A stretch of DNA of 64,000 bases from Alphaproteobacteria bacterium (GTDB lineage Bacteria > Pseudomonadota > Alphaproteobacteria > Micavibrionales > Micavibrionaceae). The translations under genes and the position numbers were made by a program. Under the pieces are notes generated by a model. The model saw only the letters and a list, made by a program, of their open reading frames with translations, did no database searches and was not told the DNA's origin. The DNA lies in the NCBI GenBank assembly GCA_021208265.1, contig JAJOJU010000046.1, positions 1 through 64,000 on the forward strand, in the 5' to 3' direction. Every line of letters starts with the position of its first letter. Position 1 is the first letter of the stretch. Below are positions 1 to 64,000 of this stretch, one piece after another.

Positions 1-1
1 C

Positions 2-1183
2 TTACTCAATAATTTTAGAAACGACGCCGGCGCCGACAGTGCGGCCACCTTCGCGGATAGCAAAGCGCAGACCTTCGCTCATCGCGATCGGAGCAATCAG
101 CTTCACTTCCAGGTTGTTGATGTTATCGCCAGGCATAACCATTTCTGTGCCGCTGGGGAGCGTACATTCGCCTGTCACGTCAGTTGTACGGAAGTAGAAC
201 TGAGGACGGTAGTTCGTGAAGAACGGCGTGTGACGGCCACCTTCATCCTTGGACAGAATGTAAGCTTCGGCAATGAACTTCGTGTGCGGTGTGATGGAAC
301 CGGGCTGGCACAGAACCTGACCACGCTCGATCTCTTCACGCTTCGTACCACGCAGCAGCGCGCCGATGTTATCACCCGCTTCACCGCTATCCAGCAGCTT
401 GCGGAACATCTCAACGCCTGTGATCGTTGTTTTCGTTGTCGGCTTGATACCTACAATCTCAACTTCATCACCCACCTTCACAATACCTTGCTCGATACGG
501 CCTGTCGCCACTGTACCACGACCGGAAATCGAGAATACGTCTTCCACAGGCATCAGGAACGGACGGTCCTTCGGACGCTCCGGGAGCGGAATGTAATCAT
601 CCACTGCCTTCATCAGTTCGCGGATCTTGTTCTCGCCAATCTCAGCGTCACGGCCTTCCAGAGCCGCCAGAGCAGAACCGGAAATAATCGGAATGTCATC
701 GCCAGGGAATTCGTAAGATGACAGAAGCTCGCGGATCTCCATCTCAACCAGTTCCAAAAGCTCAGGATCATCAACCTGATCCACTTTGTTCAGGAACACC
801 ACCAGAGCAGGAACACCCACCTGACGCGCCAGCAGAATGTGCTCGCGTGTCTGAGGCATGGGCCCATCAGCCGCATTAACCACCAGAATAGCACCGTCCA
901 TCTGGGCAGCACCCGTGATCATGTTCTTCACGTAGTCCGCGTGACCGGGGCAGTCAACGTGCGCGTAGTGACGAGCGTCCGTCTCATACTCAACGTGCGC
1001 CGTAGAAATCGTAATACCGCGCGCTTTCTCTTCAGGCGCCGCATCAATCTGATCATACGCCTTGAATTCCTTAGAAAAATACTTCGTGATCGCCGCTGTC
1101 AGCGTCGTCTTACCATGGTCAACGTGACCAATAGTCCCGATATTCACGTGCGGCTTATTCCGCTCAAACTTCTCTTTTGACAT
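2..1183 (-). CDS. tuf: Elongation factor Tu
   Basis: 393 aa [36 protein letters not shown]..., GTPase motifs [20 protein letters not shown]; complete to stop. Confidence 0.99.
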
Positions 1184-1213
1184 TTTTTAGTCTCCTTTTT
1201 TCGTATCTGCGGG

Positions 1214-1405
1214 TTAGCAATTATCAAAACCACGGCCCGCAGCAATGCCTGCCAAGGCCAGTTCTTCGAGTTTTTCCATTTGTTCCGGGCTCGGCCTTTT
1301 GACAGGTCTGATGAAAACAATATTTGAAGCTGTATCCCATTCTGCAGGCAAGTCAGTTTTTTGACCCATGTCTGTAGTTTTATCCGACATAGACAAATCC
1401 TCCAT
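1214..1405 (-). CDS. Small hypothetical protein upstream of tuf
   Basis: 63 aa ORF, no recognisable family; co-oriented with tuf. Confidence 0.45.
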   Translation of the reverse strand: MEDLSMSDKTTDMGQKTDLPAEWDTASNIVFIRPVKRPSPEQMEKLEELALAGIAAGRGFDNC

Positions 1406-1507
1406 ATGTTGTTTTGCAAAACACCGATTCCGGTGAAGAACATTTAAAAAACCCGCACGCCTAAGTCAACGGGTTTTACGTACAAATACTGAAAATTATT
1501 GAAAAAT

Positions 1508-1531
1508 TGGAGCGGTGAATGGGATCAACTT
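1508..1531. other. Possible degenerate att site (imperfect copy of tRNA-Gly-TCC 3' end)
   Basis: ggagcggtgaatgggatcaac vs ggagcgggtgatgggaatcgaac at 8406-8428; alignable only with several 1-nt gaps. Confidence 0.3.
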
Positions 1532-1623
1532 AATTACTAAGGCTCTGATTGAAAAACAATTGTGCATCAGTGGTTAACAGATACCACTAAATATACCCCT
1601 TCTTTTTTCCGTGACACACATAG

Positions 1624-2070
1624 CTATAGCTCCGCCATATCAAACCACTGCTTAACAAGGGGGCAAGCCTCAACAGCATTATGCAATATTTTAGTCGCAG
1701 CACGGATCAATATTTCATTTCGTCCAGAATTGCCATCTCCATGCTTTCCCCCGTGGAAAAGATTATTCCTGACACTCAGGCACGCTTGTAGCATTTCTCT
1801 TGTGTCTGAGTCCTTTATCTTTTCCGGAGATGACCAGTATATATTACCATCCTTGTATAGCTGCTTTTTGGGGGGGCTATCAAGAAAATGCCTAATATCA
1901 GCATCAACTGTATCAACGCGCAATTCCTTGTGTACATGGATAATAAATTTTTCCCAGTCCGGCATGGCAGAATCCTTTCTGCCGATTGTTACAAAACCAC
2001 TGTTTTTTAGCGCGTATTCTAACTTTGATATAAAAAGAAAATAATCTTGTGCCGCCTTATTCATGGCCAT
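1624..2070 (-). CDS. HEPN-like protein (putative RNase fold)
   Basis: Translation contains LQACLSVRNNLFHGGKHGDG, a HEPN-type Rx4H motif (R-NNLF-H); start at internal MAMNKAAQD. Confidence 0.65.
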   Translation of the reverse strand: MAMNKAAQDYFLFISKLEYALKNSGFVTIGRKDSAMPDWEKFIIHVHKELRVDTVDADIRHFLDSPPKKQLYKDGNIYWSSPEKIKDSDTREMLQACLSVRNNLFHGGKHGDGNSGRNEILIRAATKILHNAVEACPLVKQWFDMAEL

Positions 2071-2386
2071 CCCCTTTTCTCGTTTTATATTGAAGATATG
2101 CAGAATAGGCAAAAAATACCCCGGTAATCGCATCCAAAGTCATCCAGATTTCTTTGGTCATGTGGATCGTCGCCACCGGGTTGAAAAGAATTGCCACCAT
2201 TGCCCATACCCAGAGCCATACCCCTTGATACCCGCTATTCCATAGCCGATAGCAGATAACCCCGGCACAGCCGCATACAATGATCCGCATGAAGGTATAG
2301 TATCCATAGGGCAGGGGCGCTATGGCGATGAATAACAGCGCCGCTGCCAGAGCAAGTATTTCATATGGAAGATATACATATTTCAT
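2057..2386 (-). CDS. Small multi-span membrane protein, DUF6804-like
   Basis: 109 aa, hydrophobic segments, PYGYYTFMRI and FNPVATIHMTKEIW motifs; overlaps HEPN-like gene by 14 nt. Confidence 0.65.
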   Translation of the reverse strand: MKYVYLPYEILALAAALLFIAIAPLPYGYYTFMRIIVCGCAGVICYRLWNSGYQGVWLWVWAMVAILFNPVATIHMTKEIWMTLDAITGVFFAYSAYLQYKTRKGDGHE

Positions 2387-2387
2387 A

Positions 2388-3029
2388 TTACGAAATATGA
2401 CTTATAAGATTTGAAAATGCACTTTCCATTTGCTCAATGGATTGTTGTCCTTGAGAAACGACTTTACTCATATGAAATGGAATTTTCTGTGCCTTTAATG
2501 ACTTGGCTTTTTCCAAACCTTTTTGAGCAATGCTCAAACAGTCCTCTCGCTTGTTAAGCATCGCATAGACATTGGCTAATCCCATGTATGCAGCCAACTG
2601 ATTATCATCGAGACATATGGCCGATTCCAGAGTGTTTCTCACTATTCCATAATGATGCGACATTTTTTTCTCACTGAATGATGATGCTTGCAAAAGGGAT
2701 TTTAGAGCATCCACCGATGGCATACCAACTTTACAAAGTATTGCAGAAACTTGAGTGCATCCAACCCCTTCTACATATCCTTGTTTTCCAAGCGTTTCAT
2801 AAAAGTGAACAAGGCGCAGTTCCATTGACGTAATGACGAAAACCTCGAACATAGGATCATCGCCAAATTTCTCTACAAGTTCACTGATTAGCCTTGGGTT
2901 AACATTATGCCACGGACGAGTTCTCATAAACCAATCTCGCCGCTCATCAGCATTTTTATTCATGTGAAATGGTTTTGTTGTATTCTCGTTAGAAATTTTT
3001 TGTCCCAGCAGTTTACTTAAAAATCTCAT
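2388..3029 (-). CDS. Hypothetical protein with TPR-like helical segment
   Basis: 213 aa; LDDNQLAAYMGLANVYAMLNKREDCLSIAQKGLEKAK resembles a TPR; 1-nt gap to next gene. Confidence 0.55.
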   Translation of the reverse strand: MRFLSKLLGQKISNENTTKPFHMNKNADERRDWFMRTRPWHNVNPRLISELVEKFGDDPMFEVFVITSMELRLVHFYETLGKQGYVEGVGCTQVSAILCKVGMPSVDALKSLLQASSFSEKKMSHHYGIVRNTLESAICLDDNQLAAYMGLANVYAMLNKREDCLSIAQKGLEKAKSLKAQKIPFHMSKVVSQGQQSIEQMESAFSNLISHIS

Positions 3030-3041
3030 ATCAAACTCCTC

Positions 3042-3078
3042 AAAGAAAAATCACCAGAAGCTGTCCTTCTTCTGGTGA
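3042..3078 (-). terminator. Intrinsic terminator
   Basis: Perfect 10-bp stem tcaccagaag/cttctggtga (3051-3060/3069-3078), 8-nt loop, followed on minus strand by TTTTTCTTT. Confidence 0.8.
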
Positions 3079-3096
3079 CCGGGAGTTTTCAAGCCG

Positions 3097-3195
3097 CTAT
3101 AAGACGACCACGACGGCCTTTACGCCGAAACGCTGGACATACGCCGCCGCCTCCCGGTCATAGACCGAGAAGCGACGTGTTGACGGATACGTCAT
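3097..3195 (-). CDS. Candidate 32-aa small protein
   Basis: ATG...TAG ORF MTYPSTRRFSVYDREAAAYVQRFGVKAVVVVL inside the inverted repeats; weak RBS. Confidence 0.35.
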   Translation of the reverse strand: MTYPSTRRFSVYDREAAAYVQRFGVKAVVVVL

Positions 3196-3249
3196 CCGCT
3201 TATAGAGGGCTTGAAAAGGCCCAGCCTGCCAAAGAGACAAGCTGTGTTC

Positions 3250-3277
3250 ATCATATAGGGCAATGTTTTGATTTCAA
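3250..3277 (-). promoter_or_regulatory. Sigma70-like promoter for the small transcript
   Basis: Minus strand TTGAAA-N16-TATGAT. Confidence 0.45.
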
Positions 3278-3320
3278 ATAAAAGTTGTGCTTATCGAGAA
3301 ACAAGCATTAATCTGACCGA

Positions 3321-4205
3321 ATGACCGGCATAATTACAGAACTTCAAAGGGAGGCCATGGACACCAATGTCCGCATTTCCGATCTTTTGCGGAAAGCGCT
3401 TCTTGTTGCGCGTAAACTGAAAATTCCTGACATAGAGACATGGGTTCTGTCAGAATTGAACGGTTATGAAACTGAAGAAATACCAAAATACCGCCATGTG
3501 AGAGGCGAAATAAAAGCCTTTAATACCTATAATGGGGTATGGATGCCTATTATGTTTTCGGAAAGCGACACGCATACGCACCGAACCTTAACTCACAGGA
3601 CATGCAGCCAACCTGTTTCCGAATTAGAAGCGCTGATAGAAAATGGCTCTGGTCAGTTGGGTATGAGATACACCCCAGAAATAGAGGCACGATTGATGAG
3701 AGCGGCGGATATGCCTTTCCCTCCCATGTTGCTGGTTTCTGAATCAAGCCTGCACGGAATACTAGATTGCGTGAGAACCACCATTCTTGAGTGGGCTTTG
3801 AAACTGGAGGAACAAGGAATTGTGGGGGAAAATTTATCGTTTTCTCAGAAAGAGAAAGAAGCAGCTTCCACCGTGACGATCAATGTGGAGACAATGTCAT
3901 ATTCACAAATACAAGCTGGCACTGTCAACTCATCTCAATCTATGGAAAATGAAATTGATTTTGGCCAGTTAAATGAGTTTATTGAGCGACTCGAAAAATC
4001 ATTATCGGAGCTGACCCTTGATAAAGAACAAGCAGCGGAGTTATCAAGTGAAGTATCTACAGTTAAAGCGCAAACAGCGTCGCCAAAGCCTAAACAAAAT
4101 ATCATCAAGGAATCACTTCGCTCCATCAGGACGATTCTGGAAGGTGCTGCCGGAAACATTTCCGCTGATGGGTTGCTAGAGATCATGAGTAATATCAATT
4201 TCTAA
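3321..4205 (+). CDS. AbiTii-domain-like protein (abortive-infection related)
   Basis: 294 aa; N-terminus LLRKALLVARKLKIPDIETWVLSELNGYETEEIPKYRHVRGEIKAFNTYNGVWMPI resembles the AbiTii domain. Confidence 0.75.
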   Translation: MTGIITELQREAMDTNVRISDLLRKALLVARKLKIPDIETWVLSELNGYETEEIPKYRHVRGEIKAFNTYNGVWMPIMFSESDTHTHRTLTHRTCSQPVSELEALIENGSGQLGMRYTPEIEARLMRAADMPFPPMLLVSESSLHGILDCVRTTILEWALKLEEQGIVGENLSFSQKEKEAASTVTINVETMSYSQIQAGTVNSSQSMENEIDFGQLNEFIERLEKSLSELTLDKEQAAELSSEVSTVKAQTASPKPKQNIIKESLRSIRTILEGAAGNISADGLLEIMSNINF

Positions 4206-4210
4206 AACTT

Positions 4211-5299
4211 CTATTTGTGCGTTCTCTTGCATATTTCAGCCAGCAGAGCATCCGACGGAACGTCATGCAACTCAGTTTTTCCCTTCCCGATCCCCTGTAT
4301 GGCTTTATGTTGGTCACGCTGGCTCAGAGTGCCGTAGGAATTGTATGTGGTCATGGCATGTTCGTGACCAAGGTTCTGGCTGATTGCTTTTACCTGTATC
4401 TGGCTGCAATTATCCATCGCCCAGATCACCAGCATCTTTCTAAACGAATGAGGGCGATAATACGGCACACCGGCCAACAGGAAGGCATTTTTGAAAATAT
4501 CACGTACCGCTGAGGCATTCGCCCAATGCTCCCGTGACAACCCCGCAGATTCAAACTTCATCTTCTCAGGGTTGTTTTCCACGCGCTCTTTAGGAAAAAG
4601 TGGATCATTATCTTTCATCCCAAGCTGATCCCGCGCATAGGTAATCCAATCCACCACGATTTCCTCCCAGAGCGGATCAAAAGGCATGAAGAAAGTCGTT
4701 ATACCCTTGCGGTTTTTCGTTCTGACATGTCTGGGATCTTGCCAGATTTCTCTTTTGGGCAAATCCACGTCTTTCATTTTTAGACTTATCAGGGCTGCGT
4801 CGCGCACACCGGAAAGGGCGGTGAATGCCATGATCGCCCGGTTGCGTTTTTCAATATCGTTGCCCACGGGCATGGCTTGTAAAGCCTGCCGCACTTCCTC
4901 AATCGTCGGAGGCGGAGACTCGCGGGTTGCCCTCCCCGCTCGTTCGTCATTATTAGAGAGCCTCAAATAACCCACCGCGCTGCCATCGACTTTGCGTATG
5001 CCCTGCGGATGCGTGGCAAGCCACCTGAAAAACTCCCGGACATGGCCCAGAGTCGAACGCACTGTGGAAAGGCTCAGAGGAACGTCCTTTACGTTTTTCT
5101 GTTTGATCAGCCAGACCTTGAAACTTTTGGCCTGCTCCGCGTTGAAAGTCGTAAAATCTTTCAGGCCGGTTGATTGTTCAAACAAATTGATGGCTTTCCA
5201 TACCGCATCCACGGTGCGCGGCTCCCGGTATGAGCCGTGGATTAAAGCATCTTCATACTGCTTCTTGAAACGCTCATTCAGGGGGTTAAATCCAGCCAT
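4211..5299 (-). CDS. Tyrosine recombinase/integrase
   Basis: 362 aa; ALSGVRDAALISLKMKDVD and HSFRKMLVIWAMDNC / LGHEHAMTTYNSYG catalytic-region motifs. Confidence 0.9.
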   Translation of the reverse strand: MAGFNPLNERFKKQYEDALIHGSYREPRTVDAVWKAINLFEQSTGLKDFTTFNAEQAKSFKVWLIKQKNVKDVPLSLSTVRSTLGHVREFFRWLATHPQGIRKVDGSAVGYLRLSNNDERAGRATRESPPPTIEEVRQALQAMPVGNDIEKRNRAIMAFTALSGVRDAALISLKMKDVDLPKREIWQDPRHVRTKNRKGITTFFMPFDPLWEEIVVDWITYARDQLGMKDNDPLFPKERVENNPEKMKFESAGLSREHWANASAVRDIFKNAFLLAGVPYYRPHSFRKMLVIWAMDNCSQIQVKAISQNLGHEHAMTTYNSYGTLSQRDQHKAIQGIGKGKTELHDVPSDALLAEICKRTHK

Positions 5300-5384
5300 A
5301 GCTGTTCTCCTTTCTCAGTTTCACATTTACGAGGCGAATTGTTCACCCCATTATGTTGCTTGGTAGCCCCGTGCAGGTATCGGG

Positions 5385-5786
5385 CTAAGGATGATTTTCA
5401 TCCCATTTTTCTCCCTTAACGGCCTTGTGTATTTTGGTGTCGCAGACTGAACAGCGCGCCCCAAACAAGACGGTATTATTCGGATTGAGTATAAGACTCC
5501 CGGTATCAAGTTTGGGGGATCTTGGCATTTGGCATTTACAGCAAAACAGCTCATGTTCGGCACAGGGCTTCTTGCGGCTTTTTTGCTTCCGCTCCAAAAA
5601 CCGTTTCAAATCGCTGCTGTGGACAAGGTGCGGACGGGTCATAGGAAGGCGCTTCAAGCCTTCCTCACTAATCCAGCGCCTGACGGTATTCACATTGATC
5701 CCGAATAAATCGGCGATTTGCTCGACCGTATAGGTGTAGTTGTCCTTAATCCGGCGCAGAGAGTATCGACGCAGTTTCTTAGACAT
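5385..5786 (-). CDS. HTH protein with C-terminal CxxC...CxxC zinc-ribbon-like region
   Basis: 133 aa; TVEQIADLFGINVNTVRRWISEEGL HTH, then CCKC...CSVC. Confidence 0.7.
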   Translation of the reverse strand: MSKKLRRYSLRRIKDNYTYTVEQIADLFGINVNTVRRWISEEGLKRLPMTRPHLVHSSDLKRFLERKQKSRKKPCAEHELFCCKCQMPRSPKLDTGSLILNPNNTVLFGARCSVCDTKIHKAVKGEKWDENHP

Positions 5787-6003
5787 TCAGCCCCTCGATC
5801 AAGGCGCGTATATCTTCCACACGCCACGCGGTCATTTTGGGGCCGAGTTTTACCGGCTTTGGATAGCGGCCTTCCTTAACTCCAGCCCACCATGTAGATT
5901 TGCTGACGGGAAAAACTCTCAATACTTCCGGCAATCTTACAAAGCCAGTTTCTGGTAAAATTTGATTTCGCATGATGGTTCTCCTTCGTTTTGTTGAAAC
6001 CAA
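5779..6003 (-). CDS. AlpA-family transcriptional regulator / excisionase-like
   Basis: 74 aa; FVRLPEVLRVFPVSKSTWWAGVKEGRYPKPVKLGPKMTAWRVEDI. Confidence 0.85.
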   Translation of the reverse strand: MVSTKRRRTIMRNQILPETGFVRLPEVLRVFPVSKSTWWAGVKEGRYPKPVKLGPKMTAWRVEDIRALIEGLNV

Positions 6004-6068
6004 GGAAAGCCTATGCTGTATGAAATGATTTTTGGCCGTACAGAAAAATCGAAAACCTTATACGGTTT

Positions 6069-7004
6069 TCATTCCTGCTTTGTCAGGGCATCCCGAGGCA
6101 AAAACGGTAATGCGTTTTTTATCCAGCGCCGCACAGTATCCTGATCTACCGATAAACCGAGCAATTCAATGTCGTGGACTAAGTCAGGAATCGCCGGACT
6201 CTTTTTTGCGTTCGGGTCATATCCGTATCCTTTGATTATAGCCCCTAAGAGAATTTTATGAATTGTCGTTCTTTCGCGGGATTCCAGCTTATCAGCTTGA
6301 GATTCTTCAAGAGCGGCGGCCAGAGCATCGACCTGGGCCTGTAAATCTTCAATGCTGGTTTTGCTCTTTTCCGACAGCTCTTCATAAAGTTTTCTCCAGT
6401 CAGGCGCGGATGTGACCGGAGCACGGCTGGCGAGAATTTCTTTCATGCGGGCAGGGATCGGAACATTATTACGCTCCGCCCATGCAATAAAATCGGCTGG
6501 CTTCACGGGATCGGTCAGTTCACCGACAGAAACAGCGCGTCCGGCAACCTCATGCAATTTGCGGTAAGAATTAACAAACGGCGAGAGATAAGACATTATG
6601 CCTTTCATTCGCCCCAAGAACACGACCTCAGGATCTTTGCCAAAACTAAGGGCTATGGCTTCATCCAACGACCAGTAGGGCATACGGCTCCAATGATCAC
6701 AATCAGCATCAGCCTTTTTCTGATGGAAAAATCGCCGCCGATCTCTTTCGGAAAGTTGCTTTTCGTATTCTTGATCATAAAGTTCCCTGACCTGCTTTTG
6801 GGGAAGGTTTTCAAGTTCCTGCCTGTATTCCTCGGACTTTTTGAAAACCTCGTCTGTAACGGGCAGCAGCGGTTCTTCATCTTCATAGATGCCATCATTG
6901 AAACCGTATCTTTTGGCTATGGGGGAAGGGTATGGCTCACGCAGTTCAGGGAATTTGCGCGCAACAAGAAATTCAATGTAATCGGGCGTTGGAAGCGTAC
7001 TCAT
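6069..7004 (-). CDS. Island hypothetical protein, translationally coupled to integrase
   Basis: 311 aa, coiled-coil segment and C-terminal helical segment (SVDQDTVRRWIKNALPFLP); 4-nt overlap with 7001-8248. Confidence 0.7.
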   Translation of the reverse strand: MSTLPTPDYIEFLVARKFPELREPYPSPIAKRYGFNDGIYEDEEPLLPVTDEVFKKSEEYRQELENLPQKQVRELYDQEYEKQLSERDRRRFFHQKKADADCDHWSRMPYWSLDEAIALSFGKDPEVVFLGRMKGIMSYLSPFVNSYRKLHEVAGRAVSVGELTDPVKPADFIAWAERNNVPIPARMKEILASRAPVTSAPDWRKLYEELSEKSKTSIEDLQAQVDALAAALEESQADKLESRERTTIHKILLGAIIKGYGYDPNAKKSPAIPDLVHDIELLGLSVDQDTVRRWIKNALPFLPRDALTKQE

Positions 7005-8248
7005 TGTTCTGCTCTTTTTCTGCCCAGATCAAAGGCTCCGACAATTACTTGGCCACCAGTCGCTATCTCATCCAGATAATCCGCCCAGTCCTGCATCATT
7101 TTGGCGCGTTCATCCAGAAATTGAGCGCGGTCATACGCCCGGTCAATCTTACTTTTGTGGGCATGAGCAAGCTGTCGATCCACAACCTCGTGTCTATAGC
7201 CCAGCTTTTCCTTGATGGTACTCATGGCCAGCGCGCGAAAGCCATGTCCGGTCATGCGCCCCTTATATCCCATGCGTCCGATGGCAAAAAGAACTGTGTT
7301 ATTTGACATGGCCTGTTTAGGGCGCACCTGACTGGGAAAAACCCAATCCGTATTCAGATGCCCCGTTTCTTCATGCTGTTCTTTCAGAATGGCAATCGCT
7401 TGCCGGGAAAGCGGAACAATATGAGGTTTTCCCATCTTCATGCGTTCTGCCGGTATTTCCCAAACGGCGTTCTCAAAATCAATTTCATGCCATTTTGCGT
7501 GTATCATTTCCGTAGTGCGCGTGAAGCATAACATTAAAAGCCTTATAGCCCTGCGCGTCCGGGCATACAGGCGCGCATCATTTTTTTCAAGCACGTTCAG
7601 GAATTGAGGCATCTCCCTTATATCAAGACAATGAAAGTGCTGTGTTTTTCCTGCTTTCAAAGCCCCTTTTAAATCAGCCGCCGAATCACGCTTACAGCGG
7701 CCCGAAGAAATGCCATACCGGAAAATCTGACCACAAATCTGTTTTACCCGCGCGGCCACATCCAGCGCGCCCCGTTTCTCGATTCTCCTTAAAACACTTT
7801 CCAGCAAATCCGGCGGATCAATATCTGCAATAGGGCGTTTTCCGATAAATGGAAAAATATCAATCTCCAAGCGCCGCATAACATTCCGGGCATGGGCGGG
7901 TGTCCATTTCCCTTTCTGGTTTTCATGCCATTCACGAGCGACGACCTCGAATGTATTCCGGGATTTACGAACAGCCTGCTTGCGTTGCTGCTTCTTTTCC
8001 TCAGAAGGATCTTTTCCTGCGGCCAGCAACTTTTTTGCCTGATCTCGCTTCTCTCGCGCGTCTGCCAGAGTCACGATGGGATATACTCCCAGCGCGAGAA
8101 GTTTTTCTTTGCTCAAGAAATAGTATTTAAGCCGCCAGTAACGCGCGCCATCAGTGCGTACATACAGATAAAGCCCACCGCCATCAGCCAGTTTATATGG
8201 CTTTTCCTTGGGCTTTGCAGCACGGCATGTTTTGTCCGATAATTTCAC
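7001..8248 (-). CDS. P4-type tyrosine integrase (DUF4102 arm-binding N-terminus)
   Basis: 415 aa; KLSDKTCRAAKPKEKPYKLADGGGLYLYVRTDGARYWRLKY; downstream of tRNA-Gly 3' end. Confidence 0.95.
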   Translation of the reverse strand: MKLSDKTCRAAKPKEKPYKLADGGGLYLYVRTDGARYWRLKYYFLSKEKLLALGVYPIVTLADAREKRDQAKKLLAAGKDPSEEKKQQRKQAVRKSRNTFEVVAREWHENQKGKWTPAHARNVMRRLEIDIFPFIGKRPIADIDPPDLLESVLRRIEKRGALDVAARVKQICGQIFRYGISSGRCKRDSAADLKGALKAGKTQHFHCLDIREMPQFLNVLEKNDARLYARTRRAIRLLMLCFTRTTEMIHAKWHEIDFENAVWEIPAERMKMGKPHIVPLSRQAIAILKEQHEETGHLNTDWVFPSQVRPKQAMSNNTVLFAIGRMGYKGRMTGHGFRALAMSTIKEKLGYRHEVVDRQLAHAHKSKIDRAYDRAQFLDERAKMMQDWADYLDEIATGGQVIVGAFDLGRKRAEQ

Positions 8249-8404
8249 CAGATACCCCTAAGATAAAAGATACCCCCGTAAAGTACCCCTAAAATTCTTG
8301 GATGTAAATGGATGGGTTAATGTTTAATCGGACAAAAATACATAGGATTTCAGCGCCTTTATTGCATTATTCTGGATTATCTCGGACGCTATCAAATAAA
8401 GAAA

Positions 8405-8478
8405 TGGAGCGGGTGATGGGAATCGAACCCACATAGCTAGCTTGGAAGGCTAGAGCTTTACCACTAAGCTACACCCGC
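8405..8478 (-). tRNA. tRNA-Gly (TCC)
   Basis: Cloverleaf: acceptor GCGGGTG/CACCCGC, anticodon loop CTTCCAA, T-arm GGGTTCGATTCCC, CCA encoded. Confidence 0.95.
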
Positions 8479-8601
8479 ATTTGATAACCGCAGTCTTAAC
8501 ATTTTTTCAGGCGGCGTCAACAATTTAAGGGACATGCGTAATGGGTTTCCGGAACGGGCACCGGTCCCGCTTATAGTGAAGCCTGTCCATAATTCAAGGA
8601 A

Positions 8602-8676
8602 TGGAGCGGGAAACGGGGATCGAACCCGCGGCCCTCAGCTTGGGAAGCTGATGCTCTACCACTGAGCTATTCCCGC
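8602..8676 (-). tRNA. tRNA-Gly (CCC)
   Basis: Acceptor GCGGGAA/TTCCCGC, anticodon loop TTCCCAA, T-arm GGGTTCGATCCCC. Confidence 0.93.
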
Positions 8677-8747
8677 CCGCCAAAAGAATGGTGCGAGATA
8701 AGCAGCTTTTTACGATAACTGCAAGCCCCCACCACAGGGCCTAAGGG

Positions 8748-9038
8748 CTAATTCCTGACGGCGTCTTCGTCATGCTGTTCAAAGAATTGAATCAGCTGCA
8801 GAAATTCCCGAATGCTGGATTGATCGGCTTTAAGCGCCTTTTCCATCAACTCACAGATATGAAACATATCACCCGCCATATTACCGGAAGCTGATATATC
8901 CTTAAAACAGGAGCGAACAGCCTGCTCAATACTGGCACGCGTTACTTCCATATCTATGCGCTTGGCTTCCGATTGCAAAAACAGAAGCGAAGCCAAAATC
9001 CCGATGGGATCATTCCCTGCGTCAATATTTTTACCCAA
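8748..9038 (-). CDS. Small hypothetical protein downstream of luxI-like gene
   Basis: 96 aa, 14-nt gap from luxI-like stop, same strand. Confidence 0.65.
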   Translation of the reverse strand: MGKNIDAGNDPIGILASLLFLQSEAKRIDMEVTRASIEQAVRSCFKDISASGNMAGDMFHICELMEKALKADQSSIREFLQLIQFFEQHDEDAVRN

Positions 9039-9052
9039 TATAATGCTCCTTT

Positions 9053-9802
9053 TTACGCTACTTTACGGACCTCGTTCTCGCGTATTTTCTGGCGAAGAAG
9101 CGGTGAATAGCCAAGAGCGCGCTGCTCGATTTCCTGTTCAATCGCATCCGGCGTACGGCCAAAATCCAGTACAGGATCTAATAAGCCCGTACTCTCGCGT
9201 ATGGTCCGGTTGATTTCCTCGTTCACCCAAAGACGACCCACACGAACCACTTCGCCGCCAATATCGGTTTCAGGACCCAAATAATCGACCTCCCAGCCGG
9301 GGCGCTCAAAAACCTTCCAGTAATGCGGGTTCATCAGGGCCACATAAGCATCCAGACGCTTATACAGCGCATATTCCATGTAACCCACGATAAGCTCGTT
9401 CACGACCGCACGGCGCCTGTCTCTGTCATCGCGCAGCCGCGGATGCACCACCAACCGGCTGGCTTCGTATATCTTGGGACCGGAAGGAAGCTCGGTCGTC
9501 ACCAAACTTCGGAAACTTTCGGAAATCATGAACTGACCGATAGTACCGGGTTCCGTGAGCTCATCCACCGTGGGAAACAGCCGTGTAACACCTAATATCC
9601 GGCCATCATGCTCGCAGCGGCTAACCAGATAGCGGGTTCCCGGCTTATCAAAATTATCCGCTTCCGTATTTTCATGGGCTGTCAATCCCTGTTTCCAACC
9701 CAGCTCCGCCACACAAACCTGATATCTGAGCTCAAATTGCTCTCTGAGCGGGTTGTGAGGAAAAAAGTTTACACAATTACCAACTCCGACGCATTCAATC
9801 AC
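9053..9802 (-). CDS. LuxI-family acyl-homoserine-lactone synthase
   Basis: 249 aa; RYQV...GWK...EADNFD...GVTRLFPT...YEASRLVVHPRL match the conserved R/W/D/D/R/E/R residues of AHL synthases. Confidence 0.9.
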   Translation of the reverse strand: MIECVGVGNCVNFFPHNPLREQFELRYQVCVAELGWKQGLTAHENTEADNFDKPGTRYLVSRCEHDGRILGVTRLFPTVDELTEPGTIGQFMISESFRSLVTTELPSGPKIYEASRLVVHPRLRDDRDRRRAVVNELIVGYMEYALYKRLDAYVALMNPHYWKVFERPGWEVDYLGPETDIGGEVVRVGRLWVNEEINRTIRESTGLLDPVLDFGRTPDAIEQEIEQRALGYSPLLRQKIRENEVRKVA

Positions 9803-9860
9803 AGAAGTTCTCCTTTTCTTGTGAATGACTCCTGCGTTGATTGAAATAATTTTAGAGGAT

Positions 9861-10634
9861 TTAAGAAACTGACACTTTTGACAGGGGGGTCCCGATCAGC
9901 ACGGGATCAATAAGCCCAAGCCGTATCGCCTTGGTCATGGCATACACACGCCCGTAGGCATCTAGCTTTTTGAAAATCTTGTTCCAGTGGAACCGCACCG
10001 TGCTGAAACTGATATTAAGGATGGCAGCGATTTCCTCGTCTGTCTTGCTTTCCACCGCCCAGCACAGGATTTCTTTTTCCCGCACGGTCAGGCTGATCTG
10101 ATGATCAGGGCTGATCATGTTCTTGTATGTTTCGTGAAAATAAACCGTCAGGAAATAAGCATTCGCCAATAACTGGTAGTTTCGCTTTTGATGCCGGGCT
10201 TTTGCTTTGTTGGGTTCTGTACGGCATAGCCCCACCCCGACAATTTCCCCCGGCGAACTGATAAGCGAGATACCGATACCGTCAGATACACCGGCCTCAT
10301 CCGCCTCATCCATCAAGAGTTTGGAGGATTTCCGTATATTGGGATCCCTGTCCAGATCCGACCAGAAGAAAGGAACGCGGGATCTGGCAATCCGCTCGAT
10401 GACAGGATCGACATCGATATAATTATTCTGCCGGTAATATTTCATCCAGTGTTCGGGATAATTCGTCACCAGACCGTGCTGGCGCGGCAAACCCAAACTG
10501 GGGTGATCTGTAACAAGGCTATAAACAGCGCGGCCATAGCCCTCTCTCTCCATAATGGAGGCATATCTGCTAAAGGCCTCTTCCGGCGTTTCCGCAGAAT
10601 TTATCAGCGCTATATAATCATCCAAATTCTTCAT
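9861..10634 (-). CDS. LuxR-family regulator with autoinducer-binding domain
   Basis: 257 aa; HWMKYYRQNNYIDVDPV and FFWSD (W..Y..DP..W signature) plus C-terminal LTVREKEILCWAVESKTDEEIAAILNISFSTVRFHWNKIFKKL HTH. Confidence 0.92.
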   Translation of the reverse strand: MKNLDDYIALINSAETPEEAFSRYASIMEREGYGRAVYSLVTDHPSLGLPRQHGLVTNYPEHWMKYYRQNNYIDVDPVIERIARSRVPFFWSDLDRDPNIRKSSKLLMDEADEAGVSDGIGISLISSPGEIVGVGLCRTEPNKAKARHQKRNYQLLANAYFLTVYFHETYKNMISPDHQISLTVREKEILCWAVESKTDEEIAAILNISFSTVRFHWNKIFKKLDAYGRVYAMTKAIRLGLIDPVLIGTPLSKVSVS

Positions 10635-10980
10635 TTTTAATAAGTGATTTCATTAATCGCTTAATGGATTCTCTGGCATCCGAGTTTTGCAACTTGGTAA
10701 ATAAAGCCAGCATCTCCAAAGCTTCCTTGCTATAAATATGACTGTTTTTAGAATTATCTTTTAAAAAAACTGTAGGATCCTCTTCCATGGCTTCTGCCAG
10801 CTTAAAGAGCATACCGGCGCTTATTCTGTTCACGCCTTTTTCGTATTTTTGAATCTGCTGAAAACTTATCCCGACATGGTTGGCGAGGACTTCCTGACTC
10901 ATCCCTTTCAGAATGCGAACAGCCCGAAGGTTGGTTCCTACAATTTCATCGGCTTCAGTAGCACGTCTTTTGGTACGCAA
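10618..10980 (-). CDS. XRE-family HTH regulator
   Basis: 120 aa; IVGTNLRAVRILKGMSQEVLANHVGISFQQIQKYEKGVNRISAGMLFKLAEAM; overlaps luxR-like start by 17 nt. Confidence 0.9.
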   Translation of the reverse strand: MRTKRRATEADEIVGTNLRAVRILKGMSQEVLANHVGISFQQIQKYEKGVNRISAGMLFKLAEAMEEDPTVFLKDNSKNSHIYSKEALEMLALFTKLQNSDARESIKRLMKSLIKNEEFG

Positions 10981-11160
10981 TTTAGATCCCTCTATTTTGG
11001 AAATGATATTACCATAGATAGAACATAAAAAAATTCAAAGGCTTTTTTAAGCATCGGAAAAGAAAATACTTTTTATGCCGATCAATACATTAATAACAAA
11101 AATTTTGTGAAATCTAATGCACGCACAGGTAATGAAGTTCTGAATATAAGGAAGAATGGT

Positions 11161-11242
11161 GGTGGGGGTCGGATTCGAACCAACGTACTCATAAGAGGGC
11201 AGATTTACAGTCTGCTGCCATTAACCACTCGGCCACCCCACC
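11161..11242 (-). tRNA. tRNA-Tyr (GTA)
   Basis: 82 nt, acceptor GGTGGGG/CCCCACC, anticodon loop CTGTAAA, long variable arm. Confidence 0.95.
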
Positions 11243-11325
11243 ACAGGGATACGAAGATGCCTTCGGTATGGGGGCTATACAAAAAGGTTTTTGACAGCTC
11301 TGTCAAGTGTGTGAATAGTGCGAAT

Positions 11326-12204
11326 ATGAAACAGCGTCCGAATTTTTCTAAAAAACAGCAAGGTAAGCCTTCCCAAAAGCGCCCGGCAAGGGGTTTTCAA
11401 AAAAAGATAGCCCCAAGCCGGGAAAAAACACAAGATCATCCACAAGCCCGGCGCCGCGCCTGACAATCCAGCTTTTCGGTCAGCATGCTGTACGGGAAGC
11501 CTGGCTGAACCCGCGACGGCATATTCAGGCGCTCTATGTCACGGAAAATACGCTCAAGGGGTTTGAAAGTGCCCTCGAAGAGAGCAAAGGCCTGAAACGT
11601 CCGGCGCCCACGCTGATAGACAAGGACATGCTGGATAAATCTCTGCCGCCCGGTACCGTGCATCAGGGCATTGCCTTGAACTGTTCCGCCCTGCCTGAGA
11701 TAGGCCTACAGGACCTGATTATCAGCGCGCGGCATAAAGAAAAAGCCCTCTTCGTTATTCTGGATCAGGTCAACCGACCCCCATAATATGGGAGCAATCC
11801 TCCGCAGTGCCTGCGCGTTCGGGGCAAATGGTATCATCGTGCAAAAGCGCCATGCCCCCGAATTACACGGCCCGGCAGGGGCTATCATCGCCAAAACCGC
11901 CTGCGGCGCCATGGAACATACACCCATCGCCTATGAAACCAATTTAAGCCGCAGCATCGAAGCGCTGCAGGAAGCGGGATATTTCGTCTACGGTCTTGAT
12001 GAACGGGGTGAAAACATGCCATCCCCCGGCACATTCCCACCACGCTGCGTGCTGGTTTTAGGCGCGGAAGGTGACGGGCTACGCCATTTAGTGAAAGAAA
12101 AATGTGATGTTCTAATAAAATTGCCGACCGCAGGAGCGATCGGCAGCTTGAATGTCTCTAACGCCGCAGCAGTGGCGCTTTATAGTGCAGCTATAGCGCC
12201 CTAA
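11326..12204 (+). CDS. rlmB: 23S rRNA 2'-O-methyltransferase RlmB/TrmH family (frameshifted in this sequence)
   Basis: Three frames join as MKQRPNFSK... / LFGQHAVREAWLNPRRHIQALYVTEN... / NMGAILRSACAFGANGIIV...LGAEGDGL...SLNVSNAAAVALY; breaks near 11450 and at C-run near 11779. Confidence 0.85.
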
Positions 12205-12683
12205 ACTACAGGAATAAACTCATCATTTTCTGTAGCAGGAACATACTTACCAGAAGCCGGCTTAAGTGCTTTATAACCTTCGGTAAAGGCCTCTACGCCC
12301 TTGGCATTTTCAAGTGCTTCATACTTTGTCAAAAGCTCCTGAAGTTGGCCGAAAGTTACAAATTTGTGTTTATGTTCGCAGTACTCTCTTGTGCTGAGCA
12401 GAACATCCAGATGCGTACGCAATCTGGCAGATACATCAAATAATGTATTCTCATCACCAGGGGCATTAGCATCAATACCCGCGTCTTTATAAGCTTTAAG
12501 TATTTCAGGTCTGTCTTTATGAGGATAAACACCAGAGACATAAAGACCAACAACCAGATTATGACTGCGATCTGCCGGAAAAACTTTGTCAGACCATGAT
12601 TTTTTCTTGTCTTCCATGGCAAGATAGTGGTCCAAGCCAGTATTCGTCTTAAACGACTGCCATAAATTACCTACAACGCTCAT
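12201..12683 (-). CDS. Hypothetical protein
   Basis: 160 aa intact ORF, no family recognised. Confidence 0.6.
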   Translation of the reverse strand: MSVVGNLWQSFKTNTGLDHYLAMEDKKKSWSDKVFPADRSHNLVVGLYVSGVYPHKDRPEILKAYKDAGIDANAPGDENTLFDVSARLRTHLDVLLSTREYCEHKHKFVTFGQLQELLTKYEALENAKGVEAFTEGYKALKPASGKYVPATENDEFIPVV

Positions 12684-12871
12684 AATAAAATCTCCAATAT
12701 AAATTCCAGATGCACAACTCTATACCCACACTATGTATTATGTCAATGAATAAATTATATAAAATTTTAATCAAAATTTTGACAAATACAACTCATCACA
12801 GGTACACTAAAAATATAAGCACAATGAATCGCGTATAAGCGATCGTGACATAGAGGATAGTGTGAACGGCT

Positions 12872-13051
12872 ATGGGATCTGAAACCCTTCCCCACTTCAT
12901 GTTTATGGTTTTCGAACTGGTGATGAGCGCCCTGCCGTATCCGCAGAAGCAGCGCCGCCAGCCTTCTCTTGCAACTCAGTTTCCCCAAAACCCGCGAAGG
13001 GATTACCTTACGATGCTTCGGCGTAAAATGGCGCCGACGCACGGATCGTAA
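12872..13051 (+). CDS. Candidate 59-aa small protein upstream of polA
   Basis: ATG...TAA ORF MGSETLPHFMFMVFELVMSALPYPQKQRRQPSLATQFPQNPRRDYLTMLRRKMAPTHGS; AGAGGA upstream; strong terminator 20 nt after stop. Confidence 0.45.
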   Translation: MGSETLPHFMFMVFELVMSALPYPQKQRRQPSLATQFPQNPRRDYLTMLRRKMAPTHGS

Positions 13052-13070
13052 CCCCCTTCACCCCAAACCC

Positions 13071-13108
13071 TGCCTCGGTGAATCCCCCATTCACCGAGGC
13101 ATTTTTTT
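13071..13108 (+). terminator. Intrinsic terminator
   Basis: 13-bp perfect stem tgcctcggtgaat/attcaccgaggca, loop ccccc, then TTTTTTT. Confidence 0.92.
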
Positions 13109-13145
13109 ATGGACTTGGGCGTAGCCATACTCCATTCTTCCCCCC

Positions 13146-15964
13146 ATGGCTGCCGAAAAAACACCCCCTGATTCCGAAATGCGGAAAGATGATTTGTACC
13201 TTGTTGATGGCTCCGGATTCATCTTCCGGGCTTATTTTGCCCTGCCCCAGAACCTGACAAACCCGGCGGGCCAACCGGTGGGCGCGGTGCTGGGTTTCGT
13301 GAACATGCTGATGAAGCTTTTGAGCGACTTTCATGCCCCGAATATCGCCGTTATATTCGACGCCGCCCGCAAGAACTTCCGCTACGATATCTATGACCTA
13401 TACAAGGCTAACCGCGATGATCCGCCGGAAGATTTAATACCGCAATTCCCGATGTTCCGCACCGCCGCCGAAGCCTTCGGCATTCCGGCGCTGGAGGTTG
13501 AAGGGTATGAGGCCGATGATTTGATAGCCGCTTACGCCCGTCTGGCGCAGGAACAGGGGAAAAACGTTACGATTGTGGGGTCTGATAAAGACCTTTATCA
13601 GCTGGTCAATGACCATGTACGGTTGTTTGATCCCTTAAAACAGAAATATATCGGCCCGGCGGAAGTGGCTGAAAAATTCGGTGTCCCGCCTGAAAAAGTG
13701 GTGGAAGTGCAAGCGCTTTCGGGGGACAGCGTTGATAATATTCCGGGCGTTCCCGGCATCGGCCCCAAAACAGCGGCGGAGCTGATTAATACTTACGGCG
13801 ATGTTGAAACACTGCTTGCCCGCGCCGGAGAGATCACCCAAAACAAGCGCCGTGAAAGCCTGATCGAACATGCGGAAAACGCCCGGATATCACGAAAGCT
13901 AGTGGAGCTCGATCGCTTCGCCCCCCGTGCCAATGGCGGTGGAGGACTTAAAAAGCTCGCGATCTGTCGGACAACAAAGCGCTGGTGGCATTCTTGCAGG
14001 AACAAGGGTTTAAATCCGTTCTGGCGCGGCTGGGCGCCTCCACGGAAACAGCTGGTCCTACAACCGCTTCTGCCCCACAGAATGCAGCACCAGCAGCAAA
14101 ATACCCATCGCTATCTGATAACAAATACACCCTGATCACCGATGAAAAAACGCTGACCCAATGGATCGTCAAGGCCTATGAAGAAGGCATTCTGGCGATT
14201 GATACCGAAACCACCAGCCTGACGCCCGCTATGGCTGATCTGGTGGGTATTCGATCGCCATCACGCCGGGCGAAGCGGCCTATATCCCGCTCGGTCACAA
14301 ACAAAGCGGCGGTGATTTATTCGGCGGCGGCGGCGACGCACCCGATCAATTGCCGATGGATAAAGCCATCGCGCTCCTGAAACCGCTGCTGGAGGATGAG
14401 TCCGTCCTTAAAATCGGCCATAACATGAAATATGACTGGCAGATGTTTAAGCAAAAGGGCATCCACACGGCACCTTGCGATGATACGATGCTGATATCAT
14501 ACGTGCTGGATGGCTCCACCGTTTCGCACGGCATGGATAATCTGTCCGAACGCTATCTGGGCCATAAGCCGATTTCCTATGACGAAGTAACGGGCACGGG
14601 GAAAAGCCGTATTACCTTTGATCTGGTGTCCCTCGATAAAGCCCTCGATTACGCGGCGGAAGACGCTGATGTCACGCTGCGCCTGCATAAGCTTTTAAAG
14701 CCGCGGCTGGTGCAGGAAAAGATGGTGTCGGTCTATGAGAATATCGATCGCCCGCTCATTCCCGTTATTGCCCAGATGGAGCTGGAGGGCATTAAGGTGG
14801 ACTCAGCCATCCTCAAATCCATGAGCACCGAATTCGGCTTAAAGCTTGCGGCGCTGGAAAAGGAAATTCAGGATATCGCGGGCATGCCGTTTAACGTGGC
14901 ATCGCCTAAACAAGTGGGTGAAATCCTCTTCGATTCCATGGGCCTTTCTGGCGGCAAGAAAACCAAAACGGGCCAGTGGCAGACGGATGCCGATCTACTG
15001 GAAGATCTAGCCGCGCAGGGGCATGAGATCATCAAAAAAAATCCTCGAATACCGGATGCTGGCGAAACTCAAATCAACTTATACCGATGCGTTGCAGGAA
15101 CAGCTAAACCCGCGCACGGGCCGGGTGCATACATCATTCGCGGTGGCGCATACCAGCACCGGGCGGCTGGCCTCCAGCGATCCGAACCTCCAGAACATCC
15201 CGATCCGTACGGAAGAGGGGCGCAAGATACGGGAGGCGTTTGTCGCGGCGCCGGGACACGTACTCCTCTCCGTTGATTACTCGCAAGTGGAGCTGCGTTT
15301 AGCGGCGCAAATGGCGGGGGTGGAAGCCCTTAAAAAAGCGTTTCGGGACGGGGAAGATATCCATACCCTCACCGCCAGCCAAGTCTTCGGCGTGCCATTG
15401 GATCAAGTCACGCCCGATATCCGCCGCCAGGCCAAGGCCGTGAACTTCGGCATCATATACGGTATTTCCGGCTGGGGTCTTGCCAAACAACTCGGCATTG
15501 ATGCCGGAACCGCCAATGAATTCATCAAGCGTTATCTTACAAAGTTCAAGGAAATTCAGGATTTCATGGAGGCGCGGAAGGATGAAGCGCGCGCCAACCT
15601 TTACGTCAAAACGCTCTATGGACGCAAATGCTTCACCCCGAACATCAATAACAAGATGCAAGGCTTAAAGCTGGGGGCCGAACGCGCCGCGATCAATGCC
15701 CCCCTACAAGGTACGGCGGCAGATATCATGAAAATTGCCATGGCTGCCATGCCGCCTGCCCTTGCCAAAGCGGGCTTGAAAGCACGCATGCTCTTACAGG
15801 TTCATGATGAATTGATTTTTGAAGTACCGGAAGGCGAGGCCGAAAAAACCGCCGTACTGGTTAAGGATGTCATGGAGAACGCTTTCAAATTTCCCGGCAT
15901 TAATTTTGACGTGCCGCTGGACGCTGAGGCCGGTACGGGCCTCTCATGGGCAGCAGCACATTAG
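13146..15964 (+). CDS. polA: DNA polymerase I (four apparent frameshifts)
   Basis: 5'-nuclease (LYLVDGSGFIFRAYFALP...), 3'-5' exonuclease (LAIDTETTSL) and polymerase (DYSQVELRLAA, QVHDELIFEV) motifs in successive frames; breaks at 13921 (C6), 13950 (A5), 14250 (T2), 15034 (A8). Confidence 0.95.
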
Positions 15965-16773
15965 TCCTTTTCTTTTGTAATAAGATACCGACCAGCCGCA
16001 GTAATGCGTGCCGTTGCCTTGTTCTGCGCCAGCACGACAAAGCCCTTGTTTTCGGCCCGCAAATCCACTTTGATATCGATTGTTCGGGCGCTGCCGTCCC
16101 AGTCACCTGCCGAAATCATGGCGCTTACGATATTCTGATAGACGGCATGAGAGGCCTCCCCTTTCACCCCTTCCAGCCTGTGGGGGCGGTCGATGAGGGC
16201 CACTAATAGCTCATGATTGGCAGGTTGGTCCAATGCCGGTAATTTTATTTGATACGAACCGTTTTGTATTGATTGTGTACCCACCAGTAGAGGGGCCACA
16301 GAAGACTCCATCTCCAGTAGCTGTCCCACATTCTCCTGCTGATATCCTACAGCGTTCTGAGCGCCGTTTATGATCATTTGCGGCGTATAATTGGGCCCAA
16401 GATGGAGCGTATCGTTATAGTAGCTTTGACGCTCCACACAGAAATCACGTGTCAGGCTGGTTTTATCCGCTTCGAAATAGGATACATGACAGGCCAGGCC
16501 GATAACACCGGGGCGGTCTAACAGGCTGTGAAAATACTGATTGGCTTCCGGGCAAAACACACAAGCCCTCGAAGAAAATAACTCCACAACACTCAGAGCC
16601 GGGGGCGATAGGGATTTATCTGCCTCCTTCTCCGCAGCAGCTACGGGCTCTGTCACCGCGGCAGCCTCTTCCGCTTTCAAGAAAGCAGGAACACATAAGA
16701 CAGAAATCAGGCATGCCAGAGTTAAAATGGCTTTTCCTGTGCAGAAACGGCGGGTAAATGCTGGACGTATCAT
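15961..16773 (-). CDS. DUF1223-family thioredoxin-fold protein, exported
   Basis: 270 aa; signal-like N-terminus, VVELFSSRACVFCPEANQYFHSLL...YTPQMIINGAQNAVGY. Confidence 0.85.
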   Translation of the reverse strand: MIRPAFTRRFCTGKAILTLACLISVLCVPAFLKAEEAAAVTEPVAAAEKEADKSLSPPALSVVELFSSRACVFCPEANQYFHSLLDRPGVIGLACHVSYFEADKTSLTRDFCVERQSYYNDTLHLGPNYTPQMIINGAQNAVGYQQENVGQLLEMESSVAPLLVGTQSIQNGSYQIKLPALDQPANHELLVALIDRPHRLEGVKGEASHAVYQNIVSAMISAGDWDGSARTIDIKVDLRAENKGFVVLAQNKATARITAAGRYLITKEKD

Positions 16774-16832
16774 GGCTTCTTACGCATAGTAGGGTAAGGG
16801 CAGGCAGAAAAGAAGGCCAGCTTAAAAATGTT

Positions 16833-17594
16833 ATGAGCAAAAAAATAATGATCCCCGGCATGGCCGGGCAGGAAATTGCCGCGATTATCAGACGCAACAC
16901 CAACCCGGATGCGCCCGATACGCGCAAGACGCTTGTCCTGATGAGCCATAGCTTCCCCGGCCATAAAAGCTCGAACAATGATTTTTTTGGCGATGTTGAA
17001 CATATGCTGACAGCCCGCGGTCATGACACGCTGCGCTTTGATTACCGGGGCTGCGGCGAAAGCGACGGCAAGGAAGAAAATTACAGCATTGATCAGGCGT
17101 GCGAAGATTATCAAAGCGTTCTGGATTGGTGCCGCCGCGATGGTTACAGCCAGTTTATCGTAATTGGTGAGGGGCTTGGCGCCACCATTGCAGCCATGAA
17201 TATAGGGCTGGATATCAAGGCCTTCCTGATGCTCTGGCCTGTTCTGGAGCCAAAAATTTATTTCCGGGATTATATCGCCAAGGGCGAGATGGACCCGGAT
17301 GGCAAGCCCTTTGCCCTTCTCGATTCCCACCGCATAGGCACCGATTTTATCAAACAGGTCAAAGATCTTGATCTTATCCAGTATCTGAAGGAAATCTATT
17401 GTCCCACGCTGATCATGCATGGCAGTGAAGATGAAATTGTTCCCGCCGCGCATCTGGATCTGGCACGGGGCTTTATTCCCGCCCGGCGGATCGAGATTAC
17501 CGTCTTTCATGACGGCACACATGGTTTGCCCAATTTAAGCCACCGCAAGGCGATGCTTTATCATATTCAGCAATTTGTGCAGAAATATGCTTGA
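16833..17594 (+). CDS. Alpha/beta hydrolase (serine aminopeptidase-like)
   Basis: LVLMSHSFPGHKSSN...TLRFDYRGCGESDG...PTLIMHGSEDEIVP...HDGTHGL. Confidence 0.85.
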   Translation: MSKKIMIPGMAGQEIAAIIRRNTNPDAPDTRKTLVLMSHSFPGHKSSNNDFFGDVEHMLTARGHDTLRFDYRGCGESDGKEENYSIDQACEDYQSVLDWCRRDGYSQFIVIGEGLGATIAAMNIGLDIKAFLMLWPVLEPKIYFRDYIAKGEMDPDGKPFALLDSHRIGTDFIKQVKDLDLIQYLKEIYCPTLIMHGSEDEIVPAAHLDLARGFIPARRIEITVFHDGTHGLPNLSHRKAMLYHIQQFVQKYA

Positions 17595-17718
17595 TTTTTC
17601 CGGGGTGTTCCCTGTATAACCACTCATTCAAACAGACAGCCTGGCTAAACATAAGGCATTGCCTCGGTTGTCGCTTGTTCAGATTTTATCTTGAACGCAA
17701 ACTTTAAAGGAGAGAAAT

Positions 17719-18027
17719 ATGCCGAAAATGAAAACCCAGAGCAGCGCGAAGAAACGCTTCAAGCTGACCGGATCTGGCCGTGTGAAGGCGAAAGCATCTC
17801 ACATGCGTCACATGCAAATGAATAAACCCAAATCGATGAAGCGTAAGGCTCGCGGCCTGTTCGTTCTTTGTGAAGAGAACGGCAAAAGCATCATCGAAAA
17901 TCTGCTGCCCTATGCGCGCGCGAAAAAACAAAAGCCGCCCGCTGCGAAAACAGTAGAAAAAACGGAAGCTAAAAAAGCTCCGACAACCAAGAAAACCGAA
18001 GCTAAAGCTTCCAAGGCAGGTGAATAA
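17719..18027 (+). CDS. rpmI: 50S ribosomal protein L35 with Lys/Ala-rich C-terminal extension
   Basis: [31 protein letters not shown]...LLPYAR followed by about 35 aa [34 protein letters not shown]. Confidence 0.97.
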
Positions 18028-18404
18028 TGGCACGCGTTAAAGGGGGCCCACGCGCCCATGCTCGTCACACGAAAGTAATCAAACTCGCGAAAGGCTATTA
18101 CGGCCGCCGCAAGAGCTGCTTCCGCACAGCCGTTCAGGCTGTTGAAAAAGCCGGTCAATATGCTTACCGCGACCGCCGTGTGAAAAAACGTGAATTCCGC
18201 GCTTTGTGGATTCAGCGTATCAATGCCGGTGCTCGCATACACGGCCTGACATATTCCACGCTGATGCACGGCCTGAAACTGGCCGGGATTGAGCTTGATC
18301 GTAAGGTTCTGTCTGATATAGCCATCCGCGATGAAGCCGGTTTTGCCGCTATCGCCAAGCAAGCACAAGCTGCCCTTGGTAAAGCCGAGAAAAAAGCCGC
18401 TTAA
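18027..18404 (+). CDS. rplT: 50S ribosomal protein L20
   Basis: [33 protein letters not shown]... Confidence 0.98.
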
Positions 18405-18426
18405 TTAGCGAACTATCCAAAATTTA

Positions 18427-18461
18427 AAACAGCCCCCTTTAAATACGGGGCTGTTTTTTTT
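18427..18461 (+). terminator. Intrinsic terminator or attenuator between rplT and pheS
   Basis: Stem aaacagcccc/ggggctgttt followed by T-run that runs into the next ATG. Confidence 0.75.
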
Positions 18462-19577
18462 ATGAAAGACAGTGCTAAAAACGCTTCTATGACTGATATA
18501 GCCTCATTAAAACAGGAATTGGCCCACCAGATTGAATCCGCCCGCGACACCAAAACGCTGGAAGATGTGCGCGTGCATGTTCTGGGCAAAAGCGGTCAGA
18601 TCACGGCACTGATGAAAACACTGGGCCAGATGGACCCGGAAGAACGCAAAACCAAAGGCCAGGAATTAAACGCGCTGAAGGATGAGATCGCCGCGCTGAT
18701 ATCATCGCAGGAATCCGCCCTGAAAAAGCAGGAAATGGATGCCAAGCTAGCGAATGAAACCATCGATATCACGCTTTCCCCGCGCCCCGCAGCTACGGGT
18801 AAGATCCACCCGATCAGCCGCACGATGGAAGAGCTGGTTTCCATCTTCGGCGCTATGGGTTTTAGCGTTGCCGAAGGCCCGGATATCGAGGATGACTGGC
18901 ATAACTTCACCGCCCTGAACTTCCCGCCCGGTCACCCGGCGCGTGAGATGCAGGACACATTCTTCCTGCCCGATACCCCTGGCGAAAGCGATCCGGCCCG
19001 CGCCAAAAAGCTGCTCCGCACCCATACATCATCCGTGCAAATCCGCCATATGGAGAATAATAAACCGCCGCACAAAATCATCTGTTTCGGGCGCACATAC
19101 CGCTCCGACTGGGATATGACCCACACACCGATGTTCCATCAGGTGGAATGCCTTTATATCGACAAGGGCGTTACTATGGCGCATTTGAAAGGCTGCCTGA
19201 CCGACTTCGTACGCGCTTTCTTTAATAACGATAGCCTGCCCGTACGCTTCCGCCCGTCTTTCTTCCCGTTTGTGGAACCGGGCGCGGAAGTTGATATTGG
19301 TTACGTGAAGGATGACAAAGGCGGCATCCGTCTGGGCGCCGCGCGTGATGGTGAAGAACAACGCTGGATGGAAATTCTGGGCGCCGGTATGGTACACCCC
19401 AACGTACTGAAGAATTGCGGCATCGACCCGAACGAATATCAGGGGTTTGCCTTCGGCTGCGGGATTGAACGTATCACCATGCTGAAATACGGAATCCCCG
19501 ACCTTCGTACCTTCTTCGACAGTGATATCCGCTGGCTTTCTCACTACGGCTTCGACCCCGTGGAAAGCCGCAACTAG
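18462..19577 (+). CDS. pheS: Phenylalanyl-tRNA synthetase alpha subunit (true start possibly 18489)
   Basis: 371 aa; HPISRTMEELVSIFGAMGFSVAEGPDIEDDWHNFTALNFPPGHPAREMQDTFFL. Confidence 0.98.
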   Translation: MKDSAKNASMTDIASLKQELAHQIESARDTKTLEDVRVHVLGKSGQITALMKTLGQMDPEERKTKGQELNALKDEIAALISSQESALKKQEMDAKLANETIDITLSPRPAATGKIHPISRTMEELVSIFGAMGFSVAEGPDIEDDWHNFTALNFPPGHPAREMQDTFFLPDTPGESDPARAKKLLRTHTSSVQIRHMENNKPPHKIICFGRTYRSDWDMTHTPMFHQVECLYIDKGVTMAHLKGCLTDFVRAFFNNDSLPVRFRPSFFPFVEPGAEVDIGYVKDDKGGIRLGAARDGEEQRWMEILGAGMVHPNVLKNCGIDPNEYQGFAFGCGIERITMLKYGIPDLRTFFDSDIRWLSHYGFDPVESRN

Positions 19578-19594
19578 GAAAGATCCCTCAACGC

Positions 19595-20038
19595 ATGCTG
19601 ATCCGCCCGCTGGAACCGGATGATTACGCCGAATGGGTTCCGCTGTGGGATGCTAATAATCTGGGCCAAATCAACGGCAAGCTTACCACCACAACATGGT
19701 CCCGCCTCAGCGATCCCTCTGACACACAAATGAACGGCATGGCAGCGTTTGATAATGCCGGACATATAGTCGGCATCATGCATTACATCCTCCACCCCAC
19801 GACGGGCAGTCTACAGCCCGCCTGTTACATGCAGGATCTATTCGTCATGCCCGCCCACCGGGGCAAAGGCATTGCCAAGAAACTGGTACGGGAATTGGAA
19901 ACACTGGGTAAGGAACAGAAATGGGCGCGCATTTACTGGCTGGCTGATAACACGAATAGAGAAGCCATGGCACTATATCGCAATCTCGGCATCAAACTGA
20001 ATTTCGGGTTTTATGTTCTGCCGACAGGGCTGGTTTAG
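19595..20038 (+). CDS. GNAT-family N-acetyltransferase
   Basis: 147 aa; YMQDLFVMPAHRGKGIAKKLVRELE. Confidence 0.9.
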   Translation: MLIRPLEPDDYAEWVPLWDANNLGQINGKLTTTTWSRLSDPSDTQMNGMAAFDNAGHIVGIMHYILHPTTGSLQPACYMQDLFVMPAHRGKGIAKKLVRELETLGKEQKWARIYWLADNTNREAMALYRNLGIKLNFGFYVLPTGLV

Positions 20039-21575
20039 GTACTCATACCCGCAGAAACTGTTTGCTCATGAACAGGCGTTCTGGAAGCCGGCGAATACAT
20101 CTCTGTCAGCAAGTTTGTTAACCGCCCCACCATCTCCGGGGTTTCATTGCTGGCACCCCCGTTAAAATGAGCGACCAGAGAAGGCTTCAGGTTACCTATC
20201 ATCGCTTTAGCAGTTTCCGGGTCATGCGGCACATGTTTGGTGATATCAACATCTTTACCATCAAACCCTTTATGGGTGCCTCTGAACATCATCTCGGCGA
20301 GAGTCAGCTTTGCTGTAACATCCCCCCCTTCTGACGCCGCTTGTATAAGGCCTATGCCTACTTCAATATTAACATCCCCCCCCCATGACGCCACTTCTTC
20401 GCCGATACGTCGCATAGCCTGATATTTAAGTGTAGGGTCCCCATGCCCCTCCGCTGCCAGAAAATCAGCTTTCATGTCTGACTCAAGAAAATACTCTCTG
20501 ATTTTGATCCCACCCAGATTTCTTTGTGCCTCAGCCATAATCGCAGGGTTCACTTTATCGTTAAAAGCTTCCCTCAAGATTTCAGGGGCTCCTTTAAGCT
20601 CATACTGTATTCTAATATCTGGCCTTTCATAGTCAGGTTTCTGAGGTTTTGAATTTTCAAACCCCAACTCTCGTCTCACATCCGCCGGCAGACGGTTTTC
20701 CGTGCCTGGCGGCAAGACACCCGAGGGCATCCTTCAGGATGGTCTGCATATCTCCTGATAAAGGTGATTTACAAACCTCTCCCAGTCGGTCCCAAAACTG
20801 GTTTTGACGATTCAGGTTAACAAGATTGGGATCCGAACTTGTCAACTGATCCCGCAAGCTTACAAAAATCCCGGGCACACGATGCTGTGTTTGGGCGGTC
20901 GGGTCAGCATATCCCCGCCCCGATTTTGTTACCCAGCCTTCTCCGTTCCCTATCGCTTCGCCTTGAATTTTGCCATCTATAGGCCCCGGTTCTTCTCCTC
21001 CGGGGCTTACAAGATTAATCAGTGAATCCAACTTATCTTTCGCATCCCCGAATGCTGCTACTTCGCTGCTGGAAAAATTGCCTGCTCGTCTATAAAGCGC
21101 CTGACCATCTTCTGCCAAGACGCCCCCGCGCGCGCCTGTTGTTGTCTGAGGCCCGAGGCTGTGATGTGTTCCGATTGATCATGGCGATAGTTTGGCTATG
21201 ACCACGCCCATCAAAATCCTTTAGTTGCTTGGTAAGTTCGCCCCTTGGCAAATTAGCACCAAGGTTATCATTTAACATCTCTTTCAAGCGTCTTAACTCA
21301 AGATTGAATGCAGGGTTAACAGTTCCGTCCCGTTGCTGATTGGCGGTAAATTTATCATGAACCGCCTGCCAAAATAGGGAATCAGCTTTCATGGGCCAAA
21401 GCTGGGTTTTCAATGACTCATAATAAGCTGCGTCATAACGGTCCGGGGAAGATCTTCTCACATCATTACCACCGGCAGCATCATGCGCCCGCTGCATGAT
21501 TTTCTCGGCAGCGTCATCTCCTGCCATACCTATAAATTGCTCAATCTGAAATGCTTTATCTTGAACGGAAGCCAT
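20035..21575 (-). CDS. Hypothetical protein, Sel1/TPR-like repeats (two apparent frameshifts)
   Basis: Three overlapping minus-strand ORFs (21090-21575, 20657-21118, 20035-20730) read as one protein; EVGIGLIQAASEGGDVTAKLTLAEMMF resembles a Sel1-like repeat. Confidence 0.55.
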
Positions 21576-21648
21576 CTCACACCCTAACTACAAAAAGCCC
21601 TCTTTATATTTATTATGGTTATTATCATCTTAAATCCTTAAAGAACCG

Positions 21649-22998
21649 CTAAGGCCCGAATATGCTTTTATAAATGCTGTCAAATGTCTGCATAATTGAT
21701 GGTTGTTCCGGTGCCACGGCCGCGCCATATACTTTGTCATGCAGTGTTTTATAATCCTGACAGGCGGGCTCTGTGCCGCATGCCTGACGGAACTGAAAAG
21801 GGCCATCCTTTTCAAATTTGTCCATGATCTGCCGCGCGAGATCTCTGTTCTCCGCAATAATATGCGCCCCTATCCCCAGTTCTGTCAGTGACTTACCCTG
21901 TACGGCGCCGTCATGGACAATGGTTAACAGATTAACCTGTGCGTGTTTAGAACCCATCTCCGCCGCGGCCTTTAAAATTTCAATACCGCGCTCGACGTTG
22001 TTTTTGTCCTTCAGCTCTAACCCGGCCGAGATAACGTGATTGCCCAGCTCGCGGTAAGCCTCGGCTCTGGCGGCAGCATCCTCGTGACTAGCGGCTTTTT
22101 TGATAAGACCTGTGAGAGTTTCTTCCTGCGCTGGATCAAGGCGCGCCGGGGCCTCAGGTAGTTTCGTAAGATTCAACACTTCCTGCGCCATCGCATTATG
22201 CAGATGCGGGCTGTCGTTCTTTAGCTGTTCAACTTCAGTCCAGAAAGGGCCATCACCCGTAATACCGTTATCTTTCAGATATTTTTCTGCTGCCGCCATA
22301 TAAGTATCACGGTCTTTAAAGCCGCTATAACTGCCTTCATCACGGTGGGTCATCATCCAGCCGATCTGAAGCCTGGTCTGTTCTACATCGCTGTAATAAC
22401 CCGGCCCCGGCACATCGCCCAGTGTGCCGGTTTCAAGGCGCTCACTTACATATCGAATAGCCTGACTGGCACGTGAAATAATGATCGGATCAACAGAATG
22501 ATCAAAAAGACCTTTAATAACCGATGCCGGGTTACTGTAATCTACCGCTATCGGCACGCTCGTGGCGACAGGCTCCGGCTCTTTGGTAACAGTGGCAGGA
22601 GGCCGTATGGCGGCCCGCTGCTCCATCTCCAGTTGATTTCTCCGCTGCATTTCTTCCAAAGGTGATAATTCCTGCGTTGCCGGAGCTTGTTTTACAACGG
22701 ATGAAGGCGGCTCCACCTTTACCTGCACGGGTTGCGTGGCGGCTTCCTGGTCTTTGGTCCATTTTTGCACCTGCCGTTCCAGACCCCGAACATCCATAAA
22801 AACGCTGTCCTTCACACCGTTTTGCTGAGGGTAAAAGCGGACATTGTCAAAAGGTTTTAACCTTTCCTGAAGCGACTGAAGACCTTCAGCGGAATCGAAA
22901 CCGGGCTTGCCGTAATTTTTATAAAAATGATTGGCATCCCTGAATAGCTGTATCAGAGCCGTGACCTCTTCTGCGCTGGCTTCCCTCTGTTCAGCCAT
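21649..22998 (-). CDS. Hypothetical protein, Sel1/TPR-like repeats
   Basis: 449 aa; NNVERGIEILKAAAEMGSKHAQVNLLTIVHDG resembles a Sel1 repeat; similar layout to the neighbouring gene. Confidence 0.65.
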   Translation of the reverse strand: MAEQREASAEEVTALIQLFRDANHFYKNYGKPGFDSAEGLQSLQERLKPFDNVRFYPQQNGVKDSVFMDVRGLERQVQKWTKDQEAATQPVQVKVEPPSSVVKQAPATQELSPLEEMQRRNQLEMEQRAAIRPPATVTKEPEPVATSVPIAVDYSNPASVIKGLFDHSVDPIIISRASQAIRYVSERLETGTLGDVPGPGYYSDVEQTRLQIGWMMTHRDEGSYSGFKDRDTYMAAAEKYLKDNGITGDGPFWTEVEQLKNDSPHLHNAMAQEVLNLTKLPEAPARLDPAQEETLTGLIKKAASHEDAAARAEAYRELGNHVISAGLELKDKNNVERGIEILKAAAEMGSKHAQVNLLTIVHDGAVQGKSLTELGIGAHIIAENRDLARQIMDKFEKDGPFQFRQACGTEPACQDYKTLHDKVYGAAVAPEQPSIMQTFDSIYKSIFGP

Positions 22999-23159
22999 AT
23001 ACGTACACCCCTTTTGCGGCTGTTTTTAGCCTATTTCGTTACCATAATTCTGCCGCAAAGCCTTTAAGAAAGCCTTAAAAACAAGCCGCCATTTTTCCTT
23101 GTTTTCTGCCGTTCCTTTCGCCATGATGGGGCCGGATTTAGCAAAAGGATGAGATAAGT

Positions 23160-25557
23160 ATGAAATTCACGCTTTCGTGGCTGAAAAGACATCTTGAAAC
23201 GAATGCATCGCTTGAGGAAATCGGCAATGCTCTGACATCGCTGGGGCTGGAGGTTGAGGGGATAGAAGACCGCGCCGCAGTTTACGCGCCGTTCAAGGTG
23301 GCCTATGTCGAAAGCGCTGAAAAACACCCGGATGCCGACCGCCTGAAGGTCTGCATGGTGAAAACCGCCGATCACGGCATGCTGCAAGTTGTTTGCGGCG
23401 CGCCCAATGCCCGTGCGGGTATGAAGGCCGTGTTTGCGCCGGAAGGCTCCGTCATTCCTGCCAACGGCATGATTCTAAAAAAGGGGAATATCCGCGGCGT
23501 GGAAAGCAACGGCATGATGGTGTCGATGGCTGAAATGGGCTTATCAGAAGACCATGACGGTATCATCGAAGCCCCGACAACGTCCGAAATCGGCACACCT
23601 CTGGCGGCCATATACGGGCTGGATGACCCGGTGATTGAAATATCCCTCACCCCCAACCGTGTGGATTGCGCAGGCGTGCGCGGTATTGCCCGTGATCTGG
23701 CGGCAAAGGGGCTTGGCACATTAAAACCCCTGGCGGATGCCCCTGTGAAGGGCAGCTATGCCTCCCCCACCAAAGTATCCTTGAAAGATGAACAGGGTTG
23801 CCCGCTTTTCATCGGGCGTACAGTTAAGGGCGTTAAAAACGGCCCCTCACCGGAATGGCTGCAAAACCTTCTGAAGGGTGTGGGTCTGCGCCCTATCTCG
23901 GCGTTGGTGGATGTCACAAACTTTCTGTCGCTCGATCTCTGCCGCCCGCTGCACGTCTATGATGCTGACAAGCTGAAAGGCAATATTTACGCCGGAACGT
24001 CCAAGGGCGGGGAAGAACTGGAGGCCTTGAACGACAAAACCTATACCCTGCCGGAAGGCTGCGTCACCATTAATGATGACAGCGGCGTACTGGGTTTGGG
24101 CGGCGTTGTCGGCGGCACGTCCACAGGCTGTACGGATGCCACCACCAATGTCTTTATCGAAGCCGCCTATTTCGACCCGATGCGCATCGCCAAAACAGGC
24201 CGAAGCTTAAGCATTGAAAGCGATGCCCGCTATCGCTTTGAACGCGGGATCGACCCTGCCTTCACGGGCGCCGGAATAGAAATCGCCACCGCGCTTATTC
24301 TGGAGATTTGCGGCGGGGAAGCCAGTGACGTGGTTGTGGCGGGCAGCGTGCCCCCTTGCAGCAAGACCATTGAATTTGACCCGGCATTCACGGAAAAGCT
24401 GACGGGCCTTGCCGTTCCCACTGACGCTCAGGAAAAAATTCTGCGCGATCTAGGCTTTGATGTCAAAGGCAAGACCGTGACCGTACCCAGCTGGCGCGGT
24501 GATATCTGGGCGGTGGAAACTGACGGACGGGCCGATCTCGCGGAAGAAATCCTGCGTGTGACCGGGTTTGACGCTCTGCCATCCACTTCCGTCCGCGCTA
24601 GCGATAGCATTCCCGGCGCCCCGGAAACGGATCTTCTCACCCGCACGCGCAAATCACGCCTGACACTGACCACACGTGGATTTTCTGAATGCGTAACATG
24701 GTCATTCATGAATAAGGAACGTGCCAAGCTATTTGGTTCTAATGATAACGCGGCCCTTGCCATCGCTAACCCGATCAGTACAGAGATTGACCAGATGCGC
24801 CCATCGCTCCTGCCCGGTCTGATTGAAGCTGCAGCCAAGAACGCAGCGCGCGGGTTTCTGACGTGGCCTTGTGTGAAATCGGCCCTGTCTTCGGCGGCAC
24901 CAAGCCGGAAGATCAGAAGGTCGTAGCAGGCGGCATTCGTGCCGGAAACTACGCAGGCCGCCATTGGGCCGGCCCGGTGCGCGGCGTTGATGCTTATGAT
25001 GCCAAGGCGGATGCTCTGGCTGTGCTGGAAGCGCTCGGCGTGAAAGCTGATAACGCGCAAGTCCAGCGTAACACCCCGTCTTATTACCATCCTGGTCGTT
25101 CGGGCACGTTACAGCTTGGCCCCAATGTGCTGGCTGTGTTTGGTGAAATTCATCCGCTGGTAAAAGAAGAACTTGATATCAAAACCCCGCTGGTGGGTTT
25201 TGAAGTATTCTTAAATGCTATCCCTGCGCCCAAGAAAAAGGGCGGCACGGAAAAACCGCTGGTGGAGCTTTCAGCCTTCCAGCCGCTCACCCGCGATTTT
25301 GCCTTCGTGGTGGCACAGGATGTCGATGCTGACGCGCTTGTAAAAGCGCCCGTTCGGCGGAGAAAAAGCTGATCGTAGAAGCGTCCGTCTTTGATATTTA
25401 TGTCGGCAAGGGCGTGGAAGAGGGCAAGAAATCCATCGCCCTTACCATCACCATCCAGCCGGTTGAAAAGACGCTGACGGATGAGGAGATCGATGCCATA
25501 GCTGCGCAGGTTATCGGACAGGTGCAGCAAAAAACCGGCGGGGTTTTACGGGGCTGA
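23160..25557 (+). CDS. pheT: Phenylalanyl-tRNA synthetase beta subunit (two apparent frameshifts)
   Basis: MKFTLSWLKRHLETNASLEEIGNALTSLGLEVEGIED...; continues in other frames after 24855 (T-run) and about 25347. Confidence 0.95.
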
Positions 25558-26132
25558 TAATGCCTGACGGCGTTTACCTGCCAGAATAAAAGCCAGTAAC
25601 AGCACATTCATCACTGCAATCGTGGCAGGGAATAATACTGTTGTCAGATTATAAACTTCCAATGCCGCAATCGCGAGGGCGCATTTAACAACCTGCACGG
25701 AAAACAGCAGGAACGATTCTTCCTGCGGCAAGGCATAGGCCTTACGAAGGGTTGGGACATACCCCATGCAATCAATACAACACAGAATAATCACCGCCCA
25801 AAGCGGGGTACTGGTAAAATACCAAATGGGGATAGTTGCCAGCGCCGCGATAAAGAAAGTCCAATCTAGCTTGTGATATTTAAAGACGGATTTCTCCATA
25901 AAGAAAGAACTACAACAATAAAGCAGAGCGATGCTGAAAACCCGGTAACCCACGCCCCCGGTCCGGCTTCTTCGGAAAGCTGTGAAACAAAAACAATACT
26001 GGTCGTCAGCCCCCAGATAATCCAAGTAAAGCTGTGCGGCTTTTTCGTGCCTTTATAAACAGCGATTATATAAGGAATGATGCTGCTGAAATCGATCCCG
26101 ATCCCGGCAAGCCCTAAAAGCTCCTTGATCAA
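25546..26132 (-). CDS. PQ-loop/SWEET-like membrane protein (frameshifted)
   Basis: Two ORFs join: LLGLAGIGIDFSSIIPYIIAVYKGTKKPHSFTWIIWGLTT... and ...DCMGYVPTLRKAYALPQEES. Confidence 0.55.
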
Positions 26133-27838
26133 GATGGCTCAAAGTCCGGCAATCTTTTGGGCTCTTGCGCCAGCAATGCCTTCCGGTCCAGCTTGCCGAT
26201 CATTGTTTTCGGCAGTGGCGTTGATGAAAATTCAACGTGTTTGGGCATTTCCAGCTTTGATAACCTTGATGATAAGAAGTCCTGTAACTCTCTGGTGGTC
26301 ATACTCATACCATCCTTGCATTTGATCCAGACTTTGGGAACTTCACCCTTTTCTTGATCGTACACACCCGCCACTACGCATTCCTCGATGCAAGGATATT
26401 GATATATCTGTTCCTCGATATTGCGCGGATACACTTTAAAACCGCTGACAATGATCATGTCTTTGATGCGGTCAACAATACGAACATACCCATCTTCGTT
26501 CATGATACCGATATCGGCGGTATAAAGACGCATATCGCCCTCCGGCGTTTCACGCAGCACCTCAGCCGTGGCTTCTGGTTTTTCCCAATAACCTTTCATG
26601 ACCTGCGGCCCGCGGATACATACTTCCCCACGCTCACCCAACTTCATCGGGGTTACTTTGTCGTCCGGGTTGATAATCTCGATAACCGTGCCCGGCAAAG
26701 GCAGGCCGATAGAACCCGGCACATTCTCTCCGAACGGGGGGTTTACTGTCGCCACGGGGGATGATTCGCTCAAACCATAACCTTCCACCACAACCGCACC
26801 TGTCTTGGCTTCAAAATCCTGCTTAACGGAAACCGGCAAGGGTGCACCCCCGGAAATACAAAATTTTAAGGATGACAAATCATACGAAGCCAGCTTCGGA
26901 TGAACATTGATACTGCCGTACAAAGCAGGCACAGCCGGCATATAGTCGGGCCGGTGTTTATGGATCAGCCCCGGAACCTCTTCCTTAACAGTACGCGGCA
27001 CGGTTATAATCTCCATCCCGCCCTTAAGCGCCACATTCATACATACCGTCATCGCAAAAACATGGAAGAATGGCAGAACGGCCAACATTTTTTCCTGATC
27101 ATCCGTCTTGGGGAATTGCGCGTATGATTGCACAGCGTTCGCATATAAATTGGCATGCGTCAGCATCGCCCCCTTGGGGACCCCTGTCGTACCGCCTGTA
27201 TATTGCAGCACGGCGACATCTTCCTGCGGGTTGATCTCCGCTTCCTGGCTATTGCCGTCATTTTCAATCATATTGTGGAACCAGGAGATTTTATCAGAAT
27301 TACGCTTGGCCGCGATTTCAAACGATTTGAACAACCGGAACAGGTAATTTTTCGGGAAGGGCAAAGCGTCTGTAAACTTGCACAGGACAAGATCCTCAAT
27401 AATGCCTTTATCCAGCATGGAATACATCTTGTTAGTCAGCATTTTCAGATCAACCGTAATCATCATCTTGGCTTTGCTGTCCTTGATCTGGTGTGCTACC
27501 TCGTCTTCCGTATAAAGCGGGTTGAAGTTCACAACGGTCGCACCGCGTTTTAATATCGCGAAATAGGCAATGATATAATAAGGGCTGTTCGGCAAAAATA
27601 GTCCAACATGGTCACCCTTGCCGATGCCTTTTTCTTCCAGACCGACCGCAAATTTATCGACAAGATCACCGATTTCTTGCCATGTGTAACGCTTGCCTAG
27701 AAAATTCAGCCCCGGCTTGTCACCATGCTCCTGCACCGCTTTTTCCAACAAGGAATAAAGCGAGCCGGTTTCAATAGGCATATCCCATTGTATGCCTTCG
27801 GGATAGCTCTTGAGCCACGGGTAATCTTTCTGAGACAT
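26129..27838 (-). CDS. fadD: Long-chain acyl-CoA synthetase
   Basis: 569 aa AMP-binding enzyme, LQYTGGTTGVPKGAMLTHANL; YTADIGIMNEDGYVRIVDRIKDMIIVSGFKVYPRNIEE. Confidence 0.9.
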   Translation of the reverse strand: MSQKDYPWLKSYPEGIQWDMPIETGSLYSLLEKAVQEHGDKPGLNFLGKRYTWQEIGDLVDKFAVGLEEKGIGKGDHVGLFLPNSPYYIIAYFAILKRGATVVNFNPLYTEDEVAHQIKDSKAKMMITVDLKMLTNKMYSMLDKGIIEDLVLCKFTDALPFPKNYLFRLFKSFEIAAKRNSDKISWFHNMIENDGNSQEAEINPQEDVAVLQYTGGTTGVPKGAMLTHANLYANAVQSYAQFPKTDDQEKMLAVLPFFHVFAMTVCMNVALKGGMEIITVPRTVKEEVPGLIHKHRPDYMPAVPALYGSINVHPKLASYDLSSLKFCISGGAPLPVSVKQDFEAKTGAVVVEGYGLSESSPVATVNPPFGENVPGSIGLPLPGTVIEIINPDDKVTPMKLGERGEVCIRGPQVMKGYWEKPEATAEVLRETPEGDMRLYTADIGIMNEDGYVRIVDRIKDMIIVSGFKVYPRNIEEQIYQYPCIEECVVAGVYDQEKGEVPKVWIKCKDGMSMTTRELQDFLSSRLSKLEMPKHVEFSSTPLPKTMIGKLDRKALLAQEPKRLPDFEPS

Positions 27839-28027
27839 TTACTTCCTCCACACAAGACGCATTTACTGCGCTGCAACATTCAACATATTGATATAAAAAA
27901 TTTTTCATCTTAGCCATGAATATGCGGCTTGACCATTCCTTCCCTGCAAAAAATCACAAAATAATAATAAAGATTTTATTATCTGCATAAAAAATGCTTG
28001 CAAAGAAAGCAAAGCTATACTTAGGTT

Positions 28028-28573
28028 ATGAGGTGTGTGTTAATTGTGGGATTTTATACTGTGAACATTTCTTACTCTGCAAATGATATTTCCGCTTCGG
28101 AAGATCTAAAGCCTATCAAGATGGTCTTAAAGTGGTTCAACGGCACCAAGGGATTCGGTTTCGTTGTGCCCGAGGATGAAAGCTTTGATGCCTTCATTCA
28201 TATCACGACATTGCATGATGCCGGCCTGCACTCTATCGGTGAGGGAGCCGAGCTGATGTGCACTCTCTTTGACGGCCCCAAGGGCAAACAAGTCAAAGAG
28301 ATTACGGAAGTGCTGCATCAGGGCTCTTTCTCAACCATTCCTCAGGAAAACCCGGAGGAAGGCACAATCACCATGGGCGGCCTCGTCAAATGGTATAAGC
28401 CGGAAAAGGGCTTTGGCTTTGTGATTCCAGATGATGGGCAGAAAGATGTCTTCATCCATAAATGCCGCCTTGATGAAATGGGTCTGGAAGAGGTCCGTGC
28501 CGGTCAACGCGTTAAAATTACTGTGCGCGATGTTGATAAGGGCCGCGAAGCCATCAAGATCGAAATAGAGTAA
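28028..28573 (+). CDS. Tandem cold-shock-domain protein
   Basis: Two CSDs: [26 protein letters not shown] and [26 protein letters not shown]. Confidence 0.92.
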
Positions 28574-31500
28574 GCAAACCGCTTAGCTTTTTCTTTGCCT
28601 CACCCTTATTACCGCTTGTCCGCCAGCTCTTGAAGTTTTCGCGCAACATCAGTGCGCTCGGCGTTACCACCAGTGTCAGAACGGTGGAGAATGTCAGGCC
28701 AAAGGCGATAGCGCTTGATAACTGCACCCACCATTGCGTGGAGGGCGCACCGATACTAACTTCCCGCGTGATAAAATCAATATTGGTCTGACATACCATC
28801 GGCATCAGGCCAATTACCGTTGTCAACGTTGTCAGCAAGACCGGGCGCAAGCGCTGTACGCCCGTACGCATGATAATCTCTTTCCCGCTCAGCTCGCCGC
28901 CATGTTTACGCTTTAAGTAATCAAACGTATCGATCAGCACAATATTGTTATTCACGATAATCCCGGCCAGCGCGATCACACCAATACCGCTCATGATAAT
29001 GCCGAAGGGCTGCTGCGTTATGATCAACCCCAGCATCACCCCGATCGTGCTCATCAAAATGGCGCTTAAAATAAGCCCCGCGCTATAAAAACTATTAAAC
29101 TGAGCCAGCAGAATAATCGCAATCATGAAAAGCGCGACTGTGAAGGCCTCCTTCAAAAACTCTTCCGATTCGCGTTGCTGCTCGTCTTCACCCTTAAATG
29201 TGAGCTCGATGGACGGGTCGAACTTGTCGCGGTTCGCCAGCAGCCAGGTCTTTATCTGCTCAACCTTTTCATTCGTATTCACACCGGGCGGCAGATCAGC
29301 CTTCACCGTGATGATCCGGCGTTGGTCGGACCGGTTAATCACCCCGGTTGCCTGCTTGGGCGTGCGGGTCACAAAGCTTGAAACAGGGACCGATCCCTCA
29401 CCCGTTTCAATGCGCACGCGGTCAAGCTGGTCGAGCGTCCGGCTTTCTTTTTCATGACGAATAACGATATCAATCTCATCATCACTGTCATCGGGGCGGT
29501 ATTCAGCAACCTCCAGCCCGTTGGTCACCATACGTATGTAATATCCCACTTGCGTGATATCGAGGCCGAATTTCCGAGCCTGCGCCCGGTCGACATCCAG
29601 CTCCCACTTAATTCCCGGCATGGGGCGGGTATCTTCCACATCGCGGAAATCACCAATTTCCTGTAAAGCCCCTAAAACGGCCTCAGTTGCGTCATCCAAT
29701 GTTTCCGGCAAGCGTGAACCAATTTGAATCTGTACGGCCTTACCCGTCGGCGGGCCTTCTTCCATCTTGCGGGTCTCCACGCGAAGACCTGGAATATCGC
29801 GTGTAACATCACGAATTTTGGTCAGAATTTCATCCGCCGGGGGACGCTGATCCCAATCCCGGAACTGCATCTGTAATTGCCCGATGACATCTTCGGCAAG
29901 GTCTGAGCCTTGCTGCACCGGCTTACCGCTACGGGTATATAAAACTTCGATACCCTTTATGTCGTTATTGAGATCAATGACGCGGTTTTCCACTTCACGC
30001 ACCAGCTGGTCTTGTTCAAAGACGGACAAATTACCCCGGGCATGAATAAGCACAGTTGCCAGTTCCGGCTCAATTTCCGGGAAGAATTCCACACCCTTAC
30101 CCACCGCGCCATAAAGAACCATAACCCCGACCAGCACAACAAACGCCCCCGCCAGCACGCGGCCCGGCATATTAAGCGCCTTATCCAGAACCTTGGCATA
30201 CCCCCCGGTTAGCCCTTTGAGCTTTTCAAAATGCCCCTGTTCGGTCGCAATCACCATGTCTTTCATACCAGAATTATCCTGCGCGGGTTTGCCGAACAAC
30301 GCCCCCAGCACGGCGTAAAAAACAGCGCGAAGAAGAAGGAGGATGACAGCACCGCCATCAACGTCAGCGGCATATATTTCATGAATTCCCCAACAATGCC
30401 CGGCCAGAAGAGCAGCGGCGCAAAAGCCGCCAGCACAGTCGCGGTGGAGGAGAAAATGGGCCAGAACATGCGCGTTGCCGCCTCAACATAGGCATCCGCC
30501 CGTTTATAACCTTCCAGCATTTTACGGTCGGCATATTCCACCACGATGGTCGCGCTATCGACCACCATCCCGGCGGAGAATATGAGCGAAAACAGCACCA
30601 CCACATTCACCGTCAGGCCGCTTAGATACAACATCAAAATGCCCGCAAGGAACGACCCCGGAATGGCAATCACCACCAGGAACGATGCCCGCAGGCCGAT
30701 ATACCAGATGGTGACAATCAGGACGAGTACCACGGCGGATATCAAATTATTCTCCAAATCGCGCAGCATGATGCGGATCTGTTTTGACTGATCTTGCGAA
30801 AATGTGACATGCACAGCGTCCGGCCAGTGTGCTTTTTCTTCCTGCACCACCTGTTTAACGGCTTCAATCGTATCGATGATATTTTCGCCGCTGCGCTTTA
30901 CGACTTCCAGCGCGATGGCGGGCTTACCATCCAGCCGCGCGAAGCTGTCCGGGTCGCGGAACCCCGGCGCACCTCGGCAATATCCCCCGCCGTGATCGTG
31001 GAATCGCCCACGGTTTTCAGCGGCATGGTCAGGATATCATTCACGCTTTCAAACAGGCCCGGCACTTCCACCGGGAAGCGGCCCGTTCCAGTATCCAGAT
31101 TCCCCGCCGCCACCAGGCGATTGGAAAGCCCGAAGAAATTAAGCAGCTGCGCACCGTCCAGCCCGTAACTTTCAACATGTTCGGGGTCGACAATAATCTC
31201 CACCAGTTCATCCCGGTTGCCGCCGATCCCGGCTTCCAGAACGGATGAGAGACTTTCCACCTTATCCTGCAAATCCCGCGCGAGCTTCAGCAATGTGCGC
31301 TCTGGCACATCGCCCGATGGCGTCACCACCAAAACAGGGAAGAGGGAGAAATTCACTTCCGTCACGCGCGGCTCGTCCACATCGGCGGGCAGTTCCGGCC
31401 TTGTGCGGTCGACAGCCTTTTGCACATCATCCAACGCCTTGTCCTTGTCAAACCCCGCCCAGAATTCCATCAGCACGAAACCGCCACCCTGATAGCCTGT

Positions 31501-31749
31501 GGCCTTCATTTCCTTCAATCCTTCAATGCGGGATAATTCCTGCTCCAGCGGGCGGATGAGCAGCCGTTCGGAATCCTCCGGCGAGATACCTTCCAGCCCC
31601 ACCGAAATATAAATCTGCGGGATATCAATATCGGGCGAGGATTCCTTGGGGATCGCCGTATAGGCATAAGCCCCCGCCACAAAAATCAGCAGCAGGATCG
31701 TTAAAACCGTGCGGGTTTGATAGATCGTAAGGCGTACCAGATTTTCCAT
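28554..31749 (-). CDS. RND-family efflux permease (at least two apparent frameshifts)
   Basis: ORFs 30898-31749, 30263-30850 and 28554-30311 join as one AcrB/MdtB-like permease. Confidence 0.9.
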
Positions 31750-31760
31750 GGCATCTCCGC

Positions 31761-32849
31761 TTACAAAAGCCCTCCGCCATCTGACTCAACGGCGTTCACG
31801 CGCTGGCCCGTTTTCACGAATTCCTGCCCGACCGTGATAATCCGCGTTTCATCCGGCAGGCCGTCCACCCATGTTTCGCCGCTGAAATCCGCCAGAATAC
31901 GAACGGGTTTGAACTGTACGATATCACTACCATCCACAATCTTCACACCGATCATCCCTTCATCATTCAGGGTGAGGTTGGAGGAGGATATTTTATGCGC
32001 CGAGAGCTCTTCCGCCGGAACGGAAAGCCGCACCGTAAGACCGGCCCGCAAGGAGTTATCCGGGTTATCGGCAGAGGCCAGTATCCGGAAAGTCCGCGTC
32101 ATCGGGTTGGCAGCGGCGGCGCTGAACGTGATTGTCCCCTGCAAGGTTGTATCACCATCCAGAAATTCAGCTGTTACCGGCTTGCCGGGGCGAATGGCAG
32201 CGATATCCTTTTCCGCCACGAATGCTTCAATCTCCAGCGGGTTTATCTGCACGACCGTAAATAAATCATTGCCTGCGCTTAACGTATCGCCCAGCTCGAT
32301 ATTCTGCTCATTGAGGATGCCGTCAAACGGCGCCGTAATATCGGTTTTGCCGCGGGTGGAGCGCGCATCTTCCAATACGGCACGAGCCGTTTCCAATTGC
32401 GCTTCTGCTTGCGCCAACGCCACACGGGAATTAAACCCCTTACTTTCCAAAGCCTTGGCAGCCTCAAACTGAATCTCCCGCTGGGCCACAAGGCTTTGCG
32501 CTTCTCTGACGCGGGCATCACGATCCTGCAATTCGATGCGGGCCAGCACGTCACCCGCTTGCACAACCGCGCCCTCTTCACGCAAAATTTCAGTAACGCG
32601 GCCTGTAATCTCGGCCCTTAAATTCACACGGCGCGAAGCTTGCGTACGCCCGGTTAATAATACTTGCCGCGTGAAATTCTCTGCCGTGCTGGTCCGCACA
32701 CGGATTGCAGGAATGGCATCTTCCTTATCTGCTACTTCTGCCTGCACAGAACCATCTGTGATCTCTTCACCCGGCACAATAAAGCGCGAAGCGATCCATA
32801 AACAGGCGATCACGGTAATAACGAAAGCAATCGTGCGGGATGAAACCAT
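31761..32849 (-). CDS. RND periplasmic adaptor (membrane fusion protein)
   Basis: VNLRAEITGRVTEILREEGAVVQAGDVLARIE...ITAPFDGILNEQNIELGDTLSAG. Confidence 0.9.
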   Translation of the reverse strand: MVSSRTIAFVITVIACLWIASRFIVPGEEITDGSVQAEVADKEDAIPAIRVRTSTAENFTRQVLLTGRTQASRRVNLRAEITGRVTEILREEGAVVQAGDVLARIELQDRDARVREAQSLVAQREIQFEAAKALESKGFNSRVALAQAEAQLETARAVLEDARSTRGKTDITAPFDGILNEQNIELGDTLSAGNDLFTVVQINPLEIEAFVAEKDIAAIRPGKPVTAEFLDGDTTLQGTITFSAAAANPMTRTFRILASADNPDNSLRAGLTVRLSVPAEELSAHKISSSNLTLNDEGMIGVKIVDGSDIVQFKPVRILADFSGETWVDGLPDETRIITVGQEFVKTGQRVNAVESDGGGLL

Positions 32850-33039
32850 ATAGTCATTCTCATTTACTTTTGGGCAGCGTTGCTCGCTCCTCATGTACCG
32901 GAATGTACACTTTGTCGCTCGCGCCTTGCCCACAAGCAAAGCAGAACGACTATAGCTAATATACACCCGCACTTTTCTTTTACGAACGAAAAAGCCGCCC
33001 ATAACGAGCGGCTTTCACAAGAAAGATCCTAAAGGGAAA

Positions 33040-33549
33040 TTACTTCCCGACAGCTGTCTTAATGTCGTGCTCATCTTCCGGGGAAGCAGCGCGCGCTCTT
33101 TCCTCGAAATCCTCGGCTTTGAGGATACGGTTACGTGACGCCGCCTGATAGGCCATGCGCGCGTGTTCTTCGCAGTAAGGAAGACCCGTCGCAATCGTAT
33201 GACCGCAGAAACCAAAACCGGCTTCCTTGGGATCACCTTCCGGCCAACGGCATTGGCGCGCTGTCAGCTCGGCCATCGAAAGACCTTTACCGACAGGTGC
33301 TTGAATAGCAGGTTTAGCTTTAGGCACCTTTTTCTCCGCCGGCGGAGTCGACGTATTCGCCGCCTGCTTTACGGTTTTCTTCGTGGCCGGTTGAATAGGC
33401 GATAAACGGTTGGAAAGCTTCAAACGGTGCGCTTTGCCGATCACGGCATTGCGTGTAATACCGCCGAGAGCGCTCGCGATTTCAGCCGCGGTTTTTCCTT
33501 CGCCCCAGAGTTTCTTTAGTAATGCGACGCGCTCGTCGGTCCAGCTCAT
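33040..33549 (-). CDS. gcrA: GcrA cell-cycle regulator
   Basis: MSWTDERVALLKKLWGEGKTAAEIASALGGITRNAVIGKAHRLKLSNR. Confidence 0.97.
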   Translation of the reverse strand: MSWTDERVALLKKLWGEGKTAAEIASALGGITRNAVIGKAHRLKLSNRLSPIQPATKKTVKQAANTSTPPAEKKVPKAKPAIQAPVGKGLSMAELTARQCRWPEGDPKEAGFGFCGHTIATGLPYCEEHARMAYQAASRNRILKAEDFEERARAASPEDEHDIKTAVGK

Positions 33550-33731
33550 ATGATTTTCTCCCCAAAAAAATACGATGAATAGGCACTAAGTACCTGATAA
33601 AAAAACGCAAAATAAGTTTCCCATGAACTGAAGCCACCATAGCAGGTGTCTTCAAAAACGTCCAAGGGGGAGATGCAAAAAATATGCGCTTATCCACAGC
33701 CAGCGCGGCCATTTACCAGAAGTGGGGCAGT

Positions 33732-34634
33732 TCAGGATTTTATCTCCAAACCCATCAAACGGTAATTCTCGGCCCGCTCGCTCCAGTTTTCCTGCACTTT
33801 AACCATGATGCTAAGATGCACGCGGCGCTCCAGCATGTCCGATAATTCTTCGCGCACGGCGGTGCCGATTTCCTTGATCTGCCGCCCGCCTTTACCCAGC
33901 ACAATGCCTTTTTGCGAGTCCCGCTGCACGTAAACGGTCTGGCTGACCTTGATATCGCCATTGTCGAAATTTTCCCAGTGAATGGTTTCGACGAAAATTT
34001 CGTAAGGTAATTCTTCATGCAGACGGTCGAAAATTTTCTCGCGCGTTAATTCTGCCGCCAGCATCCGCATCGGCATGTCGGTTACCTGATCTTCCGCGAA
34101 CAGCCAGGGACCTTGCGGCATAACCTGGGTAATATCGCCCATCAGATCATTCAGCCCGCTGGATGTGGCAGCGGAAACCATGAAGGTTTTCTCATAAGAA
34201 AAGGCCTCATTGAACGATGCCGCCAACGGCATCAAATCAATCCGCCGCGCGACATCCACCTTGTTAAGCACCAGCCAGCACGGCTTATTTGTCGGCAATT
34301 GCGCGATAATGCCGCGGTTCGCCTCCAGCGTGTCTTTCTTGACGGTATCAACCAGATGCAGCACGACATCGGCATCGTTCATGCTTTCCAGCGCGTTGGC
34401 CACCATAGCGCGCTCCAGAGTTTTCTTGGGCAGAAATACGCCCGGCGTATCGACAAACACCACCTGCGTCTGATCGTTATTGACGATACCCACCACGCGG
34501 AAACGCGTTGTTTGCACCTTGCGCGAGACGATGGAGATTTTCTGCCCCACCAGCGCGTTGATCAAGGTCGATTTCCCGGCATTCGGCAAACCGATAATCG
34601 CCGCGTAACCGCAAGATGTTTCGAAATCGCTCAT
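33732..34634 (-). CDS. era: GTPase Era
   Basis: GLPNAGKSTLINALVG..., C-terminal KH domain. Confidence 0.97.
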   Translation of the reverse strand: MSDFETSCGYAAIIGLPNAGKSTLINALVGQKISIVSRKVQTTRFRVVGIVNNDQTQVVFVDTPGVFLPKKTLERAMVANALESMNDADVVLHLVDTVKKDTLEANRGIIAQLPTNKPCWLVLNKVDVARRIDLMPLAASFNEAFSYEKTFMVSAATSSGLNDLMGDITQVMPQGPWLFAEDQVTDMPMRMLAAELTREKIFDRLHEELPYEIFVETIHWENFDNGDIKVSQTVYVQRDSQKGIVLGKGGRQIKEIGTAVREELSDMLERRVHLSIMVKVQENWSERAENYRLMGLEIKS

Positions 34635-35317
34635 GCGTTATTCAACCTTTCCATGAACAGACGGGCCGCTTCCTTTTCCGCTTCCTGGCGGGAACGCCCT
34701 TCGGCGCTGACTGCCTGATGCCCCCTGATTTTCAGTTCAACTTCAAAAACCGGGGCATGATCCGGGCCGCTCTGATTGATAATCTTATAGTTGGGTAGGG
34801 GCAAACCCTGAGCTTGAAGCCATTCCTGCAACGCCGTTTTCGGGTGCTGCGGCGGCTTGTGCATTGTATAAAACGCATCGCCCCACTGGCCTTCGATAAA
34901 GGCACGGCAAGCGGCAAGCTCAGAAGAATCCAGATAAATGGCCCCAATTATCGCCTCCACAACATCCGCCAGAATATGATCGTTCTGCGATCCGCCGGAA
35001 CCGCGCTCGGCATCCGACAGGTTCAAGAAATCACCCAATTCCATCTGCCGCCCAATTTGCGCCAGAAAAGCACCTTGCACCAGCGATGCCAGACGCTTGG
35101 CCAGATCGCCTTCGCTTTCATCCGGAAATTTCCCAAACAGAATTTCAGAGACCACCAAGCCCAGCACCCGGTCCCCTAGAAATTCGAGGCGCTCATAATT
35201 CTGCTCCGCTCCCGTGCTGGAATGGGTGAGCGCCTGCGCCAGCAGATCAGGGGTTTTAAACCTGTATCCGATAAAGGTTTGAAGCTGATCAAGATCGGCA
35301 GACATGGAACCTGACAC
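34631..35317 (-). CDS. rnc: Ribonuclease III
   Basis: NYERLEFLGDRVLGLVVSEILF plus C-terminal dsRBD; 4-nt overlap with era. Confidence 0.97.
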   Translation of the reverse strand: MSGSMSADLDQLQTFIGYRFKTPDLLAQALTHSSTGAEQNYERLEFLGDRVLGLVVSEILFGKFPDESEGDLAKRLASLVQGAFLAQIGRQMELGDFLNLSDAERGSGGSQNDHILADVVEAIIGAIYLDSSELAACRAFIEGQWGDAFYTMHKPPQHPKTALQEWLQAQGLPLPNYKIINQSGPDHAPVFEVELKIRGHQAVSAEGRSRQEAEKEAARLFMERLNNA

Positions 35318-35320
35318 GCC

Positions 35321-36129
35321 CTACAAAGCCCCTTCTTTCACCCGCACAGGATCAATCCCGACAAAGAAACGGTTAGCCCGCACGGTCCATGGCCACTTCC
35401 AGAATTCCAGCAAGCCCGCTGTACCATTGGTGGAAAAGAAAATGAAATCGGCCCGGCCGACAATATTTTCAAACGGCACGAAGCCGACCATATTGGAAAC
35501 ACGGCTATCCTGCGAATTATCACGGTTATCACCCATCAGGAAATAATGCCCCGCCGGCACGGTATAGACATCCGTATTATCGAGCGGACGGTCATCGCTT
35601 TCCTCATAAATTCTATGCTGCGCGCCGCCGGGCAGCGTTTCGATATATTCCGTCATCTCGAAAGATCCGCGACCATGATCATCTACCAGCTTCGTGCCCA
35701 CCAGTTTACGGTCAACAAGCTGACCGTTGATGTAAAGACGACCTTGGGCCACCTGCACCGTATCGCCCGGCATACCGACAAGACGCTTGATATAGTCAAT
35801 CGATGTATTGGTCGGCAGCTTGAAAACAATCACATCACCGCGCTCAGGCTCATCCTCCCAGATACGCCCTTCAATCGGCGCCAACCCAAAAGGAAAGGAA
35901 TAGCGGGAATAGCCATATTCCGGCTTGTATACAAACAGATAATCGCCAATCTCAAGCGTCGGCAGCATGGAACCGGAGGGAATATTAAACGGCTCATACA
36001 AAAACGTGCGGATCAGAACGGCCAGAAATACCGCGATCAACGCTGTTTTGGTAAATTCTCCTATCTCCTGCGCGGCGCTTAGGGGCGGAGATTTTTTTGT
36101 CGGAAGATGTTTTTTTGTTCAGCACTCAT
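35321..36129 (-). CDS. lepB: Signal peptidase I (N-terminal homopolymer frameshift)
   Basis: EPFNIPSGSMLPTLEIGDYLFVYKPEYGYSRYSFPFG; upstream MSAEQKNIFRQK... joins across an A7 run. Confidence 0.95.
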
Positions 36130-36209
36130 ATCTCTATTTCTCTTAAAGATTTCCCCGAGTATAAACCACGATTACCCGGCATGGGACAGTGTTTTTTTTA
36201 ACAAATCCC

Positions 36210-36612
36210 TTATACAGCCTCAATCACGACAAAAGCCTGCATGATGGGCGGCTCATCAGTCAGGGTCAGATGAAGTCGCGGCTTATGCCCCGGCGGTATC
36301 AGACTTTCCAGACGTTTCAGCGCACCGCCACTCAAAACCAGATCCGGCTTGCCGGCCGCGTCATTCACCACGCCAATATCCTTCATAAAAAACGCCATCC
36401 GCAAAACCTGTGCCCAGCGCCTTGGAACAGGCTTCCTTGGCTGCAAATCTTTTGGCATAGGTGGCAATATGCGTACCGGCAGAACGGCGGCGTTCGGCCT
36501 TTTTCTGCTCTTGCATCGTGAAAACGCGGGCGATAAACCGGGCTTCGTGCTTGCCAAAAACCTTTTCAAAGCGCCGCAGATCCAGAATATCGCTGCCTAT
36601 ACCGATAATCAT
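36210..36612 (-). CDS. acpS: Holo-ACP synthase (frameshifted)
   Basis: [32 protein letters not shown]...[16 protein letters not shown] then [18 protein letters not shown] in another frame. Confidence 0.92.
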
Positions 36613-36613
36613 A

Positions 36614-37195
36614 TTATGCCTCTTCCGTGATACGGCGGCCCTCGCGGCTCATTTTCTCAAGCTTGGCCCGTAGACGCGCCGCCTTGGCGACCTGAATAAG
36701 ACGGTATAAAAGCGGGTAACTTAAAATCGCGCAAGCCAAACCCAGCGTATATCCGCCGATCATCCATGGCAGGAACAAATCAAGCGGCTCGGTCGTGGCG
36801 ATATGCCAGAGTATCTCCATATTAATCACATCCGGCAGAGCGTGACTGCCGCCAATCCCGAAGAAAGAGGTCATCAGCGCCCCCAGCTCTATCGAGGCCC
36901 ACCACATCAAAGGAAACGTCCAGGGCGTTCCGACCAGCGTACCAATCAATGAGGAGAGGATATTTACCCGGAACAGCCACGCCAGAACCCCGGCCTGCAC
37001 AAAATGCAGCCCCACCAGCGGCGAAAAGGAAATCCAGATACCGATCGAAAGCCCGCCCGCAATCTGGTGCGTAGTGTCCGACATCCTGACGATGCGAAGG
37101 CGAACATAGCGGAACGTACGCCGCAGCCCCATACTGGGCCAGATCAGCTCGCGAAGGGCATGAAGTTTACTGCGTGGCTTCCGGCGCTTGAACAT
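36614..37195 (-). CDS. DUF2062 membrane protein
   Basis: [51 protein letters not shown]. Confidence 0.9.
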
Positions 37196-37307
37196 GGCTC
37201 TATCTTTTACATCACGCACCGGAAAACACCAGCCATAAATAGGGGGTGACAAGCGCGTTTAAATAGGGGATTTTGAATACGTTATTTTTTCATACAAGAG
37301 GTATCCC

Positions 37308-37821
37308 ATGAATATCCAGGATCATATCCGCATCGTTCCCGGCTTTCCCAAACCCGGCATTAACTTCTATGACATAGCCACACTGCTTGCCCACCCGGAA
37401 GCCTGGCGCCATACGATCGGTATGATGCAGGCCTTGGCAGCGCCCATGCAGCCCAACATGCTGATGGGTATCGAAAGCCGCGGCTTTCTTGTGGCTGCAC
37501 CACTGGCCATCGAACTCGGCTGCGGTTTCGGGATGATCCGCAAAAAAGGTAAACTGCCCGGTCAAACACTCAGCCATGCCTATACTCTGGAATATGGCGA
37601 GGATGAGATTGAGCTGCAGCCCGATCTGGTAAAACCGGGATCCCGCGTGGTGCTGATTGATGATTTGCTGGCCACGGGCGGCACGCTCGCCGCTGCCGAA
37701 AGCCTTGTTAAACAAGCAGGGCCGTAGTAGCCGGCGCACTGTGCATCATTGAACTGGAAGGTTTGGGCGGCAGGAAAAACTGTCCTGCCCGTTCGCCAGC
37801 CTTGTGCGCTGCCCGGCTTAA
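37308..37821 (+). CDS. apt: Adenine phosphoribosyltransferase (frameshifted near C-terminus)
   Basis: [21 protein letters not shown]...[25 protein letters not shown], continuing as [18 protein letters not shown] after a G-run near 37722. Confidence 0.95.
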
Positions 37822-37835
37822 GAGCTTTGCTCTTC

Positions 37836-39995
37836 CTACCTACGCCCGCGCGCTCTCTCAACAGACGCAATACACGGCGTTGCCCGCAGGGCCGCAATGA
37901 TGTTGTTGAGATGTTTGGTATCATGCACGTAAACATCAAGCATCATCTCCCAGAAATCCGTTGAACGGTTGGTGATCTTGAGGTTTGTAATATTACCACC
38001 GCTTTTACCAATGACCGTTGTAAGAGTCCCCAGCGTACCGGGTTCATTCTGAATAACAACTTCAATACGGCCCACATGACTTTCGGGGGAATCCGGCCCC
38101 GTTCCCCATGACACATCTAACCAGCGTTCCGGCGTATCGGCAAAGGTTTCAAGCGTTTCGCAATCGATTGTGTGAATGGTAACCCCCTTGCCAGTTGTAA
38201 CAATCCCCACGATCCGATCACCCGGAAGCGGATGGCAACAGCGGGCAAAATGCACAGCCATACCGGGGATAAGCCCCTTGATCGGCATCGGTGCATCGCT
38301 GCCGGACAGCGGCTTAACCAGCACGGCTTTATCCATATCGGAAGAGGGGCGTTTCGCCAGCTCTGTTTTATGTCCGGGGAAGATCGTGCGGAATACATCA
38401 CGCGCGTTAAAAATACCGGAGCCGACATTAGCGTAGATATCATCAATCTCGGGCAGTTTGTAATGATCCAGTACACCGGCCACAGCCTTATCAGTAAATT
38501 CATAGCCTTCCTGACGGAAAACCTTTTGCAGCATGGCTTTACCGAGTGTTGAATATTCAGCGCGCTGCTGATTACGGATGAATTTGCGGATATGGCTGCG
38601 CGCCTTGCCCGTCACCACGAACCGTTCCCATGTGGGGGAGGGGTTCTGGGTTTTCGCGGTGATGATCTCCACCTGATCACCGTTGGACAACTTGGAGTTC
38701 AGGGGCGCAATCCGTCCGTTAATCTTGGCACCCACGCATTTATCGCCCACGGCGGAATGGATGCCGTAGGCAAAGTCGATCGGCGTGGCACCGGATGGCA
38801 GCTCAATCAAATCGCCTTTTGGCGTGAACACGTATACCTGATCCTGAAACAGTTCCAGCTTGGTGTTTTCCCAGAAATCTTCCGGCTTTTGCTCTTGTTC
38901 CAGAATATCCAGAAGCTCGCGCAGCCAGCGGTATTTTTTGACGTCCTTCAGGCTCGGCATCTTGCCGTCCTTATAGGCCCAGTGCGCGGCAACCCCTAAG
39001 TCAGCCTCTTTATGCATGCCCCATGTGCGGATCTGGATTTCAATCCTCTGGCGCTCCGGCCCCATCACAGTGGTGTGGATGGAGCGGTAACCGTTGGGTT
39101 TCGGTGTGGAGATATAATCCTTAAAACGCCCCGGCACGGACGGATAAGTAGAATGAATGAGGCCCAGCGCATGGTAACATTCCTCAATATTTTCTACCAC
39201 GATGCGGAAGGCCATGATGTCGGATAACTGCTCGAACGCCACGTTTTTGCGCTGCATCTTCTTCCAGATGGAATAGCCGGTTTTCTCACGGCCCGTGACT
39301 TCCGCTGTAATCCCGTTTTTGGACAGCAGCTTTTCAAGTTCGGTAATAATGGTATGAACCAGACCCGTGCCTTCCTTACGCAGGAAAGACAAGCGGTTAC
39401 CAATGCTTTCACGGGCTTCCGGGTTTAAAACCTGAAAAGCCAGATCCTCCAGCTCCACCTTGATCTGGTGGATACCGATACGCTCGGCCAGCGGCACATA
39501 AACTTCCAGCGTCTCCAACGCAATGCGGCGGCGTTTTTCAGGTTTGGATATGGCATCCAGCGTGCGCATGTTGTGCAGACGGTCCGCCAGCTTGACCAGC
39601 AGCACGCGGATATCTTCCGACATTGCCAGCAGCAGCTTCCTGAAATTCTCAGCCTGCTTGCCCTCCACCGTCTGGCTTTCAATCCGGGTCAGCTTTGAAA
39701 CGCCGTTTACCAGATCCGCCACTTCCTTGCCGAATTGCTTGGAAAGATCTTCATAGGTGGCGGATGTGTCCTCCAGCGTGTCATGCAGGATAGCTGTGAT
39801 GATCGTACCCGTATCCATCTTCATATCGGCCAGAATTCCGGCCACTTCCACGGGGTGGGTATAGTAAGGCTCGCCCGAGGCACGGGTCTGCCCTTCATGC
39901 ATTTTTTTGGCGTAGTTATACGCGTTCTCGACAATGGCGCTGTCGAGATCGGGGTTATAATGCCTGATCTGGTCTATAAGCTGGGCTGATTCCAC
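37836..39995 (-). CDS. RelA/SpoT (p)ppGpp synthetase/hydrolase
   Basis: 719 aa, HD (ILHDTLEDT), synthetase, TGS and ACT regions. Confidence 0.97.
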   Translation of the reverse strand: MESAQLIDQIRHYNPDLDSAIVENAYNYAKKMHEGQTRASGEPYYTHPVEVAGILADMKMDTGTIITAILHDTLEDTSATYEDLSKQFGKEVADLVNGVSKLTRIESQTVEGKQAENFRKLLLAMSEDIRVLLVKLADRLHNMRTLDAISKPEKRRRIALETLEVYVPLAERIGIHQIKVELEDLAFQVLNPEARESIGNRLSFLRKEGTGLVHTIITELEKLLSKNGITAEVTGREKTGYSIWKKMQRKNVAFEQLSDIMAFRIVVENIEECYHALGLIHSTYPSVPGRFKDYISTPKPNGYRSIHTTVMGPERQRIEIQIRTWGMHKEADLGVAAHWAYKDGKMPSLKDVKKYRWLRELLDILEQEQKPEDFWENTKLELFQDQVYVFTPKGDLIELPSGATPIDFAYGIHSAVGDKCVGAKINGRIAPLNSKLSNGDQVEIITAKTQNPSPTWERFVVTGKARSHIRKFIRNQQRAEYSTLGKAMLQKVFRQEGYEFTDKAVAGVLDHYKLPEIDDIYANVGSGIFNARDVFRTIFPGHKTELAKRPSSDMDKAVLVKPLSGSDAPMPIKGLIPGMAVHFARCCHPLPGDRIVGIVTTGKGVTIHTIDCETLETFADTPERWLDVSWGTGPDSPESHVGRIEVVIQNEPGTLGTLTTVIGKSGGNITNLKITNRSTDFWEMMLDVYVHDTKHLNNIIAALRATPCIASVERARGRR

Positions 39996-40062
39996 GATCA
40001 GTAATCTATCATGAAATAAGGAAAATTCATCCTCAAAATGCGAGAGATAGCGCTAAAAGCGC

Positions 40063-40257
40063 TTACCACCATTCGCTGGCCGGGCCGGGCCAATTCTCCG
40101 GCTTCATAAGTTCACGCACCCCCGGTGTGGGCTGTGGTTTAACCTGCACTTCGCCACCTTCGGCAACATAAGGCTTTTCATGGCCTGTTTGCCCGTCAAT
40201 CACAATGAATTTCTGACGTAAAGGGCGCGAAGAGTTTGTCTCTTCTTTTTGTCCCAT
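40063..40257 (-). CDS. Small hypothetical protein
   Basis: 64 aa intact ORF. Confidence 0.5.
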   Translation of the reverse strand: MGQKEETNSSRPLRQKFIVIDGQTGHEKPYVAEGGEVQVKPQPTPGVRELMKPENWPGPASEWW

Positions 40258-40329
40258 ACGAAACCTCCGCTACTGATGATTATCGAAGCGGAGAGAAAAA
40301 GCAAAATTTATATCTGCTGCAAAGCGGGA

Positions 40330-40593
40330 TTAACCGTAGTCGTATTCGTCCTTAAGGAGAACATTTCCCGCATTATCGGAATCAACATAGACATTCAGGC
40401 GCGCAAGATTGGAACGCGCATCACCAATCATACCGGGCGTCCATACCCGAAAAGTAGAAATACCTGCCTGAGAAGCGGCATCACGAAGATCGTCCGCAAG
40501 TTTTTTAGCTTCATCAGCCCGAAATTCACGACCAACGAATTTTCCAAAAATGGTACTCAGTTGCGGATTTGAAGTGATGGTTCGTTCTGACAT
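40330..40593 (-). CDS. Small hypothetical protein downstream of rpoZ
   Basis: MSERTITSNPQLSTIFGKFVGREFRADEAKKLADDLRDAASQAG..., 4-nt gap from rpoZ. Confidence 0.6.
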   Translation of the reverse strand: MSERTITSNPQLSTIFGKFVGREFRADEAKKLADDLRDAASQAGISTFRVWTPGMIGDARSNLARLNVYVDSDNAGNVLLKDEYDYG

Positions 40594-40597
40594 CTGA

Positions 40598-40993
40598 TTA
40601 ATTCCCGGCGAGATCCTCAAGTGACGGCTCGTCATCGCCATCATCCATGTCATCGTCATCGTCGGATACTTCATCGTTACCGTAGATATTGGCGCTCTGG
40701 GAAGCCATAGCGCTCCACTCTTCTTCACCCTGCATCAGGTCGATGGAAGATTCATCATCATCCTGCACCACAACACGCTGATAGTTTTTAACGAGGTCTT
40801 CTTTCAAACCTTCGATCTCAACTGTTTCAGCGGCAATTTCACGCAGGGAAATAACGGGGTTTTTGTCATTGTCGCGATCTACAGTCAGCGGGGCGCCAGA
40901 GCCGATTTTACGGGCGCGCTGGGCAGCCACCATAACAAGCTCGAAACGGTTGGGAAGTTTATCAACGCAATCTTCAACGGTAACGCGGGCCAT
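40598..40993 (-). CDS. rpoZ: RNA polymerase omega subunit
   Basis: [54 protein letters not shown]. Confidence 0.97.
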
Positions 40994-41190
40994 GATTTGT
41001 ATATTCCTGTATTTTTCGTGAATTCAATCGGAAGACTTAAACCTTTTAGCCTTCCAGATCAAGAGCTTTATGGCTGAAATCCAAAAATATGCAAAAAGAC
41101 ATAAAATTAGATTGAACCGGGGAAGCGTTTTATGTCAGGTTCATATGAAGAAAAACTAATATTGCATCAAGCAAAACAATAATAAAAACA

Positions 41191-41817
41191 ATGAAAATAA
41201 AAGATTCGAGTAACCCTTCCCATACCCCCTTCTACCCCGAAGAAAAGCTGGCCGTGTTTATTGACGGTTCCAACCTGTACGCCGCTGCAAAGCTTTGGAC
41301 TTTGATATCGATTATCGCCTGCTTTTAAAATGGACGGCAGCACAAGGGCGGCTGGTACGTGCTTTCTATTATACCCTGTTGATGGAAGATCAGGATTATT
41401 CTCCCATTCGCCCGCTGGTCGACTGGCTGGATTATAACGGATATACCATGGTCACAAAGCCCGCCCGCGAGTATACGGACTCCCAAGGCCGCCGTAAGGT
41501 TAAGGGCAGCATCGATGTGGAGCTGGCTATCGATATGATGGAGATTGCCGATAATGTCGATCACATCATGATTTTTTCAGGCGATGGCGACTTCCGCCGC
41601 CTTATCGAAGCCGTGCAGCGCAAGGGCGTGCGGGTAACTGTTGTCAGCACAATCAAATCCTCCCCCCCCGATGGTGGCGGACGAACTGCGTCGTCAGGCC
41701 GATCATTTCATGGATCTTGACCAGCTGGCAGGCTATATCCAGCGGGATGGCTACATCCCTGCCGAAGATGACGAAGACTACGATGAGGAAATCCCCTCTG
41801 TTCGTACAAAAATCTGA
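41191..41817 (+). CDS. NYN-domain (LabA/DUF88-like) protein (two apparent frameshifts)
   Basis: LAVFIDGSNLYAAAK + ALDFDIDYRLLLKW...VELAIDMMEIADNVDHIMIFSGDGDFRRLIEAVQRKGVRV. Confidence 0.88.
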
Positions 41818-41878
41818 TCCGGGCTAAACAGTTTATCCACGCGGCTTGATTTTTTCCGGCAAGACGGCATCATACGGC

Positions 41879-42513
41879 ATGATTTTCAGCCCACCCGCCC
41901 ATGATTGTTCCTTATGCCCGCGCCTGACATCTTTCCGCACGGAAAACGCTCATAAGTTCCCGGACAAACATAATGCGCCGGTTCCGTCTTTCGGGGATAT
42001 GAGCGCCAGTCTGCTTATTGTTGGGCTGGCACCGGGGCTTAAAGGCGCCAATTTCTCCGGGCGGCCCTTTACAGGCGATTACGCCGGTGATCTGCTTTAT
42101 GGCACGCTGCTGAAATTCGGACGGGCGCAAGGCCAATACGAAGCCCGCGCTGATGACGGCCTGACGCTGATCGATACCCGCATCACCAACGCTGTGCGCT
42201 GTGTACCGCCCCAGAACAAGCCGGAAACATCGGAAATAAAACACTGCCTTGATTTTTAAAAACTGAGATAGCCGCCATGCCAAGCCTGAAAGCCATTCTG
42301 ACGCTGGGGCTTGTATCTCACAATGCCGTTATCAAAGTGCTGGGCGGTAAAGCGGCAAGTTATAAGTTTGCACACGGCGCCGTGCATGACCTGGGCGGGA
42401 TCAGGGTTTTTAATTCTTACCACTGCTCCCGCTACAACACGCAGACCAAACGCCTGACAACAGAAATGTTCGAAGCCGTGTTCACGAACATCGCCTGCTT
42501 TACGCAGCCATAG
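41879..42513 (+). CDS. Uracil-DNA glycosylase family (frameshifted)
   Basis: [30 protein letters not shown]...[14 protein letters not shown]...[18 protein letters not shown]. Confidence 0.88.
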
Positions 42514-44743
42514 AGTCAGGATCTTTCTTATCTTCGTTCTGATTACTTTCTTTGGCAGAAACTCTTTTTTGTTCCTTACCGCCGCGTACTTCATCCAGAA
42601 ACTTTCCGATCTCGCCGGTAAGCGTTTCCGCATGGCCTGCAAGCTCGCTTGCCATCTGCAACACATGATCAGCCGATTGCGATGTCTGTGTCGCCGCTGT
42701 TTGCACCTCGGAAATTCCTTCAGACACCTGTGACGTACCGGCAGATGCTTCCGTAACGTTCCGGCCAATCTCGGATGTCGCGGCATTCTGCTCTTCCACA
42801 GCACCTGCAACCGATGTTGTCGCACTATCGATCTTGCGTACGCTGGCAATGATGGAGTTCATAGCCTCCACCGCGCTGCGGATCGCCCCTTGAATACGGG
42901 CCACACGCTGGTCAATCTCTTCCGTTTTCTGGGCTGTTTCTGTTGCCAGCTTCTTGACTTCATCCGCCACCACGGCAAAGCCCTTACCGGCAGCTCCGGC
43001 ACGGGCCGCCTCAATTGTAGCGTTCAAAGCCAGCAGGTTGGTCTGGTCAGCGATATCTTTAATCGCACCCACAACTTCGCCAATGGAATCTGCCATGGCG
43101 TTAAGCTCCTGCACGGAAGCACTTGTGGCTTCCGCCTCATGCGCAGCAGAATTGGCGTTCTGAGCCACATCATTCACCTGACGGGCAATCTCGGAGCTGG
43201 AAGACGCAAGCTCTTCCGTGGCCGATGCCACTGTTTGCACGTTCGTGCTAGCTTCCTCTGCGGATGAAGCCACCATCGTACTGGCCTGCGTTGTCTGGGC
43301 GCTGGCCTGACGCATTTGCTGAGCCGTTGTCTGCATAGCTTCCGCCGAGCGGGATAATGCCTGAATGATTTCCGATGTACGGCCACTGAAATCATTCGCC
43401 ATAGCGTTCATAGCAGCGGCCTTATCTTCTTCGGCCTTTTGCTTCATGCGTTCTTGCTCGGCCTGCATGGATTCCATCTCAAGCCCGTTTTCCTTGAACA
43501 CTTGCACGGCCTTTGCCATATCGCCAATTTCATCTACACGCTCCAGCGAAGGTACGCTTGCCGTGTAATCCCCATTTGCCAAAACCTTCATGACATCGAC
43601 CATCTTGTTGATGGGCCGCGTAATCTGACGGGCATAAATTACTGTCATGAAAGCCACCACCAGCAAGATAGCCAGCGAAGTCAATCCGGCATAAAGTTCC
43701 TGCTTGTAAACAGGGGCCATAATTTCATCATACGCCACTTCGGTAATAACAGCCCAACGAACACCCTTGAAATCAATGGGTTCGTAAGAGATCAAAGACG
43801 TATCACCGGACTCATTAATACCAACCTCAACATCGCTTTCACCGTTCAGGGCTTTATCAATTTGCGCATCGTCAATGCGGGTTTGCAGGATGGTGTTTTC
43901 CTCAACATGGCGATCCTGACTACGCATCAGATGGTCGCTACCCACAAGATAGGCCTTGCCGGACTCACCCAGCCCTTCGACACTTTTCATCACATTGTTG
44001 ATACGCTCAATCGGCATCTGGAAAGCAATAACGCCCAGCAATTTGCCATCCGGACTCAAAATTGGTTGGGAAATAAAGGAAGCCGGGGCATCCGCGCTGG
44101 GTGAGTAAGGTTCAAAATCGATAAAGGCCTGATAACCTTCTTCCGGGTTATCCCGCGACATACGGAATATGCGGCCCAAGCCGGTGTCTTTCCATTCCCC
44201 TGTGTTCAGGTTGGTGGCATAATCCAGCTCTTTGAAAACCGTGTAAACAAGGTCACCATTCGGCGCAAACAGGAAAATATCGTAATAACCCTTGGTTTCA
44301 AGGAAATGGCGGAACCAGGGGTGATATGTGGTATGGGCCGCAGAATATTCACTGCCATCGCCTGCGGCATCCAGCTTGTGCTTTTCACCCAGCGGATTGG
44401 GGTTGTCCGTAATATATAATTTCTGCAGGCGGTCTTTTTGGTTAAAGCCCAGAAGATACCAGCCATCCATGTAGGCCGCCAAAGCATCACGCACGTAATC
44501 ACTGGTCGCCATCGTGGACAGGTCCTGACTGATACTGTCCAGATACAGGCCCAGACTTTCTGTCTTGGCATCACGCGTAATCGCCAGCTTTTTCTCGGCT
44601 TCTTCCAGCCCGTGCGTGCGGGCCATGTAATCGCTTAAGGCAAAACCCGCGATGGCATTCAACGCCGCCAGAGAAATCATGATTAAAGGGAGTTTAACGG
44701 CAATTCTCAGCCGGGAAAATGCTTTCAGCATAACTGGTACCAA
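42500..44743 (-). CDS. Methyl-accepting chemotaxis protein (cache, HAMP, MCP signalling domain)
   Basis: [35 protein letters not shown] hairpin-tip motif. Confidence 0.96.
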
Positions 44744-44836
44744 CCTTTCTGGTTCGCATGCGCTTTAACGCGGTCATGTTCTTGTGTAGTACAATACTAC
44801 ATTTTCAGGCTTTAAAGAACTGTTAACTGCAAATAA

Positions 44837-44860
44837 AAAACCGGGCTAACGCCCGGTTTT
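44837..44860 (-). terminator. Intrinsic terminator
   Basis: aaaaccgggc-taac-gcccggtttt with U-tract on minus strand. Confidence 0.8.
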
Positions 44861-44898
44861 ACATAGATATCAGAAGTATACAATCTATCGTATACTGC

Positions 44899-45171
44899 TT
44901 ATTTTCTGGGAAGCTTCATGCTCTCAACCATGACTTCTTTCGTTGTCGGTTGAGCTTCCTCTTCAGCGCCGGCAGCCGGGCTAATGTCCTGAGGATTTGT
45001 AACGGAAGCAGAGGCCTGATCATCAGAACCGTAATCCTGAGACTCTTCACCCGCGGACGAGGAAGACTTCTGATAGGATTTCGTGCCCTTTACAAAGTGG
45101 TTGCCTTCACCGGCGATAGCGGCTGTGGAGCCGAAAATTGCCAGAGCGGCGATGATTACAAGTGTACGCAT
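44899..45171 (-). CDS. Small exported hypothetical protein
   Basis: 90 aa with N-terminal signal peptide MRTLVIIAALAIFGSTAAIAGE. Confidence 0.65.
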   Translation of the reverse strand: MRTLVIIAALAIFGSTAAIAGEGNHFVKGTKSYQKSSSSAGEESQDYGSDDQASASVTNPQDISPAAGAEEEAQPTTKEVMVESMKLPRK

Positions 45172-45250
45172 GTGTATCTCCTTAAAAATCGTTTAACGGT
45201 AATCGATGTGTGAGGAGGGTTGTATCATACTCCCTCCCCCCTGTCAACAA

Positions 45251-45985
45251 TTATGGAAAACTTTTGGATATGGAGAAGATTACACGATCTTCCCCATTAT
45301 CAGCAATGTCGCCCGGCTCATCCAATGTGGTGCCGACATAATCCAGCGCCAGATCAAACCCGGCCAGATTATACCCCAGGCCCACAGCATAATCGGTATA
45401 GCTATCAGCTCCAAAGGCCCTCTCATCATCAATCTGCTGATGGCCAACATGAGCATTGATTGCAAAATCATAAGGCAACGGCACACCAAGATACGCTGCC
45501 GAATAGAGCGACTGACCACTATCAGCAAAGAAATTGGGTGAATAGTTCACAGCGCCGGAAAGCGAGAAAATATCGAAATCATAGCCAAGGGCCAGAGCCA
45601 GTTCGAAGAAATCGTAATCAAGGCCGCTATTCGCACCGGGATACATATAATAAATAGCACCGATATCCCAGGAGATATTGCCGATCTCGCCGGCAAAACC
45701 GGCATGCGGATCCATCTCGACAGTCGCCTGGCTACCATCATTGAAATCTACGGAAGACCCCCAAACTCCGGCATAAAAACCGCTGTCATGTTCGTAATCG
45801 ATAGAGCCTTGCAGAGCGGGATGCTCATCGCTTTGCACAATACCGCGGAAAGCATATTCAGATGTGAATGTCACAGAGCCGGAGAATTCACCCGGAATTC
45901 CCATATCATCGGCAAACGCCGGAGCCGCAAATAGAGCGGATGCCAGCAAAGCAGTATACCCAAGGCTTTTAAATGAAAACGTCAT
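45251..45985 (-). CDS. TorF-family putative porin
   Basis: Signal peptide, GSVTFTSEYAFRGIVQSDEHPALQGSIDYEHDSGFYAGVWGSSVDF. Confidence 0.88.
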   Translation of the reverse strand: MTFSFKSLGYTALLASALFAAPAFADDMGIPGEFSGSVTFTSEYAFRGIVQSDEHPALQGSIDYEHDSGFYAGVWGSSVDFNDGSQATVEMDPHAGFAGEIGNISWDIGAIYYMYPGANSGLDYDFFELALALGYDFDIFSLSGAVNYSPNFFADSGQSLYSAAYLGVPLPYDFAINAHVGHQQIDDERAFGADSYTDYAVGLGYNLAGFDLALDYVGTTLDEPGDIADNGEDRVIFSISKSFP

Positions 45986-46076
45986 TGTCGTGTTATCCTT
46001 ATAACGGTCAAAAAAGAAATTGACCGGCAGAGAATAACCGAAACAAGGTGGCTTGGAAAGCCCCTTTGAGAACTGC

Positions 46077-47666
46077 CTAGAAAGACCCGTCTGCTGCCGT
46101 CAGGGCATCGGGCCGCACCTTATGGCGTTTCACGATTAGCTTGTTAAGGGCATGAATATAGGCGCGGGCTGAGGCCACCAGCGTGTCAGCATCGATTCCT
46201 TGCCCGTTCACGGTGCGGCCTGTTTCTTCCAGACGCACGGTCACTTCAGCCTGCGCATCGGTTCCCCCCGTCACGGCATGCACCTGATAGAGCTTCAGTA
46301 TAGAGTCATCATGCGGATATATGGCACGGATGGCGTTAAAGATAGCATCCACCGGCCCATTACCTTGAACTTTAGCCTGCTTTTCCTCGCCATCCACACG
46401 CAAGGTGATATCCGCCACTTGCGGGCCGTTGGTTCCGGCTTCCACATGCAGGGCCATGAATTTAATGCGGTCGTTATCTTCAGAAGCAATTTCATCTTCG
46501 ACAAGTGCTTTTAAATCATCCTCAAACACTTCTTTCTTCTTGTCTGCCAAAATCTTAAAGCGTTGGAAGGCTTCATTCAGCGCATGGTCACTAAGTTCAT
46601 AGCCCATTTCCTCCAGCTTGGCGCGGAAGGCATGACGGCCTGAATGCTTGCCCAGCACCAGCTTGCTCTCGGTAAGCCCCACAGATTCCGGGGTCATAAT
46701 CTCGTAGGTCTGGGCGTTTTTCAGCATGCCGTCCTGATGGATGCCGCTTTCATGGGCGAAAGCGTTCGCCCCGACAATCGCCTTATTAGGCTGCACGTTA
46801 AAGCCCGTGATTGAACTGAGCGTGCGAGATATTTTTGTAATACGCGTCGTATCGATTTCATTCTTGAAGGGTAGCGAGTCGGGGCGCGTGCGCATCGCCA
46901 TGATCACTTCTTCCAATGCCGCATTCCCGGCCCGCTCGCCGATGCCGTTAATCGTGCATTCAATCTGGCGTGCCCCGGCCTTCACCCCAGCCAGAGAATT
47001 CGCAACCGCCAGTCCCAAATCGTTATGACAGTGAACAGAGAGAATAGCCTTATCGATATTAGGCACGCGGTTCAGCAACATGGCAAAAAGCGCCGCGTAG
47101 TCATCGGGCATGGCATAGCCCACGGTATCAGGGATATTGATCGTAGTCGCCCCGGCGGCAATTGCCGTTTCCACAGCCTGGCACAGGAAATCATGTTCCG
47201 TGCGGGAGCCATCCTCCGCGCTCCATTCCACATCATCCGTGAATTTACGGGCCAGACTTACGCTTTCATGAATGGCTTCAATCACAGAATTCGGACCCAT
47301 TTGCAGCTTGTACTTCATGTGCAAAGGCGAAGTGGATATAAAGGTATGAATACGCTTATGTTTGGCGGGCTTAATCGCTTCCGCCGCCGATTCAATATCC
47401 CCCGCCTTGGCGCGGCACAAACCCGCCACGGTGGCGTTTTTCACGGTTTTGGCAATTTCGTTTACGGCTTCAAAGTCACCGGGGGAAGCAATGGGGAAAC
47501 CGGCCTCGATCACATCAACGCCCATTTCATCCAAAAGCGCCGCCATACGCAGTTTTTCTTCCAGATTCATGGAACAACCGGGCGATTGCTCGCCATCGCG
47601 CAGGGTTGTATCAAAAATAATGATACGGGACGGGTCTTTTTTAGACTCTTCGTAATGTCTGCTCAT
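46077..47666 (-). CDS. leuA: 2-isopropylmalate synthase
   Basis: IIFDTTLRDGEQSPGCSMNLEEKLRMA...HCHNDLGLAVANSLAGV. Confidence 0.97.
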   Translation of the reverse strand: MSRHYEESKKDPSRIIIFDTTLRDGEQSPGCSMNLEEKLRMAALLDEMGVDVIEAGFPIASPGDFEAVNEIAKTVKNATVAGLCRAKAGDIESAAEAIKPAKHKRIHTFISTSPLHMKYKLQMGPNSVIEAIHESVSLARKFTDDVEWSAEDGSRTEHDFLCQAVETAIAAGATTINIPDTVGYAMPDDYAALFAMLLNRVPNIDKAILSVHCHNDLGLAVANSLAGVKAGARQIECTINGIGERAGNAALEEVIMAMRTRPDSLPFKNEIDTTRITKISRTLSSITGFNVQPNKAIVGANAFAHESGIHQDGMLKNAQTYEIMTPESVGLTESKLVLGKHSGRHAFRAKLEEMGYELSDHALNEAFQRFKILADKKKEVFEDDLKALVEDEIASEDNDRIKFMALHVEAGTNGPQVADITLRVDGEEKQAKVQGNGPVDAIFNAIRAIYPHDDSILKLYQVHAVTGGTDAQAEVTVRLEETGRTVNGQGIDADTLVASARAYIHALNKLIVKRHKVRPDALTAADGSF

Positions 47667-47688
47667 GGGAATTCACCTATTGCACTTT

Positions 47689-47898
47689 TTATTTTAAGGG
47701 CCGTGCTTCATCGACCAGCATCACCGGAATGCCGTCACGAATGGGGAAGGCCAGCCCGGCGGATTTTGAGATCAGTTCCTGAGCTTTCGCATCATAGGAA
47801 AGCGGCTCTTTGGTCAGCGGGCAGACCAGGATTTCCAGCAATTTCGGGTCGATATCAGTCATGCCCTCTATAAAATAGGCTTTGAGGTCCTTGCGCAA
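47689..47898 (-). CDS. Trm112-family protein
   Basis: [47 protein letters not shown]. Confidence 0.93.
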
Positions 47899-47925
47899 CT
47901 TTATTATGCGTATGAATTGAAATTT

Positions 47926-48614
47926 TTAATGCTGCGTTGTGCCAAGATTGCCTTGCGCTGCCGCGCCGGTTTCAAACTCAAGAAGCTGGAATAAAATCTC
48001 GGCCCGCGCCCGCTTGGTAGGGGCCTCCAGCAGCGCCTGTTTTTCACGCGGCGCGAACGGACAAATCATGGAAAGGCAGGTTAAAAGCTTTTCCTTGGGC
48101 GCTCGTCAATCCGCTCCCATTCGCAAGACAGGCCGTTGATTTGGAAATACTCTTTTAGCAAGCTTTTCAGCTTGTCCTTGCACAAACAGCCTTCACAAGA
48201 TTCTTCTTCGAAATCATTTTTATAGGGCGTCCAATCCGTTTTAACACGCCGGTGCAGCGTGGTAACTGATAGCTCCTCCGCCACGCGGAAACGACATATG
48301 CCGGTCAGGGAAATCTCGTAACGCCCGTCCTCAGTCTCCCGGAATTCAGTAATGCGACCCGCACAGCCCACAGCTTGTAAATCCGGCTTTTGCTGATGAC
48401 GTCCGTTTTCAAAATCGCGCAGCTGGATCATGCCGATCAAACGGTCGGTAGCCAAAGCACTGCTGACCATCTCCAGATAACGCGGCTCAAAGATGTTCAG
48501 TGGCAGCGTACCACCCGGAAGCAGAAGAACCCCTGTCAGCGGAAAGACAGGAAGGGTTGGGGGAAGATCCTCGAATTTCTGCGTGAAGGGGTTCATGCCA
48601 ATAAGATAGAACAT
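47926..48614 (-). CDS. LON peptidase N-terminal-like substrate-binding protein (frameshifted)
   Basis: LPVFPLTGVLLLPGGTLPLNIFEPRYLEMV; C-terminus PKEKLLTCLSMICPFAPREKQALLEAPT in a second frame after about 48098. Confidence 0.9.
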
Positions 48615-48676
48615 TTATGAGAATTGGGAAGCACTGAACAGCACTTTTTACTGCTCTTAGCCAGTGTGAAACCAAT

Positions 48677-49114
48677 TTAAGAGAGCTCTGCCGAGAACAG
48701 CTTCCCTATCCAACGCGTAACAGTATCACGCGGTGCTGGCAGATTTTGCTCGACCCCGGCCTCACGGAAAACCGCCTGCAACTCATCGACTGTATCGCGC
48801 AAACGCAATCTGTCCTTTACTTTACCGGAAGCGTCCTTGGTATACAGAATAGTATTCGCAAAGCTCAAACCGCCCCGCGCATCATATACAGACTTTATAT
48901 AAACCCGGCCATCATCCTGATTACTTCCACCTCCTGCCAGCGCAGCCCATGGAGAAACAGAAGCCGCAATCAGATTGGCAAACAAATGCAGGACAAAATT
49001 CTTTTGGCGTTCCGTAAAGATTTTGACCTCTTCGCCCCCTGTTTCAGTAGCGAAGATGGCAACAAGCCCACCTTTTTCATCTCTTAATATCTTGGCCATA
49101 GCAGAAATTCCCAA
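48677..49114 (-). CDS. Hypothetical protein
   Basis: 145 aa intact ORF, no family recognised. Confidence 0.55.
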   Translation of the reverse strand: MGISAMAKILRDEKGGLVAIFATETGGEEVKIFTERQKNFVLHLFANLIAASVSPWAALAGGGSNQDDGRVYIKSVYDARGGLSFANTILYTKDASGKVKDRLRLRDTVDELQAVFREAGVEQNLPAPRDTVTRWIGKLFSAELS

Positions 49115-49166
49115 TTTTTTATGACTTTAAATAAATTATGTAAATAAGTCAAATAAATTGGGAAGG

Positions 49167-50102
49167 TTACGAGAATAGAAGGGAAGATAGCTTACGGCGG
49201 CTTTCGATCACGAGCGGATCAACAGGCCCCAGCGCTTCAAAATATTTCAAAAGCTGCTTACGGGCCGCCTCTTCATTCCACATCCGGTTTTTCTCAATAC
49301 TAATAAGGAGCTGCTCAATAGCCGCTTCCTTCTTGCCTTCAGCAAACAATGCCCCGGCGAAGTCGAGCCGCGCCTGATGATCATCAGGGTTTTTAGCCAG
49401 TACCGCTTCAAACTGGGCTGCCGCACCGGAAGGTTTATTCTGTGCCAGTTCCAATGCCGTTTTGGCTTCGGCGAATAAGGGGCTTTTGGCAATTTCGGGC
49501 GGAGCGTTTTCCACCATGCCAGCCGCCTGCTCCAGCTCATTCGCGGCAATAAACACGCGCACGAGGCCTACATAGGCCTGTACGTTGCGCTCATCCTGCC
49601 CCAGCACCTGGACATATATATTTTGTGCGGTCATCAGATCACCCTGCGCCAAGGCTTCCGCCGCGCCTTTCAAGGCTTCGGGGATATCAAGCGCATCGGG
49701 TTTCATCTGCTTGGCAGCCTGTACCACCTTATGCAGGAAGGTCTTGATGGCACTTTCCGGCTGTGCGCCCTGAAACGCATCCACCGGGCGCCCCCCTAAA
49801 AAGGCATAGACAGTGGGCACGGATTGAATACGCAAGGCCTGCGCCAGTTCAGGGTTTTCATCAATATTCACCTTGGCCAGCAACACATCACCGCCCAGAT
49901 CATTCACCGCCTTTTCCAGTGTAGGCATCATCTGCTTGCAGGGACCACACCACGGCGCCCAGAAATCAACAATCACCGGCTTTTCCATTGAAGCCCGCAT
50001 GACCTTGTCTTCAAAATCGGGGGCGCTGACATCAAATATCACAGCGGCATTGGTATTGGCGGGGGCGTCCGGCCCACCTGACTTTTTACTACCGAAAAAC
50101 AT
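49167..50102 (-). CDS. Thioredoxin with C-terminal TPR-like region (YbbN/CnoX-like)
   Basis: VDFWAPWCGPCKQMMPTLEKAV then helical repeats. Confidence 0.93.
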   Translation of the reverse strand: MFFGSKKSGGPDAPANTNAAVIFDVSAPDFEDKVMRASMEKPVIVDFWAPWCGPCKQMMPTLEKAVNDLGGDVLLAKVNIDENPELAQALRIQSVPTVYAFLGGRPVDAFQGAQPESAIKTFLHKVVQAAKQMKPDALDIPEALKGAAEALAQGDLMTAQNIYVQVLGQDERNVQAYVGLVRVFIAANELEQAAGMVENAPPEIAKSPLFAEAKTALELAQNKPSGAAAQFEAVLAKNPDDHQARLDFAGALFAEGKKEAAIEQLLISIEKNRMWNEEAARKQLLKYFEALGPVDPLVIESRRKLSSLLFS

Positions 50103-50150
50103 GGCTGATATATTCCTCTTTAATATGAAGGAAATATGGGGTTATTCAAT

Positions 50151-50715
50151 CTAAAAGGCAAGAATTCTATGGTCATGCCCGGTATGGGCAATGAATTTTA
50201 AAAGATCAGCCGGCGTGAGCCCGATCGTCATAGCATTATCAAGCGGGTGGTAATTCACAATATCCGCCGCCATCATATCCTTATCCAGAATTAGCCTAAC
50301 GGCATGGGCCTTATCATTCACAATCGTGAACGGACAGACCGAGCCGGGGCGAATGCCCAGCATATCCCACAAAACGCTCAGCCGAGCCGAAAGATAGCCG
50401 CGCGCAGCCCAAATCAGCCTCCAGCTTTTTTAAATCCACTTCCGTTTCATTGGCTAGAACCACTAGAAAACTGTTCTTTTTCTTATCGCGCAGGAACAAA
50501 TTCCGACAATGCACGCCGGGGATGGCGGCCTTTAAATGCTCCCCTTCCGCCACCGTAAAAATGGGTGGGTGATGGTGTAAACTGTAAACAATATCAAGGC
50601 TTTGCAGCAGCGCGAATAAATCCGCCGGGCTGGTGGGAAGGGGCGGCAAATCAACATCGTTACTTTCGGATGCTTGCATAAGGGTTATATCGCCCTCAAA
50701 CCCTATCAAAATCAA
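50151..50715 (-). CDS. YbaK/ProX-type prolyl-tRNA editing protein (frameshifted)
   Basis: VYSLHHHPPIFTVAEGEHLKAAIPGVHCRNLFLRDKKKNSFLVVLANETEVDLKKL; continues after extra T near 50380. Confidence 0.88.
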
Positions 50716-50800
50716 GGTTTTTATAATTGCGATAATAAACTTTCTTTTAACGATTTTTCCCTAAAATGAAATCAACGAACAAAAAAACGAGGGCATTCTC

Positions 50801-50956
50801 ATGGACCACCAAGGCGATCACACGCCGGTTAATACAGCTGAGCAGCACAAGGCAGAGCTTGAAAAGCTGGGCCGCAAGCTGCTTGATCCTGTTGTCTATG
50901 TTGCCTGGTATAAAGCCGGGGCAGATTTTACGCCGCTGGTAAGAACGGGAGGCTGA
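50801..50956 (+). CDS. Candidate 51-aa small protein
   Basis: MDHQGDHTPVNTAEQHKAELEKLGRKLLDPVVYVAWYKAGADFTPLVRTGG with GAGGG upstream; 2-nt gap to next ORF. Confidence 0.5.
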   Translation: MDHQGDHTPVNTAEQHKAELEKLGRKLLDPVVYVAWYKAGADFTPLVRTGG

Positions 50957-50958
50957 AA

Positions 50959-51159
50959 ATGACTTTAGCACTTGATAAGCTGGTCGCCACAACCGAAGAG
51001 CTGTACAAAGGGCCACCGCCGGATAATGAAATCCAACCTCTAAATCTTGCAAGCACGGCATGGAAAGAGGTTGTGGGGGAACTTTACCAGCCCCCTGCAC
51101 CGCGACAAGAAAACATTGCAAGCCTTGCCCTTAACGGCGATGCACCAACGAATGGTTGA
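50959..51159 (+). CDS. Small hypothetical protein
   Basis: 66 aa ORF in a tightly spaced cluster. Confidence 0.5.
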   Translation: MTLALDKLVATTEELYKGPPPDNEIQPLNLASTAWKEVVGELYQPPAPRQENIASLALNGDAPTNG

Positions 51160-51161
51160 CC

Positions 51162-51443
51162 ATGATGAATATCGATCTCGCCGTTCTCCGTGAAGATGCC
51201 ATTATGCTGGTCAGCGATGAGCCGTTCCCCAGTGTTGTGCGCCGCGTGGAGTATTACCGCGATCAAAAACTGCTGATGCTGGTCTATAATAACCCGGCCT
51301 GCCCTGAGGAGCTCATGCAGTATGAGATCCCCGATCACATGACCAAAAAGATCGAAACATGCCCGAACATGATCATCTTTTCCGTCTACCCTGATCATAA
51401 GCCGATCGGCTATAAAGCGCCGCTTGTGCAAATTATTGATTAA
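51162..51443 (+). CDS. Small hypothetical protein
   Basis: MMNIDLAVLREDAIMLVSDEPFPSVVRRVEYYRDQKLLMLVYNN..., 93-95 aa. Confidence 0.6.
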   Translation: MMNIDLAVLREDAIMLVSDEPFPSVVRRVEYYRDQKLLMLVYNNPACPEELMQYEIPDHMTKKIETCPNMIIFSVYPDHKPIGYKAPLVQIID

Positions 51444-51501
51444 AAACCTCTTGCATCCCCCAAAAAAATAGTTATTGTGCAACCACTCTGGATACAAAAA
51501 T

Positions 51502-51576
51502 GCGAGTGTAGCTCAGGGGTAGAGCACAACCTTGCCAAGGTTGGGGCCGAGGGTTCGAATCCCTTCACTCGCTCCA
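51502..51576 (+). tRNA. tRNA-Gly (GCC)
   Basis: Acceptor GCGAGTG/CACTCGC, anticodon loop TTGCCAA, T-arm GGGTTCGAATCCC, CCA encoded. Confidence 0.96.
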
Positions 51577-51674
51577 TTCCTCTCCGGTTTCCTCCGAGGA
51601 ACCAAGGTTAGAGGGGTTTTCCTGACATATAACGCGCAACCTGTTTAACCGATTGGTACAGCAGGTGATACAGC

Positions 51675-53009
51675 ATGAAAGCCATAGAGCGTTGTTTATA
51701 CAGCCGTAATGGGCATTACTATTTCAGAGCTTCCCTTCCCCGTTCTCTCCACCCGATTGTCGGTATAAAAGAAATCCGTCTGGGTTTGGCAACACAGGAT
51801 TTAAGCCTTGCCAGAGTGCAAACAGCGCAGTTGCAATACGAGTTTTCAAGAAAGCTTCGCCAGTTCCAAACTTCCCTCATCGAAAGCCCTGACCCATTCA
51901 CGGACACACTGGTCGATCAGTTTCTGAATGAGGTGGATGAATTTAAAAGCGCTATTGGCTATCATCTTCCCGAAAAGCTCAAGAAACTTTACTTTAACCG
52001 CAAGCGCGTTCATAAGCCGAAGTTCTCCGAAGTGGTGGAAAAATATCTGGCTGACCATCCCACGGAATCGCACGGCACGTTGTTTCATATAGAGAACACT
52101 TACAGCCTGTTTCAGGAATTAATGGGCGATCCGGTTTTCAAGGATATAACCAAGACCGAAGCCAGAGAGTTCAAAACCCGGCTGATGAAAATCCCTTCTA
52201 ACGCCAAGAAAACTCATAGCATCGAAAGCTTTGAAGGCGTTGATCTGGATAGCCTTACAGGGAAGCCGCAGCACCCCAAAACAATCAATAACCGTCTGGC
52301 CTATCTCATAGCCCTTTTTAACTGGGCAATACGGACGGATTACTATCACGGGGCCAACCCCTTCTCCAATCTCAAGATGCAAACCAAAAAAGCCAGCGGA
52401 GCAAGGCGGCATCCTTTCAAGACCGATGAATTAAAAACGCTGTTTCAATCGCCGTTGTGCAAAAATTCAAAACATCCGTCTTTGCTCTGGGTTCCTTTAA
52501 TCGGCCTTTATTCGGGCATGAGGCTGAATGAAATTTGCCAGCTCTATGTGCAGGATATTCGGGAAGAGGACGGGATCATAGTCTTTGACGTAAATGACGA
52601 TGGTGACGATAAAGCCTTAAAGACTTCTTCCAGCCGCCGTATTATCCCCGTGCATCAGGAGTTACTTAAGCAAGGCCTCATGGAATACGCCGCACAGATC
52701 GCCAAGGAAGGCCATACAAGGCTCTTTCCTGATATTCCGATGGGTACGAGCACCAAAAACTATTCCAGCGTCTTTACACGCCGTTTTATGCGTATCCTTG
52801 TGGCTCTTAATATCAAGCGGCAAGGCTTATGCTTTCATTCCTTGCGCCATACCTTCATAGATGGCCTTAGAAATGCCGGGGTTGAGCGTCATATCGTCAT
52901 GACCCTGACAGGCCACCAAGCCTCAAAAACAGTTCATGATGGCTATGGTTACGGTTATAATCTTGCGATATTGCGGGATGGTATTAACAAGTTGAGATTT
53001 CAACCATAA
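51675..53009 (+). CDS. Tyrosine recombinase/integrase
   Basis: 444 aa; GLYSGMRLNEICQLYVQDI...HSLRHTFIDGLRNAGV...LTGHQASKTVHDGYGYG; 98 nt after tRNA-Gly. Confidence 0.95.
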   Translation: MKAIERCLYSRNGHYYFRASLPRSLHPIVGIKEIRLGLATQDLSLARVQTAQLQYEFSRKLRQFQTSLIESPDPFTDTLVDQFLNEVDEFKSAIGYHLPEKLKKLYFNRKRVHKPKFSEVVEKYLADHPTESHGTLFHIENTYSLFQELMGDPVFKDITKTEAREFKTRLMKIPSNAKKTHSIESFEGVDLDSLTGKPQHPKTINNRLAYLIALFNWAIRTDYYHGANPFSNLKMQTKKASGARRHPFKTDELKTLFQSPLCKNSKHPSLLWVPLIGLYSGMRLNEICQLYVQDIREEDGIIVFDVNDDGDDKALKTSSSRRIIPVHQELLKQGLMEYAAQIAKEGHTRLFPDIPMGTSTKNYSSVFTRRFMRILVALNIKRQGLCFHSLRHTFIDGLRNAGVERHIVMTLTGHQASKTVHDGYGYGYNLAILRDGINKLRFQP

Positions 53010-53036
53010 GATAGCCTGTAATGAGGAATCGCCAAA

Positions 53037-53708
53037 ATGCAGAACATGAAAAATATCCTGCTTATCGCAGCTATAATATCTCTAGCGGCACTTGGCTGTT
53101 ACTTTTTACTGACACAGCCAGTTAATATCGCAAAAGAAAAGGCAGAATACGAAGCTAGGCTCATCCTTCCGCATACGGAATGTAACGATGTCCCGCTCAA
53201 TGGCGAGGATTACCTGTCTGAAACAGGGGATGGTAATGTAGTAAAGGACAGACGCGGGCAACCTATTAATGTGGCAGGTTTAATATGCGGAGGAGCTTCT
53301 CGTGATTGTAAAATAGCTGATAGATGTGGTGATTTAGTAGGTTTCGTATGTGGTAGGGGCAGACCATATTTTATAGCACGGCTTTCAACGAAAGAAATTG
53401 TGAGCAAATGCCCCAACCAAAAGACAGGTTGTCTTGATCTTGTGCCTTCAGAATGGACATGCCCTTCTCCCCAAAACATGCCGCTATCCAAAGCTGACCA
53501 AGAAAAATATCCAAAGTACAAAGGTGCTATTAGTTGTGGTGATCTATTAGGCGTAGGCAGTGGTATGTCGGATGGCCCTTATTATTTCATAAACAAGCGA
53601 AATGGAAAGACGATTGGGGAGTGTGGGTTTTGGAAAAGTGTTGCTGAACAGAAACCCTGCTCTCCACCGCCAGAATGGTATTGCGGTTTTCCTACCAACT
53701 ATCATTAA
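53037..53708 (+). CDS. Cys-rich exported/membrane-anchored protein with internal duplication
   Basis: N-terminal hydrophobic segment; two related blocks, CGDLVGFVCGRGRPYFIARLSTKEIVSKC... and CGDLLGVGSGMSDGPYYFINKRNGKTIGEC... Confidence 0.65.
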   Translation: MQNMKNILLIAAIISLAALGCYFLLTQPVNIAKEKAEYEARLILPHTECNDVPLNGEDYLSETGDGNVVKDRRGQPINVAGLICGGASRDCKIADRCGDLVGFVCGRGRPYFIARLSTKEIVSKCPNQKTGCLDLVPSEWTCPSPQNMPLSKADQEKYPKYKGAISCGDLLGVGSGMSDGPYYFINKRNGKTIGECGFWKSVAEQKPCSPPPEWYCGFPTNYH

Positions 53709-53717
53709 GGCTTGGCC

Positions 53718-54095
53718 ATGTATTTCGTCTATTTCCTCCGAAGCGAGAGCAACCCAGAACAAACCTACACCGGGCAAACGGAAAATCTTGCAAGGCGTAT
53801 GATCGAGCACAACGAAGGAACAGGAATAGGCCATACCAGACGTTACAGACCGTGGAGGCTTGAAGCTTTTATACTGGCAGATACACGCCAAACCGCAGAA
53901 CGGGCAGAAGAATATTTTAAAACCCCCTCAGGCCAGCAAAAGTTTGAGCGTTTTGCGGAAGCCAATCCAGACCATCCTAATCCGATAACGGGGTTCTTTG
54001 CTTCCCAGACCGAAGGGCGGCTATTTGGACGCAGAGAAAGTGGCTTTGTGATTGAAAAGACAGGGATTGTATCGGTTACGATGGCACAGCCATAA
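53718..54095 (+). CDS. GIY-YIG endonuclease-domain protein
   Basis: MYFVYFLRSESNPEQTYTGQTENLARRMIEHNEG. Confidence 0.92.
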   Translation: MYFVYFLRSESNPEQTYTGQTENLARRMIEHNEGTGIGHTRRYRPWRLEAFILADTRQTAERAEEYFKTPSGQQKFERFAEANPDHPNPITGFFASQTEGRLFGRRESGFVIEKTGIVSVTMAQP

Positions 54096-54417
54096 CCTGA
54101 TCGAATTGCTGTTGATTTTTTTATCAACCTTGAGTTAGGGTGATTATACAGACTATATGCAAGTGAAATAAGCTGACGCAACTAGAGCCTTGCCCTTAGT
54201 CTTTAAACTTTGAACGGTTGCGCTGGTGACGTGTCGCTGGGGTAGTATCTTAAAGAAGTGCTGCGTAATTTCCATAATATGAATTGTGGTGGCGGTGGCC
54301 TTTAACGGGAATCTTCAGGGATGATCGCTTTATATGCCCATAATGTCGGCTATCGTTAAAAAGACGGGATAGCCATAATGTAAGGGATGACAGTCAAAAA
54401 TAACCGCACTTTCAAAT

Positions 54418-54621
54418 TTACTTTAAAAGCTCCTCTGGCTTTACTTTGAGTGCCTCCGCTATTTTCAAAAATAAGAACATCGAAAAATTTTTACGCCCGT
54501 TCTCAATATAGGACAAAAAGCTGCGATCCATTTCAACCATTCCGGCTAAATCCTCTTGGCTGAGTTTTTGTTTTGTACGCTCTTGCGCGATTTTCAGACC
54601 GATGGTTTTCAATGTTGCCAT
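54418..54621 (-). CDS. XRE-family HTH regulator
   Basis: GLKIAQERTKQKLSQEDLAGMVEMDRSFLSYIENGRKNFSMFLFLKIAEAL. Confidence 0.92.
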   Translation of the reverse strand: MATLKTIGLKIAQERTKQKLSQEDLAGMVEMDRSFLSYIENGRKNFSMFLFLKIAEALKVKPEELLK

Positions 54622-54686
54622 CTAGTCATAATGTGGTTTATAAACGACAGTAACCGTAGAATATATTCGACAGGATTAAGGGCTAT

Positions 54687-54872
54687 ATGTTTAGGCGTAA
54701 AAGTAAAATGGAGGAATGGAAAGCCATACAAAAAGCTCTTGAACAAGAGACGGTAATTGAAAACCTTTCTGCTGCTCGTCCTAAATCTGCTAAGAAAATC
54801 GGAAGAATTGGCTACTTGGTATATGCCACTATAACAAGTTTCATTTTTTTAATTGTGGTTAGCTCTTCTTGA
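54687..54872 (+). CDS. Small single-span membrane protein
   Basis: 61 aa, C-terminal hydrophobic helix. Confidence 0.45.
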   Translation: MFRRKSKMEEWKAIQKALEQETVIENLSAARPKSAKKIGRIGYLVYATITSFIFLIVVSSS

Positions 54873-54893
54873 AGCATCTGATTTTTTCATGAT

Positions 54894-55385
54894 TTGCCTC
54901 TATCTGTACCGATATTTTTCTATGCCTTGGCTATGGCGGTAATTATTGAAAAAAGAATGAATGATATTCAAGCTGGGACCGGATTAGGGTGGGCTTTTTT
55001 ATGGTTCATAGCAACTATGGCTTTAGGTGCTTGGTATAGTGAAGCATCGATTGAATATGCTGAAGCAACCCTGCTAAAAACCCAATCAGATAAAAATTAT
55101 CTTCTGCTTATGCAAGAGCAGAAAAGTTTTGAAACCTTTGTTCTTTCCTCTGTTGCTAACTTACTTTTTGGAACTGTTACACATTTATATTTTCTTCTTC
55201 GAGCGGGAGAGGCGAGTAGAGACAAGCGTAAAGAACTATCTGACATTCAAAATCTGAAACAAGGGCTGGAAGAGGAAAGAGACAGACTTCAACAAGAAAA
55301 CGAAATTGAAAGCCTTAAAAGAGAAATTGAACAACTGAGGAGTAAGATGACTCAAAAAGGAGCAGACAAGAAGGACTATGCCTAA
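54894..55385 (+). CDS. Membrane protein with C-terminal coiled coil
   Basis: 163 aa, several TM segments then charged coiled coil; apparent TTG start. Confidence 0.5.
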   Translation: MPLSVPIFFYALAMAVIIEKRMNDIQAGTGLGWAFLWFIATMALGAWYSEASIEYAEATLLKTQSDKNYLLLMQEQKSFETFVLSSVANLLFGTVTHLYFLLRAGEASRDKRKELSDIQNLKQGLEEERDRLQQENEIESLKREIEQLRSKMTQKGADKKDYA

Positions 55386-55612
55386 GCTGAGATGCTGCTT
55401 ATTTTTTCCTTGGGTTTTACTGACTCTTTCCATGGTGTCCTTAACCACATCTCAATATCGGCAAGCCTGTATCTGCGGGTTTTTCCGATAAGAATGGGGT
55501 CAACATCAAGGGAGTGTTCTTTGCCATTTTTTCTATAGCTCTTTTGTTGACGAACCCATGCTATAGAAACATCGAGAAGGTCAGCAAGGGATTGGTCATT
55601 CAGTAGTCTCAT
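55382..55612 (-). CDS. AlpA/excisionase-like HTH protein
   Basis: MRLLNDQSLADLLDVSIAWVRQQKSYRKNGKEHSLDVDPILIGKTRRYRLADIEMWLRT. Confidence 0.75.
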   Translation of the reverse strand: MRLLNDQSLADLLDVSIAWVRQQKSYRKNGKEHSLDVDPILIGKTRRYRLADIEMWLRTPWKESVKPKEKISSISA

Positions 55613-56287
55613 TTTATTTTTGCAATTTCGTCTCTCATCTTAAAAATTTGTCCTTTTTATTTATTTTATAGAAGTAGATATTTATATTATACATAATTTA
55701 TTAATAGAACAACAAATCAATACTTCAAATACTTGACATATTGGATCGGATAATGCTGTTTCCTGATCTTTTTCTGCGCGCGGCTGGTTATCCAGTTTGT
55801 CTGGATCGCTCACCAAGGCTGCTGCCGCAGAGAAGTCGTACTGATACGTACTCACAATAATAACCCCACACACCCGATTCGGTCTTTTGCCGAATTCATA
55901 AGTTAATGTCACACATGCCGTATCTCTCTTAAATTCTGCCCGGCGTTGTTCGCTGGTGCAGCGTAGAAATACATTATGTATATAGACTATCCCTGCCCGG
56001 TTAACAAAGAATTACCATAAGAAAAAGAATGTGGATAAGTTGAGGCTTCTTGCGGTTTTTTTTCATAACTGTTGTATTTTTGCATCACTGGAGTAATTTT
56101 ATCTTTCTATAATTGAATTTTATTCTAGTTCTGCGGGGAAATACTTTCCATAACAACAATTATTGGTTGTGAGTTCTGTGGCGGGCGGGTGCTGGCCTTG
56201 ACGGCGGCAGGCCTTCATGTCACTGGTTTTATAGCCGTTCTCATCTATCTTTGGATGGCGACATCCGGAATAAACAGGAGCAATAAC

Positions 56288-56805
56288 ATGACAACGATAC
56301 TTTCCGTACGTAAAGGCAGCGAAGTGGTGCTGGCAGGCGATGGTCAGGTTTCGCTGGGCCAGACGGTTATGAAATCGAATGCCCGCAAGGTGCGCCGTTT
56401 GGGCCGCGATGGTGAAATTATTGCCGGATTCGCGGGTGCCACGGCAGATGCTTTTACGCTGTTCGAACGGCTGGAAGCTAAATTAGAGGCCATCCCGGTC
56501 AGCTGATGCGTGCCTGCGTGGAGCTGGCGAAGGACTGGCGCACTGATCGTTATTTGCGGCGGTTGGAAGCCATTATGGCGGTGTGTGATAAGGAAGTTTC
56601 GCTTATTCTGTCCGGCACGGGCGATGTGATCGAGCCGGAAGACGGGCTGATCGGTATCGGGTCCGGCGGCAATTACGCTCTGGCGGCGGCGCGCGCGCTT
56701 ATTGATACGGATATGGGGCCTGAAGATATCGTCCGTAAATCCCTCAAAATCGCGGCGGATATCTGTGTTTACACGAATGACAATATCGTTCTGGAGAAGA
56801 TTTGA
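56288..56805 (+). CDS. hslV: ATP-dependent protease subunit HslV (frameshifted)
   Basis: [38 protein letters not shown]...; second frame from about 56490 [24 protein letters not shown]. Confidence 0.95.
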
Positions 56806-57343
56806 GCGCCATAAATGATATCCTCTTTTGGGTCTGCGGGTTCGTTCTGTGCTGGCAGGCCTATATCCTGATTTTTAACCGCGGTATTCCAAATATAAGA
56901 ACAGCCCCCGCCGTGCGGGATGAGATGATCCGCCTGCTGCGGGGAGCCGGGGCAAAACGGATTTATGATCTGGGCGCAGGCGTTGGCGATTTAAGCCGCG
57001 CGATTGCCAAGACCCTGCCGGAGGCGCGGGTGACGGGGATCGAAATTTCAAAATCCGCCTGCCGTAAGGCGGAAACACGTGCCCGCCGTGCCGGGTTTGA
57101 TAACCTTGATTACAAGCAGGCTGATTTCATGAAAACGGATTTGTCGGATGCGGACGGGGTTGTCATGTTTCTTCTCGATACCATGATGCCCTGTTGCGGG
57201 AAAAACTGCGGAAGGAGTTAAAGCCCGGCACGATTGTCATCTCCAACAAATTTCCCTTGGGCGGCGACTGGGCGCCGGAGCATGAGATCACGGTCAAAAC
57301 GCGCTATTTAAACCAGAAAATGCTTTATGTGTACCGGGCTTGA
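56802..57343 (+). CDS. SAM-dependent methyltransferase (frameshifted)
   Basis: [32 protein letters not shown]; 4-nt overlap with hslV stop. Confidence 0.85.
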
Positions 57344-57374
57344 TTCCATCACAGCTGCGCTCTAAGTTAGGCCC

Positions 57375-58729
57375 ATGAACGCAATTCTTGGTACCAAAAC
57401 AGAGTCCGTAAATGACATCCCCGCTTTTTCCCCGCGCGAGATTGTAAGCGAGCTTGACCGCTTTATCATTGGTCAGGGCGATGCGAAAAAAGCGGTGGCG
57501 ATTGCGCTGCGGAACCGCTGGCGGCGTATGCAGCTTCCTGCCGCTTTACAGGAAGAAATTTACCCGAAAAATATCCTGATGATCGGCCCCACAGGTGTGG
57601 GGAAAACCGAAATTGCACGGCGCCTGGCAAAACTGGCGCAAGCGCCGTTTCTGAAAGTGGAGGCCACAAAATTCACAGAAGTGGGCTATGTGGGCAAGGA
57701 TGTGGAATCGATTATTCGGGATTTAGTCGACAACGCCATCCACATGATGCGCGAAAAGATGAGAAAGACCGTGACGGCGCAGGCCGAACTGACGGCGGAA
57801 GAGCGCGTTCTTGATGCGCTGGTCGGTGAAAATGCGGGCGAGGGAACACGCAATAATTTCCGGGAGAAGCTGCGTAAAGGCGAGCTTAACGACCGTCAGA
57901 TCGATATCGAGGTGACCGACAATTCCAACCCGTTCGGTGGCATGATGGATATTCCGGGCATGCCGGGCGCGAGCATGTCGATGATCAACATGAATGATCT
58001 GTTCGGTAAAGCTATGGGCGGGCGCACCAAAAAACGCAAAATGAGCGTGGCGGAAAGTTATGATGTGCTGGTCGCCGAAGAATCCGACAAGCTTCTGGAT
58101 GAAGAAAAAAATGGTCGATCTGGCGCTGGAGCTGGTTGAACAAAACGGCATCGTCTTTATTGACGAGATTGATAAAATCGCCGCCCGGCAGGATGTGAAA
58201 GGCGGTGATGTAAGCCGTGAAGGTGTGCAGCGTGATTTGCTGCCGCTGATTGAGGGGACAACCGTGAACACCAAACACGGCCCCGTTAAAACCGATCATA
58301 TTTTGTTTATTGCGTCCGGTGCATTTCATTATGCCAAGCCGTCGGATTTGCTGGCGGAATTGCAAGGGCGCCTTCCCATACGTGTGGAGCTGAAGGCCCT
58401 GACGATGGATGATTTCAAACGCATTTTGAAAGACACCGAAGCCAGTTTGATCGAACAATCCGTAGCCCTTATCGGCACGGAAGATGTGACGCTGGTGTTT
58501 GAAGATGAAGCGATTGATGAGATTGCCCGCCTGTCATTCGAAGATGAACGAGCGCGTGGAAAATATCGGCGCGCGGCGTTTGCATACGGTGATTGAAAAA
58601 TTGCTGGAGGAGATATCTTTTACGGCATCCGACCGCAGCGGCGAAACGGTGACGATTACAGCGGATTATGTGCGTAAGACTGTCGAAAGCCTCGTGAAAT
58701 CGGCCGACCTGAGCCGGTTTATTTTATAA
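57375..58729 (+). CDS. hslU: HslU ATPase subunit (two apparent frameshifts)
   Basis: [37 protein letters not shown]...[15 protein letters not shown]...[12 protein letters not shown]...[20 protein letters not shown]. Confidence 0.96.
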
Positions 58730-58732
58730 GCA

Positions 58733-60001
58733 TCAGCAAGGTTCAATGCTTTCCACAGGGAAATAGACATGCCGTGTATGGCAGGGGGTTTGCAGTTCCT
58801 TGCGTTCCAAAGACAGTGAGCTTAAATCAAAATTGGCGGGTTTATCTTGCGCAAGCCGGGAGACGATCTCGGCTACTGCCCCCGAAAGCCGTGCCCCTTC
58901 CCCGTTATCACCGCAAGCAATAATAATTCGTTTATCATCTGGAAAAGTCCCTAAAAACATAGCTTCGCTGGGGGAGTCGTTATCGGTCCAGACGCAAGCG
59001 GCATCTTTGATAACCGGGCGGCTTTTTGTGGCGGGAAAATATTTATCCGTATATTTACGAACGCGCGCTTCATCGGCGTCATCGGTAGGAATGCCGAGCC
59101 GCAGCGCCAGAGGGTCCGGGTCAAAAAATTCGCCCTTATGCCGTGTGGCGCCGATTTTAATGCCGGGTGTGAAGGGTGATGATCCCGCATTTTTTATCAC
59201 CGGAAAGCCGTAGAAATTATCGGCATAATTTTTCCCGATGGTCAGCACGGGCAGATTTTCCCAGCGGTAATCGGCATCGTCATCTGCCGGGTCAATCCAC
59301 GCCACATATCCGCGCTCGGGGGTGGAATTATCGATCACGCAGCGCAGGCCCATATCTTCCAGCAATTTTCCCGACCAAGCCCCGGCGGCAATAATCAGTT
59401 TTTTTGTAGTGAACTGCCCTTTGTTTGTGGTGACCAGCAGGCGGCCATCCGGCAGGGATGATATATCTTTGAACCGGGTTTCAAAATGCAGGTCAGCGCC
59501 ATTTTGCCGCGCCAGCATGTAGTGAAATTCAAGCATTCTCTCCGGTACTAAAATGCCGGATTGTTTATCGTGAACCAGCTTGTAATCATCCGGGATATTC
59601 AGAACAGGAAAACGCTTTTTGACGGCGGCAGCATCCAGAATGTCATGGGGGATGTTGTGACGGATAACACTTTCCTGTGCGCCTTTGAAAATATCGCTGT
59701 CCGCCGGTCCGCCGTATAACCCCCCCGTCTCATAAAACACAGGGTCGATGCCATAGGCAGCGCATTCAGCATTTAATGCGTGATATATTTCCAGCGAGCG
59801 TAGAACCATGGGGGTATAAATATCGACCTCCCACTCCACGGCGCGGACGATCCGCGTTTCGCCGAAAGAGGCGCCCATGGAAGGGCCTTCCGGGTATTGT
59901 TCCAGCATCGCAACCTTGTATCCGGGCGTTTGCGAGAGGCGGTAAACAGCCTGACTGCCGACCAGTCCGCCGCCAATAACAATGCAATCGTAATTCTGCA
60001 T
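58733..60001 (-). CDS. FAD-dependent oxidoreductase, monomeric sarcosine oxidase/N-methyltryptophan oxidase-like
   Basis: YDCIVIGGGLVGSQAVYRLSQ...GASFGETRIVRAVEWE. Confidence 0.88.
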   Translation of the reverse strand: MQNYDCIVIGGGLVGSQAVYRLSQTPGYKVAMLEQYPEGPSMGASFGETRIVRAVEWEVDIYTPMVLRSLEIYHALNAECAAYGIDPVFYETGGLYGGPADSDIFKGAQESVIRHNIPHDILDAAAVKKRFPVLNIPDDYKLVHDKQSGILVPERMLEFHYMLARQNGADLHFETRFKDISSLPDGRLLVTTNKGQFTTKKLIIAAGAWSGKLLEDMGLRCVIDNSTPERGYVAWIDPADDDADYRWENLPVLTIGKNYADNFYGFPVIKNAGSSPFTPGIKIGATRHKGEFFDPDPLALRLGIPTDDADEARVRKYTDKYFPATKSRPVIKDAACVWTDNDSPSEAMFLGTFPDDKRIIIACGDNGEGARLSGAVAEIVSRLAQDKPANFDLSSLSLERKELQTPCHTRHVYFPVESIEPC

Positions 60002-60054
60002 ATGTTTATGGTTAATAACTTTCTGGTCCGCCGTCAATCTTTGCGGTTCATTTT

Positions 60055-61080
60055 ATGCCGCCGTTTTGCTTCAATGGGCTTATGAAGATCAGGATATTGC
60101 TTGCGCTGGGATTGTTATGGACGGCAAACGCTTATGCGGCGGAACCACCGCGTTTTTTGCTGCCGCTTGATTGCGTTATGGGTGAAACATGTTGGGCAGC
60201 AAATTATGTTGATATGGACCCCAAGCCGGATAGCGTCAGGGATTTCACTTGCGGCCCGCGCAGTTTCGAGGCGCATCAGGGGACAGATTTTGCCGTGCGC
60301 TCCCGCGCTGAAATGCATAAAGGCGTGAATGTTCTGGCGGCGCTGGACGGTACAGTCTTGCGCGTACGTGACGGTGAAACCGATACCGAAAAAGCGCCTG
60401 CCGACCTTGAAAAAATTCATGCCGAAAACAAGGATTGCGGTAACGGCGTTTATGTTGACCATGCCAAGGCTGGGTTTAAAGGCCTGACGACACTTTACTG
60501 CCATATGAAACAGGGCTCGGTCAAGGTAAAGGCAGGTGATGCCGTAAAAGCGGGCGATGTTTTGGGCCAGGTGGGGCAAAGCGGTTTTGCCGAATTTCCG
60601 CATGTGCATTTTAGTATTATCTGGGAAGGCGCCGTTGTTGACCCGTTTACGGGCGTAAACAGCAGCGATGGTTGCGGCGGGTTTAAGCGTAAGCTCTGGA
60701 AAGACGCGGGCATGACCTACACACCCATTTCCATTTATGACGGCGGTTTCCGTGCGGCGCCGCCCGATTTTGAAGTCATCAAGGCAGGTGATAGCGCCCC
60801 AAAAACATTATCACCCGCTTCCGAAGCTTTGGTGTTTTGGACGGGCCTGTTCGGCGTGCGCGAAGGTGATCAGATTGCGCTCACCATTACTGATCCGAAC
60901 GGTGTGGAATTCATCCGCCGTGATATTACACAAGATGTAACCCGCGCCCGGCAGTTTTATTTTACGGGGCGCGAATTGAAAGGCAGAACGATCCCCGCTG
61001 GAAAATGGACGGGTAAAGTTTTGCTGCACCGTGCCGGCATCACCGATCAGATCCGCGAATTTGATATCACCGTGCAATAA
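60055..61080 (+). CDS. M23-family peptidase, exported
   Basis: FEAHQGTDFAV...GNGVYVDHAKAGFKGLTTLYCHMKQGSVKVKAGDAVKAGDVLGQVGQSGFAEFPHVHFSI. Confidence 0.93.
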   Translation: MPPFCFNGLMKIRILLALGLLWTANAYAAEPPRFLLPLDCVMGETCWAANYVDMDPKPDSVRDFTCGPRSFEAHQGTDFAVRSRAEMHKGVNVLAALDGTVLRVRDGETDTEKAPADLEKIHAENKDCGNGVYVDHAKAGFKGLTTLYCHMKQGSVKVKAGDAVKAGDVLGQVGQSGFAEFPHVHFSIIWEGAVVDPFTGVNSSDGCGGFKRKLWKDAGMTYTPISIYDGGFRAAPPDFEVIKAGDSAPKTLSPASEALVFWTGLFGVREGDQIALTITDPNGVEFIRRDITQDVTRARQFYFTGRELKGRTIPAGKWTGKVLLHRAGITDQIREFDITVQ

Positions 61081-62515
61081 CGATGGGCTCATCGGTTGCC
61101 GCTTGCGGCGCAACTTCGCCTGGCGGCAGAATGTGCAGCCGCGCCAGGGCTTCTTCGACCGGGATAAAATAATTGAGGCCGACACCGTGGCGGAGTTTTT
61201 CTTCACCGTCCGTATCCGTTACCTCGTAAGGGCCTTCGGTAATGCCGATGATATTGCCGTATTCATCAAGCAGCGGGCCGCCATCGGAACCACGGTGAAT
61301 TTCAACATCGCCCTGAATATAATTCTGTGCCACGCCGAATAATTTGTAGTTTTTGCGGTGGGCGCTGACGATGCCTTTGGTAAGGGTGTCGGTCATGTAT
61401 TTCCAGTCAAGCGGCGCGCCGATGGCGTAAATATCCTCCCCCACTTTGGGCCATGCTGCACGGATCGGCAGGGTTGTGATTTCCAGCCCTTCCGGGATTT
61501 CTTCCAGTTTTAAAAGTGCGACATTGCGGGATTTATCAACGCGTAAAACTTCCGCCGGGATTTTAAATTTCCGGTCGGATGTCACGATGCGGGTGCGCAA
61601 AGCATCACCCACCGCGGTGAAAGTGGTGAGGATATGCCCCTGCTTGCTGATGAAAAAGCCTGAACCGTGCCCGAATTTTTGTACCATCACGGCGGCCTTG
61701 CGCCCGTCTTCCGCCCATTTGCCAAAGGGCTGCGTAGAAAGAGGTTGCACGGGCAGCACAACATCCTCAAGCGGATCGAATTTACGGGGGCGCGATGCCC
61801 AATCATCATCAAGGCGCTTTTGCCGTTCGCTGATGCCGTAATCTTTTGGCTTCATGCCCTTAACGATAAGATCATAAAACTGCGGGTCGGAAGCCAGATT
61901 ATGCGTGGCCATTTCAAACGCATCATGGAACATGAGCGCGAGACCTTCCACATTGTGCAGGCGGCGCTTGGTGTAACCTTCGGTGCGGGTTTTATAAACG
62001 GCGGTGCGTTTAACAGGGTCCCACACGCTCCAGTCTATCGCCACATAAAGCTCGCCCCGTTCACCCTTGTTGGGGCGATAGAAAAGATAGTAATCCTTGC
62101 CGGATGAGACGCATTCATCAACCTGCACATCGCGCAGCTTGGCCTTGATGGAATATTCAGCGCGCTCCACATCGTCTTCCGCTTCTTCGTCGATTAGATC
62201 CAGCCCCTCCACCACGTCATAGCCGTTGGCTTCCATGGCGTCATGAAAGCTTTGCTTGATGTATTTAGGCTCAATTATATCCTTAATGGCAGATCGTTTG
62301 AGGGGATCACCCGATACCGTGCAAAAAACGCCGTTACGCTCTTTCCCCACATTACTGCCGGGCGGCAAAACCAGCTCAAGGCTTGACCATTTGATCGGTG
62401 AGGGCCGTGCATCTTCCGGCATGATAACGGACGGGGCGTAATCAACCTCGCGCACCAGCGGGCCGCAGGACGTTACAAAGACAAGCGTAAGGAAAAGGAT
62501 AAGGCAGCGTTTCAT
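61067..62515 (-). CDS. Lipoprotein trypsin-like (S1C) serine protease
   Basis: Lipobox-like MKRCLILFLTLVFVTSCG; GHGSGFFISKQGHILTTFTAVG...DVEIHRGSDGGPLLDEYGNIIGI. Confidence 0.88.
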   Translation of the reverse strand: MKRCLILFLTLVFVTSCGPLVREVDYAPSVIMPEDARPSPIKWSSLELVLPPGSNVGKERNGVFCTVSGDPLKRSAIKDIIEPKYIKQSFHDAMEANGYDVVEGLDLIDEEAEDDVERAEYSIKAKLRDVQVDECVSSGKDYYLFYRPNKGERGELYVAIDWSVWDPVKRTAVYKTRTEGYTKRRLHNVEGLALMFHDAFEMATHNLASDPQFYDLIVKGMKPKDYGISERQKRLDDDWASRPRKFDPLEDVVLPVQPLSTQPFGKWAEDGRKAAVMVQKFGHGSGFFISKQGHILTTFTAVGDALRTRIVTSDRKFKIPAEVLRVDKSRNVALLKLEEIPEGLEITTLPIRAAWPKVGEDIYAIGAPLDWKYMTDTLTKGIVSAHRKNYKLFGVAQNYIQGDVEIHRGSDGGPLLDEYGNIIGITEGPYEVTDTDGEEKLRHGVGLNYFIPVEEALARLHILPPGEVAPQAATDEPIVIAR

Positions 62516-62661
62516 AGCCGGAATTGTAGCTTGTCGTACGCAGGCCGTCCACGCCTTATAAGCGCCGGAGCTAAAGCTATTATTGAGGCTGAAGAGCCTA
62601 TTCCATGTTTTTGTACCAGGCCTGACTTGACATTCTTGTTGCTGATGGATATTCCGGGCAT

Positions 62662-63909
62662 ATGTCAGGAAGTCTGGAAAGAATAACCGCGGAGCTTGAA
62701 CAGCTAAAAGACCCTAATGTTACAGGAACATGGGTTTCTGCACTGGTGAAAGAGATACCGGAGCTGGGGCGATTGCCACCCATATCCAACGACTTCTGGA
62801 CGTCTGATCTTAAAAAGGCTGTTTGCAATCCATTTTTTCTTCACGGACTTAAAAACGTTATTATTCCCAATATTTCCTACGAAAAAGCCCTGACCCGGCT
62901 TAGGAAAGCATTGCTTCTTTTTCAGCCGGATATCCCGGATTTTATCGAAGCCATGCAAGCGCAGTGTTTTCTGAATGAATATGTTTTTTACGTCAGTGAT
63001 GAAGAAAAGGAAGCACTTAAAAACACCCCCCTGCGCGCGCTTTATGAAAGTCCCCCTTATAAAAATCATCCGGTACTGGCCCTTTCAGATATTGAGGATA
63101 AGGTCTCTAAGAAGGTGAAAAGCCAATATGAAGAAAACCCTTATCCCAGATGGGCCACCATTAATAAAACCGACCTGGAGATTGACCATACGGTTCGTAA
63201 TGTTCTGGTCGCCGGTTGCGGTACGGGGAGACAATCCGTTTATGCGGGATTCGGTTTTCCGAATGCAAAAATCACAGCAATAGATTTGAGTCAGGCCAGC
63301 CTTTCCTATGCCATGGAGAAGACAAAGGAGTATGGGCTAGAGATTGCTTATTATCAGGGAGATCTGCTGCACGCTGCAAAATTAAACCAGAAGTTTGATT
63401 TAATTCTTTGCAGCGGTGTTCTCCACCACATGGAAGACCCGGAAGCAGGGTTTGATGCCCTGCTTGATGTGTTGGCGGAAGGGGGCAGAATGAAGCTTGG
63501 TCTTTATAGCAGGCTGGCCCGTTACGATGTCAATTACTGCCGCGCGCATATAAAGCAAAAAGGATATCAGTCGACAGCTGACGATATTAGAGCCTTCAGG
63601 ATGGATGTTATGAATGCCGCCGGCATGCTTTCCGATCTTAAATTGCGGGCAGATTTTTATACGTTGTCCCGCTGCCGCGATTTGGTTTTTCATGTCCAGG
63701 AACATCAGTTTTCTATCCCGGAGATAAAAGAATTTGTGGGCAAGAAAGCTAAATTCCTCGGCTTCCAGGTTGATCCTGTCTTATGGGATCAATATCAAAA
63801 GGAATTCCCGCATAATCCGGATGCGGCTGATCTTGATCAATGGCATTTGTTTGAACAAAAATATCCGCATAGTTTTCGCAATATGTACAATTTTATCCTG
63901 CAGAAATAA
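62662..63909 (+). CDS. Class I SAM-dependent methyltransferase with N-terminal helical region
   Basis: VRNVLVAGCGTGRQSVYAGFGFPNAKITAIDLSQASLSYAMEKTKEYG...LILCSGVLHHMEDPEAGFDALLDVL. Confidence 0.92.
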   Translation: MSGSLERITAELEQLKDPNVTGTWVSALVKEIPELGRLPPISNDFWTSDLKKAVCNPFFLHGLKNVIIPNISYEKALTRLRKALLLFQPDIPDFIEAMQAQCFLNEYVFYVSDEEKEALKNTPLRALYESPPYKNHPVLALSDIEDKVSKKVKSQYEENPYPRWATINKTDLEIDHTVRNVLVAGCGTGRQSVYAGFGFPNAKITAIDLSQASLSYAMEKTKEYGLEIAYYQGDLLHAAKLNQKFDLILCSGVLHHMEDPEAGFDALLDVLAEGGRMKLGLYSRLARYDVNYCRAHIKQKGYQSTADDIRAFRMDVMNAAGMLSDLKLRADFYTLSRCRDLVFHVQEHQFSIPEIKEFVGKKAKFLGFQVDPVLWDQYQKEFPHNPDAADLDQWHLFEQKYPHSFRNMYNFILQK

Positions 63910-64000
63910 GCCTGGTTAATCCTTGCGCATCAAATTCAAGGTGCGGGGCAAGGGAATACATGCTTTAATACCACTCATGAAACAACGCAAAGCTAGCCTG

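Follow-up and report, generated by a model that had tools for sequence, protein, structure and literature searches.

An sRNA-Xcc1-like leader RNA that may restrain the cargo operon of a putative HEPN ribonuclease in a tRNA-Gly island

Introduction

The C4 antisense RNA of phages P1, P7 and P22 and the CI RNA of P4 are encoded just 5' of the gene that they control, are complementary to the ribosome-binding site (RBS) of that gene or to their own leader, and have an acceptor-like stem and a CCA-like end. The small RNA sRNA-Xcc1 (Rfam RF02221), which occurs in Xanthomonas and in integron cassettes with symE, was mapped as a discrete 88-nt sRNA (PMC2996969), and members of its family are transcribed (PMC2996969, PMC5331693). 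The literature treats it as an sRNA that acts in trans or in virulence, and one paper notes that it lies 5' of symE (PMC12444791). Our literature search found no paper that brings sRNA-Xcc1 together with antirepressors. Proteins of the HEPN superfamily are recognised by an Rx4-6H motif that closes helix 3 and has a polar residue following the R, and by an Ex3[KR] motif (Anantharaman 2013, PMC3710099).

Here we analysed a window of 64,000 nucleotides of DNA from an alphaproteobacterium of the Micavibrionaceae, in which a preliminary description had pointed to a tight operon of three minus-strand genes inside a tRNA-linked island and had suggested that the three genes could form one abortive-infection (Abi) or toxin-antitoxin (TA) system.

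Results

The genes of the operon had been placed correctly, but a structured RNA of about 200 nt at its head (3045-3243, minus strand) had been missed. This RNA comprises a 5' hairpin (3243-3223), a pseudoknotted body and a terminator-like hairpin with a U run (3049-3080, minus strand), the last lying directly 5' of the Shine-Dalgarno sequence of the operon, and it contains an sRNA-Xcc1-like core (3069-3159, minus strand; 31.9 bits, E = 0.016) with an acceptor-like stem, GACCGGGAG/CUCCCGGUC, followed by ACCA. Compared with shuffled sequences, the region folds with z = -6.5 on the minus strand and z = -4.2 on the plus strand. When 22 elements of the window type are aligned, ten helices with 57 pairs are supported, three pseudoknots included: 97.7% of the cells are paired, double-change cells number 201 against 55.4 in shuffles, and covariation amounts to 0.476 against 0.186 in shuffles and at most 0.092 in slid versions of the alignment. 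The strand is fixed by frequent G-U pairs, such as that between positions 87 and 122 (19 of 22 elements), conserved G-U pairs being found on the minus strand only. There is strong evidence, then, that positions 3243-3045 of the minus strand are a real, covarying and pseudoknotted RNA in leader position. Read from 5' to 3' on the operon strand, the RNA is followed by the terminator, the Shine-Dalgarno sequence and the start codon of the first gene, the terminator being only about 20-25 nt away from that codon. Some bases of the acceptor-like stem belong also to the base of the terminator, and the 3' strand of the stem, AACUCC, is able to pair with the Shine-Dalgarno sequence. Upstream of the RNA lies a candidate sigma-70-like promoter (3250-3277, minus strand; TTGAAA-16-TATGAT) that agrees with the consensus at 10 of 12 positions, such sites being locally no commoner than in shuffles.

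Our own model of the RNA was built from the 22-element alignment, so that those 22 match it by construction and all other matches are independent; it finds the element in 30 of 38 relatives, with 1-10 copies in each, and RF02221 itself has matches in 40 of 58 relatives, with several to a genome. We examined 71 copies; as these share descent, the counts that follow do not stand for so many independent events. In 61 of the 71 an ORF of at least 60 aa begins on the same strand 5-150 nt 3' of the RNA (median distance 39 nt), against a random expectation with a mean of 34.9 and a maximum of 43 copies; a Shine-Dalgarno tetramer (4-nt match) follows the RNA in 62 copies, and a terminator-like hairpin accompanies it in 66, compared with 16.6% of control windows. 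The genes 3' of the RNA are unrelated to each other, encoding membrane proteins, HTH proteins, HNH and GIY-YIG proteins, porins and many proteins of no known kind, with lipoproteins, as recognised by a simple pattern, making up 14 of 62. HEPN genes outside the window are not accompanied by the RNA. The hemA neighbourhood was tried as an empty site for the RNA cassette and rejected, gene order there not being conserved and the RNA occurring at that place, among the loci read, in genome G011 only. In another genome two sRNA-Xcc1-like elements whose helix sequences differ lie 278 nt apart (L158 and L177, G024:C1:675697 and 675975); clustered sRNA-Xcc1 copies have been reported in Xylella (PMC12189769).

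These counts bear on the possibility that the RNA acts in trans as an sRNA in its own right and that the operon, served by a promoter of its own, lies downstream of it by chance. Such a reading agrees with the discrete 88-nt form in which sRNA-Xcc1 is known (PMC2996969), and the terminator would indeed yield a discrete RNA. It is nevertheless unlikely, because the spacing and strand of the RNA relative to an ORF bearing a Shine-Dalgarno sequence are nearly constant over the 71 copies while the genes themselves are unrelated, and because the short interval between terminator and start codon leaves too little room for a promoter. A trans-acting role and a leader role could also coexist.

The window RNA scores below the Rfam gathering cut-off of RF02221 (31.9 against 53 bits). 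Relatives of it exceed that cut-off (54.6-57.9 bits), and the model of the window type (R1), along the whole of its own length, matches Rfam-positive elements that come from other orders (for example L219, E = 8.9e-7, and L202, E = 2.4e-5). Through these intermediates, sequence comparison indicates that the window RNA is homologous to sRNA-Xcc1 over the whole element, and since the window-type model spans Rfam-positive members from end to end, the element is larger than the 87-position Rfam model. Both RNAs have the same core fold and acceptor-like stem, and both are mobile, multicopy and located 5' of a gene (PMC12444791). The window RNA differs in having a covarying 5' half that is absent from the Rfam model, and in the constant placement of its terminator and Shine-Dalgarno site. 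The Rfam model begins at the position that corresponds to the 5' nucleotide of the acceptor-like stem, and the 87 positions of the model come close to the length of the mapped 88-nt sRNA (PMC2996969).

A comparison with C4 and P4 CI RNA was made on a phylum-wide sample, in which sRNA-Xcc1 elements were present in 51 of 299 genomes of Pseudomonadota. There a duplex of the core's 3' segment with its own RBS reaches -23.3 kcal/mol, against -18.2 kcal/mol with the RBS of other loci (0 of 2000 permutations), and for the duplex with its own 5' half the values are -34.1 against -25.5 kcal/mol. This duplex test was not blind, the segment having been picked after an unrestricted scan of the whole core for complementarity had proved too noisy and had been dropped. 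Within the window's order pairing with the own 5' half is very strong (-35.6 against -24.1 kcal/mol) and pairing with the own RBS is weak (-18.0 against -16.7 kcal/mol), a terminator being found there instead; because of this weak complementarity, direct repression of the C4 type is not shown for the window's order. Ten proteins encoded 3' of the phylum-wide elements include four with Bro-N (one of them just below the cut-off), one with KilA-N, one with P22_AR_N and two with Rha. Relatives of sRNA-Xcc1 outside the window's order are thus like C4 and P4 CI RNA in being complementary to their own RBS and like C4 RNA in often preceding antirepressor genes, and the acceptor-like stem of the window RNA, with its ACCA, resembles the acceptor end of a tRNA. 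The window RNA is unlike C4 in that it does not match the Rfam C4 models and has the terminator in place of clear RBS complementarity. At one locus (L209:2890-2958) a sub-threshold c4-2 RNA lies near an sRNA-Xcc1 element 5' of a P22_AR antirepressor gene.

The three minus-strand ORFs of the operon (3029-2388, 2386-2057 and 2070-1624) are present as described, with a gap of 1 nt and then an overlap of 14 nt, which shrinks to 8 nt if the HEPN gene is started at its second ATG (2064). The product of the first gene (2388-3029; 213 aa) had been called TPR-like; that it is helical stands, but its match to TPR_19 is below threshold (E = 0.05; 14.3 bits against 25), which makes it weakly TPR-like, and a search of 72,556 plasmids and of 289 genomes from its class detected no relative of it. 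A single-sequence fold gave an all-helix model of low confidence (pLDDT 49.9), too poor to be used as evidence, and it was set aside. The second gene (2057-2386; 109 aa) encodes a DUF6804 membrane protein, a call now borne out by a score of 81.6 bits against a Pfam cut-off of 27 (PF20619, E = 4.7e-23); our literature search found no function for DUF6804.

The third gene (1624-2070, minus strand, with the alternative start at 2064) encodes a protein of 148 aa with Ex3K at residues 18-22 and Rx4H at residues 101-106, the latter within the RNNLFHGG motif (residues 101-108) that had been noticed before. Across 83 diverse homologues E18, W39, R101, N102, N103, H106, G107 and K109 are invariant, and K22 is kept in at least 90%, completing the Ex3[KR] motif with the invariant E18; given this invariance, the HEPN motif is not a product of chance. 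In an AlphaFold model (pLDDT 92.7) the protein is helical, and the motif ends the helix 90-109 before a long last helix (115-134). The protein is like the HEPN superfamily of Anantharaman 2013 (PMC3710099) in having Rx4H, a polar residue after the R, and Ex3[KR], and its Rx4H may, as the model suggests, likewise close helix 3. It differs in that all 83 homologues fall in phrog_19013 and in that family only, no Pfam, NCBIfam or PADLOC model matching it, and in not being fused to MNT, CARF or any other partner. A Foldseek search of the model against the PDB gave no meaningful match (best E = 0.08), and the best PDB profile matches were chains of CRISPR-associated proteins, at a marginal E = 0.01, RNSVAHGGR standing opposite RNNLFHGgK in the alignment. 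Against RiboL-PSP-HEPN, hhalign gave a probability of 4.5%, the motif alone aligning. The two hallmarks uphold the earlier HEPN-like reading, and the product is, on these sequence features, likely a HEPN protein and probably an RNA-cutting enzyme.

Relatives of the HEPN gene turned up in GTDB genomes (279 candidates, 80 of them fetched), in viral contigs (35), on 21 plasmids and on 38 E. coli chromosomes. Over about 124 loci the upstream neighbours are very diverse and the contexts unrelated, and none of these loci has a detectable relative of the DUF6804 protein or of the helical, TPR-like protein; relatives of the DUF6804 protein are rare and sited elsewhere, and no HEPN gene was found beside them. 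Homologues of the HEPN protein stand alone on 5-kb plasmids and occur also in P2-like prophage remnants of E. coli, 3' of a tail-fibre assembly gene. P2-like phages carry accessory genes at the site after this gene. In E. coli NCTC9100 the homologue past the tail-fibre assembly gene (L272:7013-7465) is at least 99% identical in 12 E. coli genomes. At two further loci (L004 and L093) the homologue adjoins QueC-like and TatD-like genes, an arrangement that, judged by eye from the ORFs, recalls the Qat defence locus. The HEPN family phrog_19013 is large, mobile and without fixed partners, and the trio is not a conserved three-gene system. This lack of co-occurrence contradicts, within the limits of single-sequence detection, the single Abi or TA system of three genes that the preliminary description had suggested. 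A dedicated system in which the helical or the DUF6804 protein would act as sensor or antitoxin may draw on the tight coupling of the genes, on the hallmarks of a HEPN RNase and on the AbiTii gene next door; we judge it decidedly improbable, the trio not being conserved together, HEPN homologues doing without partners on small plasmids and in prophages, and no nucleotidyltransferase of the kind found in HEPN-MNT pairs being present among the scanned proteins of the operon and the island.

That the operon belongs to a tRNA-linked island was confirmed, an intact tRNA-Gly(tcc) (8405-8478, minus strand) forming one end and a degraded partial copy (about 1508-1600, minus strand), whose score is equalled by 2 of 500 shuffles, the opposite one, with two tyrosine integrases and an AlpA-type regulator between them. 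Next to the operon lies the gene of an AbiTii-domain protein (3321-4205, plus strand), the earlier AbiTii-like assignment being sustained well over the Pfam cut-off (E = 2.4e-48). It is a neighbour of the operon in the same island but is divergent from it, and nothing ties AbiTii to the operon. Then follow, all on the minus strand, tyrosine integrase 1 (4211-5299), an HTH_17/excisionase-like protein (5385-5786), the AlpA-type regulator (5779-5973), a protein with no family assigned (6069-7004) and tyrosine integrase 2, of the Arm-DNA-bind_3 type (7001-8248), which adjoins tRNA-Gly. The two integrases of this 6.9-kb island are different, and the island is possibly made of two nested elements. 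In two relatives (L234 and L240) tRNA-Gly(tcc) is directly beside tuf. Elsewhere in the window (9053-10634, minus strand) the genes of a LuxI-type autoinducer synthase (E = 4.9e-17) and a LuxR-type regulator (E = 4.1e-25) stand side by side between tRNA-Gly(ccc) and tRNA-Tyr. The notion that the structured stretch serves AbiTii as a plus-strand leader, or that it is no RNA but a site of recombination, which its place between two divergent genes and the folding of the plus strand might suggest, is highly implausible, as the conserved G-U pairs, the terminator and the Shine-Dalgarno site are all on the minus side and a divergent upstream ORF of at least 60 aa is found in only 12 of the 71 RNA copies.

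Discussion

On balance we lean towards the explanation that an sRNA-Xcc1-like leader or attenuator RNA restrains the cargo operon of a stand-alone HEPN RNase in a tRNA-Gly island, the gating by the RNA, the RNase function and the role of the HEPN protein in defence being what we infer. An integrative island inserted in tRNA-Gly(tcc) would carry the trio at its tuf end as a moron-like cargo operon. Transcription would start near 3243, the terminator would stop most transcripts, and RNase P may free the core, as the acceptor-like stem with ACCA, and this feature only, suggests. Because that stem overlaps the base of the terminator and AACUCC can pair with the Shine-Dalgarno sequence, the operon would be expressed upon refolding of the RNA or read-through of the terminator. 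The HEPN protein, once made, would act on its own as an RNA-cutting effector, phage being the most likely target, and the helical and DUF6804 proteins would be helpers at this locus or passengers that it could do without.

The main finding seems to lie in the RNA more than in the three genes. An sRNA family that is annotated widely appears to have been misread, its core belonging to a larger leader with a terminator before unrelated cargo genes, and within the literature covered this leader reading of sRNA-Xcc1 looks new. Each locus has two variable 7-bp helices, which would form the barcode of the leader. We put forward tentatively, with more doubt than confidence, that sRNA-Xcc1-type RNAs are self-specific, barcoded leaders gating horizontally acquired genes across Pseudomonadota, and not primarily trans-acting virulence sRNAs, the one in the window gating the operon of a putative HEPN RNase. 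If this is true, the cassette of the window would be an RNA-gated suicide or defence cassette. The leader function would be directly testable by simple reporters, and the RNA would help to locate mobile cargo that lies silent, among it possible defence genes like those of the HEPN family described here, for which Pfam, NCBIfam and PADLOC have no model.
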